Source: Ustilago trichophora (Eukaryota > Basidiomycota > Ustilaginomycetes > Ustilaginales > Ustilaginaceae). Taken from it: a DNA stretch of 64,000 nucleotides. Numbering within the stretch: position 1 is the stretch's first letter; every line of letters begins with the position of its first letter. The notes beneath the pieces were generated by a model that was not told the DNA's origin, did no database searches, and saw nothing but the letters and a program-made list of their open reading frames with translations. Shown piece after piece: positions 1-64,000 of the stretch. Made by a program: the position numbers and the translations under genes. The DNA is taken from assembly GCA_900323505.1 (NCBI GenBank), contig OOIN01000003.1, forward strand, positions 2,150,802 to 2,214,801, in the 5' to 3' direction.

Positions 1-1391
1 ATGACAGCGCCAAGCACGGTGGTGGGCAGCACAAACGAGGGGATGGAAGCCATCGATGCTGCCGACTTGGAACCGCCAGAGCCCGAGGAGCCAGAGTTGG
101 CGCCAGTGGCCGAAGCCAAGGAGCCAGCAGCAGCCTTGGTCGAGGTGAGAACGTGAGTGCCAGATGCGCCGGTCTCGTTAGGAAGCGAACCGGAGCTGTT
201 GGAGTAAGTCTCGACGTAAGCATCCGTGGCGGGCTTCTTGAGGCACTGGACGATGGGCATGAGGTTCTGCTTGGGGCTCATCTGCTGAGCAGCGGGGAGC
301 ACAATGTTGACAGCAATGTCGACGGCCTGCTGGTAGAGATCGTGGGCGAGCACAATGTAACCGGTGGAGAGCGAGGAGGCGTTCTTGATGATCTGCTCAA
401 AGTTGTAGACGACCTCGGCGGGGGAAACGACGCCGGCAGCGATACGCCAGTCGTTGGTGTCGTAAGGCTGGCCACGGGGAGGCGTGGTCCAGATGATGGG
501 GGTGAGGCCCATCTGGAGCGAGATGGCACGAACACGGTCGTCAATGTCACCGTAAGGAGGACGCATAGTGTTGGGAGTGACGCCAATGACGGAGCGAATG
601 ACCTCCTTGGTCCAGCCGAGCTCAGCAACAATCTGCTCGTTGGTGAGGGTGGTAAGAGCGTGATGAGACCAGGTGTGAACCGAGATCTGGTGACCCTGCT
701 GGAATTCGGTCTGGAGCATCTGGGGACGCGAGATGACACGCGAACCGACAACGAAGAAGGTGGACTTGAGGTTGTTGTCGCTGAGGTACTTGAGCAAAGT
801 GGGGGTGTAGGGCGAAGGGCCGTCATCGTAAGAGAGACCCCAGGTGTTGGTGTCGGGGCAGGTGGTGATGTCGGTGGAACGGGTGCACTGACCGCAAGTC
901 CACCAGCAGTTGCCGTTGGCACCGGCCTGCGCAAGGTTGGTAGGGTTGCCACCGCACGAAGCCGAGTCGACCGTGGTGGTGACGTTGGGGACCTTGGACC
1001 AGTCGATCTGCGAGATCCACTTCTGAACCTGAGGCGAGTTGGTAGGTGGCACTACATCGAGAGTAGGGAAGTTGGCAGGGAGGATCGAGTTGATGTCGGG
1101 AAGACCGGGAGCACCAGTGACCTGAGGATTCTTGGCGCCCGAAGGGTAGGTGGTGAAGAGGGCAGTGGTGGAAGTGGTGTCACCAGGGCCGGAAGAGACG
1201 CCAGCAAGGAGCGACGAGACGGAAGCAGGAAGGGAACCGGTGAAGGTGGAAGTGGGGCCAGCAGCAGCGGCAGCCGAAGCGGACGAAGCTCGAGTGGCCG
1301 AGCCGGAAGCTTGACGCTTCTCAAAGTCAGGCTTGGCGGCAGCCAAGGCGGCAAGTGCAAGAGGCACAGCAGCAAAGGAAAGCTTGACCAT
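1..1391 (-). CDS. Chitin deacetylase (CE4, NodB domain), GPI-type, 3' end outside window
   Basis: Removes acetyl groups from chitin to give chitosan at the cell surface; this role comes from the CE4 family. Translation starts at 1391 with an N-terminal signal peptide (MVKLSFAAVPLALAALAAAK). A Ser/Ala-rich stretch and a Cys-rich stretch (CWWTCGQC) precede the NodB domain. The domain shows motif 1 (SYDDGPSP, the usual TFDDGP), the metal-binding HTWSHH motif and motif 3 (RPPYGDID). After it comes a Ser/Gly/Ala-rich tail ending in a hydrophobic run (SFVLPTTVLGAV) at the window edge. That tail looks like a GPI-attachment signal, so only the last few residues and the stop should be missing. No intron is seen in 463 codons. 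The upstream region carries an 18-bp perfect hairpin. The family call is secure; the paralogue is not assignable. Confidence 0.93.
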   Translation of the reverse strand, partial: MVKLSFAAVPLALAALAAAKPDFEKRQASGSATRASSASAAAAAGPTSTFTGSLPASVSSLLAGVSSGPGDTTSTTALFTTYPSGAKNPQVTGAPGLPDINSILPANFPTLDVVPPTNSPQVQKWISQIDWSKVPNVTTTVDSASCGGNPTNLAQAGANGNCWWTCGQCTRSTDITTCPDTNTWGLSYDDGPSPYTPTLLKYLSDNNLKSTFFVVGSRVISRPQMLQTEFQQGHQISVHTWSHHALTTLTNEQIVAELGWTKEVIRSVIGVTPNTMRPPYGDIDDRVRAISLQMGLTPIIWTTPPRGQPYDTNDWRIAAGVVSPAEVVYNFEQIIKNASSLSTGYIVLAHDLYQQAVDIAVNIVLPAAQQMSPKQNLMPIVQCLKKPATDAYVETYSNSSGSLPNETGASGTHVLTSTKAAAGSLASATGANSGSSGSGGSKSAASMASIPSFVLPTTVLGAV

Positions 1392-1643
1392 GGTAATCCA
1401 GATTGCTTGTCTAGAAGGAAATTCCAAGGGGGAGGTGTGTGGGGGGTTGCTGATGAATCCAAAGGGTGGGGGATGATTCGTGGTCCCGATGATGGAGTTG
1501 GGATGGTGTGAATGGTAGGAGGGAAGGATGTGGTTGACGAAACTCGAAGCATTCAACGACGAGAGAGACACAGAGAGAGAGAGAGAGAGCAGCAAGGTCA
1601 CGGACACAGCGGAGCAGAACTCGAAAGCAATATTTTCAGAGAA

Positions 1644-1693
1644 CGACGAGTGACTGTGTCGCAGTCGCGGTTGCACGACACAGTCACTCGTCG
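1644..1693. repeat. Perfect 18-bp inverted repeat (hairpin) with 14-nt loop
   Basis: The left arm 1644-1661 (CGACGAGTGACTGTGTCG) is exactly the reverse complement of the right arm 1676-1693, with a 14-base spacer. It sits about 250 bp upstream of the chitin deacetylase start codon. It could be a cruciform, an RNA hairpin in a long 5' leader or a dimeric protein site. The sequence alone does not decide. Confidence 0.85.
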
Positions 1694-1983
1694 AGTGTGA
1701 CCTCAGAGAGCGACGGGCAGGACGGATGGATGTGAACGGGACAAGAGGTGCAGTCTGGCAACGCGCATAGCAGACCAGAAGCCAAGACACAGAAAAAAAA
1801 AATTAAAATCCTCCTTGGATGTCGCGCGAGGAGCAAGAGGCCGCCGCGCCTCCATGCTCTCTGGAAATGCGCTGTACACTGAGCTGCAGATGCTGTGCAT
1901 ACCCAGTAATTCTAACCCCCTAAGCAAGTTGCGCAACACACAAAAGAGAAGCATTTTTCGACATCGATTTGTACTGTACAGTA

Positions 1984-3054
1984 CAGTACGTGTCCAAAAG
2001 TGTGTGAACGGGTCTAAATTGTTGAATTATTTTCTAATTTTTTCAAGCTTGTACACCATCAATTTTGGTCCATTCTGACCGCAAAGGTGTTACTCAACAC
2101 ATCTATAACTTGGTACAGGCAATGTCAGACAGGCTGTTCAGCCTACCATGGAGTCATAATGGCAGATTGCAAGAGTAAAGAGGTGATTTGGGCCAGTTGT
2201 CTGACATCACTTCATCAACCGTGTTTGAGGCAGGCTGAATTCACCCCCCACAGCTCCATGGCTGCCCAGGCAGTAATATATGAGTTGATCTGGTCAGCTA
2301 AGCCCACAGACAGCTTGCCAATGTGATCCAGTTGGTGTGCAGATAAGTCATTCAGGACCTGTGCAGCATTGCCCGGTGCTAGGGTCTTTCAAACCAACGG
2401 CAGCATATGGATACTGAGAAAGATTGTTGATCCTGATCAGGCCTCCTGTGCTTTGGCTTCAATTCTGGCTTTGCAAGTGGTCATCTCGATGAAGCAATTG
2501 CATTGTGCAAACAACCACCTTCCAAGGTAGCTACCATGAGCTTATATCCATTCACAGAGACCATATGGCTGGACAGGGATTCCTGGAAGCTGGTGACACA
2601 AAAACAGCTTCAAAGATGGTTTGGTTGTTTGAACCTTCACCTTGCTTCCGATGTCTCTGTACTTAGGTTGAGCTTATGAATCAACTTGTGAAGCATGCCA
2701 GGATAAGACTGTGGTTCCAACATCCTTAAAAAGCTGCAGAGAAGCCCAAAGCATGCTTCACAACAAGCCTGAGGCCATGTCCAAGCTCATGGGTAGTGTT
2801 TGAGGAAGGCACGGTGGCTGGACAAGAAGATTCAGCTTCACACCCCATTCTGTGCTGTCAGAATACCCCTGTACAGCAAGCAAGTACATGGAATGTTTCA
2901 TTGGATGCCTGTCCACAACATCCTTGAGTCTGACAGCGGGTTTAGTAGTGATATGATGGGTGTTGAGTCCACTCAAGCTGTTCCCCACAATTTTGAGGTA
3001 TGGTGAAAAATAGAATTTAATTAGACCCGTTCACACACTTTTGGACACGTACTG
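1984..3054. mobile_element. Tc1/mariner-type transposon, copy 1 (1,071 bp, 34-bp TIRs)
   Basis: The element begins CAGTACGTGTCC and ends with its reverse complement. The terminal inverted repeats are perfect for 34 bp and the element is flanked by TA on both sides (1982-1983 and 3055-3056), which is the Tc1/mariner target-site hallmark. A second copy lies inverted at 31480-32550. No complete transposase frame exists: the longest frames are about 76-79 codons and I recognise no DDE/D motif. It is therefore probably non-autonomous or a decayed copy. All stretches I compared between the copies were identical, which suggests recent movement or gene conversion. Confidence 0.85.
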
Positions 3055-3910
3055 TACTGTACAGGGACTCGCTTCTAATCATAGCACATCCTGTGATTTG
3101 AGTTCGATGCTGTGGCTCGCTCGCTTTTCAGACTCACCGCAGCACACAGAGAGCTTTGGCGTCACAGTTTCATTCGTCGACCTCATTCAACAGCTACTTT
3201 ACCAAACATCGTGTCAAGCTGGCCCTGTGTGAGTGCACATGCACCCCACTCTGTAGCTTTGCTGTCAAAGAGCAGCAAGGATCATTTTCCGTTGCAGTCC
3301 ACCCCACCACCCCACGCGGTTTTCGCTGCTCTTATTTTTGTTGAAAACAAGGAAATCATGAATTTCGAGGCTGTGCCAGGAGAAGGCGCGCCCCTTGATC
3401 GCCGAGCCTTGCGCTAGCTACGCCAGAGAAATGCACAAGTCGCACTGAAGCAGCCAAGAGGGCGTTGTTGAACGTGGCGTGGCAACCGAGGCTCGCTCCT
3501 CTATGCCGCCAAGTGACCGAAACTTTGTCGATCATCTTTCACGTACAGTACAGTACTGTATGCATGTGCATCATCTGCGCGACACCTCCTAGCGATCGGC
3601 ATTGAACGGTCCTTTGCGCCTGTAGAATGGTCAAACCAGCATCATGCTTGTACCGCCGGCTTCTCCAGACCACCCACAAAAAGGGTGCACGAGGCTTTTG
3701 AATCGGTGATCTCTTTCCCGATCACGCACTTTTCCGATCAACACGTCGGAACTCGGAAATGACTCTGCTCCTGCACTTGCACTTCTAAAATTATTTTTTC
3801 GTTTGGGGCTGTGGAGTTTCCAAAGGGTCCTCTGCTCTTCGCAACTTGGCAGGCTGCTGCTCTTCCTGCCACCGACACCATCTAAACAACCGATTACCAG
3901 AGTCGACAAG

Positions 3911-4834
3911 ATGGGTGGAAAGAAGGTGAGTTCTCCTTCATCATCGATTGCAAAGCCTGACATACCGTACTGATCCTTGGTTGGTCTCTCCTATCACTCG
4001 CACAACAGATCTCAGAACGCTCCATCAAGAAAAAGTCGGGTCCAACTCACCCGCACTCGAGAAGAGCCACACAGCTGGCCAGGGTGGCCCATCGCAAGGA
4101 CAAACTCAATCAGGCCAAGTCGGTCCGCAATCGCTCTTCCAATGCAAAAGTCGATCGTCTCTCCACACTCGTCCTCATGCTGCCAGATGACATCGATGCT
4201 TTGCCAGACCTCGCCTCGGTTCACTCCTTTGTCGCCGAAAACTTCCTCACACGCCACGAGGACGAGCTGCAAGAGCTCAAATCCGAGCGCAGACCAGGTA
4301 GACCTCCTCACAAACGTGAGCTCGAACTCAAGGAGATCATTGCAAAGGAGCAGCAAGAATACAGCGAAGGCTTTGAGATTCCTGACCTCACAAGCGTCAC
4401 CAACGTCAAACTGCTCAGAGATTGGCAGGGCGACCCGCAAGCTTTGCCTCTCTTCCGCATGGTTCGCATCAGTGCCAAATATCCGTGAGTGCAAACGCTG
4501 ATCCCTTCCTCAATCCACCTCCGCCAGCAACACGCCGCTCGAGGACCCACTCTGGCTGGACGGCATTGTTCCTGTGTACGATCACCTCTTCGTTGCGAGA
4601 CCATTTCGACTGACAAATGCCCATGTTGATACTCAATGCCTTCGACTCTGTTCCATCAGCGAGCAATGCAAGCTCATGCATCCTGGCAATCACAAGCTGC
4701 TTCAAATCGAGTTCAAGCAGCAGAACGAGGCAACTGCAGCCGATTCCACCTCTGAGATGGACACAACCGACAGCACCAACGTCCAAGAGAGGCCTGACTT
4801 TCAGCGCGTCGGCGAGTTTGCCCAAATGGGGTGA
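3911..4834 (+). CDS. TMA16: TMA16, ribosome-associated 60S biogenesis factor
   Basis: TMA16 binds pre-60S ribosomal particles; this role is known from yeast. Exon 1 is only 15 nt (3911-3925, MGGKK), followed by an intron with a GTGAGT donor and CAG acceptor (3926-4008). Exon 2 (4009-4484) encodes the conserved core: the basic ISERSIKKKSGPTHPHSRRA region, then HEDELQELKSERRPGRPP, then the EIPDLTSVTNVKLLRDW motif and the RISAKYP end of the family domain. A 43-nt intron (4485-4527) then leads to exon 3 (4528-4834), in frame, adding an acidic, poorly conserved tail that ends FAQMG. A further optional intron near 4574-4660 would not change frame. The N-terminal four-fifths are confident; the tail model is less so. 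Confidence 0.85.
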
Positions 4835-5119
4835 TCGGCTCACTTGGCACATTCGTCAAGGAGGTTCCGGCCTCTGCGACTTCGCCTCCTTTCATCCCTC
4901 CCACCGCATCGTACAGGCCTCCTTCTCTCACCAATTGTAACACTAGGACTCCCGAATACCATCCATTTGCATTCCAATTCTGATACTCAGCCGATGATTT
5001 GCACAACCGTAGGACCGTCTCACAATCTCAGTAGACTCGAACACAGCCTCTTGACCATCAATCTTCGCTAACTTGGACAGATGAGCTCTATTGCACGCGA
5101 CTCTATAACAACCCTTTGT

Positions 5120-6388
5120 CTAAAAAGACGTCTTTGAAAGAGAGTAGTCTCCCTCGTTCGAGAATCTCCTCTCAAAGATCTTTTCAAGAAGTCCAGACGG
5201 CCACATGACCACCCAGACTCCGACAGCAAGTAGCAATGGTGCTGCGTCCAGCACGAACAGATAGACTGTAAGCAAGCAAAGGTGAACGTGTCAGCTAGAT
5301 GTACATACAACCGGATCCTCTGAAACCACAATCAAAGCCTCGCCAGCACTTACTTTCGTGAGAGACCAAGTAGCCAGAGTAACCTTGCGAGAACTCGATG
5401 ATTCGATACACTGACCTGATCTGTGATGGCAAAGCAGAGTAAGAAAGAAATGGTCAGCGATATGTCTCTCTCGTGGTCAGTTTCGACTATTCCGTCCAGC
5501 ACTTACAATCACAAAGATCGACGAAAAGTAAAGTCCGGCTACCAGCGAAAACACGGCCACTTCCATTCCCATGATCTTGCGCTCGTGCGATTGACTTTGG
5601 CCGCCGCGTGCACCATCTCGAACCACCAGAATCGTAGCGTAGGTCACCAGCAGCGTGAAGAGAATGTACGAGACACCTTGCAGAATGACACCGATCAGGA
5701 ACATCTTGTCGCCAACGTTGACGAGACTCGGGTCGTCGGCTCCACCGCTAGCCTGAAGACCTCCAGCTGCACATTGAATGATAAATGTGGTCACGTCGCT
5801 CCAAACAAACACACGTCCAACGATGCGCGGGGGGATGAAAGAGAAGCGCGACTTCTCCCGCTTGGGTCCTCCTGCCTTGTGGAGCATCGTGATCTTTTCT
5901 GCCGATGACAGCGGCTGGCTTTCCAGCGACTGCATGTCAAAATTGGAGCTGCCAAAGTCCTTGTCGACCGCCAGGATCATGCGTCCGTACAAGAGGTAGT
6001 TGAAAGCGAGGAAAGCTGCGGGTGAGATGACGACAAACATGCTCTGCACAATGTAAAGGCCAAGGCTGACGTTGTAAGGGTCGATCGAGGGGCGTACAAA
6101 GTAGCCGACCGCAGAACAGAGGCAACCGATGGGCAAGCATAATGCCCAACGATCTTTGCGTCGGAAGACGTAGAAGAAGATGATCATGCTGTACAGAGCG
6201 TACAGGCCGCCGATAAAGTAGTTGCCGCCCGTGCTGGGCTCATACTTGAGAATGCCCATGGGAGTTTGGCTAGCAGCCAGAACGGTAGCGGTTTGGCTTG
6301 CCTGAGTGGTTGCACCATTGATCGAGGTCGACTGGGCTGCAGCTCCTGCGGCGGCGATTAAAAGGATCGAGGCGAGTTGATTCAGCAT
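5120..6388 (-). CDS. RTA1-like seven-TM lipid-translocation/stress protein
   Basis: Fungal RTA1/RSB1-family integral membrane protein, linked in yeasts to lipid translocation and resistance to membrane-active drugs; the substrate here is unknown. I join three exons: 5507-6388, 5354-5420 and 5265-5120, with GTAAGT donors and CAG acceptors, giving 364 aa. Exon 1 has a hydrophobic start (MLNQLASILLIAAAGAAAQ) that may be a signal or first TM segment. It also carries the GGLYALYSMIIFFYVFRR and YIVQSMFVVISPAAFLAFNY membrane segments and the GLQASGG motif. Exons 2 and 3 supply the family signature IRSVYRIIEFSQGYSG, then HEIYLFVLDAAP and a last TM helix. An in-frame upstream ATG at 6460 is possible, but 6388 places the hydrophobic segment at the terminus. 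It is divergent from the Zn-cluster gene at 6987. Confidence 0.9.
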
Positions 6389-6986
6389 GTTTGGGATCGC
6401 GTCTTGCCGCTCTGAGGAAATGCCAGAATGGTAAACGCAGATAGAAGGATGGGGTTGCAAGCAAAACTCAATCAGACATCATTCCCTTTATACATCTAAG
6501 TGTACCAGTCTTTCGTGCTTGTCCTGGTCGCATTGCCGAGCCGTCGTGGCTCTTCCTCATCCACAAACGCAACAGTGCAAGGAAAGTGAACTGCTGTGGA
6601 TGGCGTTGCATGGTTCCATTCGACATAGAAGTTTTACCATGATGGTCCGGCGGACTTGTCTCGTTGCAGCGGAACTCGCTCGTTCGGGGGCTGTGTGGCT
6701 CTAGTGTTGCCGGGCATCTCGGCAGGGTTTTTCTTTTGAAAGGCGCCATCTCCGCCGGAGTTGTCTGATCGAATTTTGACAGGTCCACCGGACTTTGCAA
6801 AACACGTGCCAACCGGAGCTGTTGAAGCTTCTTTGACATCCACCGTGTTGGTTCTCTATCTTGAAGCTTTCTTTTGGACTTCGGCTTCAGCCCCATTGAG
6901 GGCTCACGACTCGCCTGTAACGTCACCATCTCCACCTTCCGACCCGCGCGCAAAAAAGAACAAGTCAGGCTTCCGACATCCTGCGG
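6389..6986. promoter_or_regulatory. Shared divergent promoter region (RTA1-like / Zn-cluster regulator)
   Basis: This 598-bp gene-free stretch separates two divergently transcribed genes. I see no strong repeat or RNA gene. Only the arrangement supports a shared upstream region. Confidence 0.5.
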
Positions 6987-9652
6987 ATGGGTCCAGATCA
7001 CAAAGATGACGCTCGACCTTCAACGGTCCCGAGGAAGCGCCCTTTGGCTAGAAGAAGCTGCCTCAAATGTCGCGAAAAGAAAGCACGTTGTGAGCTTCCA
7101 GACGTTTACGTCGACAGCTCCAGGATACCGCTCCCTATTGACAAGCAGTGTCATCGGTGCAACGTCCTCGGGATCGATTGCATTGTCTGGGATGGCGACC
7201 GCAAACGAAAACCCAAACTTGATCGTCGCGACGACTCGACTCCCACTGGCTCTGTAGAACGAGACTGGGTTCCTCCATCCAACGTAGGTGAGGCAGTAGC
7301 ATCGTCGAGCAGACGGACCAGCCAACCATTGCGCATCCAAGAGGATGCGACCTCCAAACCCAAGGCTGCCTCCACTTCATTCAACGACAGCAATCAGGTT
7401 CGTGGGCTGCCCTTGCCCTCGCAGAATGCAGACGGTGAACAGCTGGCTGCGTCAGATCTCAGTCGTGCTCAGAATCTTCTCATTAGTCGGCAAAAGGGAT
7501 GGAAGACCATGACTAGAACGCTCAACACGCTTGTAGAACGTCTACAGCGCGAGCCCAAGTATAGTAACTACCTCAAGCTGCGCATCGACGCCCCTCCCTC
7601 CACTCCAGACATCGTCACCTTTCTGGCCCCCGAAAGAATGAAGCAGCTGGACCTGCAGCTCAGTGACTACCTCGTAGGCCACCCTTATCTACCCTCGCTG
7701 GCGGGCTTGCATCGACAGCAGACACAAAGCTCGACCCGTCCCAGATCTCTACTCCTGGCCACGATGACGTTGCTCGGGCTCAAAGAGATCGACGACGAAC
7801 TCTCTTCAGCCGACGTCCGAAACCTGTCCAGCTACGTCGACCGTCTCGGTACTCAGATGCTTCTATCGTCGCCACGCGACATTCACCTCATCATGGCATT
7901 TGAGCTTCTGCTGGCTCATGAGCCTGGCCTTGTTGGTACGGCCGCTTCGCAGTTTGAGCCGGAAGGAAGGGGATTTGGTCTGGCCTCGGAAAATCTTCTC
8001 ACCTGCGCGATCAAGATTGCCAAGGAGCTAGGGATCGACAAACTTGTCGCTTCCCCAAAGCATTCGGCGTCCCGGTTGATGCACTTCAGCCTCTGGTGCT
8101 GCCTAGAGAGTTGGGAAGCACTATATGCTTTCTTTGGTAGAGGGAGACCGAAATTGGACAGCTTGAACGCCCAGCACGCAGTAGATGTAAGAAGCATCTT
8201 GGACAACGTCGATGATGAAGGGAGACCGTTCCCACCAGCGCCTCGGCTCCAGGACACCGACGGCCCGACTGCCGCTTCACACCGCCAGATGCGTGATTTT
8301 TGCGCGGAGATGGAGAAGCGACATGGGAAAGATGGTATTTTGCGTTCAGCGGGTCGAACTCTGGTTTATCTGCGCATAGAGACGGCATGTCATTTGTTCA
8401 GCTCCCTGCGAGATGTACAGCAGACACTGTCCAGCGAAAGTCTGTCGCTCGAAGAGAAGGCTGAGCGAATCACAGACATCCATGCCACCGCTACAGGAGG
8501 TATTTTGCTGACAAGAGAGGGTACTGATGAGCGTCTAGGTGAGTCTCCTTTCTGTTCTTGGCAATGTGTAGCATGGGTAAGTACTGACAAAATTTGTGTC
8601 TCTGCGCTGATGATTCAGCCGCATACGCTGGACAACGCCTTGTCCGGTTGTGGGAGCAGTTCATTCATATCGAGTGTGCCTTTATCTGTGCCCTCTTCAG
8701 CAACTATTGCACCTCGGCAATGTTTACGAACAAATTGGATGGGTCGATCGAGGTCAATGAGCTGGTACGCTGCATTCGCTTTCGATTGGGCCCTGGAGAA
8801 CGTTTAGGGGCGATTGGCAAGTTTAGCATGGAGATGACACGTACCTTGCTCGCTAGCGTGACACAGCTCGATCGGCAGCCTGTATTGTGGAAACGCAGCT
8901 GCCCTTCGCAAACGTCACCGCGATATCTGCGACGGCTGCCAACGCTCCTGGTCAGTGCCATGACGGTGGATGCAGCAAGAAGCTGTCTGGAAAGCATAGC
9001 ATTCGTGCTAGTGGCGTGGGGACGCACGTCCTCCGATACTCACATGGCTTTGACTCTGATGGAAGCCGTGACAGTGCGGGTGCGAGAATTGCATCCAGAA
9101 TGCAACAGCGAAGGCGCTCTTAGCATTGCGCAGGTCGCAGCCAAATACATTGAGGAAATGATTGGCACGGCCCAACTTTGGCAGCTTTACTATCGAGTCT
9201 ACAGACCTGTCTCGAATCTTTCCATGGATGATGCTCAAGGGGCGGCATCGTCCCATTCGGGAAGAGGATCGAGCAACAACCGGACAAGTGGCCAATCGCC
9301 CGTGCAACTTCGTGCAACTGCGATGGACTTTCTGGCTTCTGCTGCCGAGGCTGCGCAGGAAAAGGCGCTAGTTGGAGGGAAAGCCAGCTCCAATATGGTC
9401 GCCGCATCCGCGACATCGACTGCAACAGACCTGCTGGAATCTGCGTCCGCCTCCCTTCCAGGCATAGCGCTTTCTGTGGGTGCACAGGCATTGCCATGGG
9501 ATGCGCAAGGACTGGAACATCTTGATCCTACCTTAACGGCCTCTGATACGCCTACTTCCGGCTCCGCTGGACAGGTAGACGCCAGCTTCTATGATGCCTG
9601 CATCCCGTTCGACCTCGAAGCATTCCTCAAAGACGTGGATCAGCTATTCTGA
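6987..9652 (+). CDS. Zn(II)2Cys6 fungal transcription factor (861 aa) with long Cys3-Cys4 spacer
   Basis: Predicted nuclear DNA-binding regulator. Exon 1 is 6987-8538 and exon 2 is 8619-9652; the 80-nt intron has a GTGAGT donor and a TTCAG acceptor and restores frame (CTA-G|CC). A basic N-terminus (VPRKRPLARRS) precedes the binuclear cluster CLKCREKKARC, which after 19 residues continues CHRCNVLGIDC. The third-to-fourth cysteine gap (about 19) is longer than the common 5-12. The middle region (LSDYLVGHPYLPSLAGL through MHFSLWCCLESWEALYAFFGRGRP) resembles the regulatory domain of fungal Zn-cluster proteins. The C-terminus is Ser/Thr/Ala-rich and acidic (FDLEAFLKDVDQLF), like an activation domain. 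Targets are unknown; the RTA1-like neighbour is a candidate by position only. Confidence 0.88.
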
Positions 9653-9784
9653 ATCGAGTCTTTCGCTTTGTCCAGGTGCGTGTGACCTTGTCGTGTATGA
9701 GAATCGTTTCAAATTTGCAGTTTCAGGTCTCATGGTTTTTCCTGGCAGGATATATCAGCAATGCTATAGCACCTCGACAAGCAA

Positions 9785-9894
9785 GGTTGTATGGAGTAGT
9801 TGGTTAACTTAGGAGATTCTGATCTGACGAGCTCTCCCGAGTTCAGTGATTCGATTCGACTTCTCTTGCCCTGGGTTCGAATCCCAGTACGACC
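9785..9894 (+). tRNA. tRNA-Gln (CTG anticodon), intron-containing, copy 1
   Basis: The acceptor stem GGTTGTA pairs with TACGACC. There is a D-arm (GAGT/ACTT), an anticodon stem GGAGA/TCTCT and a T-arm CTGGG-TTCGAAT-CCCAG. The anticodon loop reads TTCTGA, giving CTG at positions 34-36. A 38-nt intron (9823-9860) sits directly after the purine 3' of the anticodon, the standard eukaryotic position. Exons are 9785-9822 and 9861-9894 (72 nt mature). A T-run follows as the Pol III terminator. Confidence 0.92.
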
Positions 9895-9902
9895 TCTTTT
9901 TT
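9895..9902 (+). terminator. Pol III T-run terminator of tRNA-Gln copy 1
   Basis: An almost uninterrupted T-run immediately follows the tRNA 3' end, as expected for RNA polymerase III termination. Confidence 0.75.
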
Positions 9903-10229
9903 GGATCGAATTTGGTGGACTTTTCTGCCATCATTTTGCGGGCATAAAAAAGATATAAATATCCTAAGAAACGGAAGTAATCAATTTGGTTTTGCCGGAC
10001 AAAGGTGCCAAAACAAAGTATCCCATGCCAATGCCCCAATATAAGGCTTCGGCAGAAAACGCTCACTGGACCAGGACAAGGAGAGAAATATCCAGCTGAT
10101 GGTCAGTAACGTTGGTAACGAAATGTGTTCTAATAATGAATGACTCAAAACGCTTACATCTGCCAGCGCTTTGGCTTGTGATAGTCAGGTGCCTTATATA
10201 CACACTCTTCCGCTGCAGGCAGCATCCGA

Positions 10230-10336
10230 GGTTGTATGGAGTAGTTGGTTAACTTAGGAGATTCTGATTGTTCGGGCGGCAAGCTCATCAATACGATTCG
10301 ACTTCTCTTGCCCTGGGTTCGAATCCCAGTACGACC
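10230..10336 (+). tRNA. tRNA-Gln (CTG anticodon), intron-containing, copy 2
   Basis: The exons (10230-10267 and 10303-10336) are identical to the copy 445 bp upstream, in the same orientation. The intron (10268-10302, 35 nt) differs in sequence and length, apart from the last bases before the 3' splice site (CGATTCGAC). The flanks are unrelated beyond the gene, so the duplication is old or the exons are kept uniform by selection or conversion. Confidence 0.92.
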
Positions 10337-10340
10337 TAAC

Positions 10341-10348
10341 TTTTTTTT
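10341..10348 (+). terminator. Pol III T-run terminator of tRNA-Gln copy 2
   Basis: Eight consecutive T residues begin four bases after the tRNA 3' end, a strong Pol III stop signal. Confidence 0.8.
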
Positions 10349-11854
10349 GATGTTTGGCTCCGGCATCTTTACTCTCTTATTTTTGGCATCCAGTTGCCAA
10401 TCAGGCGACTGTGTTTGCGTCCAACAGCGTTTTGTTGATCGGAACGGCTTCGCTTAGGAACCGACAAGCACGGAATGCGCTTGCGGGTCTCAGGAAGACA
10501 GGAAACCGTGGCGACCGAATACAGGAGCCACTACCTGTTTGTCGAGAGCGTAAGAGCGAGAGCCGCGGGTGTGTACAAATCTTGGGGCAGGCAGCGGATT
10601 CACGCGCTCGCAGTCTAACGCTTTTTTTCCTTTTTTTTTTTTTTTTTTGGACATCCAATCCTGCCCACTGATGACTCTCTTGTGCATCACACGGACACGG
10701 TTGTACACCAACAGTGCAACCATCGTCGCTTGACATTCTTGTTGATTGTACCCCTTCAACGGTCAAGGTTGAGGAGTTACCTGAGGCGTCGAAACGGTCT
10801 TTGGCAGCAAAGGTGTGGCTCCAGGCGCCGAGGTTGTGCAACTCTGAGCAGATGTCAGACAGAGTCTAATCAATCTGTCTGGTCAACATGGCAACGACAC
10901 CTGAGCCGGGATCTACAGGTTACCGCCCAAGCGGATTAAGCATGAGCCTCTGTGTGCTAGTCCTGCGCGAAAAAGCGGTTGAAAGGGCTCTCGGTGCTCA
11001 ATTTTGTGACTGCAATCCAACGACATCTCTATGCTTGAACGTACGCCTCATGAGACACCGCAACTTCAGCAGCCGCTGACTCCGCCTTCTGCTGCCGCCA
11101 CAAAAATGTATTACGTGAGGCTCTTTGACCATTCATTAACAACAAGCAGGAGTTCAAGCGACAAGCCTTCCTTTCTTCTTACGCCGCAACGTCTGCCCTG
11201 CGAGTGCACACTTTCCTAATGTACCTCGCTGTCAACCCCCCGTGCATTCATATGGCGTCCGGTGTGGCTAATCTCCTCCCTCTCCTGGTGCTGTCATATG
11301 ATGGAGTTTTCATCACGGGCTTCTCACAACTTCACTTGTGTAACAGCAAGTTCGGACGAATTTGTAGGTAGTCCCAGATGCAAGACTGTGTGTCGTATGC
11401 AACCTCTCTACAATGCTGGGAAACGATTCCGCGTCCAAGATTCCCCCGCACTTTTTCCAGCCGCAACGCTGTGTGACAGACTCCGACAAGCCCTCTTGCG
11501 TTCAAAGTGCTGCTCGCCCGCACGGTCCTGCGATGCGACAGCTTCAGGTTACCGCCCTTCCTTCCCTTCCTTCGCTTCTGCACAGATTCACCTTCCCCGC
11601 GTCCTTGATGCGCAGCCTGGGGCTGATTCGTAAATGCTTCCCTGCTGCTCCCTCTCGCGGGATCCGCTTCTACATCCTTGCGCCATTACTACAGAGCGAT
11701 CAAAACCATCCCTGCAACCTTCCTCCCTCACCTACATTCACCTTTATCTCCCTACATACATCCTCACCTTCCTACCACGTCTTCCCGATCTCACCTCCCC
11801 TGCACAGCATCATCGCATCATCGACATCCACAGTCATTAGACATCCACGGCATC
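10349..11854. other. Gene-free region upstream of the alcohol oxidase gene
   Basis: Contains an 18-base T tract (10631-10648) and no recognisable protein or RNA gene. The last 200 bp or so before 11855 are C/T-rich (CCTTCCTCCCTCACC-like), typical of a fungal promoter and 5' leader. Confidence 0.6.
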
Positions 11855-14173
11855 ATGTCGGTCGCAACAACTGGGACCATTCCTATGCCCAAGGTCGTCA
11901 AGGCAGAGGATTACTGGACCGCTGCTCAGCGAGAAGCCTTTCTCGCCTTTGCCGACGCTATCGTTCCCGAACTCGACGGCGCTGAGGCTGCAGACGTCCT
12001 TTCTCACCTGCCAGCAGAAGCCACCGACCGCCAGCGAGAACTCGCCCCTCGTTTCGCCAAAGACGGCTTCAAGTCGACGCCTCGTCTGCTCGACTGCGCC
12101 GCTCAGCAGGTCAAAGCTTCCCTCTCGTCCAAGGTCGCTGGTGACATCAACTTCTTCCTCACCCTCCTCTCCACCCGTCCTGGAACTTTGGCTCTCACCG
12201 GATACGTCGGTCCTTTTGCCCAGCTCGACCGCGCCACCCGAGAGAAGATCATCTTTGGCTGGTTCACCTCTCGCCTCACCCTTTTCCGCAAGGCATCTGC
12301 CGGTCTCAAAGGTATCACCCTTCTCGTTTACTACCGTAACCACCAGCCTGCTTGGGAGGCCATCGGATACCCAGATGGTCGACCTGACGACTGGACCCGC
12401 CCTGCACAGGGCGGTGAGGCAAAGCCTGCCATTCCCGTCTATGATTACAAGTTCGAAAACGAAAAGATCGCCGCTCAGCCCTCTGGCTCTGAGATTATTG
12501 TCGACACCGAAGTGCTTGTCATTGGCTCTGGATCCGGTGGCGGTGTCGCCGGAAGCTACCTCGCTCAGCGAGGCGTGCGTACCCTGATCGTCGACAAGGG
12601 TATCTACCTTCACCCTGATAAAGTGGTTGGTCGCGAGGACCAGGGTTACGGCCTGCTTTACGAAGGCGAAGGCATCATGCCCTCCGAGGATGGCTCGATC
12701 AACATTCTTGCTGGTTCCACTTTCGGTGGAGGCTCGTCCATCAACTGGTCTGCCTCGCTCAAGCCTCGCCACTTTGTGCGTAGAACCTGGGCCGAAAAGT
12801 TTGGAGTGCCTTACTACAACAGCCCGTTCTTCACCTCGGACCTCAATGCCGTCTGCACCCGCATGGGCGTGGCTGTTGCTCCCATTCGCCACAACGTCGG
12901 CAACTCGCTTCTTGCCCTTGGAGCACAGCGTGCCGGTCATCCCGTTGAGCCTGTTCCACAGAACAGCGGAGGACACACCCACTATTGTGGAAAGTGCCAG
13001 CTTGGCTGTATTTCCGGACACAAACAGGGTGGTGTCGTCTCATGGCTCAAGGACGCCGCCGAAGCTGGTGCCGCCTTCATGACCAACTGCTACGTCGAGC
13101 GTATCCTCTTCGACAACAAGAAGCGCGCCATTGGTGCTCTCGCAATCGTGGACGGACGCAAAGTCAAGATCCTCGCTGCCAAGGGTGTTGTGGTCTCGTC
13201 TGGTTCGCTCCAGACGCCTGCCTTGCTCCTCCGTTCGCCCGAGCTCAAGGCCAACAAGATGATTGGCCAGACGCTTCGTCTCCACCCCGCCACCGTTGTA
13301 ACCGGATACTACAACTTCCCCATCAAACCTTGGGAGGGTGGATTGCTGACCATGGTGGACAATTCTGCCGAGATGGTCGACAAGGACGGCTGGGGATGCA
13401 AGATCGAGGTGATTGCCTCGTCGCCATCGATCCACGCCGCCTTCGCCAACTTCTCGAGCGCCAAGGAACACAAGGCACGCATGCTTCGCTACAGCCACAG
13501 CTATACCATGGTCATCATCTGCCGTGACCGTGACAGCGGTCGCATCGTTCTTGACGAAAAGGGACAAGCGCGTGTCGAGTACACCATCTCGCCCTTCGAC
13601 CAGCGCACGTTGCTCCAGGGTATCCTCCGTGGAGCGGACGCGCACCTTATGGCCGGTGCTGAGACCATCACAACCGTGCAGACCGGTGTTCCTCCTTTCG
13701 TTGCCAGCTCGCTTAGTGCTACCAAGGCGCCAACCTCGGGCGCTCCTGCTGCTCCGTCGCCTCCTGCTGACAACATCTATACCGAGACCACCCAGGTGCC
13801 AGCCACATGGACCCCGGTCGAGACAGTGCCTCGTGATCTCAACGACCCTGCCTACAAGGAATGGCAGAAGAAGATCCTTACCACTGGCGCTGCACCTTAC
13901 ACTCTTTCCATCGGTTCGGCGCACCAGATGGCCTCGTGCCGCATGGGAGCCAATCCTAAGATCTCGGCTCTCGATCCTGAGGGACGTGTTTGGGGAGCAA
14001 AGAATTTGTGGGTCGCCGATGCTTCCGCCATGCCCGAGTCCAGCGGTGTCAACCCCATGATCACCACTATGGCCACCGCCCGTGGTGTCGCTCGCAACGT
14101 CGCCCGCGACATTGGCGCTGTCGAACCACTCCACCTCCGCTCCGAGGATGCTGGCCACCAAGCCCGCTTGTAA
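11855..14173 (+). CDS. Long-chain fatty alcohol oxidase (GMC oxidoreductase), probably peroxisomal
   Basis: Oxidises long-chain fatty alcohols to aldehydes with O2, using FAD, in omega-oxidation and alkane or wax use (family knowledge). It is 772 aa, single exon, near the usual size for eukaryotic FAO proteins (about 700-750). The N-terminal domain (MPKVVKAEDYWTAAQREAFLAFADAIVPE) is typical of FAO. The Rossmann FAD motif is VLVIGSGSGGGVAGSYLAQR; GGGSSINWSASLKP is the GMC substrate-side motif; the C-terminal GMC region has GSAHQMASCRMG and SGVNPMITTMATARG. The last residues are -QARL, and ARL fits the PTS1 consensus. The first ATG lies inside a longer open frame; 11855 gives the best N-terminus. 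Long antisense frames over this gene are composition shadows. Confidence 0.93.
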   Translation: MSVATTGTIPMPKVVKAEDYWTAAQREAFLAFADAIVPELDGAEAADVLSHLPAEATDRQRELAPRFAKDGFKSTPRLLDCAAQQVKASLSSKVAGDINFFLTLLSTRPGTLALTGYVGPFAQLDRATREKIIFGWFTSRLTLFRKASAGLKGITLLVYYRNHQPAWEAIGYPDGRPDDWTRPAQGGEAKPAIPVYDYKFENEKIAAQPSGSEIIVDTEVLVIGSGSGGGVAGSYLAQRGVRTLIVDKGIYLHPDKVVGREDQGYGLLYEGEGIMPSEDGSINILAGSTFGGGSSINWSASLKPRHFVRRTWAEKFGVPYYNSPFFTSDLNAVCTRMGVAVAPIRHNVGNSLLALGAQRAGHPVEPVPQNSGGHTHYCGKCQLGCISGHKQGGVVSWLKDAAEAGAAFMTNCYVERILFDNKKRAIGALAIVDGRKVKILAAKGVVVSSGSLQTPALLLRSPELKANKMIGQTLRLHPATVVTGYYNFPIKPWEGGLLTMVDNSAEMVDKDGWGCKIEVIASSPSIHAAFANFSSAKEHKARMLRYSHSYTMVIICRDRDSGRIVLDEKGQARVEYTISPFDQRTLLQGILRGADAHLMAGAETITTVQTGVPPFVASSLSATKAPTSGAPAAPSPPADNIYTETTQVPATWTPVETVPRDLNDPAYKEWQKKILTTGAAPYTLSIGSAHQMASCRMGANPKISALDPEGRVWGAKNLWVADASAMPESSGVNPMITTMATARGVARNVARDIGAVEPLHLRSEDAGHQARL

Positions 14174-14658
14174 ATAGATACCACTGTGCGATGCCTCCAA
14201 TACATGATTCCCAGTTTGTAGCCTCGTTTGCCTTTCACCGTTCAAAGCACAATCTGCTTGCCCAACTGGCCGACAAGATTGATCTGCTCACATGACTTGG
14301 CAACTGTGACGATCGACTGGTTGGCCGTTGCCACTCACCATACCCTTTGACATGGTGAGGAGAGCTCGGCCTGTGTAATTGATGACGATGTCAGCTCCAC
14401 AGCTAGGTTCAGTCAAGTTACAGTTGGTGCCCATGTGCCTTGCAGTGGTTGACTTTGGGATCTCTTCGACACAGCCTTGCCACCAAAGTTAAGGAAACAA
14501 ATCACAAGATCTGACCTCATGAAAGGGGAAAAAAAGGGTTGATTGGGTATCTGAGGTGACGCATTGCAATCAGTAAAGCTAGAACGGGAAGATAAGAGAC
14601 TAATGAGCCATAGAAGAACGTGCGGAGGGAAAGGAGGATACTAAGATGATGGTGAACC
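14174..14658. other. Convergent intergenic region
   Basis: This 485-bp stretch separates the 3' ends of the alcohol oxidase (+) and the SAC N-terminal gene (-). No gene is recognised. It is too short to hold the missing C-terminal half of the SAC domain, and none of its frames resembles it. Confidence 0.7.
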
Positions 14659-17163
14659 TCATGAGATAGGGGCACCGGTGGGAGCCGCCGCGGATCCGAC
14701 CTTGATGCCGAGCTTGGCGAGCTGACCCGTCAGCACATGTCGAGCAAAAGCGGACTGTACGACGTTGGTTCTGTCCAAGCAATCCAAGCACGACACCCTA
14801 AACACACCAGTCTGCCTGCTCAGTAACTCGACTCTGTCTGTGTTGCCTTCGTCGACCGTGCGGTGGTGGTAGTATTTCATCTCGCCTAGCGTCTGCTCCA
14901 TCTGACCGATCAGCTTAGCGACGTTTTCGAACTTCATACCAGAACATTCTTTGTGGAAGTCGAAGTCAACGTAATGCAGCTTCTTCCGGTCCCACGTCTT
15001 TCCGCTGTCCTTGGCCGCGTCCTCTGTTCGGAGTTTCTCGACAGCCTCGCGGTAAGCCTTAGAGATGCAGCCTTCCTTGCCACCTTGTTCGGCGAGGTTG
15101 ACGCAGGTGATGGAGCCGTATCTGTCGACCTGAACGGAAAAGTGCTTGCGACAGGCTTCGATGTTCTCGGCATCGGTGCGTTCGAGCACAGGCGGAGGTT
15201 TGAGCGAGAACGGGCTCTGCGACCAATACAGTGGAATAGATCCTCGGATCTGTACGAAGGACAAGACGTCTCCCACCAAGCTGGGAGCAGATTTGGGCGA
15301 GGGCAGGCTGCGAAGGACGTAGATGATCTGCTCGGTCTCGACAAAGTTGGCGACGTGACCAGATTCGTTGATGCCTCGACGTTGGTATCGCAAGCCAGCT
15401 CGTTCTTTTGATCGTCGTGAAATGACCATCATCTGACATCGTAACACTGCATCGGTATTGTCGGCTTCAGATGAAGCGTCGTCATCTTTGCTGACCTCAT
15501 CGATAGGTTGTATAGGCAGATTGACAGTCTGCAAATAGCCTTGCATGACGGGTAGAATGTAAGCGTGCAGGCCGGCGTGGATGAGATCCTTCGACATGTG
15601 CTCGTTGTGCCAAAAACGACGATCGGCCCTCCTCCACAGCGGAAGGTTCGGATAGGGCTCAGCAAGCAAGGGAAAGGTGGCCGGCTGTCGCGAGTCCGAG
15701 TCCGAGAGCTGTGAATTACGGGCTTGGTGTGTAGACTGCGAATCAGATCGCAAGCGAGGACTCGAATCGGATCTTGGGTTGCTCTCAAGCGCGCGTCTCT
15801 TGTTCTCCAGCGAGGTGGTGAGGTCAAAGTCGTGACTATACCAGAATTCGCCGCGAGCCCAGTATTTCGCCGTCTCCCTGACGGCTTTGTCTTCGAGCTC
15901 GGCCTGCTTGGCAGCATGCCATTGCTCTTCAGGCGTCGCAGTGACAGCAGCAGAGTCGGTCGCGGTCGTAGGCTCCTGGATCTCGACCGTTGAGCGAGGA
16001 GGGCCCGGCGCGGGAAGTTCAACAGCGTCTGTCGACGCTTCCGAGGCGTCGGCTATCTGTGACTGCGCAAAAGCGTCTTCAGAGATGGTCTCGATGCGTC
16101 CATCAGAAACAGCTCTGGCAGCACGAGTCAGCCACGGCCTGGATTTAGGCATGCGAAGTGTATCAGAACGCTGCGAAGTGGAGAGAGTAGAGAAAAATGG
16201 TTCCTTTGGGATGGCAGCTGGTGTCTCGACGTCGTCGTAGTCGGATTCGGAAGATTCACTCTCGCTTGCAGAGCTACTGTCAGAGGTGGAGTCTTGGTCG
16301 ATGGAGGAGTCGGCAGGCTGTGGGGCGGAAGGTGTGCTGATGGACACACCGCCCTGCTTGGCTATCTGGGCACGGATGGCCTGTGACGCTTCCTCTTGGA
16401 GCAGCGGGATGGCAAGCACACCGGTACAGCAATAGATGGGGCGAGTGTCGTGGAAATAGTGTCCAATCAGCTTGGAGCTGGTAATGACAAAGAGGTAGCT
16501 GCTGCTGAAAAAGCGTGAAAATCCGATGAGACCAGAGCATTCGATGAATGGGTCGTCCGATGATGCGCTGTCCAGGATGGATCTCCAAGCGGTAGGCTGC
16601 AAAGGTGTAATCTTTGCGTCTTTACTCCAATCGATGAGGAAGCCGACATCGAGCGAAGTGATGGGAGGAAGTGCTCCAGTAGCATTGAGCGGAGCCGTCG
16701 AGGTACTTAAAGAGGAAGCGTTGGAGGCTCCAATGGTTGCAACCTTGAAGCCGTCACCAGAGCCGAATGGACGCGAGGAAGAAGAGGTGCTTGCTGCTGC
16801 TGTTGTGCTGGCCTTGGCGTGCTGTGGAGCATATGAGTGATGATGATGATGATGATGATGATTGTGGTTGTGGCGACGCTGATGCTGCAAATGGCTAGAG
16901 CTGCGAGGGTAGATGAGAAGGCCCTTTTCGGTTGGCAAGATGCCAACACGGCGCTCTGGAAGTGGATGCGGGAAAGGTGGAACTGTCCAGGCTGCCATGG
17001 CAGAGCTGGAGCCTCTCGATTGCAGGAGCGGCCTTGAAGACATGGTCGGGGAAGATGAGGGTGACGTTGTTCTGTTTTTGGACGATGATGTGGTAGAAGC
17101 TGTGGCTGGCTTTGTCTTTTGCTGTTTAGAACCGCTCGACGAGGAGAAGATGGCTTTGAACAT
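14659..17163 (-). CDS. SAC phosphoinositide phosphatase, N-terminal part with CX5R loop (split gene, part A)
   Basis: SAC-family enzymes remove phosphates from phosphoinositides on cytosolic membrane faces. This 834-aa frame starts MFKAIFSSSSGSK. It has a low-complexity head with a poly-His tract near residue 100 and the SAC N-lobe (ECSGLIGFSRFFSSSYLFVITS; ARGEFWYSHDFDLTTSL). The core motifs follow: RRSKERAGLRYQRRG, HVANFVETEQII, FVQIRGSIPLYWSQ and the catalytic P-loop CLDCLDRTN (Cys about residue 792). It then stops about 30 residues later (...GAPIS, stop at 14659). A normal SAC domain continues with a linker and the WANN...DFTR.GKR block, which is missing here. That block is the start of another gene at 24698-26299. 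No splice donor leads out of the last codons to a nearby exon. Confidence 0.92.
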   Translation of the reverse strand: MFKAIFSSSSGSKQQKTKPATASTTSSSKNRTTSPSSSPTMSSRPLLQSRGSSSAMAAWTVPPFPHPLPERRVGILPTEKGLLIYPRSSSHLQHQRRHNHNHHHHHHHHSYAPQHAKASTTAAASTSSSSRPFGSGDGFKVATIGASNASSLSTSTAPLNATGALPPITSLDVGFLIDWSKDAKITPLQPTAWRSILDSASSDDPFIECSGLIGFSRFFSSSYLFVITSSKLIGHYFHDTRPIYCCTGVLAIPLLQEEASQAIRAQIAKQGGVSISTPSAPQPADSSIDQDSTSDSSSASESESSESDYDDVETPAAIPKEPFFSTLSTSQRSDTLRMPKSRPWLTRAARAVSDGRIETISEDAFAQSQIADASEASTDAVELPAPGPPRSTVEIQEPTTATDSAAVTATPEEQWHAAKQAELEDKAVRETAKYWARGEFWYSHDFDLTTSLENKRRALESNPRSDSSPRLRSDSQSTHQARNSQLSDSDSRQPATFPLLAEPYPNLPLWRRADRRFWHNEHMSKDLIHAGLHAYILPVMQGYLQTVNLPIQPIDEVSKDDDASSEADNTDAVLRCQMMVISRRSKERAGLRYQRRGINESGHVANFVETEQIIYVLRSLPSPKSAPSLVGDVLSFVQIRGSIPLYWSQSPFSLKPPPVLERTDAENIEACRKHFSVQVDRYGSITCVNLAEQGGKEGCISKAYREAVEKLRTEDAAKDSGKTWDRKKLHYVDFDFHKECSGMKFENVAKLIGQMEQTLGEMKYYHHRTVDEGNTDRVELLSRQTGVFRVSCLDCLDRTNVVQSAFARHVLTGQLAKLGIKVGSAAAPTGAPIS

Positions 17164-17727
17164 GGTGGCGGCGGATGAGAGTGCAGGTGTACGCTGAGAG
17201 GGCGTACAGCTTGCAAGCAAGCAAAGGTTCAGAGAAGTCTGTACGATGGGAGACGAGAAGGAGCTAAAGATAGGAGCAGGATGAGGCGAGGCTCGTGTGT
17301 CACCAAGCTGTTTAAAGTCCAGTACTCCCCCGAGATGGTGTGAGGCTAGGGGCAGAGGACATGCAATCCGCTAATCCTCACTGTCGTGCATGCATGCCAT
17401 GATGAAATGGACAATACAAAATCGCGAGTGTTGGTGTTCGAAATTTGGTACTGTATTCAATCTCGGTATCAAGCGGTCATGTCCTACGCAAAAGTAGTGG
17501 AGGCCAAAATGCACAACTGTCGAGCTTAACATCTTCAACTTTTGAATCGGCCGACCGGACCAAGTCCGATGCTCCACTTCCGAAAGCCGCTTGCTCTCGA
17601 GCCACCTTGATATACAGTACCTCGAACGTCAACTTGCTCGGCGAAGCTTCTCTCTCTCTCTCTCTCTACATAATCTTTTCCCTCATCAATCCTCCCGGAT
17701 CACGCTTTCGCAAGTATACAACCAGCC
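17164..17727. promoter_or_regulatory. Divergent intergenic region with TACTGTA/TACAGTA motifs and CT repeat
   Basis: Separates the SAC N-terminal gene (-) and the SnoaL-like gene (+). It contains TACTGTA at 17449-17455, TACAGTA at 17613-17619 and a (CT)n microsatellite near 17650-17670 close to the downstream ATG. No gene seen. Confidence 0.6.
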
Positions 17728-18338
17728 ATGGCTACTGAACACCACGAGGACAACGAGCTGCCACCAGCCGGAAACCCTGCCGAGGCATCCAACAAGGATG
17801 TCCCTCCCGCCATTGCCAAGTTTGTCGAGAATTTCTATAAGATTTCCGACACACCCGAGGTTCACGAGCAGTATGCCGACGAATACTTTATCCATGACGA
17901 GGAGAGGTTGAGCTTCCAGATTGGGCCTATGCAACCTACCAACAAGCGTGAGGGAATCGTTGCATGGAGGCAAAAGGGCTGGGAAGGCGTCACCCGACGC
18001 AAGCATGTTGTCAACGGCGTCTTCATCAGCCCCAAATGGGAGAACGAGATCATGCTCGATGGTACCGTCCAGATGGACAAGAATGGCTCCACACTCCACT
18101 TCAATTGGGCCGGAAGGATGGTGTTTGATCAGAAGAGCCTCGACCAGGGCTCTCCTAAGATCGAGACCTACAAAGTCTGGCTGGTAAGTGGCTTTGCAAC
18201 ACGATGAAGATTCGCAATTGTCTCTTGGCAGGCTTTGACTCTGCTCTTCCATATTGAGACTGACACCACTTTACTTTTATCTCGTATATCCATGCCATCC
18301 ATGCCATCCATGCCGATAACTTGCAGAGCCAGGATTAA
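17728..18338 (+). CDS. SnoaL/NTF2-like small protein
   Basis: Small cone-shaped alpha+beta fold protein of the SnoaL-like type; no reaction can be assigned. Exon 1 (17728-18183) starts MATEHHEDNELPP and contains FVENFYKISDTPEVHEQYADEYF, the typical N-terminal helix and strand of these proteins. REGIVAWRQKGWEGV, NEIMLDGTV and the C-terminal strand IETYKVWL follow. The exon ends at a GTAAGT donor. I place the acceptor at 18326 so that a short second exon encodes SQD and a stop (155 aa). An earlier acceptor near 18231 would give a longer, unrelated tail and is less likely. It lies between the two separated SAC genes and has no obvious functional link to them. Confidence 0.65.
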
Positions 18339-19596
18339 GACCAAGCAAAAGTCAAACTCAGACGCACCTAGTACAATGACCCATCAACACAAGCAGCGTG
18401 ACAAGATGCTTTCGTCGAGGCTGCTGTGGTATCAATGTGCAAGTCGACTTTGCTGGGCTTTGCCTTCGTGGAGAATCCGAGGCTGGTTGAAATTTGAGTT
18501 TCTGGTCACAAGCCAGTCTTTGTAGTGAGGCCACCGAGCTTAGTTTGATTTCGAAAATTCACCATGCACTCTATCGATCATCTCGAGAGGCCGGGCCAAG
18601 GTCACTGTCTACCAGTATACAGACCTCGGTCGATGTGGCAAGTCTAGCTCGATTACTTCATGAGCCCAAAATGACAACCAGCATAGTTCATGGTCAAACT
18701 TGTGTCTGTCGTTGGTCGAGGAAAGCCAAAGGGTGGTTGCCGGAGCAAATCAGGCTCAGAGCTAGGCAGGACCCTGATGGACAACCCCGCAAGCTACGAG
18801 CGCTCAGTGCTTGAGAATGATGGCGTGCGGGGGCTCCTTGGGCGAGTATATTTGCATAGGCGAAGCTCTTCTATCACCGAGCAGGTCGCCGAAATCTATT
18901 GAGCAGGCGAGCAACCGGATAACGCTCCTCTGCCTCTGATAACCGACCACTCGACGGCAACTTTCCGCGGTCGGACGCCGTCCGAAACATTTTTTCCCTA
19001 CTTTTTTTTTAATTTTTATTTTTCTAAAATATATCTTCTTAAGAAAAAAGAATGAGGGTGAGCTGCTGCTGTTTGCTGTCAAGAAACTCCACTTTTGCGG
19101 GGGAAGCTGTACTGTACAGTACCTGTACTGTACGGCAATAGAAGCCATCAGAGTCCGACAGACCCTCTCTACGCACAGTCAAATAAGGTAGCCGAGCCAA
19201 AAACAGCTTGGAAAAGGCTCAGGCTTGGCCATCCATTGCATGAGGCAGATGCTGAATTCTGAGAATGAGATTGTGCCTCTCCTACACGGCCCTGCATATC
19301 CTCAGAAGAATCGTCACTACAGTACTAGGGCACACGGACCACTCTCCGCGCTATCGAGTGGGACTTTGCAGAGGCATCAGAGCTGAATCCATCATTCCTC
19401 AGCCCCGGACTACACGCGCCCCCACCGGACCCTCTCCGAAAGCTGGCAACGACCACGGTAGACACAATGAGAAAACCATCTCATGTTCACACATATAAGC
19501 TAGCTAGATTGTCCCAACGACTCTTCTTCACAGCTCCACCCATTCAGTATTGTTCTCCTTTCCAACCTCGTTACCGTACACACAAGAATAGCAAAC
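18339..19596. other. Gene-free region upstream of the decarboxylase gene
   Basis: Over 1.2 kb without a recognisable gene. It has an A/T-rich patch (18990-19050), a compound palindromic TACTGTACAGTA...TACTGTA cluster at 19110-19132 and TACAGTA at 19318-19324. Confidence 0.6.
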
Positions 19597-20685
<1,089 letters not shown>

Positions 20686-20725
20686 AAAGACTCGTCTGTA
20701 CTTGTTGCGTTTCGTTGAATAAAGA

Positions 20726-21321
20726 TTAGCATTGCTCCATCATAGTGATGGCTGAATTCGAACTTGTGCTGCTTTGCGAGGTGTCGAGCATCTTTTCCAT
20801 GCAGATGGAGGAATCGACTCCGGCGTAATATCCAAAGTTGGGGATGATTCGGTATCCGTTACGTGCGTAGAAGCGCTGTGCTTCTGCAAGCTTGTCGCCA
20901 GTCTCGAGAAGCAGTCGATGGATGCCGAGGGCGAGCGATTTTTGCTCTAGAAAGACGAGCACTGCGTTTGCAGCGCCCTTACCTCGAGCTTGCTTGGTGA
21001 CAAACATCCTTTTGAGCTCGGCAGAATTCTTGTCAAGTCTTCGAAGCCCTCCGCAGCCTACCGGTTTGTGGTTCTGATAAGCTACACAGAAGCACGTCAT
21101 GTCGTCGGCCGTCGGTGGCGTGCCTGGCTCCGAGTCGACACGTTCATACAAAGCGGCGATGTCGATGCGCTGCTGCTGTCGCAGATCACAGGCATCTGGG
21201 TGATCCCAGCCCACCTCTTTGACTCTCAACGTGTCTGTCGTCAAGATCCGCCTCAGCAAAGAGTGAGAGTCAGGTCTCGCAAAAGGCTAGATTTTGACAA
21301 GTGACGAAACTTACCCTCCAT
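20726..21321 (-). CDS. GNAT-family N-acetyltransferase
   Basis: Small acetyl-CoA-dependent acetyltransferase of unknown substrate. The main frame has no ATG at its 5' end. I join a 7-nt first exon (21315-21321, ATG GAG G) through a GTAAGT...CGACAG intron (21235-21314) to exon 2 (21234-20726), giving MEDTLRVKEVGWDHPDA and 171 aa. The GNAT core is visible: beta-4 (CVAYQNHKPVGCGGLR), the acetyl-CoA loop MFVTKQARGKGAANAVL, LLLETGDKLAEAQRFYARNGY and a C-terminal strand. The Ser/Thr-rich tail is short. It ends 40 bp from the decarboxylase stop, so the two genes are convergent. Confidence 0.82.
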
Positions 21322-21765
21322 ATCGGATGCGTTCCGCGGAGCGTCCGATTCTATTAAGTATGCTAAAGTTGGAGAAGATGATGGCTGTCTAGATGCTACT
21401 ACAAGATGATGAGCATGGGCATGAGCATGAGCATGAGCATGGGGAAAGGCGAAAGCGCAACCGCGACACAAGTGTGTGTTGGAGTCATACACAAAAGTAC
21501 GGCGGGGACACACAGATGACAACTCGGCGCTTTGAACGGCATCTCAACAGCCCGGTCAATTTTTGTAGAGGTGTTACAGTACCTCATTGCACTGCGCACG
21601 CGCCTCTTTGTCAAGATCTCTTCCAATAGGTGGATTGCGATAATTAGAGCGGAATGCGGATTGCCGAGACAGTCAAGGTGTTGTGATAGGCATTTTAGCC
21701 GACAAGAGGCATCCTTTCTAGCGCACTCGCTCGACTCAGGAAGAACCTGTTTTCAAACAGAGAGA

Positions 21766-21800
<35 letters not shown>

Positions 21801-22014
21801 GAGACGCGCACACAAAATTTCGCCTGTTTGTTCTGTGATTTTTGTGTGATTTTTTGTGGAAATTGAATCCATCACGCCGCACCCGCCACAGGCGCCCCGC
21901 TGCTACGAGTGTACTGTACAGTACAGTATCTCGCAGAACCACCGTCAGTCTCATCTCTGTGGCACCTCTCTTCCGTCCTGCTTTGTCACCGTCATCTTCA
22001 AGGCATTGGACAGC
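21322..22014. promoter_or_regulatory. Divergent intergenic region (GNAT / MATE) with GA repeat and palindrome cluster
   Basis: Contains imperfect GAGCAT/GGGCAT repeats (about 21411-21440), TACAGTA at 21575-21581, a long (GA)n tract at about 21761-21796 and an overlapping TACTGTACAGTACAGTA cluster at 21912-21928. The MATE frame is open upstream through part of this region, but the ATG at 22015 is preferred. Confidence 0.6.
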
Positions 22015-24390
22015 ATGAGCTTCACACCACGCTACGGCTCGTCCGTAACGAGGGATTACACCTTGCTTCAAGGCCATCCTAGCTCGTATCACCATTTTGG
22101 TGCCCTTGGCTCGAGCCAGCAACGCGTTGCTAACCAACAACCGACTGCAGCGGACGATGACGCTCACAGCACCCACGGCGATCACGATCACGATGACGAT
22201 CACTATGACCACGATCAAGAAGCTGAAGCCTCGGCATCTTCCATCCATCTCGACGATGCCACCGATAACGGTCTCAGCAACATTTCGCTTCCTGCAAACC
22301 ATCTAGCTGTCCCCAGCTCCCCTGCCTTTGGTCGCGGCAATCGTCTCGCAACCGCTCCCATCGCATCGCCCCGAAATCGCCGACCCAGCGTCAATGCTTA
22401 CTCACAAGTCGCGGGCATTCCATCCGAGTATCTGCTCGGAGGCTCCGCCGTTCCTCCCACACATCACCCCAATTCCGCTTCCAACATCACCCTCGGAGCA
22501 CCCGTCGCACCATCGTCCACTGTACCAAAACAAACCAGAGCATCTCTCCCAGATGGAGATCAACGTAGAAGCGAAGAGTTAGACGCCACCGAATCTACTT
22601 CACTCCTTCACCGCCGACCAACACACCACGCAGATGCTCATCAACACCATGGCCAAAGTGCAGTGTCCTCCTCGTACGGTGCAGTGCGACGTTCATCCAT
22701 CGACGGTGCCAGCATCGTCAGCGGCGGCCCAGGTGTCAGCGGCTGGGCGGCTGCAAACATGATGCGAGAAGCTCCTTTGCCAGGGGTTGAGCAGATCGAG
22801 TCGATTGCTCGCGAGTCCCACGACCACATTGCTTGGAGGGAGGCTAGAGTCTTGATTGGTTATACTGTCCCCATCTTTGCCACCCATCTTCTAGAACTCT
22901 CGCTCTCGGTAGCCTCTGTCTTTTCTCTCGGCCACCTTGGTACCGTCGAGCTTGCCGCCGCCTCCCTCTCCAGCATGACCGCCAACGTCTCTGGCTTCAG
23001 TGTTCTTTCTGGTTTCATCTCGGCCCTCGACACTCTTCTCCCATCCGCGTATACCCAACAACCCAAGTCGGTCGGACTGTGGACACAGCGCATGGGCGTC
23101 ATTCTCATGGGCATTCTCCCCCTCATCCTCGCCGTTTGGCTCAATGCAGAACCGATCTTGATCAGCATCGGTCAGGATCCCGAGGTCGCCTATCTTGCAG
23201 GTCGCTACCTTGCCGTGCTCTCCATCGGTTTGCCCGGTTATGCTCTCTTTGAGGTCTGCCGACGTTACTTGCAGGCGCAAGGCCTTATGCACGCTCCCAC
23301 CATCGTCCTCATCTTTGTCTCTCCGCTCAACGCCATTGCCAACTATCTGCTCGTTTGGGGGCCTGACTCCATCAGGCTTGGTTTTATCGGAGCTCCACTG
23401 GCTTCAGCGCTGTCCATGTGGCTCATGGCCATCCTCTGCTTTTTCCAGTGCGTCCTCGGTCCTCGCGATGCCTGGGACGGCTTTACCACCGCAGCCTTCA
23501 AGTGGGATGGTGTCAGGCCCGTTCTCTACCTCGGTTTTGCTGGCATGATCAGTCTTGCCGCTGAATGGTGGGCTTGGGAGATTGTCGGTCTCGTCACCAG
23601 CCAGCTCGGTGTTGTCGCGCTCGCTGCCCAATCGGTGCTCCTCGTCAGTTCCTCCGTCACGTACCAGCTGCCCTTCGGCGCTTCGGTGGCTACTGCCGTC
23701 CGCGTCGGCAATCTTCTCGGCGCCAACCGACCCGACGAAGCCAAGATCTCGAGTCGAGTTGCTCTCATCCTTTCGCTTGCCATGGGTGGTCTCAACTCTG
23801 CTCTCTTCCTCATCTTCCGCAAGCAGTGGGGTTGGCTCTTCAGCTCCGACATCGAAGTCATCAAGCTCGTCGAGTACATCTTGCCCTTGCTTGCTTTCTT
23901 CCAAGTTGCTGACGGTATCTGTGGCATTGCTGGCGGCGTTCTCCGTGGCACCGGAAGGCAGGCGGCTGGAGCTGGCATCAACATGGTTTCCTACTACATT
24001 ATCGGCATCCCAATTGGCCTGATCCTCACCTTCACTCGTATCAACCTCGGACTGGCTGGCCTCTGGTGGGGTTTGACCATCGCGCTGCTATTCGGCTCGG
24101 CCGGTATGATCTGGCTCATCGGCATCACGGACTGGGATTGGGAGGTCAAGAAGGTACAGCTGCGCATGGCTGTCGACGATCCCTCAGATCCTTCTCACCA
24201 AGCTGCTACATCTGCACATGGCAACGCAAAGCCCGATCCTGAGGCCGCATCCGCCCCTCGCCTGGCTCAGACCTCGTCCGCCGTCGAAGCCATCAACAGC
24301 CGTGATCCGGCCCTCAGCCCCCTTGGCCTGCGTCCATCCTCGCTGGCTGGCTCCGTGATCGAGGAGGAAGAGGACCAGGTGTCCATCTGA
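22015..24390 (+). CDS. MATE-family multidrug/toxin efflux transporter (791 aa)
   Basis: Twelve-TM antiporter that exports organic cations or metabolites across the plasma or vacuolar membrane. The long N-terminal cytosolic region is rich in His/Asp (GDHDHDDDHYDHD) and Ser. The first MatE half starts at WREARVLIGYTVPIFATHLLELSLSV..., then YTQQPKSVGLWTQR, GLPGYALFEVCRRYLQAQG and NAIANYLLVWG. The second half shows SLAAEWWAWEIVG, LPFGASVATAVRVGNLLGA, ADGICGIAGGVLRGTGRQ and GLAGLWWGLTIALL. These match eukaryotic MATE proteins. Single exon. An in-frame upstream ATG at 21856 would add about 50 residues. It is convergent with the SAC C-terminal gene. Confidence 0.93.
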   Translation: MSFTPRYGSSVTRDYTLLQGHPSSYHHFGALGSSQQRVANQQPTAADDDAHSTHGDHDHDDDHYDHDQEAEASASSIHLDDATDNGLSNISLPANHLAVPSSPAFGRGNRLATAPIASPRNRRPSVNAYSQVAGIPSEYLLGGSAVPPTHHPNSASNITLGAPVAPSSTVPKQTRASLPDGDQRRSEELDATESTSLLHRRPTHHADAHQHHGQSAVSSSYGAVRRSSIDGASIVSGGPGVSGWAAANMMREAPLPGVEQIESIARESHDHIAWREARVLIGYTVPIFATHLLELSLSVASVFSLGHLGTVELAAASLSSMTANVSGFSVLSGFISALDTLLPSAYTQQPKSVGLWTQRMGVILMGILPLILAVWLNAEPILISIGQDPEVAYLAGRYLAVLSIGLPGYALFEVCRRYLQAQGLMHAPTIVLIFVSPLNAIANYLLVWGPDSIRLGFIGAPLASALSMWLMAILCFFQCVLGPRDAWDGFTTAAFKWDGVRPVLYLGFAGMISLAAEWWAWEIVGLVTSQLGVVALAAQSVLLVSSSVTYQLPFGASVATAVRVGNLLGANRPDEAKISSRVALILSLAMGGLNSALFLIFRKQWGWLFSSDIEVIKLVEYILPLLAFFQVADGICGIAGGVLRGTGRQAAGAGINMVSYYIIGIPIGLILTFTRINLGLAGLWWGLTIALLFGSAGMIWLIGITDWDWEVKKVQLRMAVDDPSDPSHQAATSAHGNAKPDPEAASAPRLAQTSSAVEAINSRDPALSPLGLRPSSLAGSVIEEEEDQVSI

Positions 24391-24697
24391 TTTTCTCAGT
24401 GCCAATTCCTCTGGCTCCATACAGCAACACATCATTCATATTCATTTCCATATCAGTCATCTTTGCAACACATGAAGCAAGAGGTTTGAAGCGCCGGTAG
24501 AAGTGTGCAGAACAAGGTGGATGCTTGGCATGCTGAGCCTGACTCGACGGTGCGGCTTCGAAAGAATGTCACGGATGAATCATTTGCAGAGGTAGATACG
24601 GCATGGTCATGCTCCGAGGCTAGAATTAGGGGTATAAGAGCAAGTGAAGCACAAATAGGCAGCAACAATGGACAGATGCAAAGCGGATGGGCGTATC
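24391..24697. other. Convergent intergenic region (MATE / SAC part B)
   Basis: 307 bp between two 3' ends. No gene or repeat recognised. Confidence 0.6.
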
Positions 24698-26299
24698 TTA
24701 TAGCCAAAGACGACGCTTCAAGCCTTCAATCAGAGGGCCAAACAGCGGCATCATGGCCTTTGCCTCGTCGAGACTGTGTTGGCAGGCAAGCAGATTGCAG
24801 GGGAAGAGTCGATGAAACAGATTAGTCTTGTCGCATCCCAGATTCCAAAGTACAAGCCAACGCCGGAATACATACCTCTGAATAGTCTTGTGCGTGATAA
24901 AAGGCTGTTCTACGTCCTCATCATCAGGATCGAAAGCTCCCGCATCCATACAGTACTCGCGCAACAGCTCGACGATCATTCCTACTTTTCGTTTGGATGA
25001 GACACACCCTTCCTCGTCATCGTCATCTTGAGCATCGTATTCACGCGTGCGTTTACCTATGGCATCGTTGCCTCGCTGAGACTTTGGTGGATTGCCCTTG
25101 ACCGTGTGATGCAGGTGACGCGAGCGAAGTGTTCCATTGGCGTTGGAGAGTATCCTAGGATCGTCGATCTCGTCCGAGATGGCACGGAAGGCAAAGATGC
25201 GCCGAGCAGATTCAGTTGCGTGGGCAGAGGAAGCCGTCTCAGCAGCAGCAGTGGTGGTGGTGATGTTCTTAATTGAGGCTGTGGTGTTGCTGCGCGAGAT
25301 CGAGTTGAGATACGTCACGACAAAGCCCCAGTTGTCATCTGGATGCGAAGATTCGTTTGGCGAGGTCACGTAGAGGCCTGAACATAAGCATGGCGTGTAG
25401 AGAGTAGATAGATGGGGACGAGAGCGAGCGTCAGTACTCGAGCTTTTTGCTCTACCGAGCAGCGCGATGGGAGGAGAATTCAAGACATACCTTCTTGAAT
25501 ACCGACGATATCGCCAGCGAGGACCTTGGTAAATTCGTTGAGCTTCTCACTACCAAAGTCGTAGCTGCAGACATACAGTGCCTTGGCCGTCAGAAGCGCT
25601 ACTTTTTCCTCGAGCTTCAACGCTTGGACCGTGTTGGCTTGCAAAGGTGAGCAAAGTGTCCAGCCGCCGATCAAGTCCTCAGACTCGGGAACGACTTCAC
25701 GACGACAGCTTTCAATCGCAGAGGCTCGGACACGTGCCAGACGGATTGATTCGGATGGATCACGGCTGTTGAGATCGTCGTAGTAGCGCTCAAGACCGTG
25801 CAGACCGATCGAGCCGTAAGTGAAGTCGAGGACGGTCTGTCGGAAGAAGTCGGTCACGGCGCCTTGCACCATTCTGTATACCGAATTGGTCGCATCGTCT
25901 GTTTGAGCATCCAGAGAAGCAAGTGTGGTACATGATTCGTCAGTGAGGCTGCGCCGAAGCATTGGTCGACACCAGAAAAATAGTGTTCTACGTACTGATC
26001 ATGCCGAGGAAGCTCCTCTTTCCTGTCCTCGTGAAATCAACCTTGAGCGCATCCGTGTTGGAATAGCAGTGCGAGATAGCGTTGGCATTGTTGGCCCAGA
26101 TGTCGTTAAACGCATCGTCGAGCGCCTTTTCCATCAGCACAAACCGAGCTTTTGGGATATGGCTGTCTTTGGAGAGAGGAATGGTGCTGGACCTCGAGTC
26201 TGCTTCCGTCCTCAAAGGTTGGGCAGCGCTCGGTGGAGCTACTGCAGTGATGATCTTTTCTCGCGTTGCCGCTGGTGGCGACGAATCTGCGGCTGACAT
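24698..26299 (-). CDS. SAC/hSac2 C-terminal part as a separate gene (split gene, part B)
   Basis: I join four exons: 25996-26299, 25491-25898, 24876-25377 and 24698-24773, with GTACGT, GTATGT and GTATGT donors and CAG acceptors, all in frame (429 aa). The first 50 or so residues are a low-complexity linker (MSAADSSPPAATREK...). Then comes the block that normally follows the SAC P-loop: AFNDIWANNANAIS and LKVDFTRTGKRSFLGMI. Family-type continuation follows: NDATNSVYRMVQGAVTDFFR, LDFTYGSIGL, a GGWTLCSPLQ...ALYVCSYDF region resembling the hSac2 domain of INPP5F, and a C-terminal helix SLDEAKAMMPLFGPLIEGLK. It has no CX5R loop of its own, which is in the gene at 14659-17163. AG directly precedes the ATG (CACAG|ATG), so a spliced leader cannot be excluded. 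Confidence 0.88.
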
Positions 26300-26745
26300 C
26301 TGTGCTGCAGTGGATGAATATAAGAGCTGTCGAGGATATGAATGGTTTGGTAAGAGGGCATCGAAACGAAAGGGATGAGCAAGGCTCGGGTCGAAAAAGT
26401 GACGTGCATGATGCGCCCGCCCCTAAGCGACTCGGAATTGACAAAAATTCACCAAAAAAGTGGCAGCCGCGTCAGGGGAGATCACGACTTAACAGTTTGT
26501 TCCAATGCGCCACGCCCTTCTGCCCTCGTCAACATTCACGTCGCTCGCCACCATTCAAGCAGGCACAGACTCATCGCATCGCATCGCACCGTCACCAGGA
26601 ATTCCAGACACGAGAGTATGTACAGTATGCGACAATCTATTACCGTGACGAATGAAAGAGAGCGTATGTGCGATCTGAACAAGACCATTACAAAGAACTA
26701 AAAACAACGAGAATGAAATGAGATGCAAGGACAAGAGACGCTTGC
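26300..26745. other. Short intergenic region between two minus-strand genes
   Basis: 446 bp holding the promoter of SAC part B and the 3' flank of the PlsC-PAP2 gene. TACAGTA at 26621-26627. No gene seen. Confidence 0.5.
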
Positions 26746-28836
26746 TCAGCTGTCTCCGTAAGCCTTGATCTTGTTGTACAACAAGACGGAGCAGTATGAC
26801 TCTTCGATCTTACTCGCTACCAATTGACTGAAGACGGCAATATAGAAAAGAACGAAGGACAATGCAAAGAGAGACCATGCTGCTCGCATCACAGCGCCGG
26901 TGATTTCAGCACGAGTGTACTGATGCGTCCACTTGGGGAGGATCATCTTCCTCTTCTTCTCGGACAGAAGCTGCTCCTTCTCGGGGTCGTGCTTCTTGGG
27001 CTTGGGCGGAGGGTAGAGCTGGCCAGGCAGGTGGACGATAAGCACGTAGATGAGTGCGGTCGACATAAGAGCGACGAGCAGCTGCATAAAGATGAGCCAC
27101 GACGATCGGCCGAGCGGGCAAATCAAAATCGTGGCACCAGCACGGTAGAAAGCAACGAGGCAGGCCTTGCCAGAAAGAATGCTCCAAAGCATCGATGTAT
27201 TGAGGATGAGCTGTTTAGGATCGCGCAGCTTCAGCTCGTGGCCGACGTGTTCGCTCCATACCATCGCCGGGATTTTTGCGGGAAGAATGAACATTCTCAG
27301 CATCGTAACGATGAGGAAGAACGACCCTACGCCAGCCGAGATAGCAATCTGGATACCCATGGACAGCTTGTCGAATCTGGCGTCGAGGAAGGTGCTCCAA
27401 GCCCAACCCCACAGGCCTCCGACAATCCAGCCGCAGACGACATCCAAGGGCCAGTGGAGGGCGAGGTACAGACGCGAGATACCACTGGCGAGCGTCAGGA
27501 TGGTCATGATGACGTGAATAGAGGCGGGAAAGTTGAACTGAACGTCAACGTGGTTGCGGCTGAAGTAGTAGGAAGCGTACACACACGCCATGAAAGACGC
27601 GTGACCCGACGGAAACGAATAGTCGTACTGCCTGAGCGGCCGCCTCATCTGGTACGGGTTCATCTTGAGGCGATCCGCAGCGACCCAGGCGGGACGAGGA
27701 ACCGGACGGAGGACCTTGATCAGGTTGACAATGCCAAAAGTGACGACACAGGCTCGCATGATGATGATCAGTGTCAGCTGATTCCACCTAGACCAGTAGA
27801 TGCAAGCACCAATCACGATCAACACCGACTCCTGACAGATGTAATGGAAAATCAGCGACGGGATCTTGAGCCCAGGGATGCTTTGGATGAAGTTGAGGAT
27901 GGCCACCTCAAACGATCGGTAGGTAGGGTGAAGACGAGCGGAAAGCAGATGTCTCCAGGCTACCTTATCGCGGTAGTCGATGTTGTGACGCTGGCACTGC
28001 CTGAGGGAGCACTCGACGATCTGAGTCTCGCACTCCTCCTTGATCTCCTCTGCCGTCTTGCCGTGTAGTTCAATAGGCTCGAGGAGGGCATAGGTAACCT
28101 TGGCGTAGGGCATCATCATGAGCAGCAAAAAGTCGAAAAGGAAGCTCGAGTCGGCCTTGCGCAGGTGGATCGGATAGGGCATGTCGTAGCTGATGACCAC
28201 CGGTACGAGCTCGATTGCGTCAGGATGGGAAGCAGCAAACTCGAACGTAGGCAGACCAAACTTGACAAAGTTGTTGCGGGCCACTGTGACTGCTTGTGGG
28301 AAGATGACGAGATTCTTGGCAAAGTTCGGGTTGTTGGTCCACTCTTCGAGCACCTTGACCAACGGCGTGCCTCTCTTCTTGACGTAGGAGAAGGTGGAAG
28401 TGAGGTAGCCCGTGATGCCTTTCGAGGCAACTTCTGCAACAATGATGGCTGAGTTGGTCAAAGTTGGAAGGCATCCATCGAGAAAGATGTAGGGATGCTC
28501 GGCACAGTAGATGCGTCGAGTGGTAGCTTGCGAAACCTCGTTCAAGGTGGAAGCAGTGAATGTTTCGGCGGGCACTGGCTTGCCCTCGTGGTCAACAACC
28601 TCGAACTTGACGAATGGGAAGATTGACCTCGGGTGGACACCTTTGGGTCCCGTGATGTACACAGCGATTGAGATTCGGCAGAAGAGGTAGATGAGCTGGA
28701 AAATTCCCAGCACAATTCCGAACGGAATGTAGAGGATCCACAGGAAAGACCACCATGTGAGGGATTTCGGATTGAGACGTCGTGTGGGCCACGAAGCCTC
28801 GCAGGCGGCAGTGTCGAGGTCGGTTTCGACAGCCAT
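26746..28836 (-). CDS. Acyltransferase (PlsC-like) - PAP2 phosphatase fusion, membrane protein
   Basis: 696-aa single-exon frame starting MAVETDLDTAACEASW. Residues about 20-60 carry a membrane hairpin (LTWWSFLWILYIPFGIVLGI...LIYLFCRISIAVY), as in LPCAT/GPAT-type enzymes. The acyltransferase region follows, but its motifs deviate: EHPYIFLDG (HX5D instead of HX4D) and IFPQAVTVARNNFVKFG (FPQ where FPEG is usual). From about residue 350 there are more TM segments and a canonical PAP2 phosphatase: KVLRPVPRP (KX6RP), SFPSGHASF and SRLYLALHWPLD (SRX5HX3D). The C-terminus has a basic PKPKKHDPEK segment and further TM helices. The arrangement suggests linked phosphatidate synthesis and dephosphorylation, probably at the ER, but the acyltransferase may be weak or have another role. 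The frame is open upstream to 29127; the ATG at 28836 is preferred. Confidence 0.87.
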   Translation of the reverse strand: MAVETDLDTAACEASWPTRRLNPKSLTWWSFLWILYIPFGIVLGIFQLIYLFCRISIAVYITGPKGVHPRSIFPFVKFEVVDHEGKPVPAETFTASTLNEVSQATTRRIYCAEHPYIFLDGCLPTLTNSAIIVAEVASKGITGYLTSTFSYVKKRGTPLVKVLEEWTNNPNFAKNLVIFPQAVTVARNNFVKFGLPTFEFAASHPDAIELVPVVISYDMPYPIHLRKADSSFLFDFLLLMMMPYAKVTYALLEPIELHGKTAEEIKEECETQIVECSLRQCQRHNIDYRDKVAWRHLLSARLHPTYRSFEVAILNFIQSIPGLKIPSLIFHYICQESVLIVIGACIYWSRWNQLTLIIIMRACVVTFGIVNLIKVLRPVPRPAWVAADRLKMNPYQMRRPLRQYDYSFPSGHASFMACVYASYYFSRNHVDVQFNFPASIHVIMTILTLASGISRLYLALHWPLDVVCGWIVGGLWGWAWSTFLDARFDKLSMGIQIAISAGVGSFFLIVTMLRMFILPAKIPAMVWSEHVGHELKLRDPKQLILNTSMLWSILSGKACLVAFYRAGATILICPLGRSSWLIFMQLLVALMSTALIYVLIVHLPGQLYPPPKPKKHDPEKEQLLSEKKRKMILPKWTHQYTRAEITGAVMRAAWSLFALSFVLFYIAVFSQLVASKIEESYCSVLLYNKIKAYGDS

Positions 28837-30526
28837 CTTGTAGTGATGCTCAAGTGCGAGGGAGAGCGTACTGCTTGCGGAGCGTTTGAACTTCTTGCGG
28901 GTTCTGAAGCAAAATGAGGACGAAGGAACGAGGTGGCTGCGATACGGAGAAAGGAAAGAAGGGAGGGAAGGGGTGGAGGGGGAGGGGAACGCTAGATAGT
29001 TGCAGGAAAGAACGGAGAATTGTAAGGTTAGGAAGAATGAAGGGAAGTCAGAAGAAGAAATCTGAGGGAAAGAAGGGATGGCTGTGAAAGTAGGGAGTGT
29101 TCGAGGATAAGGTGATAGTGAAAGCAAAGAGCGCGGGTCCGGTCAACTTTTCTGAGCTTCACGAAGAATGGTCAACAGTCGACTGCGAAGAGATGAGAGC
29201 AAAGAGCAAGATCAAGGCAGCGTCAAACAAGTCAGATCTCGGCTTGGCGGCTGGAGTAAGACTGATGCGCACACAGGCGTTGCATGGGAAGAAGTCCGCC
29301 GGAAAATCAGCCGTTAGGAAAAAGCCATATCGGTTGGTGACCGTTCATGAATCGAGAACAAATCGAGACACGAGATGGCCTTAGATCGGCAAGCGGAACT
29401 GATTGAATGACCGGCAGCTGCATGTTGCAAATGCTCAGCATGCAAGTACAGTGTAGCATCAAATTGTCGAGGAGGAGCAAAAATGGATAGACCCTCGGGC
29501 AGCGGTGGGTGGATGTGGGCTTCGAAAATTGAGCAAGGCATGCAAAGAACGGTAAGTGCACAGGCGAAGGAGACTTGGAAGGAAGGATGGGTCTACGGAG
29601 GCCGGTGTCGCGTGCTTGTGCGTGCTTGTGCGTGTGAGGGGCGTGGAGCGAAGAGACACAACCATGTCTCAGATGCCATCCTGGACAGCTAGGGAAACAA
29701 ACGCCGACGGCGTTGTGCCCCCTTGGACGCAGTTCTGGGTCTGGGTCCATTCGGATCGGACTGTCAAATCTGAGACGTCGAGACCCGCAAATTCATTTAA
29801 CTGGATAAATCTGTTTTTACCGAGCGCAAATCAGAACCCAATGATTTTCTGGAATCTATTCGGCTGTGATTGAAAGAGGGAGCGCACGCCGTGAGAATCA
29901 CTGTCTTCGGTCCGTCAATCCCATCCGAGACCTACCCGCCGCACAGAACAAAGAGAAGCGGCTCAAAGACCGTCCGCCAAGCCGCAAATCCTTCACCGAA
30001 GTACGAAAAAGTCTCACAAACAGTTTCATACTCTTCGCCGACAGCTCGGTTGCAGGGCTCTCTTCCGTCCAGATGGTTGGCCGCGAGGCATCAGCTACAC
30101 AGCGCCGCGTTCGGCTTCCTTGGCCTCAAGCCTTGGGTCGGACGAAGGGCGGGCTTCATTTGCTGAGCCTGTCACAGTGCAGCGGGCCCTACCTTTGACT
30201 CTTGTCATTCCCACGGAGCACACCAAATCAAAGTGCAGGGCAGTAGTACTGCGAGCAAGCAAGGCTTTGACGTGTACCTCGCCAATCTCCACCTGGACAA
30301 TTTTGCCCAACAGTCCGCGGCCGAACGCAGTTTGCCGACTCTGAGAAGTTCTACTCTTAGACGAGTCCGACTTGGACTCTGGCGATGAGAGACTGCCAAC
30401 ATCCTAACTCTCTTACTTGCCATTACGAGCAGTTTAACGTCCTTCATCTCATCGTCGAGCTTGAGCATCATATCTTTCAAAGCGATGCCCCCCACCTTCA
30501 AGATACCATCAAAGGATCGAAAGACG
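28837..30526. other. Gene-free region
   Basis: 1.7 kb between divergent genes. The part next to 28836 is purine-rich on the plus strand and probably a 5' leader. Imperfect CGTGCTTGTG repeats lie near 29612-29634. No domain-bearing frame found. Confidence 0.55.
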
Positions 30527-31301
30527 ATGTTGCGTTCAAACACTTGGTCGGCCTGCATAGCCGTGGTAGCTCTGCTGAGGTCGATTGCGACTCCTACCTT
30601 GGCACAAGGAACGACATCGACGGCCTCGTCGGCGACTCCAACTTCCACCAGCAGTCTTGCAAATCCAACGGTTGCGCCTTATCTTGCTTCATGTCCTGCC
30701 GAGCTCGAGCTGCAGATCAGTATCTGTCTGGATACCGTAGCTCGTGACGGCGCTGTTCTTCCGTGCAATCCAGACGACTGGTGGTGCAACTGTAACAACT
30801 GGCAAGGCGTCATGTCGTGCTACCAGCCCTGCCCGAACCTGCAGGACCAGCTCGACATCGACTGGAACCAGCAAAATTGCCAGGGCCAGCACGGGTATGC
30901 TAACCTCTACGGTGGCAACGCTACCGACTCTTACCTTGGATCCAATATTACAACGACCGGCTCGAATGGTTATACAAGAAGCTATTACAGCGAGTAAGTG
31001 TTTTCGTCGCGTCGCATGCTGATGGGTATGGGGAGCCGACACTCCAGGGCGTAACGATGAGTACTTACACACACACACCTGCACACTCCGCTCTTCCTCG
31101 CAATTGCTTACTTTTACGCTCAACAGGATGCCAAAGACCACCACGGCATCTGCTACTAGCACCTGGACCTGGTCATCTGCTGCGACAGGAACAAACCAGG
31201 AGCGCTCCAAGTCGTCAGCATCTCAGCCTTACGCTATCCCGGCTGGGCTGCTCGCCTGCTCGCTTTTGCTTTTAGGAGCCACCAACCTTCTCCTTCTGTG
31301 A
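30527..31301 (+). CDS. Small secreted cysteine-rich protein, probably GPI-anchored
   Basis: Unrecognised family; a cell-surface or secreted role is inferred. Exon 1 (30527-30993) and exon 2 (31127-31301) join at GTAAGT...CAACAG (GA|G), giving 213 aa. The N-terminal signal peptide is MLRSNTWSACIAVVALLRSI, followed by a Thr/Ser-rich stretch. A compact domain with eight cysteines follows (SCPAELELQISIC ... LPC ... WWCNCNNWQGVMSC ... PC ... NC). The C-terminal part is Ser/Thr-rich and ends in a hydrophobic helix (IPAGLLACSLLLLGATNLLL), typical of a GPI signal. The cysteine spacing recalls fungal Cys-rich surface domains but does not fit CFEM cleanly. The inverted transposon copy begins 179 bp after its stop. 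Confidence 0.8.
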
Positions 31302-31479
31302 TCCGTCTCCATACTTTCGTCATCTCATAGAGACATGCTATGTTTGGTACACGTCGTTGTCATCTCTTTTGCATCATTGTCTCATCGTCACCGATATCGT
31401 CATAGTCTGATTTTCTTAAATTCCGTCTTCAACGGTCTCAAACACTCGGAATCGCCCCTAGACCGCCTTTGCTACAGTA

Positions 31480-32550
31480 CAGTACGTGTCCAAAAGTGTG
31501 TGAACGGGTCTAATTAAATTCTATTTTTCACCATACCTCAAAATTGTGGGGAACAGCTTGAGTGGACTCAACACCCATCATATCACTACTAAACCCGCTG
31601 TCAGACTCAAGGATGTTGTGGACAGGCATCCAATGAAACATTCCATGTACTTGCTTGCTGTACAGGGGTATTCTGACAGCACAGAATGGGGTGTGAAGCT
31701 GAATCTTCTTGTCCAGCCACCGTGCCTTCCTCAAACACTACCCATGAGCTTGGACATGGCCTCAGGCTTGTTGTGAAGCATGCTTTGGGCTTCTCTGCAG
31801 CTTTTTAAGGATGTTGGAACCACAGTCTTATCCTGGCATGCTTCACAAGTTGATTCATAAGCTCAACCTAAGTACAGAGACATCGGAAGCAAGGTGAAGG
31901 TTCAAACAACCAAACCATCTTTGAAGCTGTTTTTGTGTCACCAGCTTCCAGGAATCCCTGTCCAGCCATATGGTCTCTGTGAATGGATATAAGCTCATGG
32001 TAGCTACCTTGGAAGGTGGTTGTTTGCACAATGCAATTGCTTCATCGAGATGACCACTTGCAAAGCCAGAATTGAAGCCAAAGCACAGGAGGCCTGATCA
32101 GGATCAACAATCTTTCTCAGTATCCATATGCTGCCGTTGGTTTGAAAGACCCTAGCACCGGGCAATGCTGCACAGGTCCTGAATGACTTATCTGCACACC
32201 AACTGGATCACATTGGCAAGCTGTCTGTGGGCTTAGCTGACCAGATCAACTCATATATTACTGCCTGGGCAGCCATGGAGCTGTGGGGGGTGAATTCAGC
32301 CTGCCTCAAACACGGTTGATGAAGTGATGTCAGACAACTGGCCCAAATCACCTCTTTACTCTTGCAATCTGCCATTATGACTCCATGGTAGGCTGAACAG
32401 CCTGTCTGACATTGCCTGTACCAAGTTATAGATGTGTTGAGTAACACCTTTGCGGTCAGAATGGACCAAAATTGATGGTGTACAAGCTTGAAAAAATTAG
32501 AAAATAATTCAACAATTTAGACCCGTTCACACACTTTTGGACACGTACTG
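31480..32550. mobile_element. Tc1/mariner-type transposon, copy 2 (inverted relative to copy 1)
   Basis: Same 1,071-bp length, the same 34-bp TIRs starting CAGTACGTGTCC and flanking TA dinucleotides (31478-31479 and 32551-32552). Coordinates map onto copy 1 by a constant sum, with no indel in the compared regions, and the short frames inside are identical. It is inserted downstream of the Cys-rich GPI-type gene. Confidence 0.85.
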
Positions 32551-34257
32551 TACAGTACAGTACATATGCGCATGGCTGGCTTTTCTGTGCCGTGTTCTCT
32601 AAACTTTGAATTTCCGCTGCCTTAAATTTTCCAGCGATTCGCTTCATCCGAGTTCCGGCCAAGAAATCGGGCATGGAATTGTGCGCGTCATTTGTTGGTT
32701 GGTTTCGTTTCGCGGAGCGCCCATTGACGCCCCTACTGCAGACCGTAAAATCGGCGTAACAGAACAATTGATTGGGCTGATCAGGGTTCTCTACTTGTGA
32801 AATTGCGGGGAGCTACATCGCTCAACAAGATAAAAAAAAAAATCATCAGATCAGGGTAATGGGACAGAATTGCATTTTTAAAGATTCTTATCGAACCCAT
32901 CCTTTCCCGCTACCACGTTGCTAGATAGCCAGAACTTGACAACCAGGATCCAACGGTAAGCTGTTCCTACTTACACATTGCTTTCATTGATGTCGAATCA
33001 GGTGTATCCCATCCCATATGCGGAAGTGAGCACGTTTGGAGAGTTCATCCGCATAATCAGTAAAAGTAACGCTTATCGGCGAAAGGATCACCACGGACTC
33101 CCGCAACAGGGAGGCAGATATGTATCTGAAGAGATCTTTCACGGATTCAACGATTCAGACAAGCGTTCGCCAAGAGCTGAGATCGACAAGCTATCTTGCG
33201 AAAAGTCCGAGATTCGCTCTCTGCAACATTGTGGCTGGAAAGCAGCAAGTCGCATCAATCATGCGATCGTGACCACATCAAGGACCAAGTTTCAGTTCGG
33301 GAAAGCTACGCAGAACAAAATGACTTGTTTGTCGCTTATCGTTTCACCTTACCTAAATGCCACGGAGCCATTCGATCTGCATCGGTGATGGTTGGGGAGC
33401 GTGTGGTAACTCGTCCTTGCTTGTTGGCCGTGACTGAGCGGTCATATCTTCGAGAAAAGGTCACCGCTCATCAGTCAGCCAGTAAGCCGCTCTCTTGGGA
33501 AACTCGGGAAATACAAGACTCGATCTGTCAACCTTGCACGTTGCACCATGTCTCAGGTCCCAGAATCCAGACTAAGTTTTGATAAAGTCTTAAGTCTTAA
33601 TGAATTCTCATAATTATAATTTCAGGACTGGGTGATGGGTGGCATCCGGAAATGAATGCCGCGCTGCAGATGACAAGCTGGGTGCTGAATTTTGGACTTG
33701 ACAGCGGCGGCCATGTCGAGCAGGAATGACCGTGACCACCGAAAACAAATGCAACCATTAAAGCCTACATCGCTTCCGCCATGTCCACAAGATCGAACAG
33801 CACTCGTATTCAGAGATGCACATATCCCGAACTGAAATGATCCGAGACATTCTCAATCGATACGTGCGAAAATCTTTTCCTCATTAGCGCTCGACGAAAA
33901 AAGATTGAGTCTTGCACAGTGTAGATGGAAGGCCAGAAGCACAAGTCAGAGCCGTCAAGCACGATCGAAGTTTGGAACAAGTCCGCACAAACAGCAGAGG
34001 TTGTCCGGCTCGACCCTGACTTTTTCAAAGCTAGCCCTCCACCCTGGCCTGACGCTTTTCGCAAATCCCTGTTCCATCCTATCGACTGAACCCTTGTACT
34101 CTTTGCCCACCATCATCGGCTCGCCTTTCAATTCCTGCGGATACACCCTTCCATACCAGCCACCATAACTCCCCTGTTCCAACATATCATCAAGAGTCAG
34201 CACTGGCAAGCCTCTCCTGCACAACTCCATCAGGACCAGCAAGAAAGCCTCAGCATC
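32551..34257. other. Gene-free region upstream of the cutinase-like gene
   Basis: 1.7 kb of mixed, moderately A/T-rich sequence. The longest frame (about 128 codons near 33196-33582) has no recognisable motif and I do not call it. The part before 34258 serves as promoter and leader of the cutinase-like gene. Confidence 0.5.
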
Positions 34258-35208
34258 ATGCACGTTACAAGAGTGTTCAAGACCGTCATCGCGTTCACGT
34301 TGCTACTGGTCGGTGCAGGTAGTGCCACCAGCCTACCTCAGTCGAGCAACGACAAGTACGCCGTCTTGGCCAAAAGAGCAGCATCTGGAGATCTCTCTGC
34401 ATTGCCGCTAGTCAAGCCCACTTGGATGCACTTGGAGAAGCGTGCCGACACTTCAGCCGCGCTGTCGGTGCTCAATTCGATCGTTCCTGGTCTCAACCTC
34501 TCCTCGTCGACAGGCACTTCCCTCAACGGCTCAGGACCAACAAACTACTCGCTGGCAGGCATTCCACTGAACAATACCGCCAGTCTCAATCAAACCGAAA
34601 TCGACCGCGCACGCAGCTGTCCAGGCATCGAATTCATCACCACCCGTGGTGCAAATGATTCATTCACAGATGGTTACTGGCTCGGAGAAATGGCGCGTCA
34701 GGTCATGTCGCGTCTGCCTAGCGGCACTTCGAGAAGGACCGAGACCAGGTACGATTCCAACATCGGCAACGACATCCAATCGCAGATCAAAGCGGCTCTG
34801 GATGGTAGTTGGTGGGTCGCCAACTACACAACGCTTCTCGCGCAAAGCTGCCCGAACACGACCATCATCATGATGGCCTACTCGCTCGGTGCAGCTGCCA
34901 ATACGGTGGCAAGCACGCGTCCTCGCTTCCCAATCAGCCGTATCCGCTCCGCAGTCTATTGGGGCAACCCCATGTTTAGTCCTGGTCGACCTCAGAACCG
35001 AGGCACAGCCAAGTCGGCATTGGGTCAAACCGCTTTGCTGGGTTACCGCACTCCTCGCGGTATGCAAGCCGTCGTGCGAGACTATTGCCTCACGGGCGAC
35101 ATTATCTGCACAAACTGGGGCAATCTTACTGTGCACTTGTCGTACGCGAACTCCACCTGGCAGGACCAGACAGTCGACTATCTTGTCCAGACCGCTCTTA
35201 CAGCCTGA
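34258..35208 (+). CDS. Secreted cutinase-like esterase (CE5)
   Basis: Extracellular serine esterase of the cutinase/acetylxylan esterase family, which acts on plant cutin or acetylated polymers. 316 aa, one exon. Signal peptide MHVTRVFKTVIAFTLLLVGA, then two dibasic KR sites (about residues 39-40 and 61-62) that look like Kex2 processing points, then an N-glycosylation-rich linker. The catalytic domain begins CPGIEFITTRGAND. The nucleophile elbow reads MMAYSLGAAAN (usually GYSQG), with the catalytic Ser in YSLG. The Asp/Cys loop is DYCLTGDIIC and the catalytic His is in VHLSYA. All triad positions are present. The elbow substitutions (A for G, L for Q) are unusual. It lies beside the GT2/GH16 glycan cluster. 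Confidence 0.9.
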   Translation: MHVTRVFKTVIAFTLLLVGAGSATSLPQSSNDKYAVLAKRAASGDLSALPLVKPTWMHLEKRADTSAALSVLNSIVPGLNLSSSTGTSLNGSGPTNYSLAGIPLNNTASLNQTEIDRARSCPGIEFITTRGANDSFTDGYWLGEMARQVMSRLPSGTSRRTETRYDSNIGNDIQSQIKAALDGSWWVANYTTLLAQSCPNTTIIMMAYSLGAAANTVASTRPRFPISRIRSAVYWGNPMFSPGRPQNRGTAKSALGQTALLGYRTPRGMQAVVRDYCLTGDIICTNWGNLTVHLSYANSTWQDQTVDYLVQTALTA

Positions 35209-35583
35209 ACGCCCGACTTGATATCGCCGTTGCCTCATAGCGCAGGCTCTCTTAGATCGCACTTTCCCTTCAGGGTGTCCTGTTGAGTTTCTTCTTGTCA
35301 TTTCGCTTTACGTGATACAGTAATCACTGTCTCGAGTTCATAGAAATCTGCGCGTCACGGCACAAAGGATCGCTCTTTTCGACACTGACATGATCTTGTA
35401 TTAACCCGTAACCCGTGAACTTGTGACAAGACGGAAACAAAGTGCGTTACAATGAGCGTGTATACCCCACAGCTGAAGCACTTATAGGGTCCTGGCTCGA
35501 GATGGTGTAAAAAAGAGAATGTGGTTGCAAGGGAAGCAGAGCAAAATGGAAATTAATCTATGTAATGAGGGACCCTTGGTCAA
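35209..35583. other. Convergent intergenic region
   Basis: 375 bp between the cutinase-like gene (+) and the first GT2 gene (-). TACAGTA at 35316-35322. No gene seen. Confidence 0.5.
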
Positions 35584-38394
35584 TTAGAAGTTGAAACGCA
35601 TGAACACTGGGCTCAACAAGATCGGATACATAAAGTGACCGAAAATGGTAATGGATCCGGGCCAGAACAGATTGAAGCCGTAGATGCAAAACTCTTGGCT
35701 CAGAAGATTGGTGCCGAAAAGGAGCATAAGGGTCAGGAAGCTCGCCATGACGAGGTAGCAGTGCCAATATCGGCTGAAGATGTCCTTGATTTCGTCGATC
35801 AGGCTGGTTTCCTGAACGTCCTTTTGCGTCGCCGCCCAGGTCATGTTGTACTCGATTGGGTGCGCAAGGATGGCGAGGAGGATGTGGTAAGGAAGACCGG
35901 AGAAGAAGACGATCATTGGCCAAAAGTAGACAAACTGCCTCTTGAGCGCGTGCAGGAAGCCTTTCTGCCTGCTCCTCAAGAAGCAAAGCAATCGAGCGAC
36001 GGTACCACCAGCCGAGAAGACGACGAGGATCGAGAGCCACACCTTGAACGAGTCGACTATGTATAGGCTAGTAACGTTGTCCATGAGACCAACGACGAGG
36101 AACATGCCCACAGCGAACGGCAAGCTCATGGCAAGCGCATAGTAGCTGAACATGTACGACGAGACCGTGATCTTTTGCGAGAGACTGCACTTGCCGCTGG
36201 TGATGAATTTCATGAAGAGTGGAGTCAAAGGACCCTTGGTCAACCAGAAACGCAGAGGCTGTAGGATGATCTCCGAACAGCCGAACGCGTACTTCTGCCA
36301 TCGGTTGAGCTCGTCCGACGGAGTGAGCGAAACGCCTTCGAGGTAGCCAAGGTTCGAGTAAGTGGCCCAGCGCACGACATAGCCCTGGAGCTGAAGACGG
36401 AGCGACATGTCGAAGTCCTCAGAGACCGAATTTTCGGACCAAGTGATCAGCTGACCAGTCTTGGGGTCGCGCTCAGAAACCTGGAGGAGAGCAGACGTAC
36501 GGAGGTAGGCATTGTGACCGACAAAGGGAGCCGTAGCACCACAGGCGACGAGCCAAGAGATGGACCAGTTGACAATGTCGGTGAAGAAACCCATCATGTT
36601 CTCGAAGAAGTGGTCGGCGACGTACATGACGCCGGAACAGTGCTGGAGAATGGCCACCTCGGGGCTGGTCTCCATCTCGCTTGCAGCGTCAAGGAAGGCA
36701 TCGGAGGGAATACGGGTATCGCAGTCGATCAGGAAGATGTAGTCACCGAGACGGACATCGCCTTCGGCCTGAGCGATACCATCCCGGGTCTGCAGAGCCA
36801 TCTCGAGAGCCTCGTCGTAAGTCTTGGCGCGACCACCTTCCAGAAGCTCTTGGACGTCGAAGCTGAAGTCGAGCACAAAGTTGAGGTTGGAGGCCTTCTT
36901 GAAACGACCAGCGCGGATAAAGCCGTTCTTGCCGTGACCGGGGCGGGATACCCATCCACAGCCCTGTGTCTGGTAGAACTCCCTACGGGCCTGCTGCTCC
37001 TCTTCGTCAAGAAGCTGCATACCGTCCTCACAGACAAGGATGTTGGCCTTGCCACCCTGCAGTTCGTACTTCTTCATGGCCTTCTTCATGTCGAGGATGG
37101 TAGGGGCAATGACACCTTCCAAGGACTCCTTGTAGACAGGAACCTGAATCGTAATTGAGGGGAGTTCGACATCAATCGGAAGAGGCACTGGCTTTTCGCC
37201 CGAGTAGTAGAGCGAGTTCTTCTTCATGTTTCCGTATGGAAGCAGGATCTGGGCGATACATCCGAAGATGTTGTCCGTGAAGAACTGCGTCAGCATCATG
37301 GTGAAGGGGATGGCCAGCATGGCAAGCAGATACAAATAATTGTTGAGAGTAACAGCCGTCACGAGGATGCGGCGCATAAAGATGCCGCTGAAGAGGAGGT
37401 TGAGACCCAGACTGAGACCCGTGAGGAAAGGTGCCAACGAATAGATGGGACGCTTGGCGGTGGTCAGCTCAGATACCATTCCAGCCTCGATCGTCTCGTC
37501 CATGTCTGACTGGCCTTTCTCGGAGAAAGGTTCCTTCTTCTCGCTCCAGTGGCTGGTACGGGATGGCGAAGACTTGTGGTTACCGAGCTTGCCATGGCCC
37601 AGGTCGGAGCGTGATACGAGTGAGGGAAGGCGCGTCTGAGACGAAGCGGCAGAGCTAGCCGTGCTATTGCTTCGGGAATGCCCAGAGCCATAGACAGAAT
37701 TCTTGCTCGAGCTGTGCTCCAAAAGACTCTGAATGTAGCTTCCCCTTCGGAGCGACTCGAAGTAATCGAGCACAGAGTTCTGGAAGCTAAGGGCGGCATC
37801 CATGAGATCCTTGCCGTCCTCGGTCCAGACGACCATGATGGCTTCAGCCTGGATGAAGGCCGCACCCTGACCCTTTCGACACGACCAGAGGCTGTCGAGG
37901 TCCTTGACGACCTGTACTCTCTGTTGCGGGGTGAGGATAAGCTCGGTCTGATTTGGCTTGAGTGTGGAAAGAGCCGAGTCGATGATCTCGGAAGAAATAA
38001 TGATGGCCGCTTCACATCGAAGCTTCTTGATACTCTGCATGGCAACTCCGCGATAGGCGTCCATGGGATACGCCGCGTAAACGTTGTCGTGAGCACGGAG
38101 GAAGATACCGTCGTTTTCGCTTCCATCGCGGACCAAGTTGACGCGGCGAGCTTTGAGAAACATTGCTTCGGAGATCTGCTGCGCCAAGTGGAATTGGAGC
38201 GTGCCCTGCTCTGATGTATCAGCACCTGTCGACTCAGTACCGGGCTGGTTCTGTGTATAGGATGCGGAGAGACCATCAGCCGGTGATGCTGAGTCGCTGA
38301 GCCTTGCTCCGGCTGCAAACGTCGACGATGAGATGGCGTGGAATGCTTGTGTTGCCTGGGTCATGAGACCGCTGCGCGAAAAGTTTGAAGTCAT
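35584..38394 (-). CDS. Large membrane GT2 glycosyltransferase, paralogue 1 (936 aa)
   Basis: Processive-type family 2 glycosyltransferase at the plasma membrane, with cytosolic catalytic domain and several TM segments. It starts MTSNFSRSGLMTQ. A conserved N-terminal domain (LAQQISEAMFLKARRVNLV...EAAIIISSEIIDSALSTLKPNQ) is shared with the paralogue at 45931. TM helices follow near LAPFLTGLSLGLNLLFSGIF and LLAMLAIPFTMMLTQFF. The catalytic core has ITIQVPVYKESLEGVI, ILVCEDGM, RAGRFKKASNLNFVLDF, the DxD motif LIDCDTRIP, SVSEDFDMSLRLQLQGY and the RW motif ELNRWQKYAFG; C-terminal TM helices close it. It resembles fungal GT2 proteins related to the mixed-linkage glucan synthase Tft1 and Zymoseptoria GT2; the product is inference. 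Convergent with the cutinase-like gene. Confidence 0.88.
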   Translation of the reverse strand: MTSNFSRSGLMTQATQAFHAISSSTFAAGARLSDSASPADGLSASYTQNQPGTESTGADTSEQGTLQFHLAQQISEAMFLKARRVNLVRDGSENDGIFLRAHDNVYAAYPMDAYRGVAMQSIKKLRCEAAIIISSEIIDSALSTLKPNQTELILTPQQRVQVVKDLDSLWSCRKGQGAAFIQAEAIMVVWTEDGKDLMDAALSFQNSVLDYFESLRRGSYIQSLLEHSSSKNSVYGSGHSRSNSTASSAASSQTRLPSLVSRSDLGHGKLGNHKSSPSRTSHWSEKKEPFSEKGQSDMDETIEAGMVSELTTAKRPIYSLAPFLTGLSLGLNLLFSGIFMRRILVTAVTLNNYLYLLAMLAIPFTMMLTQFFTDNIFGCIAQILLPYGNMKKNSLYYSGEKPVPLPIDVELPSITIQVPVYKESLEGVIAPTILDMKKAMKKYELQGGKANILVCEDGMQLLDEEEQQARREFYQTQGCGWVSRPGHGKNGFIRAGRFKKASNLNFVLDFSFDVQELLEGGRAKTYDEALEMALQTRDGIAQAEGDVRLGDYIFLIDCDTRIPSDAFLDAASEMETSPEVAILQHCSGVMYVADHFFENMMGFFTDIVNWSISWLVACGATAPFVGHNAYLRTSALLQVSERDPKTGQLITWSENSVSEDFDMSLRLQLQGYVVRWATYSNLGYLEGVSLTPSDELNRWQKYAFGCSEIILQPLRFWLTKGPLTPLFMKFITSGKCSLSQKITVSSYMFSYYALAMSLPFAVGMFLVVGLMDNVTSLYIVDSFKVWLSILVVFSAGGTVARLLCFLRSRQKGFLHALKRQFVYFWPMIVFFSGLPYHILLAILAHPIEYNMTWAATQKDVQETSLIDEIKDIFSRYWHCYLVMASFLTLMLLFGTNLLSQEFCIYGFNLFWPGSITIFGHFMYPILLSPVFMRFNF

Positions 38395-40159
38395 TAAACT
38401 TGCCGTGCACAAGCCGTGTGCAATGCTCGTCTGGCTGTGATGTGCTTGTTGAGGCCTGAAGCCTTTTTAGACGGAAGCTCGATCTTGCTGAAGGGGAATG
38501 TAGGACGAGATAGAAGTAGGGTTGGACCGACAGGCACAGGAGGGGGACGATGTGGGACCGATGAAGGAGGCTGTTGGAGGAAGGACAAGAAGGAAAGTCT
38601 TGTCCAACGATAAGGTGAAGCAAGGCGAAGATGCGATCTAAGATGAGGCTAGAGCAGGAAGTGGGAGTGGGAAGAGCGGGCGCGAGAGGCGGTCAGATCA
38701 AAGAACAGCGCTTCTTGATCAAGATTCAGGAGCCGAGGATTGATCGAAGATTTTTGCTGTATACTACGATGAATTGTACAGCGAGAGATTCAGAGGCTCG
38801 TTCGTAGGCTTTGATTGCCGTACAAAGTCTCTGACTCACTGTACACAGACAAAAGATTTGCACGTGGATGTTGCCCTGCTCAGCGTGATATCGACTACGG
38901 AACCATACTTTCGAAATGCGACCCGCAATCGTATGACCTTTTGCTTCGTGTCACTTGGGATGTACCAGTCAATGCCTGCAATCTGTTCGTCGAGATGCCG
39001 GCTGCCGGCCAAGCGTTGTGGTGTCAGAATGTTCATAGTTTCATCATGATCATCCGACCCAGAAGGCAACGAGAAGGGTCCGACAAATGAATCGGAAATC
39101 CAGAATTTCCGGATAAAAAATATCAAACGATTCTGGACATGAGTGAGACCCGGGTACAGGCAGAGAATCCCACGACTGAAGCGAAGGGCTGAAACATGGA
39201 TAGCGACGAGCCCTTAGGCCCTTGCAGCACCACCGAGACCGTAACATTTGTCAAAGAGGCCATGCGGTCCAGTGGAAGCACTAGCGTGACGGCAAATCCC
39301 TGCCGAACGTGCATGCAGTCAAGTCCGATCGACCCTTTTTTTCTTGGCCTACTTCGCACGTCATGTTCACCTTTGATTATCAGTCCATGTGAATGGTAGG
39401 CCAGACCCTCCTGTCGATCCTCCGGTGGGTTCTCGGTCTCCGAGCGGATCCGCCAAACGGAATTCGGACTCACTGGGTGGTCGCTTAGCCCCACTGTGTG
39501 ATCAGCTCTGGGTGTTCGCCGCCTAGACCCTTTTCTTTCTTTTAGATTGTGATCGATATCGGAAGCAGGATATCGGATACCGTCTGGCTTCCGAGACACT
39601 CTTGATGGCCGTGGGAAGCATTCGCCTGGAACGTCGACCTGGTTGATCCTGCAGAAAAGTCATCAATTGGCAATTTGCCATTCATCGCGGTCCCGTTTCC
39701 AGACCTGGGCGGTTCGTCCGCGGGATCCATCAACATAAGCTGTGATAACGGGACCAATGGCAGGGGCACATTTGCGCATACTATTTTGCAGAGCAGATCA
39801 TTGAGTGATGAGTTGGTACATGGCATGATTCGTTGCTCTTTGACGAGGCGACTTTTTTTTTGGCAAAGGTCTTTCGTGCAGGGCTCGGATGAAATGAGCG
39901 TTCGCCGGCCGGCTTTTTTAGGCAAAAGTCAGACTGCACGCGGTACTTCTCCACTCGGTGCCCTACAATTTGCCCTCTTCCTCACTCCTTGCGAGAGGCC
40001 AACACTTCCACACCTTCGCCATTCCTTCTTCTTTCTCATCCCCATCGACGCGCACCACACTGATCGCTCAAGTCTTCCCTAACCGTTAACTTGCAACCCG
40101 AGCTCAATAGCCACATTCCTTACTGCAACACCAGAAGCCTAACTCAGGGTCCCGGAGCC
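38395..40159. promoter_or_regulatory. Divergent region between GT2 paralogue 1 and GH16 paralogue 1
   Basis: 1.77 kb without a recognised gene, probably containing both promoters. At 39637-39652 it contains a 16-base match to the universally conserved 5' end of 18S rRNA (ACCTGGTTGATCCTGC). Confidence 0.5.
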
Positions 40160-41365
40160 ATGGAGAAATTGGGCCCGAATTCGGCAGCGGCGCAGGAGCG
40201 TCTCGCTTGGCTTAACAGCAAGGAAGCGAAACGAATTCAGACCAAAAACAAGCGGGTTGTCCTGATTGGCGTGGCGATGGGCATCGCTGCCATGATCGCT
40301 GTTGTTCTGGATGGCGTGCTCCGAGTTGAGAAGCAGGACAAGCTCTGTCTCGTCCTAGACGACGACTTCTCCAACGGATTCAACAAGTCGACATGGTCTC
40401 ATGAGATCCAGCTCGGTGGCTATGGAACCGGCTCGTTTGACTGGACCACTGACTCGGAAACAAACACCTACGTCGAAGACGGAAAGCTTCTTCTCGTACC
40501 CACCCTCACCGTGCAGAACCTGTGGGCGCCTTACTTCAACCTGGACGGCTTCAAGCTGGACCTGACCGCTGCTGGAAACTGCACAGGCAAGTCCGAGACC
40601 GACTGCCAAGCTGGTAACAACTTTGACGAGGGCCGTATGGTCAATCCCGTGCAAAGCACCCGAATCACGACCAAGAACTCGTACTCAATTCGCTATGGTA
40701 AAGTCGAAGTGCGTGCCAAGCTTCCCACGGGCAACTGGCTCTGGCCAGCCATTTGGATGATGCCTCGTGACTCTGTCTACGGTATTTGGCCGGCGAGCGG
40801 CGAAATTGATCTGATGGAGTCGTCCGGCAATATGCCCCGTCACCGAATGGATCAGCGTAGTACTGGATCAGTTCAGTCGTCTTACCACTTTGGTCCTGAC
40901 TGGAGGAGCAATGCTGGCGGTCACCATACTGGCTACCAATTCCGATGGCGCGATTACTTCAACCAGGGATACCACAACTACGTGCTCGAGTGGAACGAGA
41001 AGCGCATGCGCGTCTATGTTGATGACCCACGCACCACCATTTCTTACTTTGAATTCCCCAAGGAGCCCATGTGGGACTACGGAAAATTCGCTGACATCCA
41101 GCTCGAGCCTCCCATTCACAATCCCTGGATCCGAAGCGAGACTCCCAACATTGCACCCTTCGACCAGCATTTTTACCTCATTCTCAACGTCGCCGTTGGC
41201 GGCAAGTACTTCGAGGGTACGGATGATGTCGTGTGGAACTCAGAGTCGGCATATCCAGCCACCACCTTCTGGCAGAACGTGAAAAAGTGGTACCCAACCT
41301 GGGCCACCGACCCCAAGGATCGGGGCATGTCGGTGGATCGTGTCCGAATGTGGCAAAAGTGCTAA
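40160..41365 (+). CDS. GH16 beta-glucanase-like protein, type II membrane anchored, paralogue 1
   Basis: Predicted endo-beta-1,3(4)-glucanase or transglycosylase acting on wall glucan. 401 aa, starting MEKLGPNSAAAQERL, with a basic cytosolic head and one TM helix (VVLIGVAMGIAAMIAVVLDGVL), so the catalytic domain faces the cell exterior or secretory lumen. The domain begins KLCLVLDDDFSNGFNKSTW. It continues GKVEVRAKLPTGNWLWPAIW, the catalytic ExDxxE motif SGEIDLMESSGN and FDQHFYLILNVAVGGKYF, and ends RMWQKC. The architecture is the same as the inverted neighbour at 41855-43301. An upstream in-frame start near 40091 is possible. Confidence 0.9.
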   Translation: MEKLGPNSAAAQERLAWLNSKEAKRIQTKNKRVVLIGVAMGIAAMIAVVLDGVLRVEKQDKLCLVLDDDFSNGFNKSTWSHEIQLGGYGTGSFDWTTDSETNTYVEDGKLLLVPTLTVQNLWAPYFNLDGFKLDLTAAGNCTGKSETDCQAGNNFDEGRMVNPVQSTRITTKNSYSIRYGKVEVRAKLPTGNWLWPAIWMMPRDSVYGIWPASGEIDLMESSGNMPRHRMDQRSTGSVQSSYHFGPDWRSNAGGHHTGYQFRWRDYFNQGYHNYVLEWNEKRMRVYVDDPRTTISYFEFPKEPMWDYGKFADIQLEPPIHNPWIRSETPNIAPFDQHFYLILNVAVGGKYFEGTDDVVWNSESAYPATTFWQNVKKWYPTWATDPKDRGMSVDRVRMWQKC

Positions 41366-41854
41366 TTTGGCTTCGCTTTCACTCTCACCTGAGTTTCCTC
41401 TTGGCCTCCTTTCACGCAATGTCGTCACCGTCCTGTTTTCATCATGCATCTCATACCCTCCCTTCGCTGCGATAGAAAGGATACTTTACCCAACCTTGTT
41501 CCATGTGTGCGACTTGTGTGAAACGGAGAAAGGATGTACAAGAGTTATGAAGAGCTCGAGGCTAACCAAGGCTCGAAAAATCTTCGCCGTCCTAACAGGT
41601 CGGATTTTGCTAGTTCCGGGGACTCCGGCTCGGTGTCAGGTCATTGCATCCAGGAATTGCGCTCGACGCCACATTGTCAGAATTCATGTTTCTCGACCAC
41701 CTTTTTGGTGAAGCGTTTTCTGTCTAAACTTTCGAATTACTGCATATAAATAAATGGTGCCACAACGAGAAACAGCAATACCACACAACGAAAAGGACCC
41801 ATGACATTGAAGTACAACAACGACGGACGCGAAGAAGGAAACTTGGCAAAGTGC
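41366..41854. other. Convergent intergenic region at the centre of the mirror cluster
   Basis: 489 bp between the 3' ends of the two GH16 paralogues. No gene or clear inverted repeat recognised by eye. This is the symmetry axis of the GT2-GH16 / GH16-GT2 arrangement. Confidence 0.5.
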
Positions 41855-43301
41855 TCAGCAGCGCTGCCACATCTTAACAGAGTCAATGGCCATACCACGC
41901 TTCTTGGGGTCGGTGGGCCAAGTTGGAAGCCATCGCGACCTGGCAGCCCAAAAGTCAGCGACAGGATTGGAGCCGGCGTTTTGCCATGGCTTGTTACGGT
42001 CCGAGTCGCTGAAGTAGCCGTTCGTTCCGCCGACAGCCACATTGAGGATGAGGTAGAACTTCTGGTCAAAAGGTGCGCCCTTCTTACCCATCCAGGGATC
42101 CTGTACGGCGGTACCGTTCCAGAGGAGGTGCGAGAGTTTGCTGAAAGCGAAGAAGTCACGGTCCATGTCGAGCTTCATGATGTGACGGCTGGGCTTGTCA
42201 ACCCAAGTGGTCAACGAAGTGGGAGTCCAGTCGAGACCGAACGTGTGGAAGTCTTGCGAAAAGTAGTCACGCGGAACGGTGAAGTTGGATGTGGTGAGAC
42301 CCCATCGGTCGGTGGCTGGCGAAGGGCCCCAGTGGAGAGTGGAAGCGACATTGTTCTGGTAGCGGTCCTTGCGGGATTCGACGACGTTACCCTTGGACTC
42401 GACCATATCGATCTCACCGCTGCGAGGCCATTCTCCGTACACGGAATCTTCGGGCATCATCCAGATGGCGGGCCAGATCCAGTCACCGGCGGGTAGACGA
42501 GCCCTGACTTCGATTCGGCCACGGTTGATGGAAGCCTTGGTACGGATCCTGGCCGACTTGATGGGCTGAAGAATCTCACCGAGGGTCGAGTTGGAGACGC
42601 TCTCGCACGCTTCCTGAGTCTGTGGGGAAGCAGTGCAGGTGTTGTTGAGGCTGTAGGTGTAGTTGCCCGTGATGGCGGCCTCACCGACTTCGTCGGAAGT
42701 GAGGGTGGGGACCAGATAGAGCTTGCCGTCCTCGATGAACGAGTTGTTAGTCTGGGTGGTGGTCATCTCGAACTCTTTGTTTCCAAAGCCGTCGGTCCTG
42801 ACTTCGTACTCCCAGTTGTCAGTATTGAGGCTAGTCTGTCCTGAAAAGTCATCCTCGAAAGCAAGACAGAGCTTCTGTTGAGGTGTGTTGATCCAACCAA
42901 AAGCAATGACGACGGCTGCCAGGATGATGGAGAGCAGACCGAAAAAGCTGAAAGCGAGGTTGTGCTTGCTGCTTTGCTTGGCTGCTGGCTTAGCAGCCGT
43001 GATTGAGGAAGGCGACGAGGTCTGGTTGCTATGGCTCTCTACACCAAAGACAGGAATGGTTTGAGAGGCGGTGGGGGGGCGCGATCTTCTCGTTGCCGCT
43101 GCTTGGATTGCGCGAATGCGAGATGGGCAGGTGAATGACCGAAGATGCAGTGCTGCTTGAGACCGAGGAAGGGAATCTTGGAGTGCCCTGACCGCTCCCG
43201 CTCCTGTAGTGGTTGCGCAGGAAATGAGGTACCTGAGAGGAAGGCGACCAGCTGAAGCTCTCCTCCTCCATGGGAGTGGTGTGGCCCGACAACGATGCCA
43301 T
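41855..43301 (-). pseudogene. GH16 beta-glucanase-like protein, paralogue 2, broken by a homopolymer frameshift (or sequencing error)
   Basis: The frame from ATG 43301 (MASLSGHTTPMEEESFSW..., Ser-rich cytosolic head) stays open until after the C7 run (G7 on plus, 43073-43079). It then leaves the frame that carries the rest of the protein. The next frame continues directly: a TM helix (FFGLLSIILAAVVIAFGW), then KLCLAFEDDFSG, GRIEVRARLPAGDWIWPAIW, the catalytic SGEIDMVESKGN and FDQKFYLILNVAVGG, ending MWQRC at 41855. The span is 1,447 nt, one more than 482 codons, so a single extra base in the run explains everything. No GT-AG intron is available there. Everything downstream is intact and under coding constraint, so either the break is very recent, the call is a base error, or frameshifting is tolerated. 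Confidence 0.85.
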
Positions 43302-45930
43302 AATGTGTATTAAGTCTTGAAGTCTTGAAGAGAATGAGTGGATGGGGCGATGCCAGGAAGGAGGAAGCGTGCTTGAGGACGTGGGAAAGGAAGGAGAGAT
43401 TGAGAGAGGAAGAAATGAAGAAGAGCAAGCAACAAGGAAAGGAGGAGGGAGAGATAAGCCTTAGAAGGGCTGAAGGGGTAAGTCGAAGAGGTGATGTAGT
43501 CTTGAGGCAAACAGGAATGACTTTGGAAGAAAAGAGGAAAATGAGGTGCGCAGTCTATCGGCCATGCTTGATCGTCATACAAAAGCGGCGCGTGATTCGC
43601 CTTGGGAACAACTCGTATCTGCCAAAGCGGCAAAGTGTCTATCGATGAGTTGAATCCGTCTCATACAGTCGACACGCTTCAAAAAGAAGCCCAAGACCGC
43701 TCGGCAGTGTTGCTTTACTGGCGAAAAGACCACTCTGACCGGTGAGCAAAAGAGCTCTGGGCCGACCATGGCACTGCGTCAGAGTCAGCTCACATACCGC
43801 AACGCTACACATGTGGAGGCAATCCAACGGCACTGTGCAGCACGTTGTGTCGGGAGGGATGGCATTTACCACACTGGACAGTCCGAAGTTTGATTAGGAT
43901 GCAGGGGAGATGAACTGGAACGCCATCTGAGACCTTGCAAGGCTTGCCACTTGAAAGCTGGGTGCATTCGGATAAAGTTCTGCCGAACGGTTGGGTGGCA
44001 TCGCGACTTCCAGACGAGGGCCCAGATGATGATGGTTCTCCATAAGGTGGGCCGCAGGTGCCAAAACTGTACACGAACACGAAGAAGAAAATAATGAAAA
44101 GCGAAAAAGACCCGTTGCTACCTGTACAAATTTTCTTGTCTTGGGCGTACCACGAGCAAACAAATGGAAAAAGTCGGCTGCATTTCTGTTTGTACTGCAG
44201 AATGGGCGGCTTCTGGCTTCCGCGCCGATCAGTGGGAAGATGATAATTTTTCGGAAAAAATTCATATTCATATAAAATATTTGACTGGGCGCCAGTCGGA
44301 GTCTCGTTCCCTGTAATCGCCGTGTGATCAAATTCATACAACTGAGACCTGGATGCATGGCCGGGCGAGCCTGCTTCTGTAGAAGAGCGCAGACAGGCAC
44401 AAAACAGATCGGTCCCAGATTTTGAGACAAGGCGGGCTCAACATGCAGGTGTACAGTAGACTCTCCCCTCTCGTCGTGACCGCAATTGACTTTCCCGGCC
44501 TGTTCGGCGAAGTGAGTTGCCCAGGCGAGACATGTCCTTCGAGACAATGTCCGTCGGGCATGAGTCCTACAAACAAATGTACCTTTTCGTCCGTTCCTAC
44601 TCTGCTTCTGCGCCCCACGCCAACCTGTCGGTCAAGCTTGTTTTCGACCCGTCTTACGCCCGTCCCACTCCAATTTCTTCCCTTCTTGTTTTTCTTTCTC
44701 AAGGGGTTAGTTCCGCAGAGACCAGACCCTGCAGTCTATTTCTCCCTGCGATCATTGCCCTATCACAGCAGCCCAGAACGACCACTTTGTTTGGCCCTGG
44801 CCCTCATTACAGCCTCGACTCAATTCCTTCAATTCCCATTCATGCTATGCTGTCACGCAGTGCCCAGCGCTGAGAGCGCTTGTACTCTACAGTACCTGCA
44901 AAAACACCTTGTTTCCATAGTCCGCTGTGATCCACCTCTTTTACCCAAACCTCTTGGCCTAGCCGCTTCCGCCGCTGCTGCACTTCAGCGCGTGGCCCAC
45001 TTGCTTTGATCTGAACTTTGATTCCCACGCCTACTGCTGATGTACAAATCTGAATCATCCTTCCGGTGATCTTGGGCCCAAAACTTTGGTTGGCGGTTCC
45101 ACTTCCACACCTATGCCCCACCCATGGCTCACCTTCTGGGTTCCATCTCTTTTCCTGTTAATTTCTACCCATGTATCCTTTCTCTTGCTTATTCCAGAAA
45201 TCATTGTCCTCTCATCCAGGTGTCAATTACTGGCTGTCGCTTTACCTCCGTCTAATCTTTCGACTGTTTCCTCTACTAGACAAGCTCGCATCTGTGCTTG
45301 CCGTTTAGCTCACTTACATCGTCCGAACTTTTCTCGGTCTGGGTTTTCTGCTCTAACCTCTGGTCGCGATCTCTCTGTGTGTCTCGGCTTCTTGCCTGTG
45401 TGGCCCTAGATCCTGCTCATACCCAGCCAATCCTCTTGCGCGTCCACCCTGATCATTTGTGTCAATCAGTTCCCGCTGGGAATGGGCCGAGCATGACAGA
45501 ATGGCCTGACCTGACAAAAGTCCGGCTGGTCGCCTGAGCGCTCGTATCGATATTGAGCCGTCTTCGACAGCGTCTGTCCAACTTAAGGACATCAAGTCTT
45601 ATCCTGCACACGTTCTGTTCCCCTCGCATCACCTTGACCCTTTCAGTGACATCTATCGGAAGCATCTCTTCCTCCTTTGAATCTCCTTCTTTCACTCGAT
45701 CTCCTTCCCTATCATAACATTCATCCTTTAGCCTTCCTTGTCATTTCTTTGATCCTCCTTCCCTTCCACATCATCCTTCTTCGGAATCATTTGTTGCTCA
45801 AGTCTTTCGTACTCTCCCCTCTCCCGGCAGCACAATTACCCAACACAGCAGCGTCTCTGTGATCGTGTTCCACGCTCAAGATCATCCAGTTAACTCAAAG
45901 TTGGCGCCGATCATTTGTCACGGAAGCAAG
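43302..45930. promoter_or_regulatory. Long gene-free region upstream of GT2 paralogue 2
   Basis: 2.6 kb between divergent genes. No domain-bearing frame. TACAGTA at 44452-44458 and 44888-44894. About 300 bp before the ATG (45600-45860) is strongly pyrimidine-rich, consistent with a fungal 5' leader. Confidence 0.5.
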
Positions 45931-48774
45931 ATGAAGCGCGTCGACTCAGCTTCGAGCATCTCTTGCCTCCCTTCGCTCCCCACTTTCAACCACAACCTCA
46001 CCCCCAGCTCAAGCATTGCCGGTCATGGACAATCTGGATACTACCAAAGCCACGACGATGACATGGAAGTGATCGAGTCGGATGACGAGGATCGCATTGT
46101 GCCTTCCTCCTCGGCTTCGTCCGCAAGTAACCACCACTATAGCAGTTCGGGAGCAGCCAAGGCTCAGCGACCCACTTCGCATCGTCGCACAGACTCTTAC
46201 ATCCTCACGAGCGCTCCTTCCTCAGGCTCGTCGGGCTCTTATACCTTCCACTCCACCGCCGAAGACTCCCCGGCTGAGGCTGGCCATTCGACCGATGCCA
46301 TCCATGCTTCGCTGGTTCTGGCACGTCACCTCTTCTCAGTCGCGGTCACCGAGAAGTGGTGCCGACAGGAAAACTTTTCCAATGCCGTCGCTGTTCGTGT
46401 CAGCGTCGGTAGCTACATCCTATACCCGCAGGAGGGCTCCTCGATGCCTGCCTTCTCCCGAGCCATGCTCGAGCTCAACTGCGATGCTGCCATCATCATC
46501 AACACGCCACTTGTTGCTGCTGCTCTCTCGACTCTTAACCCGGGCGAGAACGAGATCCGACTGAGCTCCTCCAAACGAGTTCAAGTCGTCAAGAGCCTCG
46601 ATTACCTCGGCGGAGCCCGTCGTGCCCAGATGGCAGCCTTCTCCGACACGGAGCAGGTGCTCGTCGTCTGGACCGAATCCTGCCGAGACCTCATCGAACA
46701 GGTTCGAAGCTTTGAACGTCTGCTCGTCGACTACGTCTGGTCGATCACTGCAGACCCGACTGCTTCGGCTCGTCACAGCATGATCTCGCGCTCGCCGTCG
46801 CTTATGTCACTCAACACTACCCTCGAGAACACTGTCGTCACTTCGGCTTCCGCCGAGTCCGATTTGTCGCAATTGGAGCACTATGTTCCCGAGGTGCGTA
46901 ATGCTTACTGGTTCGCCGGCGCAGTTCGAGGTCTTGGCGTCTGCATTGCTGCTGTCGTTGTTGCGAACTGGATCCGAACCATCGTTCAGGCCGTTCGCAT
47001 CGACGGCGAGCCCACCTACCTTGTGGCGCTCCTTGCTGTCTTGCCCATGTTTGTCGTTCTCCTCCCACTTGCTGACAACGTTGCCAGCTGCGTCGCTATG
47101 GCCCTTGGTCCCATTCGTCCCATGATGCGCAACTCGCGCTTCTACTCGGGTGTGACGCCTGAGCCTCCTGTCGGCAAGACCATCCTTCCCCACGTCACCA
47201 TCCAGGTGCCCGTCTACAAGGAGTCGCTCCAGCACGTTCTGCAGCCTACTCTCGACTCGGTTCGCGCTGCCATCACCGAGTACGAGCTGCAGGGTGGTAC
47301 GGCCTCGATCCTCATTGCTGAAGACGGCATGCTCGTCGTCGACGAAGAAGAGAAGCAGGCACGACTCGATTTCTACCGTCGTCATGACATTGCTTGGATC
47401 GCACGTCCTCGCCACGGCGACATGTTTGTTCGTGCTGGTCGTTTCAAGAAGGCTTCCAACTTGAATTTTAGCATGCAGATTTCGAAGAAGTTCGAAGAAT
47501 CCATCCTCGCCAACCCCAACCAGGATCGTGAGGCTCTGCTACAGCGCATCCTCAAGGAGCGACATCCTGAAGCCGATGGTGAGGGAGATGTCAGCCTTGG
47601 TGAACTTATCCTTCTAATCGACTCGGACACCCGTATCCCCGCCGACTCGCTCCTGCCCAGTGCCTGGGAGATGGCTTCGTCCCCAGACGTGGGTATCCTT
47701 CAGCACTGCTCTGGTGTTCTTATTGTTGGTTCTGGTTTCTTCGAAAAGTCGCTTGCCTACTTTATGCGCTTTATCTACTTCTTTATTTCGTGGCAGACTG
47801 CCACCGGCGAGGTTGCACCTTTTGTCGGACACAATGCCTTCCTCCGCAAATCTGCCATCGCTGAGCTCTCGGAGGAGTCTCTCGATGCCAAGAACAGCGA
47901 CGGCTTCATTCGACCTTGGTCCGAGGAGACTGTATCCGAAGATTTGGATCTCGGCTTGCGACTCCTTCTCCGAGGCTGGGTCACAAGATGGGCCACCTAC
48001 TCCAACTACGGCTTCCAGGAGGGTGTCTCGCTCACCTATGTCGATGAGGTCAATCGATGGCGCAAGTACACCTACGGCATCTTTGAGCTGTTCCTTAACC
48101 CTCTTTGGCGATGGCCTGTGCAAGGACCCGTGCCCAAGCTCATCCGCACCGTCTTCTGGTCTAGCAAGGTCCCTGTTCACTACAAATTCCATCTGCTTGC
48201 CTACGCTGCCAGCTATTTCGCCATCGGAGTTTCGCTGCCCAGTGCCCTTGCGCTCTACTTTGTTCAAGGCTGGCTCGGTCCTTGGATGCTGCCGTTCTTC
48301 GTTCCTTCCTTCCAATACTGGGTCGTCTCTCTGGTCATCTTTGGCGCGACTGGTTTCATCGGTGTCACGGTTGCTCGCCACCGAAGTGGCGACGCCAACA
48401 TCTTCCGTGCTCTGGCTCAACACCTCCTCTGGTACCCCATCAACATGATCACCGTTGTCTCGCTCTCATTTGCCCTCATCAAGGCCATGGTCTCGTTCCT
48501 CGTCTCGATTCCCATCTCGTTCGGCGTCACTGCCAAGGATGATGCCAACTTCCACTTTGCCATCGAGGCTCCCTTGGTATTGCGACAATTCTGGCAGTCC
48601 AACACCATCTGTCTTGCTATCGTAGCATGCGTCAGCGTCCTCGCAACCTCAGCGGTCCCTATTGGCTGGCAGATCACCGACTGGCCCACGATGCTACCCA
48701 TCATGTTCATCGCGCTGGCAACGCTTCTGTCGCCGTTCATCCTGAACCCCGCCCTCATTCGATTCTCCTTCTAA
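45931..48774 (+). CDS. Large membrane GT2 glycosyltransferase, paralogue 2 (947 aa)
   Basis: Same architecture as the gene at 35584-38394. The Ser/Asp-rich N-terminus (MKRVDSASSISCLPSLP) precedes the shared N-terminal domain (ARHLFSVAVTEKWCRQ...CDAAIIINTPLVAAALSTLNPG). Two TM helices follow, then the catalytic core: VTIQVPVYKESLQHVL, ILIAEDGM, RAGRFKKASNLNFSMQI, LIDSDTRIPADS (DxD), VSEDLDLGLRLLLRGW and EVNRWRKYTYG. Several C-terminal TM helices end ILNPALIRFSF. The two proteins clearly descend from one ancestor and lie in mirror orientation around two GH16 genes. An open frame extends upstream of 45931 without an ATG. The polysaccharide product is unknown. Confidence 0.88.
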   Translation: MKRVDSASSISCLPSLPTFNHNLTPSSSIAGHGQSGYYQSHDDDMEVIESDDEDRIVPSSSASSASNHHYSSSGAAKAQRPTSHRRTDSYILTSAPSSGSSGSYTFHSTAEDSPAEAGHSTDAIHASLVLARHLFSVAVTEKWCRQENFSNAVAVRVSVGSYILYPQEGSSMPAFSRAMLELNCDAAIIINTPLVAAALSTLNPGENEIRLSSSKRVQVVKSLDYLGGARRAQMAAFSDTEQVLVVWTESCRDLIEQVRSFERLLVDYVWSITADPTASARHSMISRSPSLMSLNTTLENTVVTSASAESDLSQLEHYVPEVRNAYWFAGAVRGLGVCIAAVVVANWIRTIVQAVRIDGEPTYLVALLAVLPMFVVLLPLADNVASCVAMALGPIRPMMRNSRFYSGVTPEPPVGKTILPHVTIQVPVYKESLQHVLQPTLDSVRAAITEYELQGGTASILIAEDGMLVVDEEEKQARLDFYRRHDIAWIARPRHGDMFVRAGRFKKASNLNFSMQISKKFEESILANPNQDREALLQRILKERHPEADGEGDVSLGELILLIDSDTRIPADSLLPSAWEMASSPDVGILQHCSGVLIVGSGFFEKSLAYFMRFIYFFISWQTATGEVAPFVGHNAFLRKSAIAELSEESLDAKNSDGFIRPWSEETVSEDLDLGLRLLLRGWVTRWATYSNYGFQEGVSLTYVDEVNRWRKYTYGIFELFLNPLWRWPVQGPVPKLIRTVFWSSKVPVHYKFHLLAYAASYFAIGVSLPSALALYFVQGWLGPWMLPFFVPSFQYWVVSLVIFGATGFIGVTVARHRSGDANIFRALAQHLLWYPINMITVVSLSFALIKAMVSFLVSIPISFGVTAKDDANFHFAIEAPLVLRQFWQSNTICLAIVACVSVLATSAVPIGWQITDWPTMLPIMFIALATLLSPFILNPALIRFSF

Positions 48775-49304
48775 AGCATCATTGAGCGTTCGACTCTGGC
48801 TACCCTATTCTCTCTTTTGTCAATTACATCACAGCCTCATACTTTCTTTAGTTCACACTTGTAATGGTTTCTCACAGAGTTTCTCCTTTCTCGCATAATA
48901 CTAGAACCAGTATCTTGTTCCAAGTGCTTCATCTGAAGCAGATCGACTTACGATTGTGCACCAGGAGATTTCGCCCGACTGAATTTGCCTCAAGCTAAAT
49001 CATGAAGCGAAAGCCCGAGGACTCTGCCCGTATTCGAAGAGGCAAGACCATGTCGATTGCATCTTGCTTCACAGGTGTGGTGGGGTTGCCATTTTGCTTG
49101 ACAACGCGCAAAGTTTGCTCACCCGATAGAGCCGATCGTTTTGGCTTTCTCGATCTCCGCCGAATGAGCAGATTCATCCTATTACGCCCCGACGCCCTCG
49201 CCAGACTTCCGGACTTGCGTCGTGTTGGAGTGCACGGCGTTCTTCCTCGGTGAAGGCCCATTTTGTCGGCATTGCCCTCATCATGACTGTGCGGCTGAGA
49301 CAAT
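48775..49304. other. Convergent intergenic region
   Basis: 530 bp between GT2 paralogue 2 (+) and fumarylacetoacetase (-). It marks the border between the wall-glycan cluster and the aromatic catabolic cluster. No gene recognised. Confidence 0.5.
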
Positions 49305-51094
49305 CTACAGAGGAATAGAGGGAAGAATCGTCCCCAAGCACTCGCCAAATCCAATCCAATACTCGCCACTCTTGCCCTGGGCCTTGGCAGACATGCGCAC
49401 CGTGTCGCCATCTTGCAAAAATGTTCTCTCCACCTCTTCCTTGCCACTCTTGGTAGCCAGTTTGAAAGGCTGCCTGCCCATGTGCGACTTTTCGAGTAGC
49501 GAGCCATATCCGTGAGTGCCAGGAGCCGACAAGGTGCCAGTGCCAAGCAGGTCGCCGGGAGAGAGTGGACAACCAGTTGTAGAGTGGTGTGCCAGCATCT
49601 GGCGAATCGTGTAGTAGGTATGTCGCAGGTTTGAGTGCGAAATCACGTCGAAGCTGCCCTCCACAGATTGATTTGCTTCTGCAGCTGTGTTGCGATGTAG
49701 GATCAGAAAAAGAGGGCCGTCGTGATTAGCAAAGAGGAATGGCCGGAGAAGATCGAGGGCAGAGGAGGTAACATAGAGATGCTTACGTCGAATAGCAATG
49801 GTCAGTGGAATGTCAAAGTTGGTGTTGTTAGTATCTTCAAGATACGGCAGCAGAGGTGGGTCATGTTGGTAACCTGGGCAGGTAAGCTCTTCGAGTGCGT
49901 GAATGGGAACAATCCACGGCGAGATCGTCGAGGCGAAGTTCTGACGGTCAAAAGCAGGAAAAGAGCAAGTTAGCACGAACAGTTACCCGATCAGCATGTT
50001 GTCATGGCGCCAACTTGCCTTGCTCAAGAAAGGACCTGCACGGATTCGTAGAGAGGAGAGAGACGTGTAAGTGACTACTTCGAGACGGATTGCTGTGGCG
50101 AGGATGATTGCTTACCGAGCGGAACGTATTCCCATGTCTGGATGTCTCGAGCGGACCAATCATTCAGCAGCACCGCGCCGAACACCTTGTCTGCCGCTTG
50201 AGCGGGTGAGAGCCTCTCTCCGAGCTTTGTTGGCTTTCCTCCGTAGAACTGTCATATCATACCCTCACGCGATCCATCTTTGTCAGTATAAATTGTCTCG
50301 TGCCCCACCCAGCTAAGCTGCATTGTCGAGAACACTTACGAATCCTACCTCGAGCTCAAAGTCCAGCCTTTTGCAAGGAGCAACGATCGGCTGAGTGTCT
50401 CCTGGCTTCTCCAGAATCTGTCCCATCGGTCTGTGTATAGGCGTTCCGGAAGGAACGATACTCGACGCCCTCCCGTGATACGCTACGGGGAGATGCTTCC
50501 AGTTGGGCTGCAAAGCCTTCTCCTTGCCGCGAATGAGAACACCGCAGTTGAAGGCGTGCTCGAGACTCGAGTAAAAATCGGTGTAATCGCCGATGGTGCA
50601 GGGTAGACACATCACAGTGTCTTTGCTCAATCGGTCGACAAAGAGCTCGCGTCCTGTGAGATGTTCGACATTCACTCCCGGGCAAATGTTGGATGAGGTG
50701 ATGGTGGTGGAGACGTCGATGGGGGAACCACAAGAGAGCAGCTGCTGAAGATGCGTGCGGAAGGAGAGCCAGGTGGCTTTGTCGAGGCTCATGAAGCGGT
50801 TCAGTGTCGACTGTGTTCAGCGTATTGGTGGTAAGTGACTACCAGTCAGCTGCAAGCACTTCTCATAGTAAACAAGTCCATCGCTGCGGCAAGACTTACC
50901 CCTGAGAAAATATCCCGAGCAATGACTTCCGGGAAGAACTTGGTGAGTGAGAGCGCCTGCAGATCTAGAATGTAGTCTCCAATAGCTACACCGCATCTTT
51001 GATTCGAAGCCTCTCCTGACGTGTAGAAGCTGCCATATGGAAAATTCTGGATCGGAAATGGATGATCAATCGGATACTCAATGATAGACTTCAT
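49305..51094 (-). CDS. fahA: Fumarylacetoacetase
   Basis: Hydrolyses fumarylacetoacetate to fumarate and acetoacetate, the last step of tyrosine/phenylacetate breakdown through homogentisate. I join six exons: 50900-51094, 50340-50810, 50116-50248, 50019-50035, 49787-49940 and 49305-49684; 449 aa. Exon 4 is only 17 nt, and the intron after it (49941-50018) uses a GC donor (AAG|GCAAGT) with a CAG acceptor. Family motifs: the SH3-like N-terminal domain (PIQNFPYGSFYT), IGDYTDFYSSLEHA (metal Asp), VAYHGRASSIVPSG, LDFELEVGF (two metal Glu), [51 protein letters not shown] and GFGECLGTILPS. It lies near a P450, a regulator and homogentisate dioxygenase in an apparent pathway cluster. Confidence 0.93.
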
Positions 51095-51764
51095 CGTTGC
51101 GCTGAAGCTTGCGTCCGCTGAGACAGATGGATGGGTGGATCGATGACTAAATCGAAGAGAATGGTGGTCCAGAGTCTACCTCGAGCTATCGAGATATTTT
51201 AGGTACGGGCCGTCTTAGCGTCGGTCGCACCGATGAATCTTTTATCGAATCCTGACGACCGGGTATGTGGGCGCCTTGCAAAGGTCTCTTGGTCTCTGAG
51301 AAGGCCTTTGTCCGGTTCAGGGTCCAAATCACGGAAAAACATGGTGCAAAGAAACGGTAAAATACCTGTTGGTTCTTCCGAGTTGCAGCTGCTTTCGCCG
51401 AAGTCGATGCAGCCTACAAACAAAGGCCGAAAGAATCCGATCCAACGAACAGCTTCTTGATCAAGTTGGACAAGAATGCTATACTTTGAGCATCGGTCCG
51501 CAATGCCCCCGTCCGGATGAGCTCTAACCTCGCATAAATCTAGCTCAATCCTCTCCTCTAGAGCCTCCGCTACCAGCACCTCGGCGGAATGGACACAAAG
51601 CCAAGGGGCCAAAGTGCTAGTCATTGGCTGGGCGAGCGAGACCTCAAAGGAAACACAGCCCCACACACCTCCTGCAGAGCCGAAATCTACCAAGAGCAGG
51701 GCCAATCAATTTCTTCATGTTTTGGTCTGAGAAAGTAACGAACATGAAATGCTTTTCCACTAGT
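51095..51764. other. Intergenic region upstream of fumarylacetoacetase
   Basis: 670 bp between two minus-strand genes, containing the promoter of fumarylacetoacetase. A minus-strand frame of about 168 codons (51199-51705) has no recognisable domain and is not called. Confidence 0.5.
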
Positions 51765-53357
51765 TCACGACTGCTTGTTGGTGATGCTAGCAGCCATCTG
51801 CAGCTCCGTGCGCGACTTTTCGTTCTCAATCCACTGCTCGATAGTTGCTGGGTCTCGGGGCACAAATCTGATCTTGAACGGCTTGGGCGTCGAACTGAGA
51901 CCTTTGGGGTTGGCGCAACCAGTCGCAGGGTTGATGTCGTAGTTCTGCTCGGCAGGATCCTCGGACATTTCAATCTTGAAGAAGTGGATGACCTTACAGA
52001 AGGCGATGTACAGCTCCCTGTTGGCCAGATGAACACCGGCACACATACGACGACCAGCACCAAACGAGTAGTGGGCCTGCTTGTTTTCCTCACCGGGCTC
52101 CAGGAAGCGCTCGGGACGGAAGTTCTCAACGTCACCGTAGCGTTCTCGGTCCTGGTGGATGGCCCAAGCGTTGAGGAAGACCGTGGTGCCAGAAGGAATG
52201 TGGACGCCTTTGTAGGTCGAGTCGCCGAGAGTGGCTTTGGGAAGGGCGAGCTTGAGCACGCTGAAGTAGCGCGAGCACTCCTTGTGCAGGGCGGTAATGT
52301 AGTCGACGGTCTCTTCGTCTGAAGAGGGAATCTCGCCGTTGTAGACCTTGTACATCTCGTTGTAGGCTTTCTCTTGGATATCAGGCCGCTTGGCGAGGAA
52401 GCCCATCGACCAGATAAAGGTGTTTGCCAGCGTGTCGAGTCCGGCAGAGACCATCGAGAGACAGATCGAAGACAGTTCCTCGTCTGTGAGCTTAGCCTCG
52501 GGATCCTTGAGAATGTTACCAGTGATGCAGGGGATATCGGTACCAGCCTTGACACGTGCCTTGAGATCGTTGAGGAGACGGTTCATGTACACATCGCGGC
52601 GGGCACGAATCTGTCCAGCGAACGCGTTGCTGTTGCGTCCGAAACGCGGGAAGTATCGAACGATGGGAAGGTAGTCGGCGGGCGAGTTGGACACGGATCG
52701 GAAGTTGGCAACGTGGGTCTCGACTTCAACAATCTCTTCCAGAAGCTCGTCGCCGACCTTGTCGAGACGGGATCCGTAGTTGACGACAAGCGAAACGTTG
52801 AGGGCAAGGCGCTGGAAGTAGGCAAAAGGAGCGATGGCCTTGCCCTTGGAGTTGTACAAGTCTTCGACGAGCGAGAGCGTCTCACGGTCGATGATGGGCA
52901 CGTAGCTCTGGACAGCGACGCGGTTGAGCGCAGTGGCAGCAGCCCGACGCTTGCGCTTGCACGACTCATCCCAGGGCGAGGTGCCGATGGTGAAGCCAGC
53001 AGTCGAGGAGACGACAGTGTGGAAGGTGTAGAACAAAGGTCGGCTAATGTAGATGCTGCCCAAGTCAGTGAGCAAATCCTTGGACGCTTGGGCAGAGTTG
53101 ATGACTACCACCTCGCGCTCGCCCAGCTGCACCTTGTACACGGGGCCGTACTTCTTCGACCACTTGTAGTAGGTCTGAGCTGCATCTTCGCCGACTTGGA
53201 ACAGATTACCGACATAGGGCCAGCCACGTGGTCCGGGAAGGTTGAGCTTAGGCCTTTTGGTGGCCGAGTAGAGCAGCTGTGCCACGACCAATGCCAATCC
53301 AAGCCAGACGAGGTGCGGCACGGAAGCCAGGTTTTCGGAGGAGATTTCAAATCTCAT
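51765..53357 (-). CDS. Cytochrome P450, CYP504-like (phenylacetate/hydroxyphenylacetate hydroxylase candidate)
   Basis: ER-anchored monooxygenase, 530 aa, single exon, starting MRFEISSENLASVPH with an N-terminal TM anchor (LVWLGLALVVAQLLYSA) and a proline-rich hinge (LNLPGPRGWPYVGN). Oxygen-binding helix motif SAGLDTLANTF, ExxR as KECSR, and heme loop YSFGAGRRMCAGVHLANREL with the Cys ligand. The C-terminal ...GLSSTPKPFKIRFVPRD resembles CYP504 proteins. CYP504 enzymes hydroxylate phenylacetate (PhacA) or 3-hydroxyphenylacetate (PhacB) towards homogentisate. The linkage to homogentisate dioxygenase and fumarylacetoacetase supports this, but the substrate is inference. The frame is open further upstream; the chosen ATG places the anchor at the N-terminus. 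Confidence 0.87.
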   Translation of the reverse strand: MRFEISSENLASVPHLVWLGLALVVAQLLYSATKRPKLNLPGPRGWPYVGNLFQVGEDAAQTYYKWSKKYGPVYKVQLGEREVVVINSAQASKDLLTDLGSIYISRPLFYTFHTVVSSTAGFTIGTSPWDESCKRKRRAAATALNRVAVQSYVPIIDRETLSLVEDLYNSKGKAIAPFAYFQRLALNVSLVVNYGSRLDKVGDELLEEIVEVETHVANFRSVSNSPADYLPIVRYFPRFGRNSNAFAGQIRARRDVYMNRLLNDLKARVKAGTDIPCITGNILKDPEAKLTDEELSSICLSMVSAGLDTLANTFIWSMGFLAKRPDIQEKAYNEMYKVYNGEIPSSDEETVDYITALHKECSRYFSVLKLALPKATLGDSTYKGVHIPSGTTVFLNAWAIHQDRERYGDVENFRPERFLEPGEENKQAHYSFGAGRRMCAGVHLANRELYIAFCKVIHFFKIEMSEDPAEQNYDINPATGCANPKGLSSTPKPFKIRFVPRDPATIEQWIENEKSRTELQMAASITNKQS

Positions 53358-53741
53358 CGTATGTCGGTCAAGGAGTTCTTGGTGTAGAGTGAGTGTCCTG
53401 AGCGATGTAGGTAAGTGGAAATCAGAAAACAAGTCTGGCGGCCTAACTTTATATAGGAAGCGCAAGGGAGGTTCAATCCGCAGGCAGCCATTGGGCGTTG
53501 TCGGTCTGATCCGCTTGTCCACTCTGCCTCGTAAGCTCGGCTGCTTCGCAAGGTTAGAGAACTGCAAGCTGCCTCTCTCTGGATTAAGCGGGACAGCGCG
53601 CTGCCAGCCCCGCTACTGTATGTTCAAGTTCAAAAATCTGGGGTTCCTGTAGCGAGGCGAGGGGATTTAGCCGGTCCGTAGCCGCCCGCATATGTCACAA
53701 GTTGAATGCGCGCCGAGACTGCCAATACAGTACGGGGTATT
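53358..53741. promoter_or_regulatory. Intergenic region between regulator 3' end and P450 5' end
   Basis: 384 bp holding the P450 promoter. TACAGTA at 53726-53732. No gene seen. Confidence 0.5.
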
Positions 53742-56108
53742 TCATACTACAGGGTTGCCAAACGTATCAATGAAGGTCTGCCAGAGCCAGACGTCCTCGC
53801 TCGAGGAGGGCATCTGGGTCCAAAATCCGAGCCAATCCATGCCTGCACTGCTGTCCAAGGCCGGATCCAACATCTGCGCGTCTTGACCGAGCATGATGGA
53901 ATCTGTCTGTGGTAACGCGGAGCCAGAGGGAGTCTCGGACAGCATCATGGGTGCCAAAACAGGCGTGGAAGGGCGGGTGACGCGGCACCCTACCACTCTT
54001 CGTAAAGTGGCCACATGGTGGCTCGCCCCTCGCCACGTCAAAGCCATCTGCTCCAAGCTGCGAATGCATTGGCGGAATAGTCGTTCGCTTTCATTGTTCG
54101 GGTTTGACGTGGCTGGCGAATCAGAGACACCATCACTGTCGAGGAAGCTCGAGAGGGTGACGGCGCTCTGGAAGATCAGATATACCCAAGAGGAGGGGAT
54201 GCGTCTGACACTGAACGTGCTCTGATACTTGGGCAGCAGATGGCAGATCTCGGTGGCTGCTGCCTTGACCAGATCGGAAGCAGGTATAGCAAGGATGTTG
54301 GCTCTGTCGCCCTGCACATTCTGATGAGGAGAAGTTGGGACCGAGTCGAGCGGTAGCCTGGGTCGGTGGAGCAGGAGCATGGATGCTGAAAACCATGCTC
54401 TCATGGTAAGTACCTGTGGAGGTACATTGCTATCGAAACCAATGCCCTTGCTGGGGTGACTACGTCCTGTTGTGCCTTGGACCGAGTGGTTGATCATTGA
54501 TATAGAAGATGCGAGAAGTTCAGAGCCGTCTTCACAGCTCCATTGCAGATGCGACGGCAATTGTTTACGCCAGGATCGTAGATCGGCATCAAGCTCGAGT
54601 ACCGATTTGGTGTAGCTGGCCGTGTGCGTAATCTCTATGCGGTCTCTCTTGGCTTTTGGGCTGTATACTTGAACAATGATCTTCTCGAGCAGCACCATGA
54701 GCTTGCAGAAGGCACCGAAAGAAGAGATGCAGCGGCATTTGACATCGGACATGGTTGATACTCGGTCAGGGGCGATGAACTGACGGGAGCGGTCATTGAC
54801 AAAGATGTCATACTCATCTCTTTCTTCGATAGATGGCAAGGCGACGTCAATGTCGTCGCTACGAAGGGTCATGGGACGCTCGAGGGCGGCTGCTAGCAAC
54901 TTGTCGAGGACATAGCAGCCCCACAAGACCCTCTGTCTCTCTTCAAGCCGATAGCCTCGTGAGGACTGCGGATCAGATTGCTGACGGTGAAGGCCGAGGT
55001 CTACGGCATAGACGCAGGCCATACTTGAGTGCAAGTATGCGTCGGAAGTATCGCCGCCGCCCATCTCCACGAGTGCAAGCAAGATGAGGACTTGGATTGT
55101 TTCGAGGGTTGGAGCGAGGATGTTGGTCTGAACCTGGTGCTTGAGGTACCTGACCAGTTTGGCAGCGGTACCGGGCGGACAGACGGCGGGAGGACGTGTA
55201 TAGGAAGAGGGTGATGTGGTTGTGCAAGAAGCTTCGTCGAAGAGGGCGGATGTATTCGGAGAGAGGATGTTATGCGGATTGATATTGTCTTGGGTACTAG
55301 CTGCGACGGCAAGTACTGCATGGTAGAGACGCGGATGAGACTTGGCCAGAACGTCAAGGCTGCTGAGTGAAGGGAGATAAATGATGGGCCAGTGAAGGTG
55401 AACGAAGGACTGGTAGATTGTGAGAAGTTGGTCGATGACCTGCCCACTGAGCTCACACGCTGGGCTCTCGATCTGAACGGCGGAAACGTAGGCTGGGATA
55501 GTTTGCTTATGCCGTGGAGCAGATGTTTCGGCCTGATCGATGCTAGGCAGTGATGATATCGCGTCCGAGTTCGAGGGCAGTGTGAGCAGCGATTGCAGCT
55601 CGCGATGAGAGATCGAATCTCTCGTACTGTTGGAGCCCTGTTCGGAAGGTGCTGAAGCAGCCAGATTGACGTCGTCGAATGGCGTCAGATCATTTCCGCC
55701 TCCGTTGCCATTCCCAGGGGTGTTTGATCGGGATTCGTACGCTATTGTGGCCAGATCGTCCAGCGCTGTTGTTTGAATCGAGTCATTGTCGAAGCGTGTA
55801 CGCTTGATAAAGAGCTGCTGCTCGTTGTCTGCGACATCGCTTCGAGCCGAGCTGCTGCTTTCTGCATACGAGGATGAGGCATCGTGGGTGTCGTGTGGAG
55901 GCTCTTCGTGCTGCTGCTCATGTTGCTGTCGTTCAAGCTTGGAAGGTGGTCCTCGCTTCTTCCCTTGAATGTATGTGCACTCAAGCTTGCGGGCTTGGCA
56001 GACCGAACACGGCTCAGCGCCGTCGCATTTGATCTTTCGTCGTGAGCAAAAGGTGCAGGCCTTGGAGCCTCGAACACGCTGGTAGTCGGCTGGCTTCTTC
56101 CGAGGCAT
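53742..56108 (-). CDS. Zn(II)2Cys6 transcription factor, candidate regulator of the homogentisate cluster
   Basis: 788-aa nuclear regulator starting MPRKKPADYQRVRGSKA. Classical zinc cluster CTFCSRRKIKCDGAEPCSVCQARKLEC (CX2CX6CX5CX2CX6C) followed by the basic linker KKRGPPSK. A Gln/His/Ser-rich stretch leads to the fungal-specific regulatory domain (YQSFVHLHWPIIYLPSL; YLHSSMACVYAVDLGLHRQ; RVLWGCYVLDKLLAAALERPM), also known from Gal4-like proteins. The C-terminus has an acidic/aromatic tail (MDWLGFWTQMPSSSEDVWLW). It sits between the P450 and homogentisate dioxygenase, so control of this cluster (compare HmgR of Aspergillus) is plausible but not shown. The frame is open upstream to 56321, but the ATG at 56108 begins right before the DNA-binding domain. 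Confidence 0.9.
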   Translation of the reverse strand: MPRKKPADYQRVRGSKACTFCSRRKIKCDGAEPCSVCQARKLECTYIQGKKRGPPSKLERQQHEQQHEEPPHDTHDASSSYAESSSSARSDVADNEQQLFIKRTRFDNDSIQTTALDDLATIAYESRSNTPGNGNGGGNDLTPFDDVNLAASAPSEQGSNSTRDSISHRELQSLLTLPSNSDAISSLPSIDQAETSAPRHKQTIPAYVSAVQIESPACELSGQVIDQLLTIYQSFVHLHWPIIYLPSLSSLDVLAKSHPRLYHAVLAVAASTQDNINPHNILSPNTSALFDEASCTTTSPSSYTRPPAVCPPGTAAKLVRYLKHQVQTNILAPTLETIQVLILLALVEMGGGDTSDAYLHSSMACVYAVDLGLHRQQSDPQSSRGYRLEERQRVLWGCYVLDKLLAAALERPMTLRSDDIDVALPSIEERDEYDIFVNDRSRQFIAPDRVSTMSDVKCRCISSFGAFCKLMVLLEKIIVQVYSPKAKRDRIEITHTASYTKSVLELDADLRSWRKQLPSHLQWSCEDGSELLASSISMINHSVQGTTGRSHPSKGIGFDSNVPPQVLTMRAWFSASMLLLHRPRLPLDSVPTSPHQNVQGDRANILAIPASDLVKAAATEICHLLPKYQSTFSVRRIPSSWVYLIFQSAVTLSSFLDSDGVSDSPATSNPNNESERLFRQCIRSLEQMALTWRGASHHVATLRRVVGCRVTRPSTPVLAPMMLSETPSGSALPQTDSIMLGQDAQMLDPALDSSAGMDWLGFWTQMPSSSEDVWLWQTFIDTFGNPVV

Positions 56109-57030
56109 GATTCGGGATGCCCAGCACTCTATGTGGCAGTATGATTCGGCGGCGTCTTGCTTGATGGTTTGGATGGTGATCGAGTCGGAGCTGCACAGAC
56201 CCGTCCAATACTTACTCCATCTTCGTGTAAATGCCGACGAATGAGCACTGTGAGATGGTATCTTCGACTGACAGCTTCGTTGGTTTGTGATGGTAGAAAG
56301 ATAAAAGAAGTCCTCAGACACTTGTTTGGTTTTCCCGAAAGACGCTTTTATTTAAAATTAATCAAAATCAAAGAAAGCTTCCTTCTGGACCCTGCAGCCC
56401 CGCAGATGTCCTCAGACAGTTCAACGAATGCCCCACAAGACGTTTCATACTTCTCGACGACTCAGCCGTGATTACTCTCTCATGAGTTGCTCTCTCAACG
56501 AGGGCGTTCGAGAGCAAAGTCAATCCAAGTGTGCCCGTCTGACTCAGACAAAGGTGGCGCCGTGACGACTTGGCCTGACGGGACCACCGGATGATTCAGG
56601 TGTGTCGAGGGCTGGCCAATCATTTTGCACTTATTTCGTGGTCGTCAGACAAATCCGGTCCCATCAATCCAATGCGCAGCGACTCGGACCAGGTTGGTTT
56701 CTCGACGTCACCTTTGGCGTTCTCGCTACTCAGCTGATCAGCTCATTATGTCCAGTCATCGTGATTTGATTGCTAAAACGAGCGGTGTCATTGGCCGGTT
56801 GGCTGACGGGACCAGGTTGGGACGAGCACCGAGCCAGTCTCGTCGTTACCCAACACAGATGCAGCCAGCCTGCTGAAATGGTAGGTGGTCCCAGCGCTCG
56901 TCTCTGATCGGATACTGCTCAGCTATCCGTTGACCATCCCTGCGCTGAACCGAAGTCGTTGAACATGATATAAGACCATCTCGAAAGGTCTCTCAGCGAT
57001 CTTCGTTGTACCCTGTCTTTCATTCAGAAC
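56109..57030. promoter_or_regulatory. Divergent promoter region (regulator / hemerythrin-like gene)
   Basis: 922 bp between divergent genes, with no recognised gene. Short GGTTGG/ACCAGG-type stretches recur around 56685-56830 but do not form a clear repeat. Confidence 0.45.
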
Positions 57031-58081
57031 ATGGTTTTCCTCCGCCTCTCTGCCATTCGCAACGCCAAACTCCCATTTTCAAGCTTCGCTGTCCACTCGA
57101 ATATCGCTATTCACTCATCGTTGTCACGCACTCTCGCTACCGCCGCCATGTCGAACCAACGCCTTCTTGACGAGATCAAGGTCAGTCGCTACACGTCTTG
57201 TCGCAAATTCGAGATGCCGATGCAGTGAACGGAGGAGTGCCAGTGATAAAGGATCTATGCTCACTCTGGCTAACATTGATATCTTTGACAACAACAGGTC
57301 GACCACGACAACATCCGAGACCTTCTCAACCGCTTCAATGAAGCCCACGGCAAGAAAGACGAGAAGCTCTGCACCGACAGTGGGTTTTGGTTCAGCCGGT
57401 CTTTGTTCCCTTGCACGTTGGTCGAGACTGAAGTTGACCCCATTGGCCGTTGAGATTCGCAACAGTTGCCAACACGATCATCCACGAAGCCGCTATTCAC
57501 TCGGATGCCGAGGTATGTTCAGACTTCTTCAGGCTCGATCTCGTTGCTGCACATTCATCGAGCGCCTTCTCTAACCTGTGGTTGCTTGATGTACTTCATA
57601 ACTGCCTTGCTGCCAAAAGGAGCTGTCGATTTACAAGATGATGGACCAGCACGGCATGTCCCAGGCCGCCGAGCAGGACCGCAAGCACCACCAGCAAGTC
57701 AAGCAAGCTATGGCCGATCTTAGCTCTCACGGCATCACTACTGTTGGTCTCGATGTGTATGCCAAGCGCGTTGTCGAGGCATGCCAGATCTTTATCAACC
57801 ATGCTCTGGAAGAAGAAAAGGATCAGATCCCTCGGCTCTGCAAGGCTCTCAGCGAACACGACCAGTCCAAGGCTGTCGATGACTTCCTCCAAGCTCGCAA
57901 GATGGCGCCCACTCGACCTCATCCGGCTGCCCCTCAGTCCGGCGGGATGGCCCAACAGGCAGTAGGCGCCATGGGAAAGGCTGCTGACGTCGCCATGGAT
58001 GTGGGCCGCGACTTTGTCCCTCTCAAACATCATCATACCAACGAGCATCAGCATCACCGTGAGGCCAAGGCGGCTTCCTAA
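57031..58081 (+). CDS. Hemerythrin (HHE)-domain protein with probable mitochondrial presequence
   Basis: Di-iron helical-bundle protein that binds O2, iron or reactive species; the precise role is unknown. I join four exons: 57031-57180, 57298-57379, 57466-57512 and 57620-58081 (246 aa), with GTCAGT, GTGGGT and GTATGT donors. The N-terminus MVFLRLSAIRNAKLPFSSFA is basic and Ser-rich without acids, like a mitochondrial presequence. HHE-type residues: VDHDNIRDLLNRF, ANTIIHEAAIHSDAEELSIY, QDRKHHQQVKQ and IFINHALEEEKDQIP. The C-terminus ends in a His-rich segment (PLKHHHTNEHQHHREAK). The last intron has an AAAAG acceptor, the weakest junction in the model. It lies between the cluster regulator and homogentisate dioxygenase, an Fe(II) enzyme, so an iron or oxygen link is possible. 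Confidence 0.8.
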
Positions 58082-58386
58082 GCCTTTTGGTGGCATCAGC
58101 TGGTGTTTGTTTCTGCCTGTGTCTCGGCTTCGTTCCTTCCCAGCCACACTCTTCGATGTTTCTCTTCCTGGTCGGGATTCTTGTCTTGTCTTGGCTCTCT
58201 CTCTCTCTCTCTCTCCTCTTCTCTCGTGTGTTCACATTGCATTGCACTCGATCAATCTGGTCTGCTCTCTCGCTTCAGCTTGGATGATGCTGTACTGTGC
58301 ATTACACTCTGTGCGAAACAACAAGAAACGACTACACTCAACGGCTGCATCCGAAACGTATTCAAAGCCAATGCCGGCTCATGGCA
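58082..58386. other. Convergent intergenic region with CT repeat
   Basis: 305 bp between the hemerythrin-like gene (+) and homogentisate dioxygenase (-). (CT)n tract at about 58195-58212. Confidence 0.6.
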
Positions 58387-59715
58387 TCATCCTGCAAAGT
58401 TCTTCTTGAGATCGGCCCAAGCCTTCCAGTAATCTTGCTGCACCTTTCCGCTCTCTTCGATCGCATACTTCGTGGTTGCCAGCTGGTAGGCTGACTCGAA
58501 CATGAAGCTCATGCTTCCGTCTCCCACCTTGTGCGGCTTCAACGGCGCGTTGCTCGCCTTGTCGAATGTCTCGGCGTCTGGACCGTGAGCCGAGTTCATA
58601 TTGTGCAAACTGGCACCACCTGGCACAAATCCAGTAGCTTTGGCATCGTAGACGCCGATAATGTTGCCCATGAATTCGGACATGCAATTGCGGTGGAAGT
58701 AGGGCGGACGGAATGTGTCTTCTGCCACCAGCCAGCGTGGAGGGAAGATGACAAAGTCGCACACTGCGGTACCATGCGTATCGGTAGGGCAGGTGAGGAC
58801 GGTAAAGATGGACGGGTCTGGATGGTCGTACGAAATGGAACCGATGGTGTTGAACTTGTTCAAGTCGTAGCGGTAGGGCACGTAGTTACCAGAGAATGCG
58901 ACGACATCGTAAGGCGAATGAGACTGGCTGTAGGAAAAGAAGCGGCCCATGAACTTGTTGATCACTTGCCAGTCGTCGGTGGTGTCTTCGTAGGTGGCAA
59001 CAGGAGTCTCAAAATCTTCTGGGTTGGCTAGACCGTTGGCGCCAATCGGTCCCAAATCGGGCAGCTCGAAATGTCCTTTGAACGTCTCGCAGATGTACCC
59101 GAAAGCAGGTGTGGATGTCGAGACATTGTCAGAGGCAGAGAAATCGACAGAGAACTTGATACCACGCTGAATCACTGCGATATGAAGAGGCGGCACCTCG
59201 AGGAGACCAAACTCGGTCTTGATGAGCAGGGCTACTCGCTGAGGCACGATGAGGAGATCTCCATCCGAGTTGTAGAAGCTCCTTCTGCCCATACCCTTGG
59301 TAGCGGTGTAAGTGTGGATCGCAATGCCGTTCTTCAATTGGGTGTCGCCGGCACCGGCCAGCGTCACGAGACCTTCAACGAAATCAACGTCCTTGCCGAC
59401 ATCTTCCACCAGCGGATCCCATCGCAGCTGCTGTGGCGTAGGATGGATATCTGGTGAATGCGCGTGGAATGATCCGAGTACACGCTCCTGCTTGTAAGGC
59501 TGGAAGGGCTGGTGATTGACTGACGGGCGAATGCGGTACAGCCACGAGCGCTGGTTCTTGGCTCGAGGTGCAGTGAAGGCCGTACCAGAAAGCTGCTCGG
59601 CGTAGAGGCCGTGAGCAACCTTTTGAGGAGCGTGGCCAAATGGAGGGAGCGCGTCAGGCTTGGCCTCGGAGACAAAATGGTTGCCAAAGCCTCGCTGATA
59701 CTTGATTTGCGACAT
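58387..59715 (-). CDS. hmgA: Homogentisate 1,2-dioxygenase
   Basis: Fe(II) ring-cleaving dioxygenase converting homogentisate to maleylacetoacetate, the central step of phenylalanine/tyrosine/phenylacetate breakdown. 442 aa, one exon, standard family length. It starts MSQIKYQRGFGNHFVSEA. Family signatures: LYAEQLSGTAFTAPRAKNQRSWLYRIRP (abbreviated), VPQRVALLIKTEFGLLEVPP, IAVIQRGIKFSV, the iron-binding PYFHRNCMSEFMG (His and Glu) and SLHNMNSAHGPDAET (second His). The frame is open upstream to 59823, but the ATG at 59715 matches the usual N-terminus. With fumarylacetoacetase at 49305 it brackets the cluster; maleylacetoacetate isomerase is not in this window. Confidence 0.95.
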   Translation of the reverse strand: MSQIKYQRGFGNHFVSEAKPDALPPFGHAPQKVAHGLYAEQLSGTAFTAPRAKNQRSWLYRIRPSVNHQPFQPYKQERVLGSFHAHSPDIHPTPQQLRWDPLVEDVGKDVDFVEGLVTLAGAGDTQLKNGIAIHTYTATKGMGRRSFYNSDGDLLIVPQRVALLIKTEFGLLEVPPLHIAVIQRGIKFSVDFSASDNVSTSTPAFGYICETFKGHFELPDLGPIGANGLANPEDFETPVATYEDTTDDWQVINKFMGRFFSYSQSHSPYDVVAFSGNYVPYRYDLNKFNTIGSISYDHPDPSIFTVLTCPTDTHGTAVCDFVIFPPRWLVAEDTFRPPYFHRNCMSEFMGNIIGVYDAKATGFVPGGASLHNMNSAHGPDAETFDKASNAPLKPHKVGDGSMSFMFESAYQLATTKYAIEESGKVQQDYWKAWADLKKNFAG

Positions 59716-60662
59716 GGTGATCGGGCGTCCTTGAAGAGTCGAGTGGAAGGTGAACGTGACAAGGCAGTCGAGGTCGGCAGTAGATATATCATGCAGCCTT
59801 CGCAGAGACTTGATCTTCGACAATTTAGGATTCAGCGAGATTCAGCCGACCCTGAGGTGAAGCACCTTCGACAACACCAGAATACAAGAGCGGGTGAAGG
59901 AAACAAGTGAGAACATGCCATCGCGGCAAAACCCCACCATCTGCGGCAAAAAAAGAATGCGGGGAAGTCCGACCTGGACACCGCGGAGACGCCGAATTGA
60001 AGGTCAGATTCGGCAGTGACAGACTTTGCACATCGGCTCAGATCAATATTCAGTGACCTCTTGCTCTATACTGTCGTGACCTTTTACTTGTTGTAGATAG
60101 TTCGGCCTAACGGGCTGAATCGGCTTAACCAACTCAGCTTGTTGGCCTCACACTTGGCAATGAACCATCATCTGTCTGCTCACATCATCTGCGTCTGTGC
60201 CATTGCACTTGACATGGTGACAAGAGTGGTACGCCCTATACTCCCACTCATCTCCTCGCCATCCTCCTCAACGCCTTTGCCGCGCCGTTTGCACAGCATA
60301 ACCCGTCACACTCTTCCCTGTTGCGCGCATTCCACCAACACTCTCACACGCCGACACATACAGACGACCACATCGCAGCCATCCTACTGCCGTCGTACAA
60401 CCAGCACAGCCGGTTTCATCATCACCATTGCTCATTCGCGTTGAAGACACCTCCTGACCGTTTTGAGACCTTGCCGCGACCCCAACATGGCCACTTTGCA
60501 ACTCAATTTACGCGCATACACGGCCACAGCACTTCAGCAGTGTTTGCATCCCTTTGCCCACGCACGTCCATCAGCTTGACTCGTCAAGGTACTCTAGCCG
60601 CCACCGAGCATGTCACAGACGCAGAGTCACAACTGTCGACCTCCCAAGCCGACGACGCATCC
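59716..60662. other. Gene-free transition to the subtelomere
   Basis: Holds the promoter of homogentisate dioxygenase. Beyond about 60,100 the sequence changes to C/A-rich, low-coding material leading into the gag-like fragment. No intact gene seen. Confidence 0.5.
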
Positions 60663-61040
60663 ATGGCAGCCCCAATCGCCGGATCCCCCACCACGGTTGA
60701 CACCTCTGCCCTCCTCGTCCAGACCCTGGCATCCATGCAGACCATGTTTGACCGCCAAATGCGACAGCAACAAGAGCTCCTAACCCGCCTGCTGGAGTCG
60801 CAGGATCGCCGTCCCCAACCACAGGCTCCCAGACACCCCAACATCGCCCACAATAACACTCGACTACCCAGACAACGACAGCCACAGCCGTCCTGACGTC
60901 CTCTGCCCCATTACGTCCACCAACCAGCCGCCAACTCAGACGCCGAGGACGACTACTTTGATCGTGCTGACGTGCACAACGCCGCCCTCCAGCCAGTTGT
61001 GCGACGCCCCAACGTCAAGCTGGACGACATAGGGTTATAA
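60663..61040 (+). pseudogene. Decayed retrotransposon gag-like fragment
   Basis: A frame starting at ATG 60663 encodes a short coiled segment (LLVQTLASMQTMFDRQMRQQ then QELLTRLLESQDRR) and a Pro/Gln-rich stretch. It is stopped by TGA at 60894-60896. Reading on in the same frame gives EDDYFDRADVHNAALQPV, RRPNVKLDDIG and a TAA at 61040. The coiled segment followed by a 'P-V-K-L-D-D-I' block is typical of the N-terminal gag region of fungal LTR retrotransposons, where the block is normally followed by P-x-F-x-G and hundreds more residues. No LTR, protease or RT is visible. The assignment rests on motif memory only. Confidence 0.4.
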
Positions 61041-62559
61041 GTATATCCCCTCCTCCCCTAGCCCTAGGCCGCAGGTCCTCGTTGGCCGGCAGCGGACCAG
61101 GCCGCTCTGCCAAATGGACGTGTCCGACCTTGGCTGCTGACCCCAGCGGACAGCGCAAAACACACTGGCCAAGTGCCGCAACGGTTTGAAATTTTTCTTG
61201 GCTCAGCAAGCGGCCCAGCATCCAAGAGACGCGTCAAAATTCTTGGAAATTGTTGGAATTGCAGTTGCGTCCACCCACTGACCCAGTGCCCAGCAGCCAG
61301 CAGCCAGCACACAGCTGCCACTGCTCAGCAGCCACGGCTCACCACGGCTCACCACGGCTCAGCTGTTGCCGCTCAACAGCAGTGAGAGTCTGTCCATTTT
61401 GGGTGTAGCAGCCCAATGGTCTGTACACATTTCAAGCTGTAGTCTGTGTATGAATAGGAGTCAAGCGTACAAGGGCAAACACCTATTCAAGGGGCAGTGC
61501 AGACCAATGGGCCGCACAAAGTTGTGAATTTCCTCCAGCCCTTTTGTCTGGGACTATCTTGTCAAACTGCACGCATTCTTGTTTGGTCACATCAATCTCA
61601 CTTGAACAACAGCACGTCTGTTGATGCCAGAAATCAACTAAGAAATTGGGTCATTGAAATGGATTGCAAAATTGGAAGTAGACGCGACACGCACAGCAAC
61701 TGCAGTGAAAATTTTGATTGCCGCTTTCTTGTTTGTCAAGCAGCGGCCAACGCTCAGCAGTCACCAGTCAAGAGCCACTGGTCAATGCAAAGAGCGGTCA
61801 TCGACTCATCAAATTGAGGCCACCGGTACTGCCATCCTTGGCAACAGCTAGAAATGCATCGATGGAGCGGCACCCACAGTTCATGCTGCCTGCCCTTTGT
61901 TAGCTGTCTGGCAACGGCCTCCGGCTCCCATGCTTGGTGTCATTCACGCTTTGTGACGGTCTTCACACGCGTCAATTTTCAGCACAAAGCATTGCCCATC
62001 CACCTCAACAACAAGCTTCCCGCAACAGATTCTAAGCCTTTTTCTAAAGTCTAGACAATTCTTGGTTGCCACACTGCACAGTATTTTTGAATGCATCGCT
62101 CCTGTCACACTGCTGTCCACTTACGCCAATGGCCAGCACATTTGGATGCTTTGTTCCCACCTGTGTCGCTCACATTCTGCCTAACAGCAATAGGAGCAAC
62201 AAGAAAGCGTAGGTGAGAAATTTGTTCTTTGCCAATGCCGCTCTGCACGTACCACCTAAGAGTGCTACAGGTCTGTGCTTCTGTTTGGCACCGCTCACAG
62301 CGGCACTCTCATCCTTTGTCTCTGCTTTGTTCCAGCTGCTACATCTAGCAATCTCAGGATCTCTGTGACAGCAAAGACATTTGGCATACCGTACCGCTAC
62401 ACAACTCTGCTGTGTGTGAGACTGAGATCTTTGTGCATATATATGGGCCATCTTGCAGTCCCTTGCCGCTGTTCTGTCTCCATCTTTCCATCTCAGAACA
62501 TCTTCACCGTACAACCCTCTCTTTCTTGTATCTTTCCCTCACAATTATTCCACGCTACA
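61041..62559. repeat. Subtelomeric low-complexity region with degenerate telomere-like units
   Basis: Includes AGGGTTA just before the start (61031-61037) and CCCCTAGCCCTAGG at 61056-61068. Short imperfect repeats CAGCAGCCAGCAGCCAGCAC and CACCACGGCT follow (about 61280-61370), then about 1.1 kb with no recognised gene. Probably telomere-associated repeat sequence; I cannot match it to a named family from memory. Confidence 0.5.
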
Positions 62560-63807
62560 ATGTCTCAGCTTTCCGCCTGCTCTCTTGGTGCTGATGTCAA
62601 TGCTGGCAACTCTCCTGCCGCAAAATCTGTCTCTACCACTGATGTTGAGAGGTACGTTCAGCTCTGCTAGCCTCTTGCCGCAATCAGAATATTCTGCTGA
62701 CACACTCTATGCTTTTCAGTCTTGCGCTTCCCCCCGCCAACCAGGATGCTTGTTCTCCTGCGGTGGATCCCAAGTTTGCCGCTCAGCTTGGCCGCTTCCA
62801 TCTCCGTCTGGTCGACCATCCACGCATTCTGGTCTGCACCCGCATTGACTGCACTCATCGTCTTGCAATTTTGCCCTTTTTCAAGGATGTGACTGCTCAC
62901 CTCAAGAAATTCCATGCTCACACTATCGTTGAATCTTCCAAGAAAGCGCTCAAGGATTTGTTGGAGCAGCTGGACCTGGAACACCCTGCCACCGTCACCA
63001 TCAACAAGGATCTGCTGCCGGTTTCCATCATCAAGGAGTTGGACGTCAACTACCAAGGACGGCACTGCAACTTGTGCTCATACAGCATCATGGCCCGCTC
63101 TTCCATGAATGCTCATGTGCGTGAGCACAGCAGCCAGGCTGATGGAGACGTCAAGTATCTTCACCCTGTTCCGGTCCAGCTCTTCTATGAAAATGGACAG
63201 AGTAGACGCTATCTCTATGTCAGCAATCCATCTCTGGCGCAAACTCCTCCACCCCAAATTCTCACCACTACTATGGATGCCGATAAGCTGGATGACGCTA
63301 CCAAGGCCAAGGTCAATGCCTTCATCAAAAAGGACAAAGAGCGCCTGCAAGAAGCTGGACTTCTTCAGCCTGGCATCCAGCCATCTGTGGTCAGCGGCAA
63401 TGTCACTCCATGGGCCCGTGAGCTTGGCTGGCACCGCTACTGGGCTGGCAAACCGGTGGTGGCTATTGGTAACCTTGGCCACAATCCAGGAGACTGGGAC
63501 GGTGCATACTGTGACATTGCACACTGGATCTTTGTTGTTGGCAAAGGTGTGGTTGCAACCTGGATGAACCGCTTGCTCAGCGCTGGCCGTCAGGTGCAGC
63601 AGACCTTCCACGCCTACAACGACAATCCAAGCAAGCCGTACAATCTCAATCCGCAAACTGTCAAGAAACGTGCTCATCTCTGGGCATGGCTGCTGGCACT
63701 CTTGTTTCACATCTACTTTCAAGGCGGCTGTCTGGACTATTTTGGCAAGGATGATCCGGAAGAGCACATCGGTGTCAATGATGCAATCAGCGCAACACTC
63801 TTGGATC
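62560..63807 (+). CDS. OrsD-type (DUF3505) C2H2 zinc-finger ORF, truncated by the telomere
   Basis: Exon 1 (62560-62651, MSQLSACSLGADVNAGN...) and exon 2 (from 62720) join at GTACGT...TTTCAG in frame (AG|T). The protein has two Cys2His2-like modules: CTRIDC...HLKKFHAH and CNLCSYSIMARSSMNAHVREH (CX2CX12HX3H). This arrangement is typical of OrsD-like fungal proteins, often large and frequently found near telomeres or fused to helicase-like regions. The frame (over 390 codons) continues ...VNDAISATLLDL and then directly into TTAGGG repeats, read as (RV)n, with no stop before the window end. The gene has therefore lost its 3' part at the chromosome terminus. Whether it is expressed is unknown. 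It may be the N-terminal piece of a telomere-linked helicase gene (inference). Confidence 0.7.
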
Positions 63808-64000
63808 TTAGGGTTAGGGTTAGGGTTAGGGTTAGGGTTAGGGTTAGGGTTAGGGTTAGGGTTAGGGTTAGGTTAGGGTTAGGGTTAGGGTTAGGGTTAG
63901 GGTTAGGGTTAGGGTTAGGGTTAGGGTTAGGGTTAGGGTTAGGGTTAGGGTTAGGGTTAGGGTTAGGGTTAGGGTTAGGGTTAGGGTTAGGGTTAGGGTT
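63808..64000 (+). repeat. Telomere, about 32 TTAGGG repeats
   Basis: Uninterrupted TTAGGG units run to the window end in the G-rich-strand-outward orientation expected for a right chromosome end. One shortened unit (TTAGG) occurs near 63868-63872. The junction is abrupt: ...CTTGGATC|TTAGGG. Confidence 0.98.

Follow-up and report, generated by a model that had tools for sequence, protein, structure and literature searches.

How can a single phosphatase domain be encoded by two separate genes that lie in the reverse order of its parts? The question arises from a stretch of 64,000 nucleotides of the Ustilago trichophora genome (38.8 Mb, 45 contigs), here called the window, which covers bases 2150802-2214801 of contig C3. 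One gene, A, carries the SAC N-lobe and the P-loop; the other, B, carries the end of the SAC domain and an hSac2 domain. The split is present, it is conserved, and both halves are under purifying selection. The best explanation, with a probability of roughly 0.7, is that an ancestral single-chain phosphatase of the Sac2/INPP5F type was split once and that its halves are now two chains which, judging from sequence comparisons, would rebuild the SAC fold between them.

Both genes lie on the minus strand, and B is located 7.5 kb upstream of A in the transcription direction, the order that the original prediction had given. Three plus-strand genes occupy the region between them (17164..24697): one without a Pfam hit (17728-18207), an amidohydrolase (19597-20373) and a MATE gene (22015-24390), the latter two assigned by Pfam. 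A second, diverged copy of the locus on contig C5 contains intact A and B genes with order and strand as in the window. Its A-B distance is 11.4 kb versus 7.5 kb, and the C5 interval includes ~4 kb that do not align to the window and hold a DDE_Tnp_4 transposase ORF. Seven alignment blocks longer than 1 kb connect the two copies, six of them 83-88% identical and one 77%. The C5 A protein appears in the database as P0002, from Ustilago trichophora.

Gene A (14659..17163, minus strand) is a single exon with an intact open reading frame of 834 amino acids. It matches PF02383, the SAC N-lobe family, with an E-value of 4e-79, and no other Pfam family. Its stop codon falls 30 residues past DRTNVVQS, which bears out the predicted N-lobe and CLDCLDRTN loop followed by a stop. 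This CX5R(T/S) catalytic loop, from C792 to N800, is invariant in 20/20 sequences of the A alignment. Among the same 20 proteins, 21 of the 29 positions in the loop region (784-812) are invariant and none of the last 22 is; the window and C5 copies both terminate in TCATGAGG (read by eye). The presumed promoter upstream of A (17164..17412, minus strand) can be aligned with C5 up to ~17413, where the C5 blocks separate.

Gene B (24698..26299, minus strand) encodes 429 amino acids in four exons, with its ATG at 26299 and its stop codon ending at 24698. The predicted coordinates and intact frame held, and the gene model adds three GT-AG introns of 97, 113 and 102 nt that had gone unmentioned. Exon 1 (25996..26299) contains the protein's own N-terminal tail and the SAC segment up to GMI, exon 2 (25491..25898) the end of that segment and the start of hSac2, followed by exon 3 (24876..25377) and by exon 4 (24698..24773) with the conserved C-terminus ...GLKRRLWL. 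The SAC portion extends over AFNDIWANNANAIS...DFTRTGKRS. PF12456 (hSac2) matches the B locus with an E-value of 5.1e-23 and the B homologue P0027 with 6.6e-27. An alignment of the window's B with 11 of 43 database matches revealed 65/72 invariant positions in the SAC segment, 41/107 in the hSac2 core and 2/52 in the tail across the 12 sequences; the corresponding identities to Thecaphora are 94.4%, 64.5% and 21.4%. In an AlphaFold model of P0027, made for B alone from an alignment as shallow as 19 sequences, the hSac2 core has block means of 62-93, with 10/11 blocks above 80, and the SAC segment has low confidence, with block means of 52-64. This low confidence suits a need for a partner chain and would equally fit the shallow alignment.

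The presumed promoter of B (26300..26745, minus strand) lies between a PAP2 gene and B and is alignable with C5. Within it, a block at ~26393-26439 is weakly similar to the sequence read through ahead of B in P0042 and P0047, two of four other smut records tried, at E-values of 0.39-0.41 in the window and 0.02 for P0042 on C5, among the matches listed by a loose tblastn search that yields many chance matches. A motif upstream of both genes, ATGCACGTCA, chosen after looking, is not above chance, with 7 occurrences found in the window against 4.8 expected at one mismatch or fewer.

Substitution rates between the window and C5 copies, calculated as dN/dS (omega) with our own NG86 script, are 0.186 for A and 0.134 for B, with 0.048 over codons 56-240 of B. 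These values and the full frames uphold the expectation that both halves are intact and constrained. The omega of A is higher than that of three neighbouring genes (0.039-0.094), marking A as faster-evolving.

The position of the cut emerges from two mappings. The fused Violaceomyces protein P0023 (717 aa) aligns by tblastn on the window with A over residues 4-500 and with B over residues 514-717, and no further match in the window appears at E-values up to 1. On yeast Sac1 (3lwt), the A profile covers residues 148-422 and the B profile 436-504; together with the PF12456 match, this confirms that B holds the rest of the SAC domain and hSac2. A and B are thus complementary stretches of one domain, without overlap. 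The Sac1 coverage and the P0023 mapping place the break in a short linker between the helix past the P-loop and the WANNANAIS segment; that the helix directly follows the P-loop is presumed from Sac1. P0023 has ~13 residues at the place of the smut stop and start. Neither A nor B has a complete catalytic domain, despite the names in database records, where A is in some cases 'related to SAC1' and B is 'Inositol phosphatase' or hypothetical.

The genome was also searched for an intact counterpart. PF02383 has eight matches, which form four pairs (pairing read from lengths and scores), and PF12456 matches the two B loci only, being absent from the Sac1-like pair on C1/C2. Besides A and B, P0023 matches nothing but parts of the three remaining SAC pairs. 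Its match runs across the break within one open frame in the pairs on C1/C2 and C10/C11, which we take to be Sac1 and Fig4, and covers only the part before the break in the pair on C9/C42. Neither the Pfam profile nor the P0023 search found a complete Sac2-type gene in this genome; such a gene, together with two pieces lacking expression or constraint, had been named as able to overturn the split.

Database searches show that the split is widespread among relatives. The A search drew on the best 8000 candidates sharing most words, admitted lengths up to ~1459 aa, and listed 25 proteins including A itself. In 21 of these 25, the protein ends 20-34 residues past DRTNVVQS (20 measured; P0017, at 34, read). 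P0011 and P0024 end before the loop, and P0023 and the distant P0025 run on through it; these four and P0017 were left out of the A alignment, whose 20 proteins all stop soon past the loop. The B search listed 43 proteins, 29 of which were read: 20 lack the P-loop and start with a tail of their own ahead of the SAC segment, four begin inside B, and five also carry the P-loop and are fused. The proteins that unite the loop and the SAC end are P0023 (Violaceomyces palustris), P0048, P0050, P0055 (Mrakia) and P0058 (Vanrija). Some database B proteins, such as P0028, are complete and spliced, and RNA contigs as their source would be a guess.

By the taxonomy of the matches, the split is present in Ustilaginales (Ustilaginaceae, Testicularia) and in Thecaphora (Urocystidales), and Violaceomyces (Violaceomycetales, same class) has one fused gene; the comparison with relatives suggested originally thus turned up a contiguous gene. 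For Pseudozyma flocculosa, B (P0040) is among the matches listed and A is absent from them. Trees were calculated from 21 A rows, of which 4 are fused, and 19 B rows, of which 5 are fused. The B tree places the split rows on one side of a branch with values of 87/84 and the fused proteins outside; in the A tree, with long branches and gappy fused rows, the split rows group weakly (43/60). A single split is supported by neither tree at the star level of the tree program. One old fission common to Ustilaginales and Thecaphora looks like the simplest reading of these sequences.

The spacing seen here is a different matter. Locus tags of A and B are consecutive in U. tritici, U. loliicola, Thecaphora frezii and a smut-like pair filed under Cichorium endivia. 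Since the tags adjoin in these four records, the 7.5 kb gap with three genes is not general. Eight A/B pairs, comprising those four, Testicularia and three more, are on contigs of equal size, presumably the same contig in each case; one of the last three contigs has only 6633 bases. The original prediction therefore merged an ancient fission with another event, a parting of the genes that the four records do not share, because the split is older than the spacing in the window. A flanking alcohol oxidase shares its contig size with both A and B in Testicularia (678276, a link deduced from size), with A in one further record (35116) and with B in a second (1560981). The longest alcohol oxidase contig and the A/B contig are not the same in Thecaphora or P. 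flocculosa. None of the alcohol oxidase locus tags ordered A relative to B.

Two origins of the reversed order are compatible with the two-chain reading. The order may be ancestral, having arisen by tandem duplication and loss of opposite halves, with the three genes arriving later. The neighbouring tags in four records agree with this, and inserting three genes between neighbours already arranged as B, A would take a single step. Fission in place would, however, be simpler to begin with, and a tblastn search with P0023 found no trace of the opposite SAC halves in 17164..24697, an absence of remnants that neither supports nor excludes duplication. A search with 14-base seeds found no repeats of at least 40 bases in 10000-32000. 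Scans of genome contigs and of viral contigs with A brought up no DNA from relatives. We place an ancestral reversed order somewhat short of even odds; the alternative is fission in place, giving A then B, and a subsequent rearrangement of that order in this lineage.

The proposed mechanism for the two-chain phosphatase would begin with a single fission in the ancestor of Ustilaginales and Thecaphora, at the linker in the SAC catalytic domain past the P-loop helix. Gene A would have received the N-lobe and P-loop, and gene B the last ~70 SAC residues with the TRTGKR segment, joined to the hSac2 domain. Each gene has its own start, stop and upstream region. The A and B proteins are predicted to bind each other, with the B segment completing the catalytic domain. 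The hSac2 domain of B may give localisation or dimerisation, and the substrate is probably PI4P, by likeness to animal Sac2. The latter is selective for PI4P, and its homology-Sac2 domain serves in dimerisation and localisation, according to the accessible part of PMC6829663. Because the SAC fragment is the most conserved part of B, the two halves probably still cooperate. The idea that the two products form one phosphatase accordingly stands as the best reading of the complementary coverage and the conserved SAC segment, while its assembly and activity are features that we infer from sequence. There is a somewhat better than even chance that the smut lineage runs an obligate two-chain Sac2-type phosphatase, in which one gene would supply the nucleophile loop and the other the closing segment. 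Activity could then depend on whether the chains meet or on their proportions, and hSac2 would deliver the missing piece to the membrane.

Alternatively, the halves could work independently, with A being a SAC protein that is inactive or needs no partner and B an hSac2 adaptor whose SAC-like helical segment is kept for folding. We consider this unlikely, though it has several points on its side. A and B are separate genes with separate upstream regions, the constraint on A is looser than on its neighbours, and P. flocculosa has B only among the matches listed. Animal Mover, too, contains hSac2, which together with a calmodulin-binding region makes up the few domains predicted for it, according to the accessible part of PMC6856015. 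Yet the best conserved part of B is the SAC segment, not hSac2, and it keeps the stretch common with Sac1. A protein using hSac2 only is not expected to keep a SAC segment so conserved; a two-chain SAC domain is the best reading. The eight A/B pairs on equal-sized contigs, four of them with neighbouring tags, also speak against independence.

Joining of the two RNAs into one message, in trans as originally suggested or by a long-range cis event, is very improbable. The AG reported directly before the B start codon does occur in the window, where CACAG precedes ATG, but C5 has CAAGG in its place, so the feature is not conserved. No GTRNGT-type donor was seen by eye near the end of A, and the C5 copy of A has the same terminal sequence as the window's. 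The early stop after the loop in all 20 aligned A proteins, the lack of a joined smut protein among the matches listed at the lengths admitted, and the transcription order with B preceding A likewise disfavour it. An A encoded in a different frame was looked for in the read-through before B in four records; shuffled letters gave compatible runs of similar length, so these runs carry no information. An assembly error or decaying pseudogenes deserve almost no credence: both genes recur in unchanged order in the diverged C5 copy, which excludes the former, the split is found in other records too, and the frames of the two copies are intact with a low omega between them.

As a rule, gene fissions separate one domain from the next, whereas the smut genes, in two orders, are divided within a catalytic domain. 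Should the two chains reassemble, they would constitute a naturally split phosphoinositide phosphatase, and one would have to ask what has kept the enzyme in two pieces. The arrangement, if true, would reveal a point at which a SAC domain can be interrupted and offer a template for controllable split SAC enzymes. A literature search, with most subscription journals outside its reach, found no published split SAC phosphatase, a faint indication that such a split may be undescribed so far; it also found no paper on the U. maydis locus tags near UMAG_02023.

Gene fission in fungal folate biosynthesis likewise turned one ancestral gene into two, according to the accessible part of PMC4224340; there, the genes are for consecutive enzymes, whereas in smuts one catalytic domain is cut. 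The fused proteins P0023, Mrakia P0055 and Vanrija P0058 have the same parts, collinear with A then B, but in one chain. Yeast Sac1 (3lwt, 4tu3) has the same catalytic fold, with A and B covering complementary stretches of it, yet it is also a single chain. The animal PI4P phosphatase Sac2/INPP5F resembles A plus B in having a SAC domain with a CX5R-type loop followed by hSac2, as described in the part of PMC6829663 available. The smuts differ from it in using two genes and two chains, with the break inside the catalytic domain. Its features are present here as the SAC N-lobe and CX5R(T/S) loop on A, and the SAC C-terminal part and hSac2 on B. They are not in one polypeptide: neither A nor B alone is a member of this type, but the pair matches it.

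The two half-genes of the Sac2/INPP5F-type phosphatase, A (SAC N-lobe and P-loop) and B (end of the SAC domain plus the hSac2 domain), are separated by three genes at 17728-24390. Each of these is transcribed from the plus strand, and their products are a small protein without a Pfam match, an Amidohydro_2 enzyme and a MATE transporter. This gene set could be a small inserted cluster. Beside B, positions 26746-28836 encode a protein of 696 aa whose second half bears a PAP2 domain; its long N-terminal part has no Pfam match and, judged by eye, looks acyltransferase-like.

The motif ATGCACGTCA occurs upstream of B both in the window (26400-26409) and in the second, diverged copy of the locus on contig C5. 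Upstream of A, it is exact on C5 and has one mismatch in the window (17382-17391), and its count across the window is not above chance. On C5, about 4 kb of sequence between A and the next gene aligns to nothing in the window. It contains a DDE_Tnp_4 transposase ORF (3052-4098 of L012, on C5) together with neighbouring ORFs, and we take this transposase to be PIF/Harbinger-like.

A search with the flanking long-chain alcohol oxidase listed two Malassezia entries and one further entry (P0123, P0125, P0126) whose homologue has a Bin3-type methyltransferase domain (PF06859) as well. Database records filed under the plants Cichorium endivia (P0017/P0049) and Adiantum nelumboides (P0104) hold fungal genes closely resembling those of smuts and their relatives, probably through contamination.

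Aligned blocks longer than 1 kb show 77-88% DNA identity between the window's contig and C5 at the A/B locus. SAC genes throughout the 38.8 Mb genome likewise form pairs of diverged copies, and this pairing suggests a hybrid or diploid state. According to PMC8951962, the U. trichophora NBRC 100157 genome measures 20.7 Mb, and that of U. xerochloae, at 36 Mb, is flagged as diploid or as containing additional fungi.
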